From positions 1 to 35,195 of the forward strand of contig CADAAN010000007.1 in assembly GCA_902785935.1 (NCBI GenBank): DNA of 35,195 nucleotides, written 5' to 3'. Positions within the stretch are counted from its first letter, which is position 1. The number at the start of each line of letters is the position of its first letter. Below are positions 1 to 35,195 of the stretch, piece after piece. A program made the translations under genes and the position numbers. Source of the stretch: an uncultured Pseudomonadota bacterium (lineage in GTDB: Bacteria > Pseudomonadota > Alphaproteobacteria > RF32 > CAG-239). Below the pieces are notes generated by a model. The model saw nothing but the letters and a program-made list of their open reading frames with translations, made no database searches and was not told the DNA's origin.

Positions 1-1
1 T

Positions 2-415
2 AAAATCAAGAACTTTGTTGCAGGAGGCTCTTTTGATGTTTGTGAGGTTATTTTCAGCCGCTTTCATTCAGCCTTAAATCGTGAGATGAGCGTGCTTAAA
101 GCTTATCCTTTGGATATAAATGATATTGATATCAAAGCAGATGCAGATCACGTCGGGTCGGCTTATTTTGATTATAAAGGTTCAAAAGAAGAAGTGCTTG
201 ATGAGGCGCTTCAAAAGCTTTTGGTAAACCGCATTTTTGGGGCCATGCTGAGCGCCGAAGCATCTGAGCAAGGGGCGCGTATGAGCGCAATGGATAATGC
301 CACCGAAAATGCCAAAGATATGATTGCAACACTTAATTTGAAGTACAACACGCTTCGCCAATCCGCCATCACGACGGAGTTAAACGAGATTATCTCGGGT
401 GCTGAAGCCATTTGA
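2..415 (+). CDS. atpG: ATP synthase F1 gamma subunit, C-terminal part
   Basis: The reading frame is open from base 2, so the gene starts upstream of the window; only the last 137 codons are present. The visible part carries the features of the gamma C-terminal region: a short F-D-V-C-E-V-I-F-S-R-F stretch, then a long helix with the alanine- and serine-rich ARMSAMDNATENA pattern and the closing N-x-x-R-Q-x-x-I-T-x-E-x-x-E-I-I-S-G-A signature. In the complex this C-terminal helix is half of the rotating shaft inside the alpha3-beta3 ring. It sits 18 bases upstream of atpD on the same strand, in the usual atpH-A-G-D-C order. The first in-frame ATG, at 86, is internal and not the start. Confidence 0.95.
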   Translation, partial: KIKNFVAGGSFDVCEVIFSRFHSALNREMSVLKAYPLDINDIDIKADADHVGSAYFDYKGSKEEVLDEALQKLLVNRIFGAMLSAEASEQGARMSAMDNATENAKDMIATLNLKYNTLRQSAITTELNEIISGAEAI

Positions 416-1903
<1,488 letters not shown>

Positions 1904-1905
1904 AA

Positions 1906-2166
1906 ATGAGTATCACATTGCACATTTACACACCGCAAACGACTTATCCGCCGCAAAAAGCGGACAAAGTTGTTTTGCCCGTTAAAGAAGGTAATTTGAC
2001 CATCATTAAAGACAGAGCCCCGCGCTCACAGGTTTTATCAAGCGGAACATTAAGCCTTCTTGATGAAAACAATCAAGCCTTCAAATCATGGCAAATTGAG
2101 GGCGGCTTAGCCGAAATTGCGGAAGATATATGCACCATCGCGGTTGAAAATATAAAAGAAATATAA
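1906..2166 (+). CDS. atpC: ATP synthase F1 epsilon subunit, short form
   Basis: Epsilon joins gamma to the c-ring and, in many bacteria, inhibits ATP hydrolysis through its C-terminal helices. The 86-residue product holds only the N-terminal beta-sandwich (LHIYTPQTTYPPQKADKVVL to the GGLAEIAEDICTIAVENIKEI end). The usual two-helix C-terminal domain is missing; typical family members have about 110-140 residues. The stop is followed by A/T runs rather than a frameshifted continuation, so the shortness seems genuine. The ATG lies 2 bases after the atpD stop, implying coupled translation. Assignment rests on position and the beta-domain pattern. Confidence 0.88.
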   Translation: MSITLHIYTPQTTYPPQKADKVVLPVKEGNLTIIKDRAPRSQVLSSGTLSLLDENNQAFKSWQIEGGLAEIAEDICTIAVENIKEI

Positions 2167-2185
2167 AAAAAATTTTTTTTAAAAT

Positions 2186-2214
2186 TTGACAAGTCACTTT
2201 TTCTGTGCAATAAT
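2186..2214 (+). promoter_or_regulatory. Sigma-70-type promoter of RNA-A copy 1
   Basis: TTGACA at 2186-2191, a 17-base spacer and AATAAT at 2209-2214 form a near-consensus promoter. A start about 7 bases downstream places transcription at the first helix of the structured RNA. It lies 20 bases after atpC, so the RNA is probably transcribed independently of the atp operon. Confidence 0.7.
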
Positions 2215-2220
2215 GATTGT

Positions 2221-2474
2221 TGGATAGAAAAAGTGATTTTTTTATCAAGTACCCTGATAGGGTGCGGGGCTTTAGAAGGCTCTGACTTTGAGCAGTGAAC
2301 GATAACACTGTATTTTAGTGTTGTTTTTTTATTTTAAACAACAGTTATCCCCGAAGTTTTAGTCGGGGTGCTGATGGCGGATGTACAAGGTTTAGAACCT
2401 AAAGGCTATCAGAGTCATTTCTCAAAGTCTGATTTTCTAACACCCCGTCGCCCCTTGAATGGTGCGACTTTTTT
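2221..2474 (+). ncRNA. Structured RNA of unknown family (RNA-A copy 1)
   Basis: A transcript of about 254 nt is bounded by a strong promoter and an intrinsic terminator. No coding frame fits. Helices visible in the sequence are: 5' hairpin 2223-2246; short hairpin ACCCT/AGGGT at 2251-2262; a long closing stem in two blocks, 2272-2277 with 2435-2440 and 2284-2292 with 2421-2429; GATAAC 2301-2306 with GTTATC 2344-2349 enclosing a GTTGTTT/AAACAAC stem; CCCCGA/TCGGGG at 2349-2368; and CTGATGGC 2371-2378 with GCTATCAG 2405-2412, whose loop carries the conserved bases GGATGT and CCTAAAGG. A second copy at 13859-14107 keeps the same helices with different bases. I do not recognise the family. It could be a stand-alone sRNA or the leader of a gene now lost. 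Confidence 0.8.
2447..2474 (+). terminator. Intrinsic terminator of RNA-A copy 1
   Basis: GTCGC at 2447-2451 pairs with GCGAC at 2464-2468 and is followed directly by six T. The equivalent hairpin ends copy 2. Confidence 0.75.
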
Positions 2475-2482
2475 AATGGTGC

Positions 2483-2499
2483 AAAAAAGAAAAATAGGA
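2483..2499 (+). repeat. 17-base flank shared with the ribosome-site region of the first BspA-like gene
   Basis: The 17 bases here, six A, G, five A and then TAGGA, are identical to 14188-14204, which in copy 2 form the ribosome-binding region of the BspA-like gene. Here no substantial reading frame follows. The rest of 2500-2640 is AT-rich with no supported gene. Confidence 0.6.
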
Positions 2500-2643
2500 T
2501 GACAATAAATAAATCCGGCCATAATATCTTAAAGGCAAGACAAATATTTTAAGCATCGCGTATTGATAAGACTTTATTTACGCCGGCTAATCCGTTTAAA
2601 ACCATAAAAAAAACAAAAAAGTGCATAATTTTAAATTTTTTAC

Positions 2644-2672
2644 TTTACAAGGGTATTTTTATCCGTTATAAG
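2644..2672 (+). promoter_or_regulatory. Promoter of tRNA-Phe
   Basis: TTTACA at 2644-2649, a 17-base spacer and TATAAG at 2667-2672 lie 18 bases upstream of the mature tRNA 5' end. Confidence 0.65.
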
Positions 2673-2690
2673 TATCTCGATTTTCGATTC

Positions 2691-2766
<76 letters not shown>

Positions 2767-2773
2767 TTAAATC

Positions 2774-2798
2774 GCCACCCTTTGAGGTGGCCTTTTTT
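2774..2798 (+). terminator. Terminator after tRNA-Phe
   Basis: GCCACC at 2774-2779 pairs with GGTGGC at 2786-2791, followed by six T. Confidence 0.85.
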
Positions 2799-2888
2799 AT
2801 GGCAAGAAAAAAACGCTCCGACACACATCGGGGCGTCAGGATAAAAAGTACCTCAATTGTTGTTTACGGTGAAAAACACGATTTAACC

Positions 2889-2917
2889 TTGCACACAACC
2901 CAAAATTTTGATATAAT
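2889..2917 (+). promoter_or_regulatory. Promoter of the 306-residue unknown protein
   Basis: TTGCAC at 2889-2894, a 17-base spacer and the consensus TATAAT at 2912-2917. This supports ATG 2952 as the start, since frames reaching upstream would run back into the tRNA. Confidence 0.75.
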
Positions 2918-2951
2918 ACGCTTCAAGTTTATAAAAAAAGCGAAAAAGTTG

Positions 2952-3872
2952 ATGAATACGGAAGAAATAAAAGCTAAAAAACAACAAAAAATACAAGAAG
3001 TTGTTCGTCAGTTTGCCCTCAAAGCGGCGGCAATGAATATCGAAAGCAACATTGCTTTGACGAACAAACAACTCAATTTGCTAAAGCAAATCCATGTTTT
3101 AGCCATCAATCGTGCACTTTGCGTGCCTGAAGTGATGCGTGATCCGCGCAAAATCGTCTATTACGCCAATGATGAGCTTAAACTCGGCTTAGCGGCAATT
3201 TTGATGACACATGTTTTAATTAATCATCTTTCAAAAGCAAAATATACCGAAGATTTCTTTTTAGAGCATATCAGCGTTTACACCAATCCTGAAGGAACAA
3301 TTAAGCGTGTCGATTTGCAAGATGTTGAAGATAAAATTTTCAAAGCTTCCATCACGGATGAGATTGTTTATGACTGGATGATTTATCGTGCGCCGGGCAG
3401 TCGCGGTATCAGGGCTTTGAGCGATGAAAAAACATTTGCTCAAGGGCTTAAAAATTTTGCAAGCGGGTTATCTCCCGTCAGTGAATTTTCGCGTTTTCAG
3501 CGCAAATATTTTGAAGAAAAGCAAAAAAAGACAAAAGATGATCGTGAAAGTGCGCAAAAAGCATTCCGCAATACTTTTGTGCAACAGGTTGCTGCGGCGG
3601 CGGCCAAACAGCTTTTGGCATCAAAAGACCCGACAGAGCTTGCAAAACTTTTGTTTGCAAGCAAGGATTATGAGGCTGAAATTCAAAATATGCTTTCTGA
3701 TATGCCGATCAATGCCGAGATTGAAAATTTGACGCAAAAGCTCAAAGAATCGTATCCCGCGCTTGAAGACAAAACATCAGATTCGCTTTTCAAAGCCTTA
3801 AGCGACGATGAAAAAAGCAATTTGATGATGCTTGAATTTTCATCTAAACAAAAGAGCGGTAAATCAAGATAA
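2952..3872 (+). CDS. Unknown protein, 306 residues, helical and charged
   Basis: I do not recognise this family. The frame is open back into the tRNA, but the TATAAT promoter at 2912-2917 points to the ATG at 2952 (MNTEEIKAKKQQ). The product is soluble, with no signal peptide or membrane segment. It begins with a lysine- and glutamine-rich helix, has a central more hydrophobic block (LGLAAILMTHVLINHLS, about residues 97-113) and ends in a helical region rich in Lys, Asp and Ser with an alanine run (QQVAAAAAKQLLASKD) near residue 215. There is no clear ribosome site. It is monocistronic: the terminator overlaps the stop codon. Codon use matches the AT-rich neighbours, so it is probably native. 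Function unknown. Confidence 0.75.
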   Translation: MNTEEIKAKKQQKIQEVVRQFALKAAAMNIESNIALTNKQLNLLKQIHVLAINRALCVPEVMRDPRKIVYYANDELKLGLAAILMTHVLINHLSKAKYTEDFFLEHISVYTNPEGTIKRVDLQDVEDKIFKASITDEIVYDWMIYRAPGSRGIRALSDEKTFAQGLKNFASGLSPVSEFSRFQRKYFEEKQKKTKDDRESAQKAFRNTFVQQVAAAAAKQLLASKDPTELAKLLFASKDYEAEIQNMLSDMPINAEIENLTQKLKESYPALEDKTSDSLFKALSDDEKSNLMMLEFSSKQKSGKSR

Positions 3873-3888
3873 CCGCCCTTACTTTTTT
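3856..3888 (+). terminator. Terminator overlapping the stop of the unknown protein gene
   Basis: GCGGT at 3856-3860 pairs with ACCGC at 3872-3876, followed by a T run ending at 3888. The stem is short, so it is probably a weak terminator. Confidence 0.5.
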
Positions 3889-3909
3889 AATTTTCAAACA
3901 AGAATAAGC

Positions 3910-4581
3910 TTAAAGTGTCATTTTTCCGCTGTTGACATCATCTATAAGTTGTTCAAGTTCTTTAAGCGAATGAACTTCGGGAATCCACTTTAAGTCATCT
4001 GGCAAATCGGTTGTAAATTCACAGCGATAGCGCACAGGATGCGCACCGGCATCAATCGCGGCATATTGGTTATATATACGGTCATCCACCAAAATTGTTT
4101 CATCAGCTTTCAGGCCATATTCCTCAAAACAGGATTTGAGCATATCCACTTTTGCCGTGTCGTGCATAAATTTGCCGTGTTGCACGCATTTGATGGTCAG
4201 AAAGTCTTTAACCTCGGCAAGAAGGTTGTTCAAAAACTTTGTTTTTGTTTCAACATCAAAGGTTGCGGACAATGTAAACTGCTTGAAACCTTTGTCATGA
4301 AAACGCTTTAATGTTTCAACAACACCGTCGTATAACGGGCGGTTTGTGAAAAATTCGGGGCTGTGGCAAAAATCATAGTCAAGCTCTGTGCCAAGCGTCG
4401 GGTGAGTCTTTAATTCAAGCGCGCCGTATTTTGGGACAATAGGCAAAACTTTGGGCAAATCTTCCCATTTGATGTCGCCATACATGGGTTTATACTTCGG
4501 ATGCTCTTTTAAAAAGTGAAAATAAGCATAATTGAGGTTTGCCAAAACACCGTCAACATCCCAAAAAATATTTTTAATCAT
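3910..4581 (-). CDS. HAD-superfamily phosphatase-like hydrolase
   Basis: The 223-residue product has HAD motif I as FWDVDG (Asp8 and Asp10, nucleophile and acid/base) and motif IV as LVDDR near residue 166, followed by the alpha/beta core strand that brings the motif to the active site. This fits the phosphoglycolate-phosphatase-like group, which removes phosphate from small organic molecules; the substrate cannot be read from the sequence. I chose the ATG at 4581 because it is preceded by AAAGGAAC at ribosome-site distance and places motif I at the N-terminus as usual. The longer frame to 4653 would add a hydrophobic tail that looks like read-through of the upstream region. It is divergent from the next gene. 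Confidence 0.8.
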   Translation of the reverse strand: MIKNIFWDVDGVLANLNYAYFHFLKEHPKYKPMYGDIKWEDLPKVLPIVPKYGALELKTHPTLGTELDYDFCHSPEFFTNRPLYDGVVETLKRFHDKGFKQFTLSATFDVETKTKFLNNLLAEVKDFLTIKCVQHGKFMHDTAKVDMLKSCFEEYGLKADETILVDDRIYNQYAAIDAGAHPVRYRCEFTTDLPDDLKWIPEVHSLKELEQLIDDVNSGKMTL

Positions 4582-4661
4582 CACAAAAGTTCCTTTGAAA
4601 AAAATTAACAACAACATGCGAAGTTTAACAAAAAAAATTGACGTGTCAATCATTATTTATC

Positions 4662-4689
4662 TTGACAAAAAGATTCTTTTTGCTATGAT
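4662..4689 (+). promoter_or_regulatory. Promoter of the class IIA HAD gene
   Basis: TTGACA at 4662-4667, a 16-base spacer and TATGAT at 4684-4689. The palindrome TTGAC-GT-GTCAA at 4638-4649 lies just upstream, between the two divergent genes, and could be an operator. Confidence 0.7.
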
Positions 4690-4735
4690 ACATTCGAAAT
4701 AGTATATTTTATGTTGAATTTAAATTTTTATTTTT

Positions 4736-5632
4736 ATGATCTTTAAGAATAACATTTTTTTTGATATGGTCAAAGATTTTGACTACATCTTGGTCGACAA
4801 TTACGGTGTCGTCACGTTTGCCGATGGGCTGAATAAAGAGGCCGTTGCGGTCTTGCAAAAGATCCGTGAGACGGGCCGGAAGGTTGTGTTCCTTTCGAAT
4901 GCGACATTCACCGATCCGGTTGAGCGCTATGCCCAAAAAGGCCTTATCAAGGGTGTCCATTTTGACGATTTCATCACCTCCGGGCAATACGCCAAGGAAG
5001 ACATCGCCAAGGGAACACTTCCCTGCGGCAATAAGTATTGCGTGTTTGGCACGGCAAACTTTAAAAAGCCGGAGAAGGTTCCTGCTATCTTCAAAGGTTC
5101 TCCCTACGATTTGGTGGAAAAACCAGAGGATGCCGACTTCGTTTATTGCGGTATTCCGCAGATTAACGGCGAAGATCGCACCACGATGAATGGTTTTTTG
5201 CCCAAGCTCCGACGTCTCGCTAAAATAGGGCTTCCGATGGTGGTGTCCAATCCGGACGAAATCGCCTCGGAAGACGGCCGGTGGGTCATCCGCCAAGGCT
5301 CTATCGCCAATGCCTATCGTACGCTCGGCGGAAAGGTCATTATGTACGGCAAGCCCGATCCTGACATTATAGACTGGGTTTTGCCGGCCAATTTTGACTG
5401 GGTTTCAGGCGATACGCCCCGAAGCAAGGTGCTGATGGTTGGCGACACCTTAGGTACCGACATCTTAGGCGCCAACAGGGCCGGCATCAAGTCTTGCCTG
5501 ACCATTTCAGGCGGTGTGACCGAGGTGCGCATGCTTGAGCAAGGCATTCCTATCACCGAAGAAGGTATTTGTACCTTCATTGAAAAACAGCGAAGCGGTT
5601 TCCCTAATTTCATCGTCGACAAAATCTTTTAG
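4736..5632 (+). CDS. HAD class IIA sugar-phosphatase-like hydrolase (NagD-like)
   Basis: The 298-residue product has a motif I of the form D-x-Y-G (DNYGVV, Asp21), motif II as FLSNAT and a C-terminal motif IV region VLMVGDTLGTDILGANRAG. This is the layout of the NagD/class IIA HAD group with its large cap inserted between motifs II and III. The second Asp of motif I is a Tyr; some class IIA families use an aromatic residue there. Likely a phosphatase for a sugar phosphate or nucleotide, substrate unknown. The start is uncertain: ATG 4736 or ATG 4766 (MVKDFDYILVD), neither with a ribosome site. A short frame at 4711-4746 overlaps the first. The gene is clearly more GC-rich than its surroundings, using GCC, CGG and GTC codons, which suggests transfer. 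Confidence 0.8.
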   Translation: MIFKNNIFFDMVKDFDYILVDNYGVVTFADGLNKEAVAVLQKIRETGRKVVFLSNATFTDPVERYAQKGLIKGVHFDDFITSGQYAKEDIAKGTLPCGNKYCVFGTANFKKPEKVPAIFKGSPYDLVEKPEDADFVYCGIPQINGEDRTTMNGFLPKLRRLAKIGLPMVVSNPDEIASEDGRWVIRQGSIANAYRTLGGKVIMYGKPDPDIIDWVLPANFDWVSGDTPRSKVLMVGDTLGTDILGANRAGIKSCLTISGGVTEVRMLEQGIPITEEGICTFIEKQRSGFPNFIVDKIF

Positions 5633-5635
5633 AAA

Positions 5636-5668
5636 GAAGGCTCTCTTTGAGGGGGCCTTCTTTTTTTT
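5636..5668 (+). terminator. Terminator after the class IIA HAD gene
   Basis: GAAGGC at 5636-5641 pairs with GCCTTC at 5655-5660, followed by eight T. Confidence 0.85.
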
Positions 5669-5733
5669 ATCATTAAAAATTTTAACAGACATCCGTTTTA
5701 TCCTTAAATATCAATCCGTTAAACATCTTAAAC

Positions 5734-5767
5734 CTGGTCAATTTAAAGGGACGTTTAAATTGACCAG
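5734..5767. repeat. Perfect 14-base inverted repeat
   Basis: CTGGTCAATTTAAA at 5734-5747 is repeated in inverse orientation at 5754-5767 around a 6-base loop. No T run follows, so it is not a standard terminator. It could be an operator, a remnant of a miniature mobile element or an RNA hairpin. The rest of 5669-5880 is AT-rich with no supported gene. Confidence 0.7.
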
Positions 5768-5880
5768 TCTAAAAGCGTAAAAAATTGACGAAAAATGTTT
5801 TTTAAAATACAAAAAAGACCCTTGTTTTAAGGGATTTAGAATAAAGTTGTCAAAAATTTTAAATTTTCAAAAAAAAGTTA

Positions 5881-5909
5881 TTGACTTTAAACGTACGTTT
5901 TGTTACAGT
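5881..5909 (+). promoter_or_regulatory. Promoter upstream of the YhcH-like gene
   Basis: TTGACT at 5881-5886, a 17-base spacer and TACAGT at 5904-5909. It predicts a leader of about 145 bases before ATG 6060, containing a possible 30-codon frame. Confidence 0.5.
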
Positions 5910-5930
5910 TGAGTCAAATCAAAAGTTATT

Positions 5931-6023
5931 ATGAAAGTTTATGTTTACTATTCCCCTGCGGAAGCTCATTCTTTCATAATATATCGTTTTGAAATGTTAA
6001 ACAGGCAGATGTTCAAAGAATAG
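5931..6023 (+). CDS. Possible leader peptide, 30 residues
   Basis: A small frame in the predicted leader of the YhcH-like gene starts with ATG at 5931 (MKVYVYYSPAEAHS...) and stops with TAG at 6021-6023, 36 bases before ATG 6060. It has no ribosome site, but neither does the downstream gene. It is either an uncharacterised small protein or chance. Confidence 0.3.
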   Translation: MKVYVYYSPAEAHSFIIYRFEMLNRQMFKE

Positions 6024-6059
6024 GTTTTCTTTATAAAATTTGCCACAATTCCAAGATAT

Positions 6060-6512
6060 ATGAAAAATATTGCTTTTGCTGACCTTCGTCAGCACCCCCT
6101 CTGCGCACCCTATGCAGAGGAAATGCTCGCCATCATCAACAACGCCCTCAACAACTTTGTTGTCGGCAAGATTGAAATGAGCGGCGGGGCACGGGCTCAT
6201 TTGGATCCCGAGCAGAACTCCCGCGCCGAGGGCCCTTATGAGAGCCACGAACGTTTTGTTGACGTTCAGTGCTCTCTCCTCTCCCCCGAGGAAATTGAGC
6301 TCTGCCCCGTGCAGCAGCTCACCGTCACAGAAGAATACGATGCCACCCGCGACATCGCCTTCTATGATGGCGTAACGCCCTGCACGGATAAGGTCATCCT
6401 TACCCCCGGGACATGCTGCGTCATTGAGCCAGGCATGGGCCACAAGCCCTGCATGGATCACGAGGGGCGGCACCTTCTTCGGAAGATTGTCTTCAAGCTT
6501 CCGGTGAAGTAA
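6060..6512 (+). CDS. YhcH/YjgK/YiaL family protein (NanQ-like sugar anomerase fold)
   Basis: The 150-residue product fits the YhcH/YjgK/YiaL (DUF386) beta-barrel family in length and pattern: ESHERFVDVQ, a GxE-like SPEEIELCP segment, EEYDATRDIAFYDG, and the closing TPGTCCVIEPGMGHKPC block with the metal-site His. Family members act on free sugars or sialic acids (NanQ is an N-acetylneuraminate anomerase; EbgC assists a beta-galactosidase). The exact sugar is not known here. It is one of the most GC-rich genes in the window, with many CTC, CCC and GAG codons inside AT-rich flanks, and has no ribosome site, which strongly suggests acquisition from another lineage. It is closed by its own terminator, so it is probably monocistronic. 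Confidence 0.85.
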   Translation: MKNIAFADLRQHPLCAPYAEEMLAIINNALNNFVVGKIEMSGGARAHLDPEQNSRAEGPYESHERFVDVQCSLLSPEEIELCPVQQLTVTEEYDATRDIAFYDGVTPCTDKVILTPGTCCVIEPGMGHKPCMDHEGRHLLRKIVFKLPVK

Positions 6513-6535
6513 GGCAAGGCTTCCGCAACAATCAA

Positions 6536-6576
6536 GTCAGTGTGTTTTTTTCCATAAAAGCACACTGACTTTAATT
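6536..6576 (+). terminator. Terminator after the YhcH-like gene
   Basis: GTCAGTGTG at 6536-6544 pairs perfectly with CACACTGAC at 6561-6569, followed by a T-rich tail. Confidence 0.75.
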
Positions 6577-6608
6577 TTAACCTCAAATCTCACCAAAGGA
6601 AAAAAGCT

Positions 6609-7640
6609 ATGGAAAATAAAACCGTTTTTGTCGGCATGCGCACACACAACTCTGAAACAACGCTTAATAAATCGCTCAAGTCGGTTTTTGATCAAACATA
6701 TCCGAATGTCAAAATCGTTGTGTATGATGATAAATCAAGCGATAACACACTCAAAATTTTAAAAATGTGGAAGCAAAAGTTTGAAAATCGCGGATTTGAT
6801 ATGCAAATTGTTCAAAGCACTCAGCCCGAAAATGAAGGATGCGGAAAATCCGGCGAACGGTTAAACAGAGTTATATCTTGCCAAATAAAAGATGATGATA
6901 TTTATATGGGGCTTGACAGCGATGATGTTTTTTTAAGTCCGGATACTGTTTCAAATTGTGTTTTTCAAATTGAGAAAACCAAAGCAAATGTGCTTATTGC
7001 AGGCTATACCATTCAGGGCGATGAAAGCTTGGTTATCAACGATAAAGGCGGTGCGCCGCATAACGATTTAAGCCATAAACTTGCAACACAAAAAGCCGTT
7101 TTGATTCATGAAATGCCTGAAATTGCTTCAACAGCAGACAGCATCGGCTGGACGAAAGTTTTAAAAGGCAATATTTTCAAACGCTATGTAAAGATGTATC
7201 CCGAATGCGAAAAAGAGATGAATGTATGCGAAGATTTTCCGACGCTTGCCATGTTTTTATATAAAGATTCTAAAATAACCGGCTTAAAAGAAAATGCTTA
7301 CGGTTATTACAAACACGCGCAAAGCTCAACGGCGCAGATTGTTCAAAAAGAAGCCTTTTCGGTTGTGCGCTTGGGCTTTTTAAACGTTTTGCAAAAAATG
7401 TATCAAAATAATCCTGAAGAATTTACCCAAGGCGCCGAAGAATATATCAACCGCTTTATTGAAAAAAAATATGCGGTTATCGGCAATATTGTTGAGAAAA
7501 AAGCAAATGACGGATATTTAATCGGCTATACGCGAAAAGATTTTGAACGCGATTTTAAAGAAAAAATTGATTGCTCTAACCTCAATTTAAGCCGATATCT
7601 GGAAACACCCGCCAAAGGCAGTAAAAATCAAGGCCGTTAA
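6609..7640 (+). CDS. Glycosyltransferase family 2
   Basis: The 343-residue product begins with a GT-A nucleotide-sugar-binding fold: VFVGMRTHNSETTLNKSL, then FDQTYPNVKIVVYDDKSSDNT (Asp40-Asp41), and the metal-binding DxD-type motif DSDD at residues 103-106. These mark a family-2 inverting transferase that adds a sugar from a nucleotide donor to a cell-surface glycan, lipid or protein. The C-terminal third is charged and has no membrane helix, so it is probably a soluble or peripheral enzyme. The ATG at 6609 has a good ribosome site (AAAGGA). Codon use is AT-rich like the core genes, in contrast to the flanking YhcH-like and membrane-protein genes. No other glycan genes are next to it. Acceptor and donor unknown. 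Confidence 0.88.
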   Translation: MENKTVFVGMRTHNSETTLNKSLKSVFDQTYPNVKIVVYDDKSSDNTLKILKMWKQKFENRGFDMQIVQSTQPENEGCGKSGERLNRVISCQIKDDDIYMGLDSDDVFLSPDTVSNCVFQIEKTKANVLIAGYTIQGDESLVINDKGGAPHNDLSHKLATQKAVLIHEMPEIASTADSIGWTKVLKGNIFKRYVKMYPECEKEMNVCEDFPTLAMFLYKDSKITGLKENAYGYYKHAQSSTAQIVQKEAFSVVRLGFLNVLQKMYQNNPEEFTQGAEEYINRFIEKKYAVIGNIVEKKANDGYLIGYTRKDFERDFKEKIDCSNLNLSRYLETPAKGSKNQGR

Positions 7641-7774
7641 AAAATAATTGCTCGGCGCTAAAAGTTTTACAAAGTTATTATGGATAAGGTTATGTGTATA
7701 TTTGAAGTGCCTTAAAATTCATAATGATTTGTTTTTTTATTTGAAATTTAAGTTTAACTTAAAAATATAGAATT

Positions 7775-8257
7775 ATGAATACATGGGTTATTGTTGGGGG
7801 GGTTATTGTCGCCCTTTCGCTCATTTTCAATGTCTTGAGGGGAGACCTCTCCGGTCTTGGCGTTGTAGGATTGCTGACTGAGGCAGCCAGCTATGGTGTC
7901 GTTAAACTGATACCATGGGTGTGGGCATGGAAAGCGACGATATTGCTAAAAGTAGTTTTTCTCGCTGCGCCTATAATTCTCATTATAGGATTCTTGATTG
8001 CCGTCCTTTCGATGGTAATCGGAGAAGAAAAACTGGGTATCATCGCTGTATATCTTCTAGCATACGCAATATCTTGCCTTGTGACATCCGGTATTCTCGC
8101 ATTAATACCGAGTTTTGCATGGCAAATTGTGGTTGTGAGCCTTTTTGTTCTCAGTTGTATTATGTCGATTATCTACATCGCTGTAGATGAGGGCTCCTAT
8201 GCAGGCGATTATGAACTCCGCTCTTTTGAAGAGGGGCAGCAACCGTGGGTGATGTAA
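7775..8257 (+). CDS. Small integral membrane protein of unknown function
   Basis: The 160-residue product has about four to five hydrophobic segments (residues about 4-20, 26-50, 56-84, 88-112 and 116-137), with a short acidic C-terminal tail (DEGSYAGDYELRSFEEG). I do not recognise a family. There is no ribosome site, and the GC-richer codon use differs from the adjacent glycosyltransferase and permease genes, as for 4736-5632 and 6060-6512. It is closed by a strong terminator. The 134 bases upstream are AT-rich and include TATATTTG at 7697-7704, which matches a Bacteroidetes -7 element but may be chance. Confidence 0.7.
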   Translation: MNTWVIVGGVIVALSLIFNVLRGDLSGLGVVGLLTEAASYGVVKLIPWVWAWKATILLKVVFLAAPIILIIGFLIAVLSMVIGEEKLGIIAVYLLAYAISCLVTSGILALIPSFAWQIVVVSLFVLSCIMSIIYIAVDEGSYAGDYELRSFEEGQQPWVM

Positions 8258-8284
8258 CACCCCAAAAGGTACTTTCAAAAGAAA

Positions 8285-8317
8285 ATCCACCGGCTTTAAA
8301 AACCGGTGGATTTTTTT
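8285..8317 (+). terminator. Terminator after the small membrane protein gene
   Basis: ATCCACCGG at 8285-8293 pairs perfectly with CCGGTGGAT at 8303-8311 and is followed by T bases to 8317. Confidence 0.9.
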
Positions 8318-8366
8318 GTTGCATAAATCAAAATTTCAAGTAAAGTATAAAAAAGGGAAACAAAAC

Positions 8367-9224
8367 ATGACATTATTTCAAATTTTTATCGGATTTTTAT
8401 TGCTTCTTTCATGGGCGGGACGGCCGATTTTGTACAGACCGGCGGCAAAGTATTTTCCACCGTCAATGTCACCGGCATTCACCAGTACATGGCTTTTGAC
8501 GGCGCTTTTGCTGACTTTTCCTCTTTTAGGACATCTTTTGACAGATGATTGGCGCGGCATTATTTTTTCACCTTTTATTTTAATTTCTGTTTATAAAGGG
8601 GCAAGTCTTTTCTATCTGATTGAATTGCAACAAATCGTCAACAAAGAAAGCACGTCATCTTCCGTATTTTTAAGCTTTATTGCCTTGGCTTTAGGTGCAC
8701 TTGCAAACAATCTCTTTTTTGGCGAAGGACTGGGGCTTGTTAAAGTTTTATGCATTTTGGGTTTTGGTGTGCTGGGCGCTGTTTTTTTAATCAAAGGCGA
8801 TGCCAAACGACTTTCTAAAAAAGCAACTGCCGCATTTTTTGCGGTAACTCTGATTATGGCATCATACACTGTTTCAGACCACCTTGCCATCCCTCAAGTC
8901 GGATGGTATACGCACCTTTTGGTATCATCTGTCGTGATGTTTGCGGTCAGCTTATTCCACGGTATTTCAAAGCAAGATTTCAAAAATATGTTTTTTGATA
9001 AAAAAATTGCGTTTGCAGGTGCATTTTATGCCGCATCTGAATTTTTGGTGATTTATGCTTCAATTAACATTTTGCCGGTATCAATTGTCGCCGTCTTTTT
9101 AAGGCTATCCGTACCCGTCGTGATGATTTATTCTGCCATATTTTATAAAGAGCAAAGCCTTAAAAATCAGCTTATTTTCGCCTTTATGGCCATTGCACTT
9201 GCCTTGCCGATTATTTTGAGCTAA
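8367..9224 (+). CDS. DMT-superfamily (EamA-like) transporter
   Basis: The 285-residue product is almost wholly hydrophobic, with about nine to ten membrane helices in two similar halves, and has no large soluble domain. This is the build of the drug/metabolite transporter superfamily. Features include IFIGFLLLLSWAGRPILYRPAA at the N-terminus and the second-repeat end SINILPVSIVAVFLRLSVPVV, which resembles the EamA helix 8-9 region. Substrate unknown; family members export amino acids, nucleosides or other metabolites. I chose ATG 8367 because AAGGGAAAC precedes it; the longer frame from 8316 begins within the upstream terminator. It is followed by two large inverted repeats, so it is monocistronic. 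Confidence 0.8.
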   Translation: MTLFQIFIGFLLLLSWAGRPILYRPAAKYFPPSMSPAFTSTWLLTALLLTFPLLGHLLTDDWRGIIFSPFILISVYKGASLFYLIELQQIVNKESTSSSVFLSFIALALGALANNLFFGEGLGLVKVLCILGFGVLGAVFLIKGDAKRLSKKATAAFFAVTLIMASYTVSDHLAIPQVGWYTHLLVSSVVMFAVSLFHGISKQDFKNMFFDKKIAFAGAFYAASEFLVIYASINILPVSIVAVFLRLSVPVVMIYSAIFYKEQSLKNQLIFAFMAIALALPIILS

Positions 9225-9234
9225 AGTTGAAGTT

Positions 9235-9303
9235 TATACTAAAAAAATCAGCATTGCTAAAATAGGATAATTTAATATGTTGATTTTTTCTTTTTTTAGT
9301 ATA
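9235..9303 (+). terminator. AT-rich inverted repeat after the transporter gene
   Basis: A block starting TATACTAAAAAAA at 9235 is mirrored by TTTTTTTAGTATA ending about 9303. The long stem just after the stop codon is probably a terminator or mRNA-stabilising hairpin. Confidence 0.5.
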
Positions 9304-9313
9304 TTCTTGTCCC

Positions 9314-9368
9314 ATCGTGTATTTCCTTTTTTTAATTTCAACTCTTAGAAATACACGATTCTTTTTTT
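9314..9368 (+). terminator. Long inverted repeat with T tail
   Basis: ATCGTGTATTTC at 9314-9325 pairs perfectly over 12 bases with GAAATACACGAT at 9348-9359, followed by a T run. It works as a terminator for the plus strand. Confidence 0.7.
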
Positions 9369-9429
9369 ATTCGCTACTGTTCGTTTTCTGTTTTTAATTT
9401 ACAATTCACGCATGAACAAAAAAAATTTA

Positions 9430-9458
9430 TTGACAAGTATTTAAAATTGAACTATTTT
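9430..9458 (+). promoter_or_regulatory. Promoter of the 446-residue unknown protein
   Basis: TTGACA at 9430-9435, a 17-base spacer and TATTTT at 9453-9458. It predicts a 5' leader of about 155 bases. Confidence 0.7.
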
Positions 9459-9464
9459 TAAACC

Positions 9465-9618
9465 AGAGCGATGGTTGACGCTTGCTGCCTGCCCTTTTTA
9501 CAGGCAAACTCGGATGAGACAACCTTTTTAACACAACAAAGCAAAACCCTTAAACGATGAGGATTTTTGACAGGCAGGCATCAAAGAAATATATCCTCAG
9601 CTTATAGGAGATTTTGCT
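9465..9618 (+). promoter_or_regulatory. Structured 5' leader with alternative helices
   Basis: Between the promoter and ATG 9619 lies a leader with long-range pairing: TGCCTGCC at 9486-9493 pairs perfectly with GGCAGGCA at 9573-9580. The same 5' strand can instead form a local hairpin (GCCTG 9487-9491 with CAGGC 9501-9505). TGAGGAT at 9558-9564 can pair with ATCCTCA at 9593-9599, whose TCCT could otherwise pair with the AGGA of the ribosome site at 9606-9609. Mutually exclusive helices of this kind are typical of translational riboswitches or protein-binding leaders. No known family recognised. Confidence 0.45.
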
Positions 9619-10959
9619 ATGAAAACATTACCCTTAGATTTAAATCAAGAAACACTTGAAAGACTTTTTCAAGAAGGTGTTTGTCTAACTTTTCAGCCGT
9701 TTGGCCAAGATTATTGGAAATCAATTTTAGATAAAGAATATCAATACAGGCTAAAAAACAACCTCAAACAGACATGGATTGTGCAAAAGTACAATCCCCT
9801 GTCGTTGGAGCAATATAATATTCCTTTTCATTTCTTTTCAAATGGTGTTTTGATTCATGCGTTTAATCCGGCAAAGGACAATTCGCTAAGACTGACAAAA
9901 ATCAAAAGAGCTCTCGAGTTTCACGGATATAAAATCAAAAAAATTTTTGGTCCTCAAATTCAGTTTGACTTGTTTGCTTATAATGAATTTTTACAAAAAA
10001 TTTCAAAATATGCTTATACACAATATACGCCGGAACAAAATTTTGAAATCGTTCCGCTGCCGGATAAAGAAACCTTTTTAAAAAATTGTTTTAAGAACAA
10101 CAATATTTTATTGACCGCATCAAAATACGAAAAAATCAATCCGTCGTGCCGCCAATATTTGGCACTTTTTGAGAACGGTATGTTTTTTGTATCAACAAAT
10201 TACAAAGGGGGAAATGCTATCAATGATCCTTCTGTTATATACGATTTTAGTATGAAATATAACCAATACGTTTATTTAAGGCGTTTGTATGTTCCTCAGG
10301 ATTATATCCGTGCTTTATATCAAAAGGCGCAAAAATTTGATTGGTATATCAGTCCTAAAGACGCTTCACAAAATCTGCCGCCGCAACATAATTTAACAAG
10401 TGAAGAAATCGTTTTGATGCAAGATTATATCTTAAATCTTCTTACAGGCAGAAAATGCATCAGCGTCACGCTTCCGCCATCAACAGAACCCTATATCAAT
10501 CATGTAGAAGCCCGACACGATTGGTACGTTTTGTTTGATGACGGAAAATTGATTTTAAGCAAAGACAGGCATGAAATAACCAATAATGCGCAAATCAAAA
10601 CCTTGCAATTGAGTTATCCGAATTTGACATTTAACATCGAATACGTTCCGGAATATTATATTCCGGCAATTTATGAAGAAGTTGCAAAAACGCAAAAAAC
10701 AGCGCGTCAAATTTATATCGAAATATTAAAACAAAAAGCAAAATATCTTAAAAAAATGCTTCAAATCACGCATCATGAAGCTTTAGAAATTGCCGCGCAA
10801 ATGGTTGGGTTCAAAAACTTTAAGGATGCACTTTTAATCACAGAACAAAATGCCCGTTACGCCATTCAAAAAGAGCAACAAAACAAGGCTTTGGCCTTAA
10901 AATCGGGCAAAGATTATGTTATGAAACAGTACCAATACTGGAAAAAAAAGCTGACATAA
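9619..10959 (+). CDS. Unknown protein, 446 residues, with a C-terminal LKKxLxIxHxEAL helix motif
   Basis: I do not recognise the full-length family. The product is soluble and rich in Tyr, Asn, Gln and Lys. The middle holds repeated aromatic-rich strands of similar shape (NGVLIHAFN near 77, ENGMFFVSTN near 187, DDGKLILSKD near 304), suggesting two or three related beta units. Near the C-terminus, residues about 370-402 read KAKYLKKMLQITHHEAL followed by a QMVGFKNFKDAL stretch. That resembles the short helical module found in glyoxalase-related and various plasmid proteins (L+K.L.I.H.EAL...A...GF.N), so a link to nucleic-acid or mobile-element biology is possible but unproven. ATG 9619 has a strong ribosome site (AGGAG). 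The gene has its own promoter and an elaborate leader. Codon use is native and AT-rich. Confidence 0.75.
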   Translation: MKTLPLDLNQETLERLFQEGVCLTFQPFGQDYWKSILDKEYQYRLKNNLKQTWIVQKYNPLSLEQYNIPFHFFSNGVLIHAFNPAKDNSLRLTKIKRALEFHGYKIKKIFGPQIQFDLFAYNEFLQKISKYAYTQYTPEQNFEIVPLPDKETFLKNCFKNNNILLTASKYEKINPSCRQYLALFENGMFFVSTNYKGGNAINDPSVIYDFSMKYNQYVYLRRLYVPQDYIRALYQKAQKFDWYISPKDASQNLPPQHNLTSEEIVLMQDYILNLLTGRKCISVTLPPSTEPYINHVEARHDWYVLFDDGKLILSKDRHEITNNAQIKTLQLSYPNLTFNIEYVPEYYIPAIYEEVAKTQKTARQIYIEILKQKAKYLKKMLQITHHEALEIAAQMVGFKNFKDALLITEQNARYAIQKEQQNKALALKSGKDYVMKQYQYWKKKLT

Positions 10960-10982
10960 AAACAAAACATTTTTGAGCAACA

Positions 10983-11009
10983 AAAGGCCGTTTGTCGTCC
11001 ACGGCCTTT
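10983..11009. terminator. Hairpin between convergent genes
   Basis: AAAGGCCG at 10983-10990 pairs perfectly with CGGCCTTT at 11002-11009. T runs on either side are short, so it is probably a weak bidirectional terminator. Confidence 0.55.
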
Positions 11010-11013
11010 ACTC

Positions 11014-11042
11014 AAAAAAAAATCCTCTGAAGAACTCAGAGG
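11014..11042 (-). terminator. Terminator of the minus-strand small-gene pair
   Basis: On the minus strand CCTCTGA (11042-11036) pairs with TCAGAGG (11030-11024), followed by a run of T (plus-strand A at 11014-11022). Confidence 0.8.
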
Positions 11043-11085
11043 CAAAAAAACATAGAAAGCTGTTTTTTTATGCATGAGGGACAAA

Positions 11086-11298
11086 TCAACGCCGCACTCG
11101 ACGCTGATATTTCTCAGAAGGTGTCGATTTGAGCACCTTCAAATTTCTGCGAAGCTCGTCAAGAGCCTCATCCGTTACCACGACGGCCACCTGACGCGGC
11201 GCATCGGAACGAGGGGTTTCACAAGGTCTGTTCGAAGACCTGTCAATGCCGATAAACAGCCCAGCCGCCATCAGCGCAAAACACACTATAATTTTCAT
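11086..11298 (-). CDS. Small protein with an N-terminal membrane or signal segment, 70 residues
   Basis: Unknown. The product starts MKIIVCFALMAAGLFIGIDR, a short basic start plus hydrophobic stretch typical of a membrane anchor or signal peptide, then a polar arginine-rich body. It lies 25 bases after the 131-residue gene on the same strand and ahead of a clear minus-strand terminator, which supports a real gene. There is no ribosome site, and the codon use (CGC, GGC, GTG, CTT) is more GC-rich than the neighbours. A plus-strand frame covers the same bases, but it lacks terminator support. Confidence 0.5.
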   Translation of the reverse strand: MKIIVCFALMAAGLFIGIDRSSNRPCETPRSDAPRQVAVVVTDEALDELRRNLKVLKSTPSEKYQRRVRR

Positions 11299-11323
11299 AT
11301 GACATAATATTTAAGGTTAAACT

Positions 11324-11719
11324 TTATTCAACATCAACGGGTTTTCTGGCCGCTTTTTCAGCCTTCGGGAACACCGGTTTATAACGCGGCATATCATTGA
11401 CCGTGTCTTCAAGGACATACTTGATACCGTCGATCTCAAAGCTGTTGCCGACATTTTTGGAAGAAGAAACAGCATTACCCTCAACAAGCGCAAACTTTTT
11501 GCGTTTGATGAAGAAAAGAGCCTGTTTGCCTTCTTCACAATCCATCACAGCGGCAATAAACGGAATGTCGATGGGAAAGTGATGTACTTTTTCACTCAAG
11601 CTCATCTTGACAATACGGCATTTATCGCTGACAGCCTTGACGTTTGATTCTTTAATAAATTCGCTCAATTTTTCAGTCAATACAATCGTGTTGACATTTT
11701 CTAACGACGAAACTACCAT
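11324..11719 (-). CDS. Unknown cytoplasmic protein, 131 residues
   Basis: I do not recognise a family. The product is soluble, with alternating strands (VNTIVLTEKLSEFI, FIAAVMDCEEGKQALFFIKR, FALVEGNAVSSS, FEIDGIKYVLEDTVND) and a lysine- and proline-rich tail. ATG 11719 has a good ribosome site (AAAGGAAAAATT), and the codon use is native, unlike the small gene downstream. No signal peptide or metal motif is seen. Confidence 0.7.
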   Translation of the reverse strand: MVVSSLENVNTIVLTEKLSEFIKESNVKAVSDKCRIVKMSLSEKVHHFPIDIPFIAAVMDCEEGKQALFFIKRKKFALVEGNAVSSSKNVGNSFEIDGIKYVLEDTVNDMPRYKPVFPKAEKAARKPVDVE

Positions 11720-11838
11720 AATTTTTCCTTTATTTATAAATATTTGTTTGAGCTTTAATTAAAGCATTTTTTTTGCACTTTTGCAAGCTTTTTTTTCAAT
11801 TTTTTTTATTTTTTGAGCCAAAGCTTGAAAAAACAATC

Positions 11839-11867
11839 TTGTCAAATCGAAAAATAGCGCTTATAAC
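11839..11867 (+). promoter_or_regulatory. Promoter giving a leaderless TatD mRNA
   Basis: TTGTCA at 11839-11844, a 17-base spacer and TATAAC at 11862-11867. The ATG of the gene is at 11875, about 7 bases after the -10 box, so transcription should start at or next to the start codon. Confidence 0.6.
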
Positions 11868-11874
11868 GAAACAA

Positions 11875-12600
11875 ATGAGATTTTTTGATACACATATCCA
11901 TTTAACGGACTTTAAAAACACGAATTTATCCGAACTTATCCTGCGGCTAAAAAGCGCCGACATAGACAAGTGTGTTTGTGTTTCGTCATCCCCTGATGAT
12001 TGGGAAAAAGTGGCCAAAGCCGCTCACGATTTCGCTTTTGACATCATCCCCGCGTTCGGCATTCACCCGTGGTACATCAAACAAACGCATCTTAATTGGC
12101 AACATGATCTTGAAGAATACCTCAAAAAATTTAGTGATGCCCCTATCGGCGAATGCGGCTTTGATACCTTAAAAAATACGGATATCAAAGCGCAAAAAGA
12201 AATTTTTAACATTCAGCTTGAATTTTCAAAGCTTTATCATCGTCCGCTTTTGTTGCATGCCGTCAAAGCTGACGAAATTTTGCAAAATTATCAGGCCGTT
12301 TTGCCTGAAAACACCATTTTTCACAGCTTTAGCGGCTCACTTGAGCGTGCGCGTCAGCTGACAAAGTTCGGCTTTTATTTTGCGATTAACACACGTTTTT
12401 TTCAAAAAAAAGAAGCAAATCGAATTTTGCAAACCATTGCTCCGGACAGACTTTTGATTGAAACGGATGCGCCTTATCAAAGCGCGCCTGAAGACCTGCC
12501 TTACCTTATCCAGCGCATCGCAGAGGTTTTGCAAAAAGATATTCAGGAAACAAGCGAGATGATTTATCTCAATGCAGAGCGTCTTTTTTTAAGCGATTAA
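11875..12600 (+). CDS. TatD-family metal-dependent DNase
   Basis: The 241-residue product is a TIM-barrel amidohydrolase-fold nuclease with the TatD metal ligands in order: FFDTHIHL (His7, His9) at the start, GECGFD (Glu), LLLHAVK (His), FHSFSG (His) and IETDAPY (Asp) near the end. TatD enzymes degrade DNA from 3' ends and act in oxidative DNA damage processing. The ATG at 11875 puts THIHL at the usual position; the longer frame from 11773 adds a Phe-rich stretch that overlaps the promoter. No ribosome site is visible, in keeping with a leaderless message. hydF follows after 21 bases and may be co-transcribed. Confidence 0.88.
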   Translation: MRFFDTHIHLTDFKNTNLSELILRLKSADIDKCVCVSSSPDDWEKVAKAAHDFAFDIIPAFGIHPWYIKQTHLNWQHDLEEYLKKFSDAPIGECGFDTLKNTDIKAQKEIFNIQLEFSKLYHRPLLLHAVKADEILQNYQAVLPENTIFHSFSGSLERARQLTKFGFYFAINTRFFQKKEANRILQTIAPDRLLIETDAPYQSAPEDLPYLIQRIAEVLQKDIQETSEMIYLNAERLFLSD

Positions 12601-12621
12601 AATTTTGAAAGGAAAACCATC

Positions 12622-13803
12622 ATGCAAACTACGCCCAAAGCTTTAAGACTGCAGATTGCCATTTTAGGTGAGGTCAACAGCGGCAAATCCACATTTTTGA
12701 ATTTGATGACGGGACAAGAGGCCGCAATTGTTTCTCCCATTGCGGGAACCACAACCGATGTTGTTGAAAAAGCGCAAGAGATGCATCCATTGGGACCTGT
12801 TTTGTGGATGGATACGGCAGGCTTTGACGACAAGACAAATTTGGCACAACAGCGTATCAAAAAAACAATGTCCGTGTTGCAAAAAGCGGATATCGCCGTC
12901 GTTGTTTCAAAAAATCCGCTCAAAAATGAAAATGAAGAAAAAATCATAACCCTTTTGAAAGAAAAAAACATTCCTTTCATCGATGTCCTCAATGTTTCAG
13001 ATGATATAACGCCTTATGTTCATGAAAAAACACTGGTTTTAAATGCGCAAGATTTAAGTCATAGAAGTCAGGCCCTTCATTTGGTTGAAAAAGCGATACT
13101 TGACATTTGCCCCGAAGATTTTTTAACCCCGCCTGCCATGCTCGGTGATTTAGTCAAAAGGGGCGGACTTGTTGTCATGATTGTTCCGATTGATTTTGAA
13201 GCACCGAAGGGACGTTTGATTTTGCCTCAGGTTCAGGCCATCAGAGATTGTTTAGACCATGACCAAATGATTATGGTTGTCAAAGAAAATCAATATCTTT
13301 CGGCACTTAAAAACCTCAAGACAAAACCTGATTTAGTCGTTTGCGATTCACAGGTTGTCAAATTTATGGTTAACAACACACCGTCCGATATTTTATGCAC
13401 CACATTTTCGATTTTGATGGCGCGCCTTAAAGGAGATTTATCGGTTTTTGTTGAAGGTGCAAAAACAATTGAAACCTTAAAAGACGGGGATAAAATTTTG
13501 ATATCCGAATCTTGCACGCATCACGCGGCCGATGATGATATCGGTACCGTCAAAATTCCGCATCTGATGAAGCTCAAAACGGGTAAAAATTTGATTTTTG
13601 AACATACTTCGGGGTGCGATTTTAACAGCAATTTAAAAGATTATCGATTGATTGTTCAATGCGGCGGTTGCACACAAAACCGAAAAGCGATTTTATCACG
13701 GATTGCACTGGCACAAGCAAGCAAAACGCCCATCACAAATTACGGCATTTGTTTGTCAGCCTTAAACGGCGTTTTACCCCGCGTTTTAGAACCTTTTTTA
13801 TAA
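12622..13803 (+). CDS. hydF: [FeFe]-hydrogenase H-cluster maturation GTPase HydF
   Basis: HydF is the GTPase scaffold on which HydE and HydG assemble the 2Fe subcluster before it is passed to the [FeFe]-hydrogenase. The 393-residue product has an N-terminal TrmE/Era-like GTPase domain with GEVNSGKS at 16-23, the TTTD switch near 43-46 and DTAG at 64-67. The C-terminal iron-sulfur motif is C-T-H (Cys298, His300) with CGGC at 347-350, matching the CxH...CxxC cluster site of HydF. The ribosome site AAAGGA supports ATG 12622. HydE, HydG and a hydrogenase are not in the window. The presence of hydF implies hydrogen metabolism under anoxic conditions. It is probably co-transcribed with the TatD gene. 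Confidence 0.93.
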   Translation: MQTTPKALRLQIAILGEVNSGKSTFLNLMTGQEAAIVSPIAGTTTDVVEKAQEMHPLGPVLWMDTAGFDDKTNLAQQRIKKTMSVLQKADIAVVVSKNPLKNENEEKIITLLKEKNIPFIDVLNVSDDITPYVHEKTLVLNAQDLSHRSQALHLVEKAILDICPEDFLTPPAMLGDLVKRGGLVVMIVPIDFEAPKGRLILPQVQAIRDCLDHDQMIMVVKENQYLSALKNLKTKPDLVVCDSQVVKFMVNNTPSDILCTTFSILMARLKGDLSVFVEGAKTIETLKDGDKILISESCTHHAADDDIGTVKIPHLMKLKTGKNLIFEHTSGCDFNSNLKDYRLIVQCGGCTQNRKAILSRIALAQASKTPITNYGICLSALNGVLPRVLEPFL

Positions 13804-13822
13804 AAAACATAAAATTTTTTGT

Positions 13823-13851
13823 TTGACTTTTGTTTTTGAATATGGCAAAAT
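13823..13851 (+). promoter_or_regulatory. Promoter of RNA-A copy 2
   Basis: TTGACT at 13823-13828, a 17-base spacer and CAAAAT at 13846-13851, in the same position relative to the RNA as the promoter of copy 1. Confidence 0.6.
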
Positions 13852-13858
13852 CAAAAAC

Positions 13859-14107
13859 AGATAGAGAAGAAACTTCTTTATCAAGTACCCTGATAGGGTG
13901 CGGGGCTGTAATGAGCCTTTGTTTCGTGCAGTGAAGGATAACACTGTTTTTGGTGTTGTTTTTTTATTTTAAACAACGACTTATCCCCGACAGATGCTCG
14001 GGGAGTCCGTAGCGGATGTCCAATGCAAATTCCTAAAGGTTGCGGAAGTCATTACACGAAACATGATTCATTAACTCCCCGTCGCTCCTTAAAGGTGCGG
14101 CTTTTTT
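13859..14107 (+). ncRNA. Structured RNA of unknown family (RNA-A copy 2)
   Basis: Second copy of the RNA at 2221-2474. It shares 31 identical bases (13877-13907) around the ACCCTGATAGGGT hairpin and 25 identical bases (13953-13977), but the helices differ in sequence while staying paired. The closing stem is TAATGAG 13909-13915 with TTCATTA 14067-14073 plus TTTCGTG 13922-13928 with CACGAAA 14055-14061, where copy 1 has TTAGAA/TTCTAA and GACTTTGAG/CTCAAAGTC. TCCGTAGC 14006-14013 pairs with GTTGCGGA 14039-14046, where copy 1 has CTGATGGC/GCTATCAG. It ends in the same kind of terminator. It lies directly upstream of the first BspA-like gene. Confidence 0.82.
14081..14107 (+). terminator. Intrinsic terminator of RNA-A copy 2
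   Basis: GTCGC at 14081-14085 faces GCGGC at 14097-14101 with a CCTT/AAGG core between them, and six T follow at 14102-14107. Confidence 0.7.
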
Positions 14108-14110
14108 GTA

Positions 14111-14187
14111 ATGACGTTAACAATAACCCGTCATGCTGAATTTATTTCAGCATCTCTTTAGATCCCGAAACAAGTTCGCCATGACGT
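14111..14187. repeat. REP-like dispersed palindrome inserted before the BspA-like gene
   Basis: Contains CGTCATGCTGAA, then a GCTGAA...TTCAGC hairpin, and GATCCCGAAACAAGTTCG ending in ATGACG. This type of CGTCAT-flanked palindrome is widespread as an intergenic repeat. It begins and ends with ATGACGT (14111-14117 and 14181-14187). It separates the RNA-A terminator from the 17-base flank that in copy 1 lies 8 bases after the terminator, so it looks like an insertion. Confidence 0.65.
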
Positions 14188-14212
14188 AAAAAAGAAAAAT
14201 AGGAGAAATATT

Positions 14213-15499
14213 ATGAAAACACGATATTTAATTTTAATTGCAGGGTGTGCACTTTATGGCACAAATGCCTATGCCGCTTGCGCAAACAACCAAACTTGCG
14301 GCACAAACTGCTGTTGGGATTTAACTGGTGGAACGCTGACAATTTCTACAGATAATAAAGCAAGAGCAGGCGCGATGGAAAATTATGGCCTTTCTGAAAC
14401 TCCTTGGTATTCGCAAAGAAAAACTATCAAATCCGTTGTGGTTGAAGGTGCTAATGAAACGACAGGAACAAAGGGTATTACATCAATCGGAAATTATGCC
14501 TTTTATGGTGCTGAAAAAATGACTTCTGTGGTAATCCCAGAATCGGTTACATCAATTGGAGATAGTGCCTTTTTTAAGGCCAGTAGCTTAACCTCAGTTA
14601 CGATACCTAATTCAATAACAGCGATTGCGGATAGAGCTTTCTATGGTGCCATCAGCTTAACCTCAGTTACGATTCCCGATTCGGTCACTTCGATTGGAGC
14701 GGCTGCTTTTAGTAGTGGTACCAATTATGGAAGATTAGAAACTCTTGTAATTCCCGATTCGGTCACTTCGATTGGAGACGTTACATTTGGTATGCAACCA
14801 AATTTAACTTCATTAATTTTGAGCGATTCAGTTGAATCAATAGGTTATAGAATATTTAATCAAGCTCCTAAATTAAATTCTCTTGTTATTCCTGATTCGG
14901 TTTCGTTGATTGCGGATAATGCTTTTTTGGGTACAGGTTCTAACGGTACACTTTATTGCCCATCTACACTAGATTGCACAGGTAAAGGTTATAACGGCAC
15001 GATTGTCAGCTACACCAAAGGTGATGACGGGGTTTATACCACATCGGACGGTACGACTTATGCCTCGCCGGAAGATATGCAAAATAATCTTGCCTGCACG
15101 ACGGATTGCGCCGAAAAGGTTGCGGCATATAAAGATGCCAAGGCTCAATCGATGGCAGGAGGCAGTCTTTGTGCCACAAAAGATGCGTGCCTCAATCTGT
15201 TAGATATGGTTTCTGACAGTAATTATACCTGCGGTACAGGTGGCGCAAAAAATACAATTGCAAATTGCAGTGCGTATGTCAAAGCAAACAATATTGAACT
15301 TGCAAGCCTTTATGATAGAACTCCGCCTGTTAAGGAAGAAGAAATCGTCACAAGCAACGGCGGTGAAGACACGGGTGGTCTTGACGATGTTGAAAAAACA
15401 CCCTCAGCCCCAGCTCGCGCAGACATTCGCATCTATACCATCGATGAGGCCAATCAAGTTGCGGGCAAAACAAATTCCTTCAAAATAAGGTACAGATAA
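14213..15499 (+). CDS. Secreted BspA-like leucine-rich-repeat protein 1
   Basis: The 428-residue product starts with a signal peptide (MKTRYLILIAGCALYGTNAYA, cut near residue 21), then a Cys-rich segment and GGTLTIS. About seven BspA/LRR_5 repeats follow (residues about 80-260), of the form LTSVTIPDSVTSIGAAAF. The next part has cysteines and short helices, then a flexible acidic Gly/Thr/Pro linker and a C-terminal tail RIYTIDEANQVAGK ending in FKIRYR. The tail is almost identical to that of the protein at 24498-25922. BspA-like repeats mediate adhesion to host matrix or other cells; here function is inferred from the family. ATG 14213 has the ribosome site TAGGAG. RNA-A copy 2 and a REP-like element lie immediately upstream. 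Confidence 0.88.
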   Translation: MKTRYLILIAGCALYGTNAYAACANNQTCGTNCCWDLTGGTLTISTDNKARAGAMENYGLSETPWYSQRKTIKSVVVEGANETTGTKGITSIGNYAFYGAEKMTSVVIPESVTSIGDSAFFKASSLTSVTIPNSITAIADRAFYGAISLTSVTIPDSVTSIGAAAFSSGTNYGRLETLVIPDSVTSIGDVTFGMQPNLTSLILSDSVESIGYRIFNQAPKLNSLVIPDSVSLIADNAFLGTGSNGTLYCPSTLDCTGKGYNGTIVSYTKGDDGVYTTSDGTTYASPEDMQNNLACTTDCAEKVAAYKDAKAQSMAGGSLCATKDACLNLLDMVSDSNYTCGTGGAKNTIANCSAYVKANNIELASLYDRTPPVKEEEIVTSNGGEDTGGLDDVEKTPSAPARADIRIYTIDEANQVAGKTNSFKIRYR

Positions 15500-15509
15500 A
15501 AAACAAGCT

Positions 15510-17237
15510 TTATTTATACAGCGGCGGAATAGGCGATGCCTGCTTGCCGCGTTGTTTTTTATGTTCATTGACGGCTTTTTTGAAAGCTTTCATAAACGTT
15601 TTGCGTTCAAAATCGGTATTGTTTTTTTCATCATAAATCGCGGCATTCAAATATTTCACCTGCCTGTCAAAATCCGCATTATTCAAAAACGAGGCGACAT
15701 CATTTAAGTTTGAAATATTTTGATTTTGAGCCTCATTTTTGGCCCATAAAATCAGCTCATCACGCAGTTTTTTAAGATTTTTTTGACGTTCGATGTTCTT
15801 CAAATAGTTGATTTTTGGCGTTTTTTTTATAACCTCTTTTTCTTTTTTCGGTTTCAAAAAGAGATAGGTCAATATCATACCCAAAACAAAAGCCAATCCG
15901 GCCGCAAGATAGGGATGAAGAGCAACTTTTTTTTCAAATTTTTGCAATTTTTCATCATTTTTTTGCTCATTTTGCATATTTTGCGCATTTTGAAAATCAC
16001 CTGCCTGATTTTGCGGGTGCCCCCCCCCTTGAATGTGCAAAATTTCTTTTGGCAAAACGGCCTCTTTGATGGTATGGGTGTTAATATCATACCAGGGAAT
16101 TTTTATCTCATCTAAAACAAGCTCTCCCGATTTGTGCGGAATATATGTCACAATTGTTTTTTGCACACTTTGAATCTTTGCGTCAACAACGCTTGTCGTT
16201 CCCGTCGGTTTTTCGGGATAAACCGAAAAATCGGCATTGCTCTCAAACGACAATTCAGGCAATTGCGTATCTGTCAAACCTTCGGCTTTAATGACAATTT
16301 CGCGCATAACGGGCGCCCCAAGCGTCAATTTTTGCCCCGTATGGATAAACGATGATTTTATTTCAACATTTTTAGCAGGCAACCACCATGTCCCTTTATA
16401 ATCAGACGGCACCGGTTTTATGTTGACCTGCTCTCCGTTAAATGCCAAATTCACAGGCGTTTCAAGACCAAAGACCGACGGCATTCTGACATTAAAAAAA
16501 CCACCACCGAAAAAATTTTCCATATCCGGTTTTTGATAGGCATATCCCTTAAAATAAAGCGTCGGGATTGTAAGCTTGCCGCTTTTGAGCGGAAACATTG
16601 CGTATGAAAACGTAATTTGCCGTTTAGAATTTGCAAGCTGTCTGATTTTTGTATCATCAAGCGATTTGATGATAAAATCCGTCGACGGAGCAAAAGAAGG
16701 CTCGCCTTTTTCAATACTGCCGTCATCGATTAAGGTCACGACATAGCGCATTTGCTCGCCGACATAAATATCTTCTTTTGCCGGTTCAAGCTTTGCGAAA
16801 AGCGCATAATTCGGCTCCGGCGTTTGAGTTTGTCCGTCTTCCGGCATATTTTTTGAGATACTTGAGGGCGTATCCGTAACAACGATTTCAAGCGGTTTTG
16901 TCTTTTCATTGCCCACCGTTAAGGGCGCAATGTTTATCTTTCCGGTTTTCAAAGCTTTTAAGCCGATTTTCCACGTTACCGAAGATTTCATATTGCCGTT
17001 CAAAACATAATTTTGATGCATCACAGAGGTCGATACAACGCTGAAATCATCTTGAAGTCCGCTTAAATCCGGACGTGCGTTCAAATCAGAATCCGACTTA
17101 ATTGTCAGTTCAATGATTTCATCAATTCCGGCCTCATTTGTATTAAAACTTGCCGTAACGGTCGCGAAACTTTCATGCGCTGAAAAAAGACCGAAAGCCA
17201 TCAAAAACACAAAATATTTTTTCATTTTTTTAATCAT
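15510..17237 (-). CDS. batD: BatD-like membrane protein
   Basis: The 575-residue product has a signal peptide (ending HESFA near residue 25), a large extracytoplasmic beta-rich region starting VTASFNTNEAGIDEIIELTI, a single membrane helix at about 444-461 (LAAGLAFVLGMILTYLFL) and a basic cytoplasmic tail. This is the layout of BatD (oxygen-tolerance protein family). It is last in the DUF4381-BatA-BatB/C-BatD cluster; its ATG overlaps the upstream stop and has GAGG in front. Bat proteins are linked to aerotolerance in Bacteroides and to envelope-stress or protein-quality functions elsewhere; the role here is not known. Confidence 0.85.
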   Translation of the reverse strand: MIKKMKKYFVFLMAFGLFSAHESFATVTASFNTNEAGIDEIIELTIKSDSDLNARPDLSGLQDDFSVVSTSVMHQNYVLNGNMKSSVTWKIGLKALKTGKINIAPLTVGNEKTKPLEIVVTDTPSSISKNMPEDGQTQTPEPNYALFAKLEPAKEDIYVGEQMRYVVTLIDDGSIEKGEPSFAPSTDFIIKSLDDTKIRQLANSKRQITFSYAMFPLKSGKLTIPTLYFKGYAYQKPDMENFFGGGFFNVRMPSVFGLETPVNLAFNGEQVNIKPVPSDYKGTWWLPAKNVEIKSSFIHTGQKLTLGAPVMREIVIKAEGLTDTQLPELSFESNADFSVYPEKPTGTTSVVDAKIQSVQKTIVTYIPHKSGELVLDEIKIPWYDINTHTIKEAVLPKEILHIQGGGHPQNQAGDFQNAQNMQNEQKNDEKLQKFEKKVALHPYLAAGLAFVLGMILTYLFLKPKKEKEVIKKTPKINYLKNIERQKNLKKLRDELILWAKNEAQNQNISNLNDVASFLNNADFDRQVKYLNAAIYDEKNNTDFERKTFMKAFKKAVNEHKKQRGKQASPIPPLYK

Positions 17238-18957
17238 TATACCTCTTCTTTAAATATTCTTGTTGAATAAACGCTTTTAAAAGACCGCCCGGATCGTCCT
17301 TAATTTCACGGAATCGTTGCATACGAGCCTGAACATTTTCATCATACTTCGGGGCTTTGTCCTGTTTGGCATTCAAAACGGGCGCCTGATGCTTTTCAAG
17401 ACTTTGATTGCTTTTTTGATGATTGTTGTCATTTTGTTTATCGCTTTTTGATGACTGATTGTCTTGCTCATCTGTTTCATCGGCACCAGAAGATTGTTGC
17501 TCGTCTTGTTCATCCGTATTGTCTTGAGGCTTGTCATTTTCATTTTGCGGTTGATTGTCATTTTCTTTTTGATTTTGAGGATTTTGCTCGGCATCCTCAT
17601 TATTTTGATTTTGAGCCGAACTTTGTTTGTCCTGATTTGTTTGGTTTTGCTCTTTTTTTTGGTTTTCCTGTTTATTTTGGTCTTGCTTGAGCTTTTTTAA
17701 GTATTCAAGATTAAACTTGGCATCTTCGTGTTCGGGCATTTGTTTTAACACGTCCTCATAGGTCTTGATTGCGGCATTGATATCGCCTGCCTTTGCAAGC
17801 GCATTGCCTTTATTGTACAGTGACTGCACATCGTTTTGTTTTTCATAAAGTTCAGCGGCTTTTTGATAGTCTCCTGCTTTGTAATAAGCGCTTGCTTTCC
17901 ACTTTTCATCATCAAATTTTTCGGCCGCCTTTTGATACTCTCCGCTTGAAAAGGCAAGTGCGCCTTCCTGATTGGCATTAAACAAAAAGCCTGCGCTCGC
18001 ATTTTGGGCCAATATCAGCACCAAAAAAAGGCTCAAAATCCCTCTTTTGAACATCAAAAGCATCAAAAAAGCAGGTATCAGCACAAAAATCCACCCGTTA
18101 TCAACTTGCGTTTCAAGCAAATTTTGACTTTTTTGCAAATCATTGTTGTGCGCCGACTTGATCAGCTCAAGCAAAGGCTTGTCGTTGTTTTGCATCACGT
18201 TGACATAAACACCATTGCCGGCCTTGGCAACTTTTTGCAAATTTTGAGAGGCCGCAACACCCATATCGTATGTGCTGACCCTCACCCCCGATTGATAAGC
18301 TTTTTGTGCCGCCGAAACAGCCTTTTGTACATCCTTATCATCAAGACCTGCCGAAAAAATAACGATATCAGAATGTAAAAAGCCCGCCTCTTTCAAGCGC
18401 TCAAGCGCCAAATCGACAGCTCTGTCCGCACGATTGCCGGGGGCAGGCATAATATTTGTTTCAACCGCTTTTAACAGGTTGATGATGATGTTGGCATCTT
18501 CGCTCAAAGGGGATATCAAAAACGGCTCATTGGTATATACAATCAACCCCGAAGGCGATGCCTGAGATGTTTTTAAGATATCGGTTATTTCAATTTTGGC
18601 GCGATTTAAGCGCGACGGGCGAACATCCGTTCTGTTCATACCTTCAGATAAATCAAGCGCAATCATCAATGGGTTGAGCTTTGCCAAAGCAGGCTCGGGC
18701 ATTTTTTCAAAACTCGGTCCCGAAAGAGCAAAAACGGCGCTTAAAAGTGCAAAATACGTCAAAAAACGACTGTTTTTGGCAGATTGATTTGATTTTTTAA
18801 TCAAAAGATAATTCAAAAATTTTTGCTCACAAACTTTTTTCCACGCGCTGTCAACGGCAAAATTTTTGCGCGCCGTCATCATTAAAATAAAAACAGGCAA
18901 CACAAGCCAAAACATTTGAGGCCTTAAAAATGTTATATTTTGAAAAAATTCAATCAT
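17230..18957 (-). CDS. batB: BatB-BatC fusion: VWA domain plus TPR repeats
   Basis: The 575-residue product joins two parts. The N-terminal BatB-like part has two membrane helices and a von Willebrand A domain whose MIDAS motif is degenerate (DLSEG at 102-106 instead of DxSxS). After a third and fourth membrane stretch around residue 295-320, the BatC-like part has tetratricopeptide repeats (about 336-415: AAEKFDDEKWKASAYYKAGD and following), then a polar tail of about 100 residues made almost wholly of Gln, Asn, Glu, Asp and Lys (about 424-523). I chose ATG 18957 because AAAGGATGG precedes it and ATGA overlaps the BatA stop. BatB and BatC are separate genes in Bacteroides; fusions occur elsewhere. 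Confidence 0.85.
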   Translation of the reverse strand: MIEFFQNITFLRPQMFWLVLPVFILMMTARKNFAVDSAWKKVCEQKFLNYLLIKKSNQSAKNSRFLTYFALLSAVFALSGPSFEKMPEPALAKLNPLMIALDLSEGMNRTDVRPSRLNRAKIEITDILKTSQASPSGLIVYTNEPFLISPLSEDANIIINLLKAVETNIMPAPGNRADRAVDLALERLKEAGFLHSDIVIFSAGLDDKDVQKAVSAAQKAYQSGVRVSTYDMGVAASQNLQKVAKAGNGVYVNVMQNNDKPLLELIKSAHNNDLQKSQNLLETQVDNGWIFVLIPAFLMLLMFKRGILSLFLVLILAQNASAGFLFNANQEGALAFSSGEYQKAAEKFDDEKWKASAYYKAGDYQKAAELYEKQNDVQSLYNKGNALAKAGDINAAIKTYEDVLKQMPEHEDAKFNLEYLKKLKQDQNKQENQKKEQNQTNQDKQSSAQNQNNEDAEQNPQNQKENDNQPQNENDKPQDNTDEQDEQQSSGADETDEQDNQSSKSDKQNDNNHQKSNQSLEKHQAPVLNAKQDKAPKYDENVQARMQRFREIKDDPGGLLKAFIQQEYLKKRYND

Positions 18958-19958
18958 TGCTTCCATCCTTTCAGCGCCACGCTTAAAAGCCCGCAAAAAG
19001 CAATCATCAATGCCGCGAAAAGTGCCTCAAAATAAAGCTCCTGCCTCGGATAAACATAATTGTCTTTAATCGTGTCGGTTTCCAAAGCATCAATTTTGCG
19101 ATAAGCCTCAATCAAATCAGACAAACTTTCCGCCCTAAAATAACGGCCTTGTGTTTCTTCAGCCAGAATTTTTAAGTTTTTTTCATCCAAACCCTGATTT
19201 TGCAACCCGAAAAATGCCGCTGATACCGAAAATGCCGGAGAACCGACACCGATGGTATAAACTTTTATTCCTTCCTCTTTGGCAAGTGCTATGGCCTGAG
19301 CAAAACTCATCGCCCCGTCATTGTTTTCACCATCGGTCAATAAAATAATAACTTGATTGTCTTTTTTTGTTTTTGAAGTACTTAAATTTTTAAGCCCTAA
19401 AGCTATGGCATCACCGATAGAAGTCGATTGACCGGCCATACCGGCCTGCATTGAAGACAAAACATCTAAAACAGCTTGTCTGTCAAAAGTCAACGGTGCC
19501 TGCAAATATGCTTTTGTCCCAAACAACACAAGCCCCAATCGGTCATTTAAGCGCTTTGAAACAAAATCAGAAACAATCGCGCGCACCGCCTCAAGCCTTG
19601 TCACACGGCGGTGATTGAAGACAAAATCATCTTCAAGCATTGAGGTTGAAATATCCGTAATCAACAAAATATCACGCCCTTCATGTTCAAGCCTCACAGG
19701 CAAGCCTTCTTTAATCGGGCGCATCAATGCCAAAACCACAAAAAACCAAATCAGCATCAAAAACCAAAAATACCGAAACATACGGCCGTTTTGCGCATAA
19801 GGTCGGTTTGAAGTGCTTTTTTTGATATCCGAAAAATCTTTTGCGAAAGGAACTTTAAGCGCAAAATCAGATATCTGCATCTTGTTTTTTGAAAAATAGC
19901 GTATCACAAACGGCAAAAAAATCAAAAGCGCGGCATAAGGATAAACAAATTTAATCAT
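18954..19958 (-). CDS. batA: BatA, von Willebrand A domain membrane protein
   Basis: The 334-residue product has an N-terminal membrane helix, a second near residue 62-80, a VWA domain with an intact MIDAS motif (DISTSM, Asp102-Ser104-Ser106, and LLTDGENNDG later) and a C-terminal membrane helix. This is the BatA layout; the domain should bind a divalent ion and a partner protein at the periplasmic face of the inner membrane. Its ATG overlaps the stop of the upstream DUF4381 gene (ATGA), and its own stop overlaps BatB, so the cluster is translationally coupled. MoxR and DUF58 genes usually found with this cluster are not adjacent. Confidence 0.9.
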   Translation of the reverse strand: MIKFVYPYAALLIFLPFVIRYFSKNKMQISDFALKVPFAKDFSDIKKSTSNRPYAQNGRMFRYFWFLMLIWFFVVLALMRPIKEGLPVRLEHEGRDILLITDISTSMLEDDFVFNHRRVTRLEAVRAIVSDFVSKRLNDRLGLVLFGTKAYLQAPLTFDRQAVLDVLSSMQAGMAGQSTSIGDAIALGLKNLSTSKTKKDNQVIILLTDGENNDGAMSFAQAIALAKEEGIKVYTIGVGSPAFSVSAAFFGLQNQGLDEKNLKILAEETQGRYFRAESLSDLIEAYRKIDALETDTIKDNYVYPRQELYFEALFAALMIAFCGLLSVALKGWKQ

Positions 19959-20401
19959 AAGTTATCCTCCAAAAAAGAATGTGCAAAAGCTTTAATCGCA
20001 TCAAAATCTTCGTTCAAAACGGCTTTGTCTTGAGGCATATAGGGCGCCTGACAAAGTAAATTTTTCTGCGATTTTGAAAGCTCGGATTTGTTGTGTTTTT
20101 TTAAAAACGAAAGCCATTTATCTCCGAAAAGTGCGACGGCATCAGGATATTTCAAGATACAAATACGGCGCAACAGCTCTGAAATCCGAGCAACACCCGA
20201 AACATCTTTTGTCTTTATATTTTCAAGCATTTTCAAAGCATAACGTTTTTTGTTTTGACGCCAAAGTTTGCATAAAAAGGGTGAGAATATCAAAAGACAA
20301 AACAAAAGCACAAAAAAAGACACACTTGCCCAACCAAGCGGAAACATCCATATATCATCAGGCAGATGTATGTCTTTAAGCTCTGCAAGATTATCCGTCA
20401 T
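19955..20401 (-). CDS. DUF4381-like membrane protein of the Bat cluster
   Basis: The 148-residue product has the DUF4381 layout: a short N-terminal segment with LKDIHLPDDIWMFPLGW, one membrane helix (about residues 25-45) and a cytoplasmic helical part with ALKMLENI, ISELLRRICILKYPD and FLEDNL. Such proteins sit between DUF58 and BatA in Bat operons. No catalytic motif is visible. It is first in the coupled operon. The ribosome site is AGAAGG, 8 bases before ATG. Confidence 0.8.
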   Translation of the reverse strand: MTDNLAELKDIHLPDDIWMFPLGWASVSFFVLLFCLLIFSPFLCKLWRQNKKRYALKMLENIKTKDVSGVARISELLRRICILKYPDAVALFGDKWLSFLKKHNKSELSKSQKNLLCQAPYMPQDKAVLNEDFDAIKAFAHSFLEDNL

Positions 20402-20478
20402 GAAAAACCTTCTGTTTATAAATCCATTTTCTCAAAGTTAATGTAGCTTTTTTTGAACCGGATATCAAGACATTGTTG

Positions 20479-20783
20479 AAAAAAAACAGACTTTGAAGAC
20501 AAAATCTGTTTTTTTAAGGGTTCGGAGCTTCGAAAAGCTTTTGGTTGCGGTGTTTAGAACAACACTTACATAAAAACTCCCCGTAAAAAGGAAATCCGCC
20601 GTTAGTTGACATAAAAGCGGACAGGAAGTAGAAAAACTATAAGCAAGAAATAGTTGCAGCTTATTGACACAAAGCTATTTGGCTGCCTTCCGGCCCGTTG
20701 GACTTTCAGGCGTCTTTAATCAGACATTCACTTGCTTATTAACGGGTTTTTCTCATTTCCCGGAACATCCATCGGATCTTCTG
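20479..20783 (-). ncRNA. Structured RNA with predicted pseudoknot, unknown family (RNA-B)
   Basis: A transcript of about 305 nt starts after a near-consensus minus-strand promoter and ends at a terminator. An outer stem pairs 20746-20753 with 20630-20637 (AGAAAAAC/GTTTTTCT). Inside it, 20741-20746 pairs with 20694-20699 (CCCGTT/AACGGG) and 20731-20739 pairs with 20639-20647 (AUAAGCAAG/CUUGCUUAU). These two stems interleave, giving a pseudoknot. Further hairpins are GTCT/AGAC near 20711-20724 and a UUCG-capped AGCTT stem near 20527-20545. I compared it by eye with tmRNA, RNase P RNA, SRP RNA and 6S RNA and found no convincing match. Confidence 0.55.
20485..20510 (-). terminator. Terminator of RNA-B
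   Basis: On the minus strand AACAGA (20510-20505) pairs with TCTGTT (20490-20485), flanked by A/T runs; eight T follow (plus-strand A at 20479-20486). It can also act on the plus strand. Confidence 0.65.
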
Positions 20784-20789
20784 GGTCAT

Positions 20790-20818
20790 ATATTAGCAAA
20801 TTCTAATAAAGATTGCAA
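20790..20818 (-). promoter_or_regulatory. Promoter of RNA-B
   Basis: On the minus strand TTGCAA (20818-20813), a 17-base spacer and TAATAT (20795-20790). Confidence 0.65.
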
Positions 20819-20907
20819 TATATATTTTTATTCTTTCAAAAGATAACTTTTCCACCTATGTGACGATAGCAAATCGATATAGACAACCGTCATGACAAAC
20901 TAGATTC

Positions 20908-20937
20908 GTCATCATGAACTCGTTTCAGGATCTCATC
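20908..20937. repeat. REP-like repeat remnant
   Basis: CGTCATCATGAACTCG followed by TTTCAGGATCTCAT resembles half of the repeat at 14111-14187. A second CGTCATGA lies at 20888-20895. The rest of 20820-20951 shows nothing else. Confidence 0.45.
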
Positions 20938-20951
20938 GATAAACTTGCTCA

Positions 20952-22214
20952 TCAATGATATTTTTCTAATATTTCAGTTTTTGCCGCAAGGCTGAGCATA
21001 TCATCATATGCACCATTTTGAGGGTTGGCAATCCTGCCGGCAATAATTGTCTTAACTTCAGGCAATTTCCACGGCATGCCCATCAGCTTAAAATAAGCCA
21101 TATCGGCCATCAAACGCGCTTCCATCATCTGCCCGAAAGCACTGTATTTAATCGCCGGCCTTTGTTTTAATCGGCGCCTTAAAACCTCAAAACGCGATTG
21201 ATGTTCGGGCAAAACATATCCTTGAAAAACAAGCAAATTTTCAAAACTTTCGCGCACAATCGGATTTTTCCACCCACCGCCGAAAAGAACGATATTTGAA
21301 GGTAAATCAAATCTTTCTTCAATCAGCGTCAGCGCAAAAGCCGCCGTGTATGCCGCCAAATATTCAAGCGTAAAAACGGCATCTTCAAAACACGCATCTG
21401 ATTGTTCTATTGCCTCTAAAACATCCGACAGATGATAATATTGCGGATCGCCCGACTTTGGCAATCCTGCCTCATAATAGTCGCGGTCAAGATCAAAAAG
21501 ACGCATCAAAAGTTTTTTATCAAGCTTGCCGTTTTTGCCGTATTTTGCATCAAAATCGCAAGAATCATCTGTCTTTTTTCTGATAAAAGAATCGATATAT
21601 TCATTGCACGGACCCGCATCGGCACTTAAAAGCGCCTGAGCGTTTTTTATCAAAGCAAAATTTGATGTATTGCCGGCGTTATAATAAATGCCATCTCCCT
21701 CAATCAAAGCAATTCGGGCATTATGCGGTGCAATTAACGGAGCCCCTTCAAAACCTTGTAAGATAAATGCCGATCTGAAGTCATAAACAACTTTGATACC
21801 CGTTAAATCAGCAAGCATCTTACCGCTTCCGATTTGCAAAGTATAGGGCTGTGAACCTTCCTTAAAGGCTTTTGAAGGCGGATTATGATCAAGTGTCTTG
21901 CCGTGGAAACCGATGGCATCAATATCTGCTTTATCCAAATGATAAAAAGCACACATTTCTAAAACCGCATTTGCTACGCTTTTGACATATTCATCATGAA
22001 TTGCCTTAAATTCCGGCAAACGCAAAATTTCCGCTTTGTTTTTATTTTTTACTTTCAAGCGTAAATTTGCCGTTTTTTGTTGCATTTTTTTTGAAAAAGG
22101 CTTTGAAAATGCGCAAATATCTTTTATCTGTGCACCATTAAACTCACTTAAGACAAGGTCAATCGCATCCATCGAATTACCTGTCATAATCCCGATGATG
22201 CGATAAGTTTTCAT
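20952..22214 (-). CDS. anmK: Anhydro-N-acetylmuramic acid kinase
   Basis: AnmK phosphorylates and opens the 1,6-anhydro ring of anhydro-MurNAc, giving MurNAc-6-phosphate in peptidoglycan recycling. The 420-residue product starts with the ATP-binding strand YRIIGIMTGNSMDAID (family consensus GxMSGTSxDGxD), and has FHGKTLDHNPP, QIGSG, DFRSAFILQG, GAPLIAPHN, and DAGPCNEYID, all in family order. It is about 40 residues longer than many AnmK. The start ATG 22214 has GTGAGG in front, and map lies 11 bases upstream on the same strand, so the two are probably co-transcribed. The YhcH-like gene may also belong to sugar recycling, but it is far away. Confidence 0.9.
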   Translation of the reverse strand: MKTYRIIGIMTGNSMDAIDLVLSEFNGAQIKDICAFSKPFSKKMQQKTANLRLKVKNKNKAEILRLPEFKAIHDEYVKSVANAVLEMCAFYHLDKADIDAIGFHGKTLDHNPPSKAFKEGSQPYTLQIGSGKMLADLTGIKVVYDFRSAFILQGFEGAPLIAPHNARIALIEGDGIYYNAGNTSNFALIKNAQALLSADAGPCNEYIDSFIRKKTDDSCDFDAKYGKNGKLDKKLLMRLFDLDRDYYEAGLPKSGDPQYYHLSDVLEAIEQSDACFEDAVFTLEYLAAYTAAFALTLIEERFDLPSNIVLFGGGWKNPIVRESFENLLVFQGYVLPEHQSRFEVLRRRLKQRPAIKYSAFGQMMEARLMADMAYFKLMGMPWKLPEVKTIIAGRIANPQNGAYDDMLSLAAKTEILEKYH

Positions 22215-22225
22215 TTGAGCCTCAC

Positions 22226-23023
22226 TTATAATTTATAGGGCGGTTTATCAAGACCCTTTAAGGAATATGTAAACACTTCGCACCCGTTTGATGTCACGCC
22301 GAGCGAATGTTCAAACTGTGCAGACAAACTTTTATCACGCGTCACGGCCGTCCACCCGTTTGATAAAATCAAACCATCTTTTTTGCCGACATTAATCATC
22401 GGTTCTATCGTAAAAAACATCCCCTCTTCCATCACGGGTCCCGTACCTTTAACGCCACAATGCATCACGTTCGGCTCATCATGAAAAACGCGACCTAAAC
22501 CATGTCCGCAAAACATATCAACAACGCTATAACCATAGTGATGCGCATATTCTTCAATCACCGCACCGATATCGCCGAAATGCGCGCCGGGTTTAACCAC
22601 GTCAATCCCGCGCATCAAACATTCATACGTCACTTCACACAAGCGTTTAGCCTTAATTTTCGGCTCGCCGACATAGTACATGCGGCTCGTATCTCCGTGC
22701 CAGCCGTCCACAATCACCGTCACATCAATATTGGTGATATCACCGTCTTGAAGTTTGTGTTCTTTATCAGGTATGCCATGACAAATCACATGATTTGTTG
22801 AAATGCACACCGTTTTTGGATAACCGTGGTATCCAAGGCATGCCGGTATGGCTTTATGGTCCACGATAAACTGATGGCACAAATCATCAAGTTCTTCGGT
22901 TGTTACCCCCGGCACGACATAAGGCGTGATAAAGTCCAAACATTCGGCCGCAAGTTTACCTGCCTTGCGCATACCTTCAAAATCTTCTTTTTCGTATATT
23001 TTAATCCCGTTTCGTTTACTCAT
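22226..23023 (-). CDS. map: Methionine aminopeptidase, type I
   Basis: Removes the initiator methionine from new proteins. The 265-residue product has the two-metal ligand set of the pita-bread fold: IDVTVIVDGWHGDTSRMY (two Asp), GHGLGRVFHDEPNV (His), FTIEPMI (Glu) and AQFEHS (Glu). CLGYHGYPKTVCISTNHVICHG carries the substrate-side His. I chose ATG 23023 (MSKRNGIKIYEKEDF) because AAAGGAT precedes it; the longer frame overlaps the promoter region. The promoter is TTGACT-17-TATGCC at 23050-23078. Confidence 0.95.
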   Translation of the reverse strand: MSKRNGIKIYEKEDFEGMRKAGKLAAECLDFITPYVVPGVTTEELDDLCHQFIVDHKAIPACLGYHGYPKTVCISTNHVICHGIPDKEHKLQDGDITNIDVTVIVDGWHGDTSRMYYVGEPKIKAKRLCEVTYECLMRGIDVVKPGAHFGDIGAVIEEYAHHYGYSVVDMFCGHGLGRVFHDEPNVMHCGVKGTGPVMEEGMFFTIEPMINVGKKDGLILSNGWTAVTRDKSLSAQFEHSLGVTSNGCEVFTYSLKGLDKPPYKL

Positions 23024-23049
23024 TGAAAAAAATCCTTTACTTTTTCTTT

Positions 23050-23078
23050 GGCATATCACCCCGAAACATCAAAGTCAA
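23050..23078 (-). promoter_or_regulatory. Promoter of map-anmK
   Basis: On the minus strand TTGACT (23078-23073), a 17-base spacer and TATGCC (23055-23050). Confidence 0.6.
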
Positions 23079-23109
23079 TCATAATCAAAAAAAATTTAAC
23101 TTTCCGCGT

Positions 23110-23143
23110 AAAAAAAAAGACCTTTTGAGAAACACCCAAAAGG
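23110..23143 (-). terminator. Terminator of rplK-rplA
   Basis: On the minus strand CCTTTTG (23143-23137) pairs with CAAAAGG (23127-23121), followed by a T run (plus-strand A at 23110-23118). Confidence 0.85.
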
Positions 23144-23166
23144 CCTTTTGTTGCAACAATTTGCGA

Positions 23167-23850
23167 TTATAAAGCCGTCAAATCAACTTTGACACCGACA
23201 CCCATTGTAGAGCTGATTGAAATCTTTTTCAAATACGTACCCTTTAATGTTTGCGGTTTTGCTTTGATAATGGTGTCGATAAATGTTTTTGCATTATCGT
23301 AGATTTTGTCTTCGCTGAATGAAGCCTTTGCAACACCGGCATGGACAATACCGTTTTTCTCAACACGATATTGAACTTCACCTGCTTTGGCTTTTGCAAC
23401 AGCTGTAGCAACATCGGTCGTCACCGTGCCAAGCTTCGGGTTAGGCATCAAGCCCTTCGGACCCAAAACACGAGCCACTTTACCTGCCAAACCCATCATA
23501 TCGGGGGTGGCAATGCAACGATCAAAATCAATCTTGCCTGACATAATCGAATCGATTAAGCTTTCAGCACCGACAATATCTGCACCGGCGGCTTTAGCTT
23601 CATCAGCTTTTTCGCCCTGAGCCAACACTGCAACGCGAATCGTCTTACCGTTTCCGTGCGGAAGCGGACAAACACCTCTGATCATTTGATCGGCATATTT
23701 CGGGTCAACACCCAAATTGATTGCCAAATCAACAGTTTCATCAAATTTTGCAGTTGCATTTTCTTTGACGATTTTAATTGCGTCTTTCAAGGCATAAGCT
23801 TTGTTTTTATCGACGTTTTTATATGCATTTACAATTCTTTTTCCTGCCAT
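23167..23850 (-). CDS. rplA: 50S ribosomal protein L1
   Basis: The 227-residue product matches L1 over its whole length, with [21 protein letters not shown], the [12 protein letters not shown] signature, [15 protein letters not shown] and the closing [12 protein letters not shown]1 binds the flexible stalk of 23S rRNA and in many bacteria represses its own operon by binding the mRNA. ATG 23850 follows GGAG and lies 4 bases after the rplK stop. A strong terminator follows, so rplJ and rplL are not directly downstream as they are in many bacteria. Confidence 0.98.
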
Positions 23851-23854
23851 GATA

Positions 23855-24292
23855 CTACTCCACTACCTTAATGCCCATTGAGACAGCCTGACCTTTGACC
23901 ATGTTCATGGCGGATTCAACCGTTGAACAGTTCAAATCAGGCATTTTTGTCTGAGCGATTTCTTTAACTTGAGCGAGCGTAATCTGGCCGGCAAAAGATT
24001 TTCCGGGTTCTTTGGAAGCTGACTTCACATTGGCTGCCTTTTTGATGTAATAAGCCACCGGCGGCAATTTTGTGATAAAAGTAAAGCTTTTATCTTCATA
24101 AGCCGTAATGATGACCGGCACCGGAATACCCGGTTCCAAACTTTGTGTTGCAGCATTAAATGCTTTGCAGAATTCCATAATATTCAAGCCCTTTTGACCC
24201 AAGGCCGGACCAACCGGAGGAGAAGGCGTTGCCTTACCTGCGGCAATTTGGAGCTTGATTAAACCTAAAATTTTCTTTTTAGACTTAGCCAT
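23855..24292 (-). CDS. rplK: 50S ribosomal protein L11
   Basis: The 145-residue product has the L11 signature [20 protein letters not shown] followed by [18 protein letters not shown], and the C-terminal RNA-binding domain with [18 protein letters not shown]11 forms the base of the GTPase-associated stalk and contacts elongation factors. ATG 24292 is preceded by GAAGAGG. The upstream minus-strand leader carries a hairpin (24318-24351) that may be the L1 autoregulation site. No secE or nusG lies upstream in this window. Confidence 0.98.
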
Positions 24293-24317
24293 TTTTTTAC
24301 CTCTTCAATTACCTGAG

Positions 24318-24351
24318 TTCGTGGTTTTGAACATGGCTGTTCTCCCACGAA
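24318..24351 (-). promoter_or_regulatory. Leader hairpin upstream of rplK
   Basis: On the minus strand TTCGTGG (24351-24345) pairs perfectly with CCACGAA (24324-24318) around an inner GAAC/GTTC helix. Its position in the rplK leader suggests the L1-binding autoregulatory site known from other bacteria. This is inference from position. Confidence 0.45.
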
Positions 24352-24445
24352 TAAATTAAAACCAAACTTGCCTCAAAAATTTCAAGCAAGTGGATTTCTT
24401 TTATCATATTTTTTTTCAAATGCAAGTACTTTTTTTTATAAAATC

Positions 24446-24475
24446 AAGACCCGCACAAATGATGATGCGAGTCTT
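24446..24475 (-). terminator. Terminator after the second BspA-like gene
   Basis: AAGACCCGCA and TGCGAGTCTT form a stem at 24446-24475, just past the stop codon at 24498. T-rich sequence flanks it on both strands (nine T on the plus strand), so it may be bidirectional. Confidence 0.55.
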
Positions 24476-24497
24476 TTTTTTTGATGACGGCTTTATT

Positions 24498-25922
24498 TTA
24501 ACGATAGCGAATCTTAAATGTGTTTATTTTTCCTGCCACCTGATTCGCCTCATCGATGGTATAAATGCGCTTATCAGCACGCACAGGGGCTGATGGAGTT
24601 TCAACGACATCGCCAGTACCGCCTGTGCCAGTACCGCCGTTTCCTTGACTGTCACCGCTGTAACTATCTTGTTGCGGATTATATGCTAAAGTGATATTAT
24701 TTCCGACATTTTCCAAATTAAGGCCAAAGGCTTCGCGATACATAAAAGGAAGAGCCTTTTCAAGTGCATCTTGGCAGTTATCACCCGTACAATTGATTTG
24801 AAGCTGCCTTGCACGTAGATTTACTTTTGCCTCTTCAAGATATGGTTGTGCGGATTCCAAATATTCTTGAAACCCTTGTTTGTAAGGTAGCATCTCTTTC
24901 AAATCTGCTTCCAATTCTTCTTTATTCATACCCATTTGTTCCAATTGTTCAGGATCTATTTCTTCTCCTGTTTGTATTTTATAGAATTCTGCCAATATTG
25001 GTTTCATCTTATCATAAGCATCCATTCCTTCATTCTCGTATAATTCCAGTAATTCTGAATACACTTTATACTGTCCATACGAAGAAAAGCCTTCGCCGTA
25101 GCTATTATTATCAAGTAGCTCTGCAAGATTCATTTGAGCTAAATTTGAATCAGATACTGTTATGTTTGTTAAACCACTTAAACTGCCAAATGCACCTTCT
25201 CCGATAGTTTCTACCGAATCCGGTATTGTCAGCGATGTCAAACTTGTAGCACCACTAAAGGCACTGGATCCAATAGATGTCACAGAATCAGGTATCGTCA
25301 ATGATGTCAAACTACTCGCATTTTTAAAAGCATCCATCCCAATAGATGTCACAGAATCAGGTATCGTTAGAGAAGTTAAACTTGTGGCTCCCATAAAGGC
25401 ACCATCTCCAATAGATGTAACCGAATCAGGTATCGTCAATGATGTCAAACTTGTGGCATTGCTAAAGGCTTCAGTTCCAATAGATGTAACCGAATTAGGG
25501 ATAGTCAGGGAAGTTAAACTTGTGGCATTGTCAAAGGCATGTTCTCCGATAGATTTCACCGAATTTGGGATGGTTAATGATGTTAAGCTACCGGCATAAC
25601 GAAAAGCATTCTCTCCGATAGATTTCACCGAATTTGGGATGGTTAGTGATGTTAAGTTGTTGGCAGCATAAAAGGCTGTATCCCCTATGCTTGTAATTCC
25701 TTCTTCCACAACAATGGATGTAATGCTGCCGATTGAATCAGCCCATGGAGCACTACCAGTATAGCTACCATCATAATTTGTCATCTCACCCTTGCCGGAA
25801 ATGGTTAAAGTACCATCAACCAAATTTGCCGTACAATCGGTGCCGCAAGACCAACTCTCAGCTCTCAAATTTGCAGATAAAACAGTTGTCATCATTAATA
25901 CAAATATAAATTTTTTGTTCAT
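24498..25922 (-). CDS. Secreted BspA-like leucine-rich-repeat protein 2
   Basis: The 474-residue product has a signal peptide (MNKKFIFVLMMTTVLSANLRA, then ESWSCGTDC), the segment DGTLTISGKGEMTNYDG, and eight BspA/LRR_5 repeats of about 23 residues (TSLTSLTIPDSVTSIGDGAF type). A helical acidic region with LSDSNLAQMN, YSELLELYENEGMDAYDKMK and EEIDPEQLEQMGMNKEELE follows, then a Gly/Thr linker and the tail RIYTIDEANQVAGK ending FKIRYR. I chose ATG 25922 because GGAG precedes it and a signal peptide follows; the longer frame runs into the leader RNA. The repeats at nucleotide level are nearly identical, which allows recombination. Likely a surface or secreted adhesin-type protein, by family analogy. 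Confidence 0.88.
   Translation of the reverse strand: MNKKFIFVLMMTTVLSANLRAESWSCGTDCTANLVDGTLTISGKGEMTNYDGSYTGSAPWADSIGSITSIVVEEGITSIGDTAFYAANNLTSLTIPNSVKSIGENAFRYAGSLTSLTIPNSVKSIGEHAFDNATSLTSLTIPNSVTSIGTEAFSNATSLTSLTIPDSVTSIGDGAFMGATSLTSLTIPDSVTSIGMDAFKNASSLTSLTIPDSVTSIGSSAFSGATSLTSLTIPDSVETIGEGAFGSLSGLTNITVSDSNLAQMNLAELLDNNSYGEGFSSYGQYKVYSELLELYENEGMDAYDKMKPILAEFYKIQTGEEIDPEQLEQMGMNKEELEADLKEMLPYKQGFQEYLESAQPYLEEAKVNLRARQLQINCTGDNCQDALEKALPFMYREAFGLNLENVGNNITLAYNPQQDSYSGDSQGNGGTGTGGTGDVVETPSAPVRADKRIYTIDEANQVAGKINTFKIRYR
25200..25700 (-). repeat. Tandem 69-base repeats coding for LRR_5 units
   Basis: Eight units of 69 bases encode the repeats of BspA-like protein 2; the central ones differ at only a few positions. 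Copy number could vary between strains by slippage or recombination. Confidence 0.75.
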
Positions 25923-26108
25923 ATCAATTCTCCAATTTACAAAATAAAAAAATTCCGTTTCAAATAACCTAAAACGGAGGAGCTGATAAACTGTAGTTGC
26001 ACAGATGAACTTATTCGCCGCCAACATATAACGCTTATATCGTCCGCTCCCCTTAAAGGAGCAATGCAACTATTGATGTTTATCAAACACCGCAACCATT
26101 TTGGTTAC
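25923..26108 (-). promoter_or_regulatory. Structured leader with internal terminator upstream of BspA-like gene 2 (RNA-C)
   Basis: From the predicted start near 26108 the leader forms nested helices: TGATAAAC (26085-26078) with GTTTATCA (25991-25984), TAGTTGCA (26072-26065) with TGCAACTA (26001-25994), and a GCTCC/GGAGC hairpin at 26046-26062. It then contains an intrinsic terminator, CCGTTT (25977-25972) with AAACGG (25960-25955) plus a T run, about 30 bases before ATG 25922. This could be a separate sRNA or a transcription-attenuation leader. No known family recognised. Confidence 0.55.
25945..25977 (-). terminator. Terminator inside the leader of BspA-like gene 2
   Basis: On the minus strand CCGTTT and AAACGG form a stem (25977-25972 with 25960-25955), followed by seven T. 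It lies upstream of the coding region, so read-through decides gene expression if the leader is continuous with the gene. Confidence 0.65.
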
Positions 26109-26114
26109 GCTTTG

Positions 26115-26143
26115 ATTATGGCATACTTCAAATTTACTGTCAA
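26115..26143 (-). promoter_or_regulatory. Promoter of the BspA-like gene 2 leader
   Basis: On the minus strand TTGACA (26143-26138), a 17-base spacer and CATAAT (26120-26115). It lies directly behind the dnaA terminator. Confidence 0.75.
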
Positions 26144-26150
26144 TAAAAAA

Positions 26151-26182
26151 ATAAAAAACCCCGCTGATATACTCAAACGGGG
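26151..26182 (-). terminator. Terminator of dnaA
   Basis: On the minus strand CCCCG (26182-26178) pairs with CGGGG (26163-26159), followed by a T run. Confidence 0.85.
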
Positions 26183-26205
26183 AACAGGAGATCAAATAAG
26201 AAAAC

Positions 26206-27648
26206 TTAATTTTCAAGCATACGACGAAGTGCATTAACGCTTTCTGCCAAACCGGAATCTTCACCGATTAAGCCCTCAACCTTGCGTACGGCATGCATCA
26301 CCGTTGTATGGTCTCTATCAAACTTGCGCCCGATTTCGGGAAGAGAACGCGAAGTCAATTGCTTGGCCAAATACATTGCAATTTGGCGCGGTCTTGCAAC
26401 CGTTCTGGCTCTTCTTGAAGATTGCAATTCTTTGACCGAAATGTTGAAATATTCCGCAACTTTCTTTTGAATTTCATCAATCGTTGTCTTGCGATCAATT
26501 GAGCGCAACATATCTTTCAAGATGTCCTGCGTCATATCAAGCGTAATCTCATTTTTGTTTGAAATCAGCTGTGAATGTGCAACGATTCGCTTCAACGAAC
26601 CCTCAAGTTCTCTGATGTTTGAGGTCACTTTTTCAGCCAAAAATTCAGCCACTTTTTCAGGCAAAGCGATGCCCATTTGTTTGGCCTTATAGTTTAAGAT
26701 ACCCAACCTCAAATCAAAATCCGTCGGATGAATATCGGCAACCAAGCCACCGCTCAAACGTGATTTAAGATGCGTCTCGATTCCCTCTAAATCCGTCGGG
26801 GATTTGTCGGCTGAAATAATGATCTGACGACCTTCTTCAATCAATGAATTAAAGGTATAGAAAAATTCTTCCTGCGTCGATTCTTTATTGCTCATGAATT
26901 GAACGTCATCAACCATCAAAACATCAACCGCGCGGAATTGTTCCTTAAACGCCGCCGTATCCTTATAGCGAAGCGCCTTAACAAACTTAAACAAAAACTG
27001 CTCCGCCGACAAATAAATCACGTTACGCGTCGGATCCTGCTTGCGAATGTGCCAAGCAATCGCATGCATCAAATGCGTTTTACCGAGCCCGACTCCTGAA
27101 TATAAAAAGAGCGGATTGAATGAAACTCCACGCGACTCGGCCACTCTTCTTGCTGCGGCATAAGCAAACTCATTGGTCTTGCCCACAACAAACGAATCGA
27201 ACGTAAATGCCGGATTGAGCGGCGCAGAAAGCTGCATAAACCCTTCTTTTGAACCATATTCATTATAGTTGCTCGCCTCTTTTTGCGGCATATAAAAACT
27301 TTGCGGTGTCGGCGTTGACGAAATCTTTTTCAAGAGCGACGAGTCGGTTGCATGAAATTTATTGTCATGACCGGCACTGCGCACAATAAAATTAATTTTT
27401 TTCACATCCGGATTCTTTTGCTCCCAGATCTTGTGGATTCGGTCAGAATAGTGCGTAATTACCCAGTTTTTCATAAATGCTGTCGGCACACAAATATTCA
27501 TGATACCATTGTCATATGTACCGATGCTTAAAGGCTTGAGCCAACTGTCATAAGCCGTCTCACCAAATTCCATCTTAAGCTGATTGCAAACCTGTCCCCA
27601 TTCTTCCTGGACAGAACCTTCATTGTTTTTAAGAGCTTCTTCGGCCAT
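26206..27648 (-). CDS. dnaA: Chromosomal replication initiator DnaA
   Basis: ATP-dependent initiator that melts the chromosomal origin. The 480-residue product has an N-terminal domain I (WGQVCNQLKMEFGETAYDSWL), a linker, an AAA+ core with Walker A GVGLGKT at 185-191 and Walker B VLMVDDVQF, and the C-terminal helix-turn-helix with signature RPRQIAMYLAKQLT and DHTTVMHAVRKV that reads DnaA boxes. Length and order are standard. ATG 27648 has AAGGAAT in front. It follows rpsT on the same strand, as in several alphaproteobacteria. Confidence 0.98.
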   Translation of the reverse strand: MAEEALKNNEGSVQEEWGQVCNQLKMEFGETAYDSWLKPLSIGTYDNGIMNICVPTAFMKNWVITHYSDRIHKIWEQKNPDVKKINFIVRSAGHDNKFHATDSSLLKKISSTPTPQSFYMPQKEASNYNEYGSKEGFMQLSAPLNPAFTFDSFVVGKTNEFAYAAARRVAESRGVSFNPLFLYSGVGLGKTHLMHAIAWHIRKQDPTRNVIYLSAEQFLFKFVKALRYKDTAAFKEQFRAVDVLMVDDVQFMSNKESTQEEFFYTFNSLIEEGRQIIISADKSPTDLEGIETHLKSRLSGGLVADIHPTDFDLRLGILNYKAKQMGIALPEKVAEFLAEKVTSNIRELEGSLKRIVAHSQLISNKNEITLDMTQDILKDMLRSIDRKTTIDEIQKKVAEYFNISVKELQSSRRARTVARPRQIAMYLAKQLTSRSLPEIGRKFDRDHTTVMHAVRKVEGLIGEDSGLAESVNALRRMLEN

Positions 27649-27838
27649 TTTTTATTCCTTATTAATTATGATTGTTAATCCGATTTTTTGAAGGTTAATA
27701 ATTTCTTAAAGTGTTTTGATACTAATCAGCTTTTTTTTAAAAAACAATAGAACTTTTTTAGAACATTGCAATTATTTTTCTTGACATGCGATTCTTTTGA
27801 TAATGCTCCGATTCTCTTTGTTTTTTTGCAAAACAAAA
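27649..27838. other. AT-rich intergenic region between rpsT and dnaA
   Basis: Holds the dnaA promoter region; a weak minus-strand pair TTGCAA-16-TATTGT is visible. I see no 9-base DnaA boxes of the TTATCCACA type and no iteron cluster, so there is no support here for an origin. Confidence 0.4.
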
Positions 27839-27875
27839 CACGTAAAAATATCCCTTTTCAGGGCATTTTTACGTG
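27839..27875 (-). terminator. Terminator of rpsT
   Basis: CACGTAAAAAT and ATTTTTACGTG form a long stem with a GCCCT/AGGG core, followed by T-rich sequence on the minus strand. Confidence 0.8.
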
Positions 27876-27899
27876 CTTTGTCAGAAGAAAAAATAAAAA

Positions 27900-28160
27900 C
27901 TATAAAGCTTTAATTTTTTGAGCTAAACGAGAAACAGTGCGTGAAGCCATATTTTTATGGAAAACACCTTTTTGAGCGGCGCGCATCATCTCTGATTCGG
28001 CAACCTTAAATGCAACAGTTGCTTCTTCTTTTTTGCCTTCAGCGATTAAAGCATCGACTTTCTTTACAAAAGTACGAACGCGGCTTCTTCTCATACCATT
28101 GATAAGGCTGCGCTTATTGTTTCTGACGATTCTCGTTTTTGCCGATTTATGATTGGCCAT
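27900..28160 (-). CDS. rpsT: 30S ribosomal protein S20
   Basis: The 86-residue product is the basic, helical S20: MANHKSAKTRIVRNNKRSLI at the start, then the VRTFVKKVDALIAEGKKEEA helix, and the closing KGVFHKNMASRTVSRLAQKI. It binds 16S rRNA at the bottom of the 30S body. The promoter (TTGACT-17-TTATAA) and terminator are both visible, so it can be transcribed apart from dnaA. Confidence 0.97.
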   Translation of the reverse strand: MANHKSAKTRIVRNNKRSLINGMRRSRVRTFVKKVDALIAEGKKEEATVAFKVAESEMMRAAQKGVFHKNMASRTVSRLAQKIKAL

Positions 28161-28211
28161 ATTATTTATTCCTATTTATTAAATTTGTTTGTTAAAATAT
28201 TCTGGTATGCT

Positions 28212-28240
28212 TTATAACCATTTAATCACGCAAAAGTCAA
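28212..28240 (-). promoter_or_regulatory. Promoter of rpsT
   Basis: On the minus strand TTGACT (28240-28235), a 17-base spacer and TTATAA (28217-28212). Confidence 0.7.
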
Positions 28241-28305
28241 CAATAATTTTTAAAAAAATGAAATTTTCTTTGCGATTTTTTATTTTTTGAGCTAAAAAGA
28301 GTGCC

Positions 28306-28848
28306 ATGCATGATAAAAAACAACGAACAAAAAAATATTTTGCCCCGCAAAACGAAGGAAAATTTCATCCTTGTGATTTTCCGGGATGCAAAGAGGAAGG
28401 CCTCTACCGCGCGCCAAAAGACAAGACCTTGAAAGAATATTATTGGTTTTGCCTTGAGCACGTGGCGGAATATAATGCCAAATGGAATTATTATGCGGAT
28501 GGCTCGGCCGATGAAGATGAAACCTTGCATCACAGAATGCATTTTAGAGGTTTTTCTTCTAAAATTAAATATCAATTCGGTTATGATTTCATCGATGAAC
28601 TTGGCGACATCAACCTTTTTGATCGTTCCTCTTATCAAAAAAAATCTCGATTCGCACCTAAAGATAAGGCATCTGCCGCGCTTTTAGACATCTCGCTTGA
28701 AGATTTGACATTGGATGACCTGAAAAAACAGTATAAAAAACTTGCGCGCAAATATCATCCGGATATGAATGCCGGTGACAAAGCATGCGAAGAAAAATTC
28801 AAAAAAATCACAACGGCTTATCACGAACTTATCAAAAAGCTCAAATAA
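28306..28848 (+). CDS. J-domain protein with an N-terminal Cys/His cluster
   Basis: The 180-residue product ends in a J domain (from about residue 128: [20 protein letters not shown], with the HPD triad at 151-153). J domains stimulate the ATPase of DnaK-type chaperones and thereby choose clients. The N-terminal part has Cys23, Cys28, Cys49 and His52 (C-x4-C...C-x2-H), a possible zinc site, and a charged middle region with [20 protein letters not shown]. There is no Gly/Phe-rich or DnaJ zinc-finger region, so this is a class III co-chaperone. It is divergent from rpsT. ATG 28306 has only a weak ribosome site. The client is unknown. Confidence 0.85.
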
Positions 28849-29189
28849 TTTTTAAATAAATTCTCTCAACTTTTTATTCTATCGCTACCGAATCGAAATG
28901 GTGTTTGTTTTAAACCTTCCCCCTTCGTTTTTGTAATGCAAAAGATTCATGGGTGTGAGGATAAAAATGACCTCAAAATGAAAGTTTTTACCACAAATGG
29001 CGACGTTTTGTTAATAAGTAAGCCCAGCAAAATCGTGCGCAGCGAATTTACAAAACAAGTGACCGACGAAATGCCTAAGGTATTTCTAAACCTTCAAATT
29101 ATTTTTTTTCAAAGCCTCAATACAAGACCAAGGCTTATGTTTCACACAAAACATTCAAAAAGAGGACTTGTGTAATGCACGAATACCAT
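28849..29189. other. Intergenic stretch of about 340 bases
   Basis: AT-rich. A frame at 28936-29175 has some coding-like codons in its first half but lacks a ribosome site, promoter or recognisable product, so I do not call a gene. The plus-strand segment TGAGGATAAAAATGACCTCA near 28957 forms a small hairpin. I see nothing else. Confidence 0.4.
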
Positions 29190-30518
29190 TTAGCCTGCAA
29201 AGTATTTGAAGTACAGATAAATGCCTGAAATTAAAACGGAAAAGAGCATTACCGGTATTGAAAAAAGCAAAAAGCCCATAAATTTTATCGGATGCCCTTC
29301 ACGCGCGGCAAGACCGGCCACAATCACGTTGGCCGAAGCTCCGATAAGCGACCCGTTTCCTCCGAAACATGCCCCGAGTGACAAAGCCCACCACACGGGC
29401 ATCATTGCCTCTCTGCCGCCAAAACTCGGCTCCATTGATTTTAATATCGGAATCATCGTTGCTACAAACGGAATATTGTCAATCGCCGCCGAAACAAACG
29501 AAGATATCGTTAAAATTGCAAAAGTTGCACGCTTTAAGCTCCCTTGCGTCATAGTGATAAATTTTTGTCCGAGCAGCTCCAAAATGCCTGTTTTTTCAAG
29601 CCCGAACACAACCATAAACAACCCGCAGAAAAAGAAAATCGTCGTCCAATCTACAAGATTAAACATTTCTTCCGTTTTTTCATCTCTTAAATCGGGTTTT
29701 TCATTTAAGGTATACAGCATCAACAAAAGCGCTGCACCCAAAAGTGCAATTACCCCGTTTGCAAGCTGGAATTCTTCAGCCATAATAAAGCCTGAAATAA
29801 CAAGTGCCAGAATGCTGAGTGATTTATATAAAAGCGGTTTGTTCGTGATGTTGGCAAAAGCATTCATCTTCATAACCAAAATACGGTTTTTATCTGATGC
29901 CTTGAGTGCATTTTTGAAAATCAGCACAAAACTTATCATAAGAACAGTCATCGATATCAATACAACAGGCGCTAAATTAACCAAAAAATCGGTAAATGAC
30001 AGATTAAGCGCCGATCCGATAAGAATATTCGGAGGATCACCGATAAGTGTTGCTGTTCCGCCAATGTTTGAGGCAAAAATCTCAAGAAGCAAATAAGGAT
30101 AAGGCAAAATTTCGAGCTTTCGGGTGATTTGAATGGTAACCGGCACAATTAATAAAACCGTAGTCACATTATCCAAAAATGCCGAAAATACCCCTGTAAT
30201 AATGCCAAGCATCACAAGTATACCTATCGGATTGGCCTTGACCTTTTGCGCACTCCATACCGCAACAAACTGAAACAATCCCGATCGCTCGGTCACGGAT
30301 ACAATCACCATCATTCCGATAAGAAGTGAAATCGTGTTAAAATCAATACTTTCAAAAGCCTCAGACTGTGAAACAATACCCGATAAAATCATAAATGTTG
30401 CGGCAAAAAGCGTTGTTACCGCGCGATTGACTTTTTCTGAAAACAACACCACATAGCATGCCGCCATAATCATTGAGGCAATAATTTTAGGATTTGTGAT
30501 ATAAGTTAAATCAAACAT
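29190..30518 (-). CDS. NhaD/ArsB-type ion transporter 1
   Basis: The 442-residue product has about eleven membrane helices and the conserved blocks of the NhaD/ArsB/P-protein branch of the ion transporter superfamily: FLDNVTTVLLIVPVTI, ASNIGGTATLIGDPPNILIG, and in the second half AIDNIPFVATMIPILK and LGACFGGNGSLIGASANVIV. The repeated D-N and G-D-P-P-N motifs form the ion/substrate sites in the two inverted halves. Substrate could be Na+/H+, arsenite or a carboxylate and cannot be told apart here. It lies 15 bases after a close paralogue on the same strand, so the two probably form one transcription unit. Confidence 0.85.
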   Translation of the reverse strand: MFDLTYITNPKIIASMIMAACYVVLFSEKVNRAVTTLFAATFMILSGIVSQSEAFESIDFNTISLLIGMMVIVSVTERSGLFQFVAVWSAQKVKANPIGILVMLGIITGVFSAFLDNVTTVLLIVPVTIQITRKLEILPYPYLLLEIFASNIGGTATLIGDPPNILIGSALNLSFTDFLVNLAPVVLISMTVLMISFVLIFKNALKASDKNRILVMKMNAFANITNKPLLYKSLSILALVISGFIMAEEFQLANGVIALLGAALLLMLYTLNEKPDLRDEKTEEMFNLVDWTTIFFFCGLFMVVFGLEKTGILELLGQKFITMTQGSLKRATFAILTISSFVSAAIDNIPFVATMIPILKSMEPSFGGREAMMPVWWALSLGACFGGNGSLIGASANVIVAGLAAREGHPIKFMGFLLFSIPVMLFSVLISGIYLYFKYFAG

Positions 30519-30533
30519 TCGTCCGTCGTCCGC

Positions 30534-31847
30534 CTAAAAAAAGTACAAAAAGTATATGTATCCCGTCGCAAGTATCATTGATACAAGCATAACTGGCAAG
30601 CCGTATATCAAAAATTTTGCAAAACTGATCGGATGTCCTTCGCGCGAGGCAAAACCAGCCACAATCACATTTGCCGATGCGGCAATCAGCGACCCGTTTC
30701 CGCCAAAGCATGAACCGAGCGATAATGCCCACCACACGGGCATCATCGCCTCTCTGCCGCCCATCGCGGATTCTATCGATTTTAAGGTCGGTATCATCGT
30801 CGCCACAAACGGGATATTGTCGATAAAAGTCGATAAAACAGCAGATCCCCATAACACGGCAAATGCAGCTTTTTGCACACTGTTTTGCGTTAAATAAAGC
30901 AAATAATTGCCTAAAACGCTCAAAACACCTGTTATTTCCAACGCATACACAATCGCAAACAATCCGCAAAAAAAGAAAATCGTCGTCCAATCCACAAGCG
31001 AAAAAGCATCTTCAACTTTTTGATCGCGGATATTATGTTCTTCACCCGATGTATATAAAAAGAGCATCAACGCCGCGCCGAAAAGGGCGATTGTCCCGTT
31101 TTCAAGATGCAAATATTCAGCCAAAATAAAACCGACCAAAACAAGCAACAAAACAAAAAGTGATTGATAAAAAAGTATCTTTTTGGTAATTATATCTTTT
31201 GGATTAATACTCATCAATGAATGTCTGCTTGCATCATCTGCTTTTAATTTTCGCCCGATGAAGACATCAAAAACAACGAGCAAAACAAAAAGATTGATGA
31301 TAACAATTGGTGTTAATTGACCTACAAAATCCATAAATGATAAATGAAGCGCCGACCCGATAAGGATATTCGGCGGATCGCCGATAAGCGTTGCCGTCCC
31401 GCCGATGTTTGAGGCAAAAATTTCAAGTAGTAAAAAGGATAATGGTTTTAATTTTAAGGCACGCGTTACCTCAAAAGTCACAGGCACAATTAATAAAACC
31501 GTCGTCACATTATCCAAAAGCGCCGACAAAACAGCCGTTAAAATACCAAACATCAGCAAAATACCTCGCGGAGATGCTTTGACCGCTTTGGCGCTTAAAA
31601 TGGCCAAGGCCTGAAACATACCCGATTTTTCGGATATGCCGACCACAACCATCATCCCGATAAGAAGCGAAATTGTATTAAAATCAATACCTTCAATCGC
31701 CGTTTGTTGGCTCAAAATCCCCGTCAAAATCAAAGCAGACGTGCCAAGCAAAACCACAACCGCACGATTGAGCTTTTCGGTAAATAAAAAGATATAGCTG
31801 ACAATCAAAACAAAAACAGCAATTATTTGAGGACCGAGCCAAAACAT
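30534..31847 (-). CDS. NhaD/ArsB-type ion transporter 2
   Basis: The 437-residue product is a paralogue of the downstream gene with the same motifs (LLDNVTTVLLIVPVTF, ASNIGGTATLIGDPPNILIG, FIDNIPFVATMIPTLK, LGSCFGGNGSLIAASANVIV). Long blocks are identical between the two proteins, while helix 1, the loop after GDPPN and the central linker have diverged. This points to an old tandem duplication with retained core function or divergent specificity. ATG 31847 has the ribosome site AAAGGA. Confidence 0.85.
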   Translation of the reverse strand: MFWLGPQIIAVFVLIVSYIFLFTEKLNRAVVVLLGTSALILTGILSQQTAIEGIDFNTISLLIGMMVVVGISEKSGMFQALAILSAKAVKASPRGILLMFGILTAVLSALLDNVTTVLLIVPVTFEVTRALKLKPLSFLLLEIFASNIGGTATLIGDPPNILIGSALHLSFMDFVGQLTPIVIINLFVLLVVFDVFIGRKLKADDASRHSLMSINPKDIITKKILFYQSLFVLLLVLVGFILAEYLHLENGTIALFGAALMLFLYTSGEEHNIRDQKVEDAFSLVDWTTIFFFCGLFAIVYALEITGVLSVLGNYLLYLTQNSVQKAAFAVLWGSAVLSTFIDNIPFVATMIPTLKSIESAMGGREAMMPVWWALSLGSCFGGNGSLIAASANVIVAGFASREGHPISFAKFLIYGLPVMLVSMILATGYIYFLYFF

Positions 31848-31916
31848 TTTTTATCCTTTAAACCTATCGGATTTTAATATATAACCGGTTTTAAAAAATA
31901 CAAATGTTTTTTTATT

Positions 31917-32339
31917 TTATGAAATCATCTTGCGCCATGCGGCGAGGGCTTTTTGTTTGAAAGTTTGAACGCGCTCTTTGCCGTACATTTCCTCCAATTT
32001 TGCAAAATATTTTTGATAATCTTCTTCAAATGTATCCTCACCGGGGATTTCATCAACCTTGACAACCTCAACATCATAGGCCTGATTGACTTTATCGGCC
32101 GTGCATTCCATAATGGTGACGGTTTTGGCATTTTTGATTTTTTGGCGGATAATCGGAGCAATCGATTTTAAAAGATAAAAGTCTTTGTTGTTGCGCCCGA
32201 GAATCGCCTGATTTCGCCCGTCATAAAAAAACGCACCGCGAAAAACATAATCCGCCTCTAACTGAACTTTAACGATGACCCCTTGCTTGTCAAAGAAAAA
32301 ATCAGACTGAAGTTTTTGGACTTTTAGTTCATTTTTCAT
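31917..32339 (-). CDS. Unknown protein, 140 residues
   Basis: I do not recognise the family. The product is soluble, with beta-strand-like hydrophobic segments (DKQGVIVKVQLEADYVFRGA, then FFYDGRNQAILG) and a charged helical tail (EDYQKYFAKLEEMYGKERVQ). The start is ATG 32339, whose A is the last base of the TGA of the upstream 60-codon gene; a TTG one codon earlier is also possible. The two small genes are therefore translationally coupled. Codon use is native. Confidence 0.65.
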   Translation of the reverse strand: MKNELKVQKLQSDFFFDKQGVIVKVQLEADYVFRGAFFYDGRNQAILGRNNKDFYLLKSIAPIIRQKIKNAKTVTIMECTADKVNQAYDVEVVKVDEIPGEDTFEEDYQKYFAKLEEMYGKERVQTFKQKALAAWRKMIS

Positions 32340-32521
32340 CAACGTCCCATGCTTTGCGAAATAGATTTGCCGAGCTCATCCCAATTTTCATTTGAAACGG
32401 CAAAAGCTAAACCTCCCATACTGGCGGAAAAAACAGAATCCAACCGTGCTTGAGAAGCCACTTTGCCCGTTTGTTTGACGGCGCTTTGAATAAAACTGAA
32501 TATTTTTGAAAAGAACAACAT
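32339..32521 (-). CDS. Small unknown protein, 60 residues
   Basis: The product MLFFSKIFSFIQSAVKQTGK... has a hydrophobic amphipathic start and a polar end (SNENWDELGKSISQSMGR). ATG 32521 follows AAAGGA, and a consensus promoter lies just upstream, so it is probably a real small gene. It overlaps the next gene through TGATG. Function unknown. Confidence 0.6.
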   Translation of the reverse strand: MLFFSKIFSFIQSAVKQTGKVASQARLDSVFSASMGGLAFAVSNENWDELGKSISQSMGR

Positions 32522-32544
32522 CGTTTTTTTCCTTTTATACAGGC

Positions 32545-32573
32545 ATTATAGCATTTATTTTTGTTAAAGTAAA
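32545..32573 (-). promoter_or_regulatory. Promoter of the two small unknown genes
   Basis: On the minus strand TTTACT (32573-32568), a 17-base spacer and TATAAT (32550-32545). Confidence 0.75.
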
Positions 32574-32603
32574 CAAAAAAACAGCCATCAATTTCTTGAT
32601 GGC
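32574..32603 (-). terminator. Terminator of rpmE
   Basis: On the minus strand GCCATCAA (32603-32596) pairs with TTGATGGC (32591-32584) around a GAAA loop, followed by a T run. Confidence 0.85.
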
Positions 32604-32662
32604 CTAAAACGGATTTTTTATTTTATTAACTTTAATTAAGGAGTTTACGACAAAATTATATT

Positions 32663-32890
32663 TTAAGCTTTTTTGATGCCGAAAGCACCAAATTTGCTGT
32701 TAAATTTAGAAACCTGACCACCGCTGTCAACCATACGATGAACACCTGTCCATTGCGGGTGTGACTTCGGGTCGATTTCCAAATTCATTCTATCACCTGC
32801 CTTACCCCATGTGCTGTGCACTTTGCATTCCGTGCCGTCAGTCATCACATAGGTGATTTCGTGATAGTCAGGATGAATACCTTTTTTCAT
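32663..32890 (-). CDS. rpmE: 50S ribosomal protein L31
   Basis: The 75-residue product matches alphaproteobacterial L31: [40 protein letters not shown] and FNSKFGAFG. It lacks the zinc-binding CxxC pair found in L31 of the zinc type. It bridges the two ribosomal subunits. I chose ATG 32890 because GGAG precedes it and the family starts MKKxIHPDY; the longer frame adds 10 unlikely residues. Confidence 0.95.
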
Positions 32891-32935
32891 TATATATCTC
32901 CAAACAAAAAACTTTTCCAAAACAAAATTTATGCT

Positions 32936-32964
32936 CTTATAACCTAATCAAATTTAATTTTCAA
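32936..32964 (-). promoter_or_regulatory. Promoter of rpmE
   Basis: On the minus strand TTGAAA (32964-32959), a 17-base spacer and TATAAG (32941-32936). Confidence 0.65.
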
Positions 32965-32979
32965 GTACTTTTTTTAAAA

Positions 32980-33780
32980 TTATTTAAAAATTTCGAAAAT
33001 TTTTTGATTCAAGTTAAAATTCGTGGCAATCAGGTCACCCGTTTCGCGCACTTTTTTGATATCTTCGACGCGGATATCGGTTTGATTTAAGCTTCGAACA
33101 GCCCCACCCGCCTCTTTGACCATCAAAATACCGGCCGCAAGCGAACAAAAATGATTGTTCAAGCTGACACTTGCGTCAAGTTTACCGCTTGCCAAATAAG
33201 CCAAATCAAGTGCCACAGAACCGCTGACACGCAAATTGCCCGTCCTGCTTAATATAGCGGTATGGATTTTTGAAAGCTTTGACGCATCTTTATCAAAGTT
33301 CGAACCTGCTGAAACAAGAGCCGACTCGATATCTTTGAGCGAAGATACACGCAGTCTTTCGTGATTGCGCGGGCCTTCTTTAAAAGCCCCCATGCCGACA
33401 TGAGCAAAAAACATCTCATCGCGCGAAGGATTATAAATCACGCCGCAAACAATTTCATCATTTTCAATCAATGCAACCGAAACAGCAAAATCCGCATTGC
33501 CGTGTGCAAAATTAATCAAGCCTTCAATCGGACTGATGGCAAAATAAGATTTGCCGACGATTTTATCCGAGGTTGTAAAAACCGGAATGTCGGATCTGAT
33601 TTTTGAAAGCTCGATTTTTAAGTTTTGCTCTAACCTTGTGTATGAATTAAATACAAAGGTTTTGATGCTTTTAACGGAATTTTGAAGCTTTTCAAGCTCG
33701 GCAAAATCTCTGTCCAAAGATGATGTTGTTTTTTTGACACTTTCAACAACGGTTGTTAAAAGAGGAGTGATATAAGCCAT
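32980..33780 (-). CDS. Inositol-monophosphatase-family protein with a degenerate active site
   Basis: The 266-residue product has the IMPase/SuhB fold pattern, but the metal-binding residues are replaced. The usual D-P-I-D-G-T reads SPIEGL (in YFAISPIEGLINFAHG), the W-D-x-A-A-G motif reads FCSLAAG, and the GEE motif before it is not present. The framework around them (NADFAVSVALIENDEIVCGV, then IYNPSRDEMFFA, RVSGSVALDLAYLASGKLDA, VKEAGGAV) is intact. It is therefore probably a non-catalytic homologue, perhaps a regulator or binding protein. Its ATG shares one base with the efp stop (TAATG), so it is coupled to efp; association of efp with an IMPase-like gene is seen in other alphaproteobacteria. 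Confidence 0.8.
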   Translation of the reverse strand: MAYITPLLTTVVESVKKTTSSLDRDFAELEKLQNSVKSIKTFVFNSYTRLEQNLKIELSKIRSDIPVFTTSDKIVGKSYFAISPIEGLINFAHGNADFAVSVALIENDEIVCGVIYNPSRDEMFFAHVGMGAFKEGPRNHERLRVSSLKDIESALVSAGSNFDKDASKLSKIHTAILSRTGNLRVSGSVALDLAYLASGKLDASVSLNNHFCSLAAGILMVKEAGGAVRSLNQTDIRVEDIKKVRETGDLIATNFNLNQKIFEIFK

Positions 33781-34343
33781 TATTTTGCTCTTTCAACATA
33801 ATTGACTTCCGTCGTGCCGACAACAATTTTTTCACCCGTGCCGATAAAGGGCGGAACCATAATACGCACGCCATTGTCCAAAATAGCCGGTTTATAAGAT
33901 GAAGCGGCAGTCTGACCTTTAATCACAGGCTCTGTTTCAACCACGGTACAAACAACCTGCAAAGGCAATTCAACAGAAATCGGACGACCGTTGATGTGAG
34001 AAATGCGTACCACCATACCGTCTGCCAAAAACGGGCGCGAATCGCCTAAAATATCGGCAGGCATCGTAAATTGTTCAAATGTTTCGTTTTCCATAAACGT
34101 CAAGCCGTTGGAATCTTCAAACAAAAATTGACAATCTTTGTCTTCAACCATCATTTTTTCAATCGTATCTTCCGTGCGGAAGCGTTCATTGGTCTTTGTG
34201 CCTTCTTCAACAGCCTTCATTTCAACCTGCATAAAAGCGCCGCCTTTGCCGGGTTTAATATGCTGTGCTTTGGTGATGGTCCACGGCTTGCCTTTGTATT
34301 CAATGACCCAGCCGATTCTGATAGATCCTGCGAGTTGTTTCAT
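33780..34343 (-). CDS. efp: Translation elongation factor P
   Basis: EF-P rescues ribosomes stalled at polyproline runs. The 187-residue product has three beta-barrel domains: a KOW-like domain I with the tip loop PGKGGAF (Lys33, the position modified by EpmA or other enzymes), domain II from about 66, and the C-terminal OB domain with GVRIMVPPFIGTGEKIVV. Length is standard. The promoter TTGCAA-17-TATAAG lies at 34397-34425. It is followed by the coupled IMPase-like gene. Confidence 0.97.
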   Translation of the reverse strand: MKQLAGSIRIGWVIEYKGKPWTITKAQHIKPGKGGAFMQVEMKAVEEGTKTNERFRTEDTIEKMMVEDKDCQFLFEDSNGLTFMENETFEQFTMPADILGDSRPFLADGMVVRISHINGRPISVELPLQVVCTVVETEPVIKGQTAASSYKPAILDNGVRIMVPPFIGTGEKIVVGTTEVNYVERAK

Positions 34344-34396
34344 TTTTTATTTTTTCCTATTAACAATTTCAAAAGTGATTATTTATTTTTCAATGC

Positions 34397-34425
34397 CTTA
34401 TACACAAAGAGATAAGATTTTGCAA
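34397..34425 (-). promoter_or_regulatory. Promoter of efp
   Basis: On the minus strand TTGCAA (34425-34420), a 17-base spacer and TATAAG (34402-34397). Confidence 0.7.
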
Positions 34426-34452
34426 GCAAAAAAATCAGCATACATTAAAAAA

Positions 34453-34515
34453 GTTGTTAATAATTATTAACAGACGTGAGAAATTTGTTAACAAATAAAA
34501 ATAATCGCATTATAG
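34453..34515 (+). promoter_or_regulatory. ctrA upstream region with TTAA motifs
   Basis: Contains GTTAATAATTATTAAC (34455-34470, a perfect palindrome with two TTAA six bases apart), then TTGTTA at 34485-34490 and TTATAG at 34510-34515 with a long spacer. CtrA sites are typically TTAA-N7-TTAA, so this is a near match and could be an autoregulatory site. Confidence 0.4.
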
Positions 34516-34549
34516 TGTAAAAGTGTTATCATTTACGAAAGGAAATGTG

Positions 34550-35195
34550 ATGAGAGTTTTGCTTGTTGAAGATGATTATGCCGTTTCACAAAGCATTGAA
34601 GCAATGCTCAAGCGTGAGGGTATGGTTGTCTATGCGACGGATCTCGGCGAAGAAGGCCTTGATCTCGGTAAGGTTTATGACTACGATATCATTATTTTAG
34701 ATTTGATGTTGCCTGATATGAACGGTTATGAGGTTTTAAGAAGCCTTCGAAACGCCAAGGTCAAAACACCTGTTTTGATTTTATCGGGTCTTTCGGAGCC
34801 TGATAAAAAGGTCAAAGGTCTCGGCTTCGGTGCGGACGATTATTTGACAAAGCCTTTTGACAGGGCAGAACTTTTGGCGCGTATTCAAGCCGTTGTCCGG
34901 CGCTCGAAAGGTCATTCCAATTCAACGATTGAAACAGGCGATGTTGTTGTCAATTTAGATACGCAAACCGTCACTGTTGCCGGCAAACCTTTGCATTTAA
35001 CGGGCAAAGAATATGGTATTATGGAATTGCTTTCACTGCGCAAGGGGTCAACCTTGAACAAGGACCAGTTCTTAAATCACCTGTACGGCGGCATGGATGA
35101 GCCTGAGCTCAAAATTATTGACGTCTTTATCTGCAAATTAAGAAAGAAGCTTGAAAAAGCGTCCGGCGGCAAAAATTACATTGAAACCGTCTGGG
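34550..35195 (+). CDS. ctrA: Cell-cycle response regulator CtrA, 3' end cut by the window
   Basis: The frame starts at ATG 34550 after AAAGGAAA and stays open to the window edge (215 codons). It has a receiver domain ([20 protein letters not shown]; Asp51 phosphoacceptor in [24 protein letters not shown] lysine) and an OmpR-type winged-helix DNA-binding domain ([20 protein letters not shown], then [13 protein letters not shown]). Together these match CtrA, the alphaproteobacterial master regulator of cell cycle, motility and polarity genes. The final residues are missing only because the window ends. Confidence 0.95.

Follow-up and report, generated by a model that had tools for sequence, protein, structure and literature searches.

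Terminator-platform riboswitches, such as the c-di-GMP-I class, are 5' leaders in which a terminator and an antiterminator are mutually exclusive, and numerous copies precede surface and pilus genes. The put and EAR RNAs are structured leader RNAs that let RNA polymerase pass terminators. RNA-A, the RNA described here, resembles the c-di-GMP-I type in its place in the 5' leader, its apparently exclusive terminator and antiterminator, and its repeated occurrence ahead of surface and pilus genes. Gene position and swap tests indicate the 5' leader and expression platform that are expected of a riboswitch. Unlike that type, RNA-A has no sequence match to any known Rfam riboswitch model, whether the copies in the window, 20 class-wide loci, or the plasmid and viral relatives are searched. 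RNA-A is also a structured leader RNA like put and EAR, but its terminator adjoins the element and has a 5' arm that is complementary to an element strand.

The cloning of sRNA-Xcc1 (Rfam RF02221) in Xanthomonas yielded an RNA of 88 nt, and a free, trans-acting transcript of this length is reported for Xanthomonas only (PMC2996969). In Xanthomonas integron cassettes, sRNA-Xcc1 sits 5' of symE (PMC12444791), a leader-like place, as for RNA-A. The whole 87-nt RF02221 consensus aligns weakly with the G2-P5-P6-C2 segment of RNA-A. Its layout, a closing helix round two hairpins, is also found in RNA-A, where the antiterminator, P5, and P6 covary; the closing helix, GgCcGGggG:CccCCgGcC, corresponds to the RNA-A antiterminator. 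The scores are 22.2 bits (E 0.14) for window copy 2, 37.2 bits for locus L301, and 27 bits for L332 and L307, so that RNA-A, at 22-37 bits, falls short of the membership threshold of 53 bits. Unlike sRNA-Xcc1, which is described as trans-acting, RNA-A is approximately three times longer and adds P0, P0a, P1, P2, P3, P4, and a separate terminator. The sRNA-Xcc1 consensus fragment had no match in plasmids.

We read RNA-A and RF02221 as distant homologues, with RNA-A below the threshold and thus not a member. No Rfam family was matched at its curated threshold by the window copies, the 20 class-wide loci, or the plasmid and viral relatives, and a literature search found no description of the RNA-A leader. 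The preliminary description of this locus had proposed a possibly new family. That proposal agrees with the Rfam results, but in view of the weak full-length alignment it should read that RNA-A is apparently a new, much larger relative of the little-understood sRNA-Xcc1.

RNA-A in the window

The window is the whole stretch of DNA that was analyzed, 35,195 nt of contig CADAAN010000007.1 (GCA_902785935.1) from an uncultured Pseudomonadota bacterium (Alphaproteobacteria; RF32; CAG-239). Two copies of RNA-A are present on the + strand, at the sites where they had been described: copy 1 at 13859-14107, identified by its fold and a covariance model match, and copy 2 at 2222-2473 (previously 2221-2474). 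In a dinucleotide-shuffle fold test, the z scores were -6.5 for copy 1 and -7.4 for copy 2, and 0 of 200 shuffles folded as well.

Copy 1 is preceded by a promoter read in the sequence, TTGACT and TATGGCAAAAT (13823-13851, +), and leads the gene at 14213. This ORF (14213-15499, +) lies 3' of copy 1 with AGGAG and an ATG, and encodes a secreted BspA-type LRR protein of 428 aa (PF13306, E 5.7e-38). A palindromic dispersed repeat of the CGTCATGCTGAA..TTCAGCATC..GCCATGACG type (14108-14190, +) lies between the terminator and the ribosome binding site (RBS) of copy 1, and similar inserts widen this gap in ~16 RNA-A copies of the same genome. Copy 2 has no clear gene downstream. Its leader is intact, yet a 16-codon ORF alone precedes tRNA-Phe, and copy 2 is either an apparent orphan leader or one whose gene was lost.

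Copy number and distribution

BLASTN finds ~40 copies of RNA-A at 70-80% identity in the window's own genome. The covariance model R2, which has 251 positions and was built on own-genome copies, gives 75 matches in this 1.46-Mb genome, of which ~73 are clear. The two doubtful matches are C10:26060 (22 bits, the weakest, overlapping an RNA-B match) and C15:23135 (28 bits, without the normal 3' end). A model of the 3' part, R1, was set aside for its poor automatic structure. The RNA is therefore not the two-copy element that it had been taken for, with ~73 copies in its own genome and many more in relatives.

A covariance-model search of related gut alphaproteobacterial genomes, which the preliminary description had suggested, finds abundant homologues: RNA-A is present in 127/152 genomes and 14/16 genera of the family. 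All 11 genomes of the genus carry it, with 1 to 75 matches each (the highest being 75, 63, and 54). It is also found in 28/385 genomes drawn from the class, most of the 28 in other families. The named relatives are metagenome assemblies, for the most part of Alphaproteobacteria from the gut and rumen; the exact pattern of the window's RNA-A subclass had 0 matches in named genomes. With the distant copy L309 as the query, relatives were found on 243 plasmids, mostly of Agrobacterium and Rhizobium.

Several individual loci stand apart. The core G2-P5 pattern is matched by 12 viral contigs from IMG/VR (L317-L328), and the full-length model matches 12/12 of them (E < 0.001), mostly over the whole element; the family-type pattern had 0 matches in viral contigs. 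The contigs with Gastranaerophilales or Erysipelotrichaceae labels that carry family-type copies (L168, L181, L197), three in the list of named relatives, are probably misbinned. At L305 and L307-L309, in larger alphaproteobacterial genomes, the element is retained, but without a U run after C2. Tandem RNA-A leaders precede small homologous ORFs at L146 518-1244 (+), where there are three, and at L131 2489-2994 (-), where there are two.

Genomic position and downstream genes

Among the copies of the window's own genome, a TTGAC-type promoter stands at the start and an intrinsic terminator at the end; a -35 motif (TTGAC or TTTAC) occupies the promoter place in 67 of 74. An ATG with an RBS follows RNA-A in 65 of the 75 matches, and 49 of these lie 12-44 nt past the terminator. 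This gap would be too short for a second promoter, and the gene must then be transcribed through the terminator. Because RNA-A has its own promoter and terminator and is followed by a gene with an RBS, it is, as far as the sequence indicates, a 5' leader and not a free-standing RNA. A free two-copy sRNA was ruled out by copy number and gene position.

The genes behind RNA-A mostly encode BspA-type LRR surface proteins and prepilins. Among 61 downstream proteins, LRR_5 is present in 34 and RHS repeats in five; a prepilin-like GRSM start occurs in nine proteins. The motif RIYTIxEANxVAGKTNxxxIRYR recurs at the C terminus of many downstream LRR proteins and may serve as a signal for sorting or anchoring. 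Judged from sequence, the corresponding genes of other genera appear to encode lipoproteins, autotransporter-like or outer-membrane proteins, prepilins, glycosyltransferases, and exported nucleases. In six plasmid relatives, the RNA ends 38-68 nt before a gene on the same strand, which is traM in two cases.

Secondary structure

The structure of RNA-A, as predicted from its sequence, is strongly supported by covariation. Across 39 own-genome copies, 97.5% of cells are paired and 34/55 pairs have changed on both sides; 0/500 shuffles reach these values, and slid partners pair at 38-49% at most. Since the structure was derived from these copies, the 57 copies from other genomes are the better test: 98.1% of cells are paired and 46/55 pairs are compensatory (slid versions, 40-46%), in an alignment that is biased towards the model to which it was fitted. 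A covariation scan without a supplied structure puts the same stems first. The selection on RNA structure that had been proposed from two copies is thus upheld in both sets, and the compensatory stems named at that time are real, with P2a, P2b, and P5 covarying across the 39 copies.

In copy 1 (+ strand), the element begins with the hairpin P0 (13860-13882), predicted by folding, with base pairs that covary at its foot. The hairpin P0a, GTACCC-TGATA-GGGTGC (13885-13901), covaries in relatives; the stretch ACCCTGATAGGGT, earlier described as conserved and unpaired, is this hairpin. The closing stem P2 (13910-14072), composed of P2a (13910-13915:14067-14072) and P2b (13921-13928:14055-14062), has the strongest covariation among the stems. 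Inside it, the hairpin P3a (CAGTG/CACTG, 13929-13946) covaries, as does P5 (14006-14046), which carries the conserved GGATGTCCA (14014-14022) and CTAAAG and has 8/8 compensatory pairs. The P5 motif ATGTNCA..AAAG is kept in 187/196 RNA-A copies. The alternative hairpin P6 (14049-14066) pairs TCAT (14049-14052) with ATGA (14063-14066) and is exclusive with P2b. The element ends in an intrinsic terminator, GTCGC..GCGGC with a U run (14081-14107), which is predicted by folding and covaries.

Alternative pairings

Four short G/C strands have alternative partners. In one set, C1 (CCCCGA, 13985-13990) pairs with G2 (TCGGGG, 13998-14003) as P4 (13985-14003), and G1 (13902-13905) pairs with C2 (14077-14080) as P1. 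In the other set, the P3a loop (GGATAA, 13936-13941) pairs with a strand overlapping C1 (TTATCC, 13981-13986) as a pseudoknot, G1 pairs locally as P1x (13904-13907:13914-13917), and G2 pairs with C2 and the terminator 5' arm. The last helix, the antiterminator, is formed in copy 1 by CGGGGAG (13999-14005) and CTCCCCG (14075-14081), spanning 13999-14081, and was found by the covariation scan and the swap tests. In most relatives it extends further into the terminator arm than in copy 1.

In the swap test, the duplex energy of each copy was compared with the energy after strands were exchanged within its group (163 copies, 2000 swaps). The z scores were -12.1 for P4, -11.4 for the pseudoknot, -10.3 for the antiterminator, -4.9 for P1, and -3.9 for P1x, values from which the effects of relatedness among copies are not fully removed; the four decoy pairings gave values no larger than 1.1 in either direction over all groups. 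The median antiterminator length is 10-11 bp, and 162/163 copies have 8 bp or more. Class-wide, the z scores were -7.7 for the antiterminator and -7.1 for P6 (0/2000), and compensations in the antiterminator include CCAGAAG:CTTCTGG (L310) and CCGGGTG:CACCCGG (L306). Outside the genus, the extension that reaches the terminator arm hardly varies (GGUC:GACC), so that swapping is uninformative for it. The GG of this extension is unpaired in P4 yet still conserved.

This covariation supports two exclusive folds: a putative OFF fold composed of P1, P4, and the terminator, and a putative ON fold composed of the pseudoknot and the antiterminator. A nested fold with the antiterminator forced lies 17-20 kcal/mol above the minimum in a calculation that omits the pseudoknot and P2. 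If the ON state is real, this cost implies that it relies on the pseudoknot, on timing, on a bound factor, or on coexisting with P2. Within the subclass of the window copies, the overlap between the antiterminator and the terminator arm is slight, and in subclass B the antiterminator requires a bulge. An antiterminator formed from the P0a 3' arm was also considered and rejected: it has a swap signal in this genome only and fails in subclass B.

A second leader family, RNA-B

A second leader family, RNA-B, emerged when LRR_5 genes not preceded by RNA-A were examined. In the window, RNA-B (25946-26108, -) lies with a terminator before the other LRR_5 gene, which encodes a secreted protein of 474 aa (24498-25922, -). 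RNA-B is ~165 nt long, has a fold z of -4.6, and has no Rfam match; 96.2% of cells are paired (0/500 shuffles). There are 64 matches in the window's own genome, and RNA-B is present in 108/152 family genomes. The two leaders look unrelated. Their plans are similar, with an early hairpin, a local hairpin competing with a long stem, and a G-rich strand complementary to a pre-terminator strand; the swap signal of a putative antiterminator in RNA-B is weak (z -1.8). RNA-B also occurs in tandem (C32, C47). LRR_5 is the largest surface-protein family of the genome, and RNA-A or RNA-B precedes 72/80 LRR_5 genes (90%; 35 by A, 37 by B) versus 6.7% by chance. Together, the two families number 138 leaders in 1.46 Mb.

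Proposed attenuation and alternative explanations

RNA-A probably works in cis to attenuate transcription from within the 5' leader of surface and envelope genes. The leader position, the terminator, and the covariation for both folds are read directly from the sequence. RNA polymerase would begin at the element's own promoter, transcribe the ~250-nt RNA, and then reach the intrinsic terminator just 5' of the RBS. In the OFF state, G2 would be held by P4, G1 and C2 would form P1, and the terminator would form. In the ON state, the P3a loop would take the P4-forming strand, leaving G2 free to pair with C2 and the terminator 5' arm, and the gene would be transcribed. Any factor that favors the pseudoknot over P4, be it a protein, a small molecule, or a signal of another kind, would set all RNA-A-led genes jointly. 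Alternation between the two folds in the cell, the direction in which they regulate, and a signal acting in trans are inferences. The genome keeps a GGDEF gene, and c-di-GMP is still a conceivable candidate for this signal.

Protein-guided antitermination of the put, EAR, or LoaP type, where the RNA recruits or contacts the polymerase to carry it past the terminator and no fold switch occurs, is an unlikely account of RNA-A. It would suit the compact structure adjoining the terminator, the terminator's fixed position despite a sequence that differs between subclasses, and the regulation of surface genes, as in known cases. It is opposed by the element strands that are complementary to the terminator arm and co-vary with it. 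Quite unlikely as well is a trans-acting sRNA: the terminator would release a 250-nt RNA with other messages as its targets, and adjacency to genes would be secondary. In its favor, a promoter and a terminator belong to each unit, no clear gene lies behind the 2222 copy, and an 88-nt RNA had been cloned for the relative sRNA-Xcc1 (PMC2996969). In most copies, however, an RBS and ATG lie at a near-constant distance past the terminator, an arrangement kept across genera and plasmids, and 73 near-identical regulators sharing their targets would be redundant. Some genomes of the genus hold many copies (75, 63, and 54 matches), as would also be expected of a mobile or selfish repeat that travels with surface genes without regulating them. 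Compensatory stems, a fixed orientation and RBS distance, and the 72 of 80 LRR_5 genes behind A or B argue against such a repeat, which is highly improbable.

RNA-A is a real, widespread leader, with good comparative evidence for a switch by attenuation and an unusually large, coherent gene set. The wider interpretation is evenly balanced: RNA-A may be a new class of signal-sensing leader RNA across Alphaproteobacteria, previously visible through the fragment sRNA-Xcc1 alone, that was amplified to ~73 copies in gut members and, with RNA-B, gates nearly the whole BspA-like surface proteome. If this is true, the 138 attenuators may form one of the largest leader-RNA regulons per genome. In this bacterium, two RNA leaders precede nearly all of the principal surface-protein family. 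An orphan, widely conserved RNA would gain a testable function in transcription attenuation of surface and envelope genes, and sRNA-Xcc1, described as trans-acting, may itself be a leader fragment. The signal sensed may reveal how gut bacteria select what to display.

The plasmid relatives before traM would provide cultured test systems in Agrobacterium and Rhizobium. These two relatives, at L331 2503-2709 and L335 901-1084, lie directly 5' of this gene, which encodes a conjugation repressor.

What the first reader, a model, noticed from the sequence alone, without database searches (positions are those of the whole stretch)
15395..15496. Shared C-terminal tail on two otherwise different BspA-like proteins
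The last 30 or so residues (TPSAP-x-RAD-x-RIYTIDEANQVAGK-x-N-x-FKIRYR) are nearly identical in the proteins ending at 15499 and 24498, while the preceding regions are unrelated, and a flexible Gly/Thr linker precedes the tail in both. This is how C-terminal sorting or anchoring signals look. It does not match LPXTG, the type IX or autotransporter signals I know.
Basis: partly seen in the sequence, partly recalled or inferred. Interest (0 to 1): 0.72.

Follow-up and report, generated by a model that had tools for sequence, protein, structure and literature searches.

The report
Swappable secreted proteins sharing C-terminal tag
A gut alphaproteobacterium ends about 100 different secreted proteins with the same short C-terminal tag, which is kept uniform within each species while the protein in front of it is exchanged, so the tag is probably a docking or sorting label read by an unknown partner.

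Summary
The tail is not on two proteins but on about 110 reading frames of this 1.46-Mb genome, nearly all ending exactly at the stop codon and nearly all carrying Sec signal peptides. It occurs on unrelated bodies: BspA leucine-rich repeats, YD/RHS-like repeats, Cys-rich proteins and small N/S-rich proteins. It is absent from Pfam, NCBIfam, PDB sequences, phages and plasmids, has no transmembrane helix, and fails the LPXTG/PEP-CTERM/GlyGly-CTERM architecture. Tail codons are synonymously near-saturated but protein-conserved (pN/pS about 0.2), so recent duplication is excluded. Each genome has its own tail 'dialect', shared across architectures and across syntenic loci. A second genus has a related tail (..NENMIEWIFE*) on at least 55 proteins. 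Near-identical bodies shared between species break off inside the tail, and one locus pair keeps both flanks and the tail but swaps the whole body. In addition, 82 of 86 carriers have one of two ~250-nt upstream leaders; the commoner is a strongly covarying structured RNA, absent from Rfam. Best explanation: a C-terminal recognition tag read by one genome-specific partner (sorting or anchoring), on exchangeable cassettes. No partner was found; the sorting step is inferred, not shown.

The parts
14213..15499 (+). Carrier 1: Sec signal peptide (MKTRYLILIAGCALYGTNAYA), BspA LRR body, disordered linker, C-terminal tail
15398..15496 (+). C-terminal tail of carrier 1 (TPSAPARADIRIYTIDEANQVAGKTNSFKIRYR, directly before the stop); the general 23-aa tag is 15428-15496
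15320..15397 (+). Flexible linker before the tail (residues about 370-395)
   Evidence: mostly pLDDT below 50
13862..14112 (+). Type-1 structured leader RNA upstream of carrier 1 (covariance-model core 13918-14065, 138 bits), ending in a terminator-like hairpin before the ribosome-binding site
24498..25922 (-). Carrier 2: signal peptide (MNKKFIFVLMMTTVLSANLRA), BspA LRR body, Gly/Thr linker, tail
24501..24599 (-). C-terminal tail of carrier 2 (TPSAPVRADKRIYTIDEANQVAGKINTFKIRYR)
25923..26180 (-). Type-2 leader upstream of carrier 2 (promoter-like TTGACA..ATAAT, hairpins, terminator-like hairpin before the ribosome-binding site); extent approximate
2224..2480 (+). Orphan copy of the type-1 leader RNA with no gene body behind it (apparently an empty slot, before the tRNA at 2691-2763)

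Best explanation
The tail is a C-terminal recognition tag of about 24 residues on a large family of Sec-exported proteins. It probably forms a short strand, a short helix and an amphipathic terminal strand (F-x-I-R-Y-R or I-E-W-I-F-E) and is flexible in the free protein. After Sec export each carrier would be recognised through this tag by one shared partner in the periplasm or outer membrane, which puts it on the cell surface. Because all carriers use the same partner, their tags stay uniform within a genome and drift together between genomes. The bodies are free to change and are exchanged between loci and between species by recombination that joins at the leader/start and inside the tag. 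Shown: extreme C-terminal position, signal peptides, unrelated bodies, protein-level conservation, genome-specific dialects, breakpoints in the tag, a shared leader RNA. Inferred: the existence of the partner, the surface destination, and whether the tag is cleaved.
For: About 110 frames in G000 end in the tail, with the last tail residue directly before the stop in nearly all. Signal peptides are present in nearly all intact carriers, against 15% of controls. There are several architectures: LRR_5 in 69 of 87, YD/RHS or MORN-like, Cys-rich, and small N/S-linker proteins in G006, a genome with 10 tails and no LRR_5 hit at 59% completeness. Synonymous sites are near saturation with low pN: G000 pS 0.73 and pN 0.15; G146 0.61 and 0.10. 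Genome dialect: tail identity LRR versus YD within G000 is 77% and within G146 95%, while LRR versus LRR between genomes is 31-75%. Right-half pS is about 0.9 both within and between genomes, but pN is 0.12-0.19 within and 0.27-0.45 between. Tails at syntenic loci follow each genome's dialect, e.g. L206, L241 and L192. The second genus uses a related tail with the same pattern on at least 55 proteins (hhalign E 1.5e-8). The penultimate residue is aromatic in 220 of 221 and the last is charged in 220 of 221.
Against: No partner or processing enzyme was identified, and no gene recurs next to carriers. Omp85 and secretin counts are the same in tail-positive and tail-negative genomes of the genus. 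Tail codons differ strongly from body codons (ACC 0.84 versus 0.14), so part of the uniformity may come from DNA-level homogenisation. AlphaFold2 gives no confident fold for the tail. Signal peptides were called by a home-made rule, not SignalP.
Confidence: 0.5

Rival explanations
1. Docking tag: the tail binds a scaffold or other carriers (dockerin-like, or strand exchange into a fibre), building a surface coat of interchangeable subunits, without being an export signal.
For: Many-to-one tag on diverse bodies, species-specific dialects, flexible linkers in some carriers, and an amphipathic terminal strand.
Against: The strict extreme C-terminal position is more than a docking module needs. 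No scaffold partner is known; no gene recurs next to carriers.
Confidence: 0.22
2. The tail is mainly a recombination anchor: a conserved 3' end that lets body cassettes be exchanged, with little function as protein.
For: Near-identical bodies break off 33-60 nt before the stop; other pairs share only tail plus 3' flank from about -77 onward. Tail codons are unlike the bodies and unlike housekeeping genes.
Against: pN/pS is about 0.2 with near-saturated synonymous sites; the reading frame and C-terminal position are kept; the stop codon itself varies (TAA, TGA, TAG); dialects differ in amino acids while synonymous divergence is equal.
Confidence: 0.1
3. The tail is an outer-membrane assembly signal: its last strand mimics the C-terminal signature of outer-membrane proteins and is read by the single BamA.
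For: Pattern hydrophobic-x-hydrophobic-x-aromatic at the end in both dialects. Only one Omp85, presumably BamA, in the genus and in G146.
Against: The modelled bodies are LRR solenoids, not barrels. The final residue is charged, not Phe. BamA is present equally in genomes without the tail.
Confidence: 0.1
4. Ordinary descent: the tail is just the conserved C-terminus of one expanded BspA family.
For: 69 of 87 carriers are LRR_5 proteins, and LRR_5 counts track tail counts across the genus.
Against: YD/RHS-like, Cys-rich and small N/S-rich carriers; G006 has 10 tails and no LRR_5 hit. The few LRR_5 proteins of other family genomes lack the tail.
Confidence: 0.05

Closest known systems
LPXTG/sortase, PEP-CTERM/exosortase, GlyGly-CTERM/rhombosortase, MYXO-CTERM/myxosortase
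   Same: Short C-terminal homology region on many otherwise unrelated Sec-exported proteins of one genome, sporadic among relatives, many-to-one in logic (PMC3237569; PMC11980579)
   Different: No transmembrane helix and no motif-helix-basic cluster; no processing enzyme identified; far more copies per genome than the up to thirteen reported for GlyGly-CTERM
Type IX secretion C-terminal domain (including Tannerella BspA and KLIKK proteases)
   Same: Non-transmembrane C-terminal signal on Sec substrates, including BspA-type proteins (PMC5445135, PMC8869499, PMC4404884)
   Different: 24 residues and not a folded beta-sandwich domain (domain size and fold from general knowledge); T9SS is reported only from Bacteroidetes; no library hit to its models
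Dockerin modules of cellulosomes
   Same: Many secreted proteins with one docking module and species-specific pairing (general knowledge)
   Different: No calcium-binding repeats; carriers are not recognisable enzymes; tail fixed at the last residue
Helicobacter pylori Bab/Hop adhesins
   Same: Surface protein families in which recombination exchanges parts of genes (babA/babB; PMC3444412)
   Different: Here dispersed single loci, bodies of different kinds, a 24-aa tail and a structured leader RNA
Trichomonas BspA-like family
   Same: Very large lineage-specific expansion of BspA LRR proteins (PMC2843621)
   Different: Eukaryote; no such tail described there to my knowledge

Membership tests
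LPXTG / PEP-CTERM / GlyGly-CTERM / MYXO-CTERM class | C-terminal transmembrane helix followed by basic cluster | tested here: not met
   Maximum 17-residue hydropathy in the last 45 aa is 0.8, none reaches 1.6, among 221 carriers
LPXTG / PEP-CTERM / GlyGly-CTERM / MYXO-CTERM class | Signal peptide on carriers | tested here: met
   (heuristic rule)
LPXTG / PEP-CTERM / GlyGly-CTERM / MYXO-CTERM class | Co-occurring sorting enzyme | not tested
Type IX secretion substrates | C-terminal domain recognised by T9SS sorting-domain models | tested here: not met
   No NCBIfam or Pfam match to the tail
Type IX secretion substrates | T9SS machinery in the genome | not tested
   Only the taxonomic argument (T9SS reported from Bacteroidetes)
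Outer-membrane beta-signal | C-terminal Phe ending a barrel strand | tested here: not met
   Last residue R/K or E/D in 220 of 221; bodies modelled as LRR solenoid
BspA LRR_5 proteins (bodies) | PF13306 above the gathering score | tested here: met
   Both window proteins; 69 of 87 carriers at E<=0.01; nearest solved fold 4h09
Known structured RNA (leader) | Match to an Rfam family | tested here: not met
   No match at E<=1 over the window leaders; no match overlapping the leaders in loci L204, L178, L321, L192
Structured RNA in general (leader) | Compensatory base changes beyond shuffled and slid controls | tested here: met
   98.4% of cells paired, 173 double-sided changes against a shuffled mean of 50, slid controls 14-29

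The most novel reading that the evidence does not exclude
A previously undescribed surface-display system of gut alphaproteobacteria: a dedicated, co-evolving receptor or translocon reads a 24-residue C-terminal tag, and genes built as leader RNA + signal peptide + exchangeable body + tag are swapped between loci and species under control of a new class of structured leader RNA.
Probability: 0.3. Interest if true: 0.9.

Novelty: new variant of a known kind. Interest (0 to 1): 0.77.

Why it matters
If the tag is a sorting signal, it points to an unknown export or anchoring route in Alphaproteobacteria that handles roughly 8% of a 1.46-Mb genome (about 110 genes of about 1 kb). It would let the secreted proteome of uncultured rumen bacteria be listed from sequence. 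The genome-specific dialects offer a handle for finding the partner by co-variation. The leader RNA, a covarying structure outside Rfam that precedes tagged genes in two genera, is a second testable discovery.

Tried and rejected
Conserved neighbouring gene as the partner: no family recurs in more than 4 of 78 loci. A tail-specific extra Omp85: rejected, one copy in tail-positive and tail-negative genomes of the genus. A tail-specific secretin: one PilN-like secretin in 14 of 15 genomes searched regardless of tail. Mobile-element origin: no match in phages, plasmids or viral contigs. Known domain: no Pfam, NCBIfam or meaningful PDB hit; a sub-threshold Shiga toxin B hit (16.7 against 203 bits) was dismissed as chance. 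A stable mini-domain: not supported by AlphaFold2. Recent gene duplication: rejected by near-saturated synonymous sites.

Full report
What was checked. The two tails lie at 15398-15496 (+) and 24501-24599 (-), and 29 of 33 residues are identical. A search of the window's own genome (G000; 1.46 Mb, 99% complete) with the 33-residue tail returned 115 places. Extracted frames show 112 distinct ones, and in nearly all the tail's last residue is directly followed by the stop. Eighteen frames are shorter than 200 aa; several are broken or partial copies.

Signal peptides. By a simple rule, 87 of 94 long frames have a Sec signal peptide, and the others are truncated, broken or have one by eye. By a stricter rule applied to carriers of all genomes, 169 of 211 pass, against 54 of 353 neighbouring genes.

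Architectures. Pfam finds LRR_5 in 69 of 87 full-length carriers; others match RHS or MORN repeats or nothing. By inspection there are LRR proteins, YD/RHS-like repeat proteins, Cys-rich proteins and diverged LRR proteins. Genome G006 (59% complete) has ten tails and no LRR_5 match. Most of its carriers are small proteins of 120-160 aa: signal peptide, short domain, N/S-rich linker, tail. Across the genus, LRR_5 and tail counts rise together: G000 90/118, G007 112/116, G001 84/96, G004 9/17, G008 1/0, G002 0/0.

Distribution. The tail (dialect A) is in 9 of 11 genomes of the genus and none of 141 others in the family. A scan of 84,980 species returned, among the best loci kept, only alphaproteobacterial or proteobacterial MAGs, nearly all from the rumen. 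It is absent from phages, plasmids and viral contigs. In another genus, G146 has at least 55 proteins ending in a related tail (dialect B), typically RYTLPEADAATSNDNENMIEWIFE, on LRR, YD-like and Cys-rich bodies. Profiles of A and B align with hhalign probability 95.5 and E 1.5e-8. One G000 LRR protein without the A tail ends in a third variant, NYTASEAAIAATGHGDNSLSFYFR.

Selection. Between G000 copies the tail is 79% identical in amino acids and 71% in nucleotides. Similarity drops to background by about 70 nt upstream of the tail and directly after the stop; TAA, TGA and TAG are all used. pS is 0.73 and pN 0.15 in G000; 0.61 and 0.10 in G146. Tail codon choice differs from the bodies (ACC 0.84 versus 0.14, GAG 0.77 versus 0.19, AGG 0.59 versus 0.13) and from housekeeping genes (0.21, 0.24, 0.09), so some DNA-level homogenisation is likely as well.

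Dialects. Tail identity follows the genome, not the body. Within G000, LRR-LRR is 74% and LRR-YD 77%; within G146, 92% and 95%. Between genomes LRR-LRR falls to 31-75%. Body classes were assigned by pattern and the YD samples are small (five in G000, one in G146). For the last eight codons pS is about 0.9 within and between genomes, while pN is 0.12-0.19 within and 0.27-0.45 between; saturation means these values cannot be dated. At syntenic loci, where a carrier sits beside the same housekeeping gene in different species, each tail mostly has its own genome's dialect.

Exchange of bodies. The six closest reciprocal best pairs between species reach 86-93% amino-acid identity up to KRIYT, then 48-74% in the tail. 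In DNA, L131 and L018 are 97% identical over 460 nt and 100% over the last full 60-nt block before the break, then 58% with an indel, inside the tail codons. The complementary case also occurs: L101 (LRR) and L131 (YD) share 265 nt upstream to the start codon (93.6%) and the tail plus 3' flank from -77 to +86 (92%), with different proteins in between. L192 and L241 share -77 to +600 but not the body. Bodies therefore move between loci and species, with junctions at the start and in the tail. An incoming gene usually carries the resident distal tail, which is what selection for a genome-specific reader would give; this last step is inference.

Structure. AlphaFold2 models the first window carrier as an LRR solenoid (pLDDT above 90 over most of it) with a disordered linker and a low-confidence tail holding a short helix. 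A second carrier gives a similar tail. The nearest solved fold is the BspA-type LRR 4h09. The tail thus looks like a peptide that folds on a partner. No tail has a transmembrane segment.

Leader RNA. Of 86 G000 carriers, 46 have a type-1 leader and 43 a type-2 leader, 7 of them both, and 4 neither, by nucleotide similarity. The type-1 core has 27 pairs, 98.4% of cells paired and 173 double-sided changes, beyond all shuffled and slid controls. No Rfam match was found. A covariance model finds it in the named MAG loci and in G146 loci. Of 41 such hits, 36 are counted as lying before a tagged gene or an open reading frame cut by the contig end; the rest lie at contig ends or before broken carriers, with one exception (L215). 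Both types end in a terminator-like hairpin before the ribosome-binding site, so regulation by attenuation is likely but untested. The window also holds an orphan type-1 leader at 2224-2480.

Verdict. The tail works like a C-terminal sorting tag but belongs to none of the tested families. The partner is unknown, and a docking tag remains the main rival.

Noticed in passing
window 13862-14112 (+) and 2224-2480 (+): Type-1 structured leader RNA, about 250 nt, strongly covarying, not in Rfam, in front of tagged genes in two genera; the copy at 2224-2480 has no gene behind it and looks like an empty slot.
   Followed up: yes
window 25923-26180 (-): Type-2 leader with promoter-like TTGACA..ATAAT, covarying helices and a terminator-like hairpin; similar layout to type 1 and possibly a subtype of it.
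   Followed up: partly
G146 loci L321-L350 (another genus): At least 55 proteins with tail dialect B (NENMIEWIFE*), in no other g3 genome searched.
   Followed up: yes
L358 (G000:C23:6300-9300): BspA protein of 525 aa with a third tail variant (NYTASEAAIAATGHGDNSLSFYFR*), next to a pilin-like protein (GRSMVEMLGVLAVVGVLSAGALAGY).
   Followed up: no
Omp85 search, G000-G010, G146, G012, G026, G144: The tail genus and G146 have a single Omp85, while the sister g3 genomes have two or three (probably BamA plus TamA-like).
   Followed up: no
L390 (G000:C9) and L398 (G146:C24): One PilN-like lipoprotein secretin followed by a pilus-assembly-like gene in nearly all genomes searched; a possible outer-membrane exit.
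   Followed up: no
L362, L363, L096, L077, L045: Frameshifted or deleted carriers keeping only tail pieces: birth-and-death of the family.
   Followed up: partly
window 29190-30518 and 30534-31847 (-): Tandem pair of similar genes (442 and 437 aa; repeat blocks 72-81% identical in DNA), not identified.
   Followed up: no

Follow-up and report, generated by a model that had tools for sequence, protein, structure and literature searches.

The RNA encoded on the minus strand at positions 20479 to 20818 of the window (the whole stretch of 35,195 nucleotides analysed here) is a member of a very large RNA family that is absent from Rfam 15. Judged from the sequences of its copies, this is probably an uncatalogued family of pseudoknotted cis-regulatory RNAs of Alphaproteobacteria that act mainly as transcription attenuators, the window RNA being one of its members. 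A sequence-only reading had left the RNA unidentified, and comparison with Rfam release 15 agreed: no family reached its gathering score with the window element or with its relatives. The match of lowest E-value to the window RNA strand, GcvB, scored 17.7 bits against the 42 required. No description of the element was found in the open-licence literature. That reading had seen none of the features typical of tmRNA, RNase P, SRP or 6S RNA, and rightly so, as none of the four matched at the locus and all gave single strong matches elsewhere in the genome (C24, C11, C52 and C53, respectively). The tmRNA is of the alpha type, which identifies the genome as alphaproteobacterial. A permuted tmRNA was rejected on the same ground, the tmRNA gene lying elsewhere, as was an SRP identity for the SRP-like motif GGCCGGAAGG, the SRP RNA having been located elsewhere.

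The sequence-only reading had placed the RNA in a 550-base gap between the Bat operon and anmK. A domain search bore this out, assigning anmK (20952-22214, minus strand; PF03702) to one side and a DUF4381/VWA/BatD operon (from 20401 down, minus strand) to the other. The near-consensus promoter and the terminator that had been described in this gap were recovered as well, the latter accompanied by a second, weaker hairpin:

20790-20818, minus strand: promoter, TTGCAA (20818-20813), 17 nt, TAATAT (20795-20790), with an extended -10 TGC; kept in the same-genus genomes G001, G004 and G007.
20595-20622, minus strand: weaker terminator-like hairpin c:d, GUCCGC...GCGGA followed by a U-rich stretch, its 5' arm overlapping strand c.
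20479-20515, minus strand: strong terminator-like hairpin of 16 bp with a U tail, seen in the fold.

A generic consensus scan did not flag the promoter. In folding calculations the 340-nt RNA (20479-20818) outfolded 100 of 100 shuffled sequences (z -4.4). Homologues of about 79% identity were found by blastn in the same three genomes, where the core is conserved together with the promoter; several weak matches (for instance L007) lay inside genes and were discarded as chance. The 3' part of the window RNA also holds a ribosome-site-like GGGGAG followed by ATG TAA, a start and a stop codon (20572-20567, minus strand). This arrangement is not kept in G001.

Comparison of the relatives defined the following helices, all on the minus strand:

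20743-20762, minus strand: hairpin H1, CGGG (20762-20759) with CCCG (20746-20743), the loop holding the 5' strand of P1.
20630-20753, minus strand: outer stem P1, AGAAAAAC (20753-20746) with GUUUUUCU (20637-20630).
20639-20739, minus strand: helix P2, AUAAGCAAG (20739-20731) with CUUGCUUAU (20647-20639).
20712-20725, minus strand: small hairpin H2, GUCU/AGAC, read from the sequence; relatives have a CGUC/GACG-type hairpin at the matching place.
20686-20711, minus strand: local hairpin H3 (a:b), GCCUGAAAGUC (20711-20701) with GGGCCGGAAGG, which competes with the pseudoknot; permutation z=8.
20656-20686, minus strand: helix P3, GCAGC (20686-20682) with GCUGC (20660-20656), enclosing a conserved AAUA...CAAUA internal loop.
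20637-20653, minus strand: helix P4, CUAU (20653-20650) with AUAG (20640-20637), the loop being the 3' strand of P2.
20620-20695, minus strand: pseudoknot PK2, strand b GGCCGGAAG (20695-20687) with strand c CUUCCUGUC (20628-20620).

The outer stem of the sequence-only reading corresponds to P1. Of the two interleaved stems that it had drawn inside, 20731-20739/20639-20647 is conserved and corresponds to P2, but 20741-20746/20694-20699 (CCCGUU/AACGGG) is lost in the three closest relatives. This pseudoknot was rejected, since relatives pair CCCG with CGGG (20762-20759) in a small hairpin. The idea of a pseudoknot was thus wrong in that detail, whereas others, H1 with P1 and GGCCGGAAG with CUUCCUGUC, are strongly supported. 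As H1 crosses P1, PK2 crosses both P1 and P2, and P4 crosses P2, the fold is predicted to be a compact multiple pseudoknot.

The paired bases were found to be conserved in relatives, as expected if the sequence-only reading was correct in proposing a structured RNA. In 102 distinct sequences, H1, P1, P3, P4 and PK2 together had 97.9% of cells paired, compared with 83.2% after shuffling and less than 48% after sliding; because the alignment had been fitted on P1 and P3 alone, those two are favoured, and H1, P4 and PK2 are independent of it. Double compensatory changes occurred at 24 of the 28 base pairs of these five helices, with 444 double-changed cells observed against 106 in shuffles. Within the same sample, P1 was paired in 99.8% of cells and double-changed at 6/6 pairs, P3 in 99% and at 5/5, and PK2 in 98.5% and at 7/9, the window copy having one C.U mismatch in PK2. 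All four pairs of H1 showed double changes, and its strands change together among relatives (CGGG/CCCG, AGGG/CCCU, CGG/CCG). P4 was nearly invariant (CUA/UAG) in the set used for permutation tests, and its covariation appears in the wider sample of 102 (CCG/CGG, CUG/CAG, CCA/UGG, CAA/UUG). Permutation tests supported P1 (z=23), P2 (z=29, 60 relatives), H1, H3, P3, PK2 and the terminator; among the paralogues of a single genome, G026, they still gave z 15 for P1 and z 18 for P2. The sequences of P1 and P2 are hypervariable yet complementary, which could be ordinary helix drift. The unpaired bases of the P3 internal loop are nearly invariant.

In two comparisons G.U pairs outnumbered A.C pairs (172 versus 22 and 119 versus 4). 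As G.U exceeds A.C, the constraint acts on RNA, of the minus strand in the case of the window copy. A site of recombination or transposition acting as DNA and not as RNA would be in line with the many dispersed copies, plasmids and viral contigs included, but is made highly improbable by this bias and by the layout of promoter, terminator and ribosome site.

The copies share a common switch anatomy. Strand b (GACNGGAAG) is complementary both to strand a (UUUCCGGC or CCUGAAAGUC), which is local and lies upstream, and to the late strand c (CUUCCNGUC), which is shared with an intrinsic terminator, c:d, as its 5' arm. Helices a:b and c:d are compatible with each other, while b:c excludes both; this predicted a/b/c/d arrangement is the classical layout of an attenuator. 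A terminator-like hairpin was present in 94 of the 102 copies, compared with 20 when the downstream sequence was shuffled, and in 91/102 its 5' arm overlapped c, the strand of the alternative helix, as expected for an attenuator (median overlap 4 nt). In most copies the terminator stands between the RNA and the start codon. In the set of the AUGUCCA-type variant (type II, see below), a clear terminator was seen in 28/41; it is missing from some copies, especially those of large genomes and phages. Using simple start-codon rules to call downstream genes, we found a start codon within 70 nt downstream in 119/144 copies (median 49 nt), accompanied by a ribosome-site-like motif; the T run was seen ahead of the start in 119. 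This leaves little room for another promoter, and expression should therefore depend on read-through. In the mechanism that we propose, each family RNA would be transcribed from its own promoter, and b would pair either with a or, as a pseudoknot braced by P1, P2, H1 and P4, with c. Formation of a:b and c:d would stop transcription ahead of the downstream gene, whereas formation of b:c would deprive the terminator of its base and let the gene be read. The two folds may interconvert, with the pseudoknot as the ON state, and a ligand or a protein would deliver the signal to the conserved loop inside P3 (AAUA..NAAUA, or AUGUCCAGGC..GCUAAA).

The extent of the family was followed with three covariance models. 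The first, built from seven sequences, found the RNA in 112 of the taxonomic family's 152 genomes, frequently with many copies in one genome, and the second, a whole-element model, found it in further families. The third was built because model R2 missed copies of the type II variant in the window; in this variant AUGUCCAGGC...GCUAAA replaces AAUA...NAAUA in the internal loop of P3, so that the family has two core variants, an AAUA type and an AUGUCCA type. With the third model, 132 of the 152 genomes of the taxonomic family were positive, as were 53 of 385 from the whole class, some of these 4-6 Mb in size. Relatives are spread over many alphaproteobacterial families and are also carried by conjugative plasmids and viral contigs. 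Of the carriers that have names, most are uncultured Alphaproteobacteria or proteobacteria, and ruminant gut is the source of many. Counted with these models, which were built in this analysis with short calibration, the window's own genome holds at least 63 copies, found in the 1.07 Mb (73%) of it that were scanned, and the 1.6-Mb genome G026 holds 95 dispersed matches with E no higher than 0.1, of which about 87 have E<0.001. The suggestion that the size and complexity of the window RNA pointed to a housekeeping or ribozyme-class RNA does not fit such a multi-copy leader family; tmRNA, RNase P, SRP and 6S RNA are like it in size range only. The window itself gave three matches (2360-2452, plus; 13994-14086, plus; 20617, minus), the two on the plus strand being:

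13890-14107, plus strand: second window copy, type II, with a terminator, a regular leader of a BspA-type LRR gene (14213-15499; PF13306); its pairings are UAAUGA/UCAUUA for P1, GUUUCGUG/CACGAAAC for P2 and CGGGGAG/CUCCCCG for PK2.
2284-2452 or 2284-2475, plus strand: third window copy, type II, 49.8 bits, upstream of tRNA-Phe (2691-2766), with a P2-type pairing GACUUUGAG/CUCAAAGUC and followed by a terminator-like hairpin.

A 388-aa ORF that starts inside the tRNA-Phe gene is one that we presume may encode an integrase. Some copies stand in tandem, about 250 nt apart, before a single gene (G000:C48, 282-381 and 522-624; G000:C39, 10458-10558 and 10709-10814; G007:C79).

The genes that follow the copies suggest that the regulated functions are accessory, mostly surface proteins. 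In G026, 20 of the 21 copies examined (L094-L113 and L060) precede prepilin-like proteins with a GRSMIEMLGVLAIIGVLSVGG motif, whose N-terminus is nearly constant and whose C-termini diverge; this set possibly represents a variable surface repertoire. In the window's genome, BspA-type LRR proteins account for 24 of the 45 proteins encoded downstream, and prepilin-like and RHS-repeat proteins are among the others. Lipoproteins, outer-membrane beta-barrels, glycosyltransferases and helix-turn-helix regulators were found downstream in other genomes. The downstream functions do not converge on one ligand. This bears on whether the family is, strictly speaking, a new class of riboswitch, in which a small molecule binds the P3 internal loop and sets the attenuator. 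The 102 sequences do share a conserved, covarying aptamer-like fold of the kind expected for riboswitches, and the near-invariance of the unpaired loop bases, the existence of two core variants, the attenuator layout and the tandem copies before one gene are all in favour of such a class. However, the downstream genes are very mixed, each copy has its own private P1/P2 pair, and a protein or chaperone ligand would suit equally well, so that we hold this narrower reading as a serious but tentative possibility, somewhat short of even. Among known systems, c-di-GMP GEMM leaders precede pilin and surface genes, and trp-type attenuators oppose helices 1:2 and 3:4 to helix 2:3. The family resembles these intrinsic-terminator riboswitches and attenuators in its leader position, in the competing helices a:b, b:c and c:d and in the terminator before the gene, and resembles GEMM leaders also in its surface and pilin targets. 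It differs in matching no Rfam family, in forming several pseudoknots at once, in reaching dozens to about 90 copies per genome and in carrying two hypervariable private helices.

Mobile elements carry the family too. Plasmids typed as conjugative carry the type II variant in Agrobacterium, Methylorubrum and Paracoccus, and unannotated plasmid copies were identified in Methylorubrum, Agrobacterium, Paracoccus and Methylobacterium (L485, L486, L487 and L489), L485 being the copy on p1METDI of Methylorubrum extorquens DM4; two plasmid copies have ParB-like genes nearby and one precedes a helix-turn-helix regulator. A blast search of plasmids gave no match for the window element itself. In a viral scan the type I pattern was not detected and type II patterns were present on about 43 contigs. 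Short forms in phages (L338, L389, L410, L316 and L339) consist of the b..c module only and stand directly behind a promoter and before regulatory ORFs, several of which resemble, by eye, Rha or BRO proteins. In several phage forms the P4 loop and the Shine-Dalgarno region are complementary (CCGUUGG/CCAACGGAG, CUCCGUAG/CUACGGAG and CUCCUACUG/CAGUAGGAG). The C4 antisense RNA of phages P1 and P7 has a loop complementary to the ribosome-binding site of its target (PMC5320573), and the family may work like C4 in phages. The resemblance to C4 and to the C4-like sRNAs of Acinetobacter (RF01695; PMC5320573) extends to a three-helix b..c module with variable address loops, to a site before phage regulatory genes and to multi-copy co-option in one genome. 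C4 identity itself was rejected: the RF01695 covariance model matched neither the genome nor seven viral records that carry the family. We note that the phage short forms would represent a C4-like group that escapes detection by Rfam.

A further reading would make the whole family C4-like antisense immunity RNAs, with b..c as a three-way junction, P4 loops that hit target leaders in trans as in P1 and P7, and chromosomal copies that have been domesticated. The phage short forms next to Rha/BRO-like and other regulatory ORFs, with their P4 loops matching Shine-Dalgarno regions, argue for it, as do the presence of the family on plasmids and viral contigs and the hypervariable addresses, which recall the a'/b' loops of C4 (PMC5320573). 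Yet, besides the failure of the RF01695 model, downstream complementarity was found in 14 of 41 mobile-element copies against at most 12 in shuffles, barely above chance, and the window copy showed no complementarity of its P4 loop to a ribosome-binding region. Chromosomal copies differ from C4 in having a terminator and in supplying the partner strand themselves: the 5' part of the RNA pairs with its own P4 loop in 37/40 and 56/63 copies, the latter count, from the window's genome, requiring at least 8 nt and comparing with at most 9 in shuffles. We therefore regard an antisense immunity role for the whole family as doubtful.

Within a family composed mainly of putative attenuators, the window copy seems to be a divergent member whose neighbouring target gene was either lost or never there. 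The copy keeps H1, P1, P2, H3, P3, P4, PK2 and a weak first terminator, but the position upstream of a regulated gene that an attenuator implies was not found in the window or in G001, G004 and G007. The next sense gene (DUF4381) begins 215 nt beyond the copy, behind the second terminator; in G001 it lies about 216 nt off, and in G004 and G007 the following gene is oppositely oriented. In contrast to those of leader copies, its P1 and P2 3' strands hardly vary among the four species. Most likely, this copy is transcribed into a stand-alone RNA, about 170 or 300 nt long, which would be either a trans-acting or sponge-like (sequestering) relative of the leaders, or a captured leader. SreA and Rli55/EutX-type RNAs are stand-alone relatives of riboswitches. 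Like them, the window copy seems to be a leader-type RNA with no adjacent regulated gene. The missing neighbour, the weak first terminator, the mismatch in PK2 and the start codon met at once by a stop (20572-20567) could also be signs of a decayed leader with no remaining function. We consider this unlikely, as promoter, core and 3' strands show almost no change between four species in which the loci differ, a pattern that neutral decay would not produce.

A structured RNA of this kind, with 60 to more than 90 copies per small genome, covariation at nearly all base pairs tested and no entry in Rfam 15, would, counted per genome, be one of the most abundant regulatory RNA families known. A bolder extension is that the private P1/P2 pairs make an addressable switch, allowing terminated leaders or stand-alone RNAs to act in trans and choose among surface proteins, in a system descended from or ancestral to the C4-like phage immunity RNAs; we give this little credence at present. 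If the private helices do act in trans, they would constitute a new kind of addressable control, and if the conserved loop binds a messenger, the family would be a new riboswitch class. The copies on rhizobial and methylobacterial plasmids provide directly testable systems in cultivable hosts. The family would govern the surface repertoire (prepilin-like, BspA-like, lipoprotein and outer-membrane barrel genes) of common uncultured Alphaproteobacteria of the gut and rumen.
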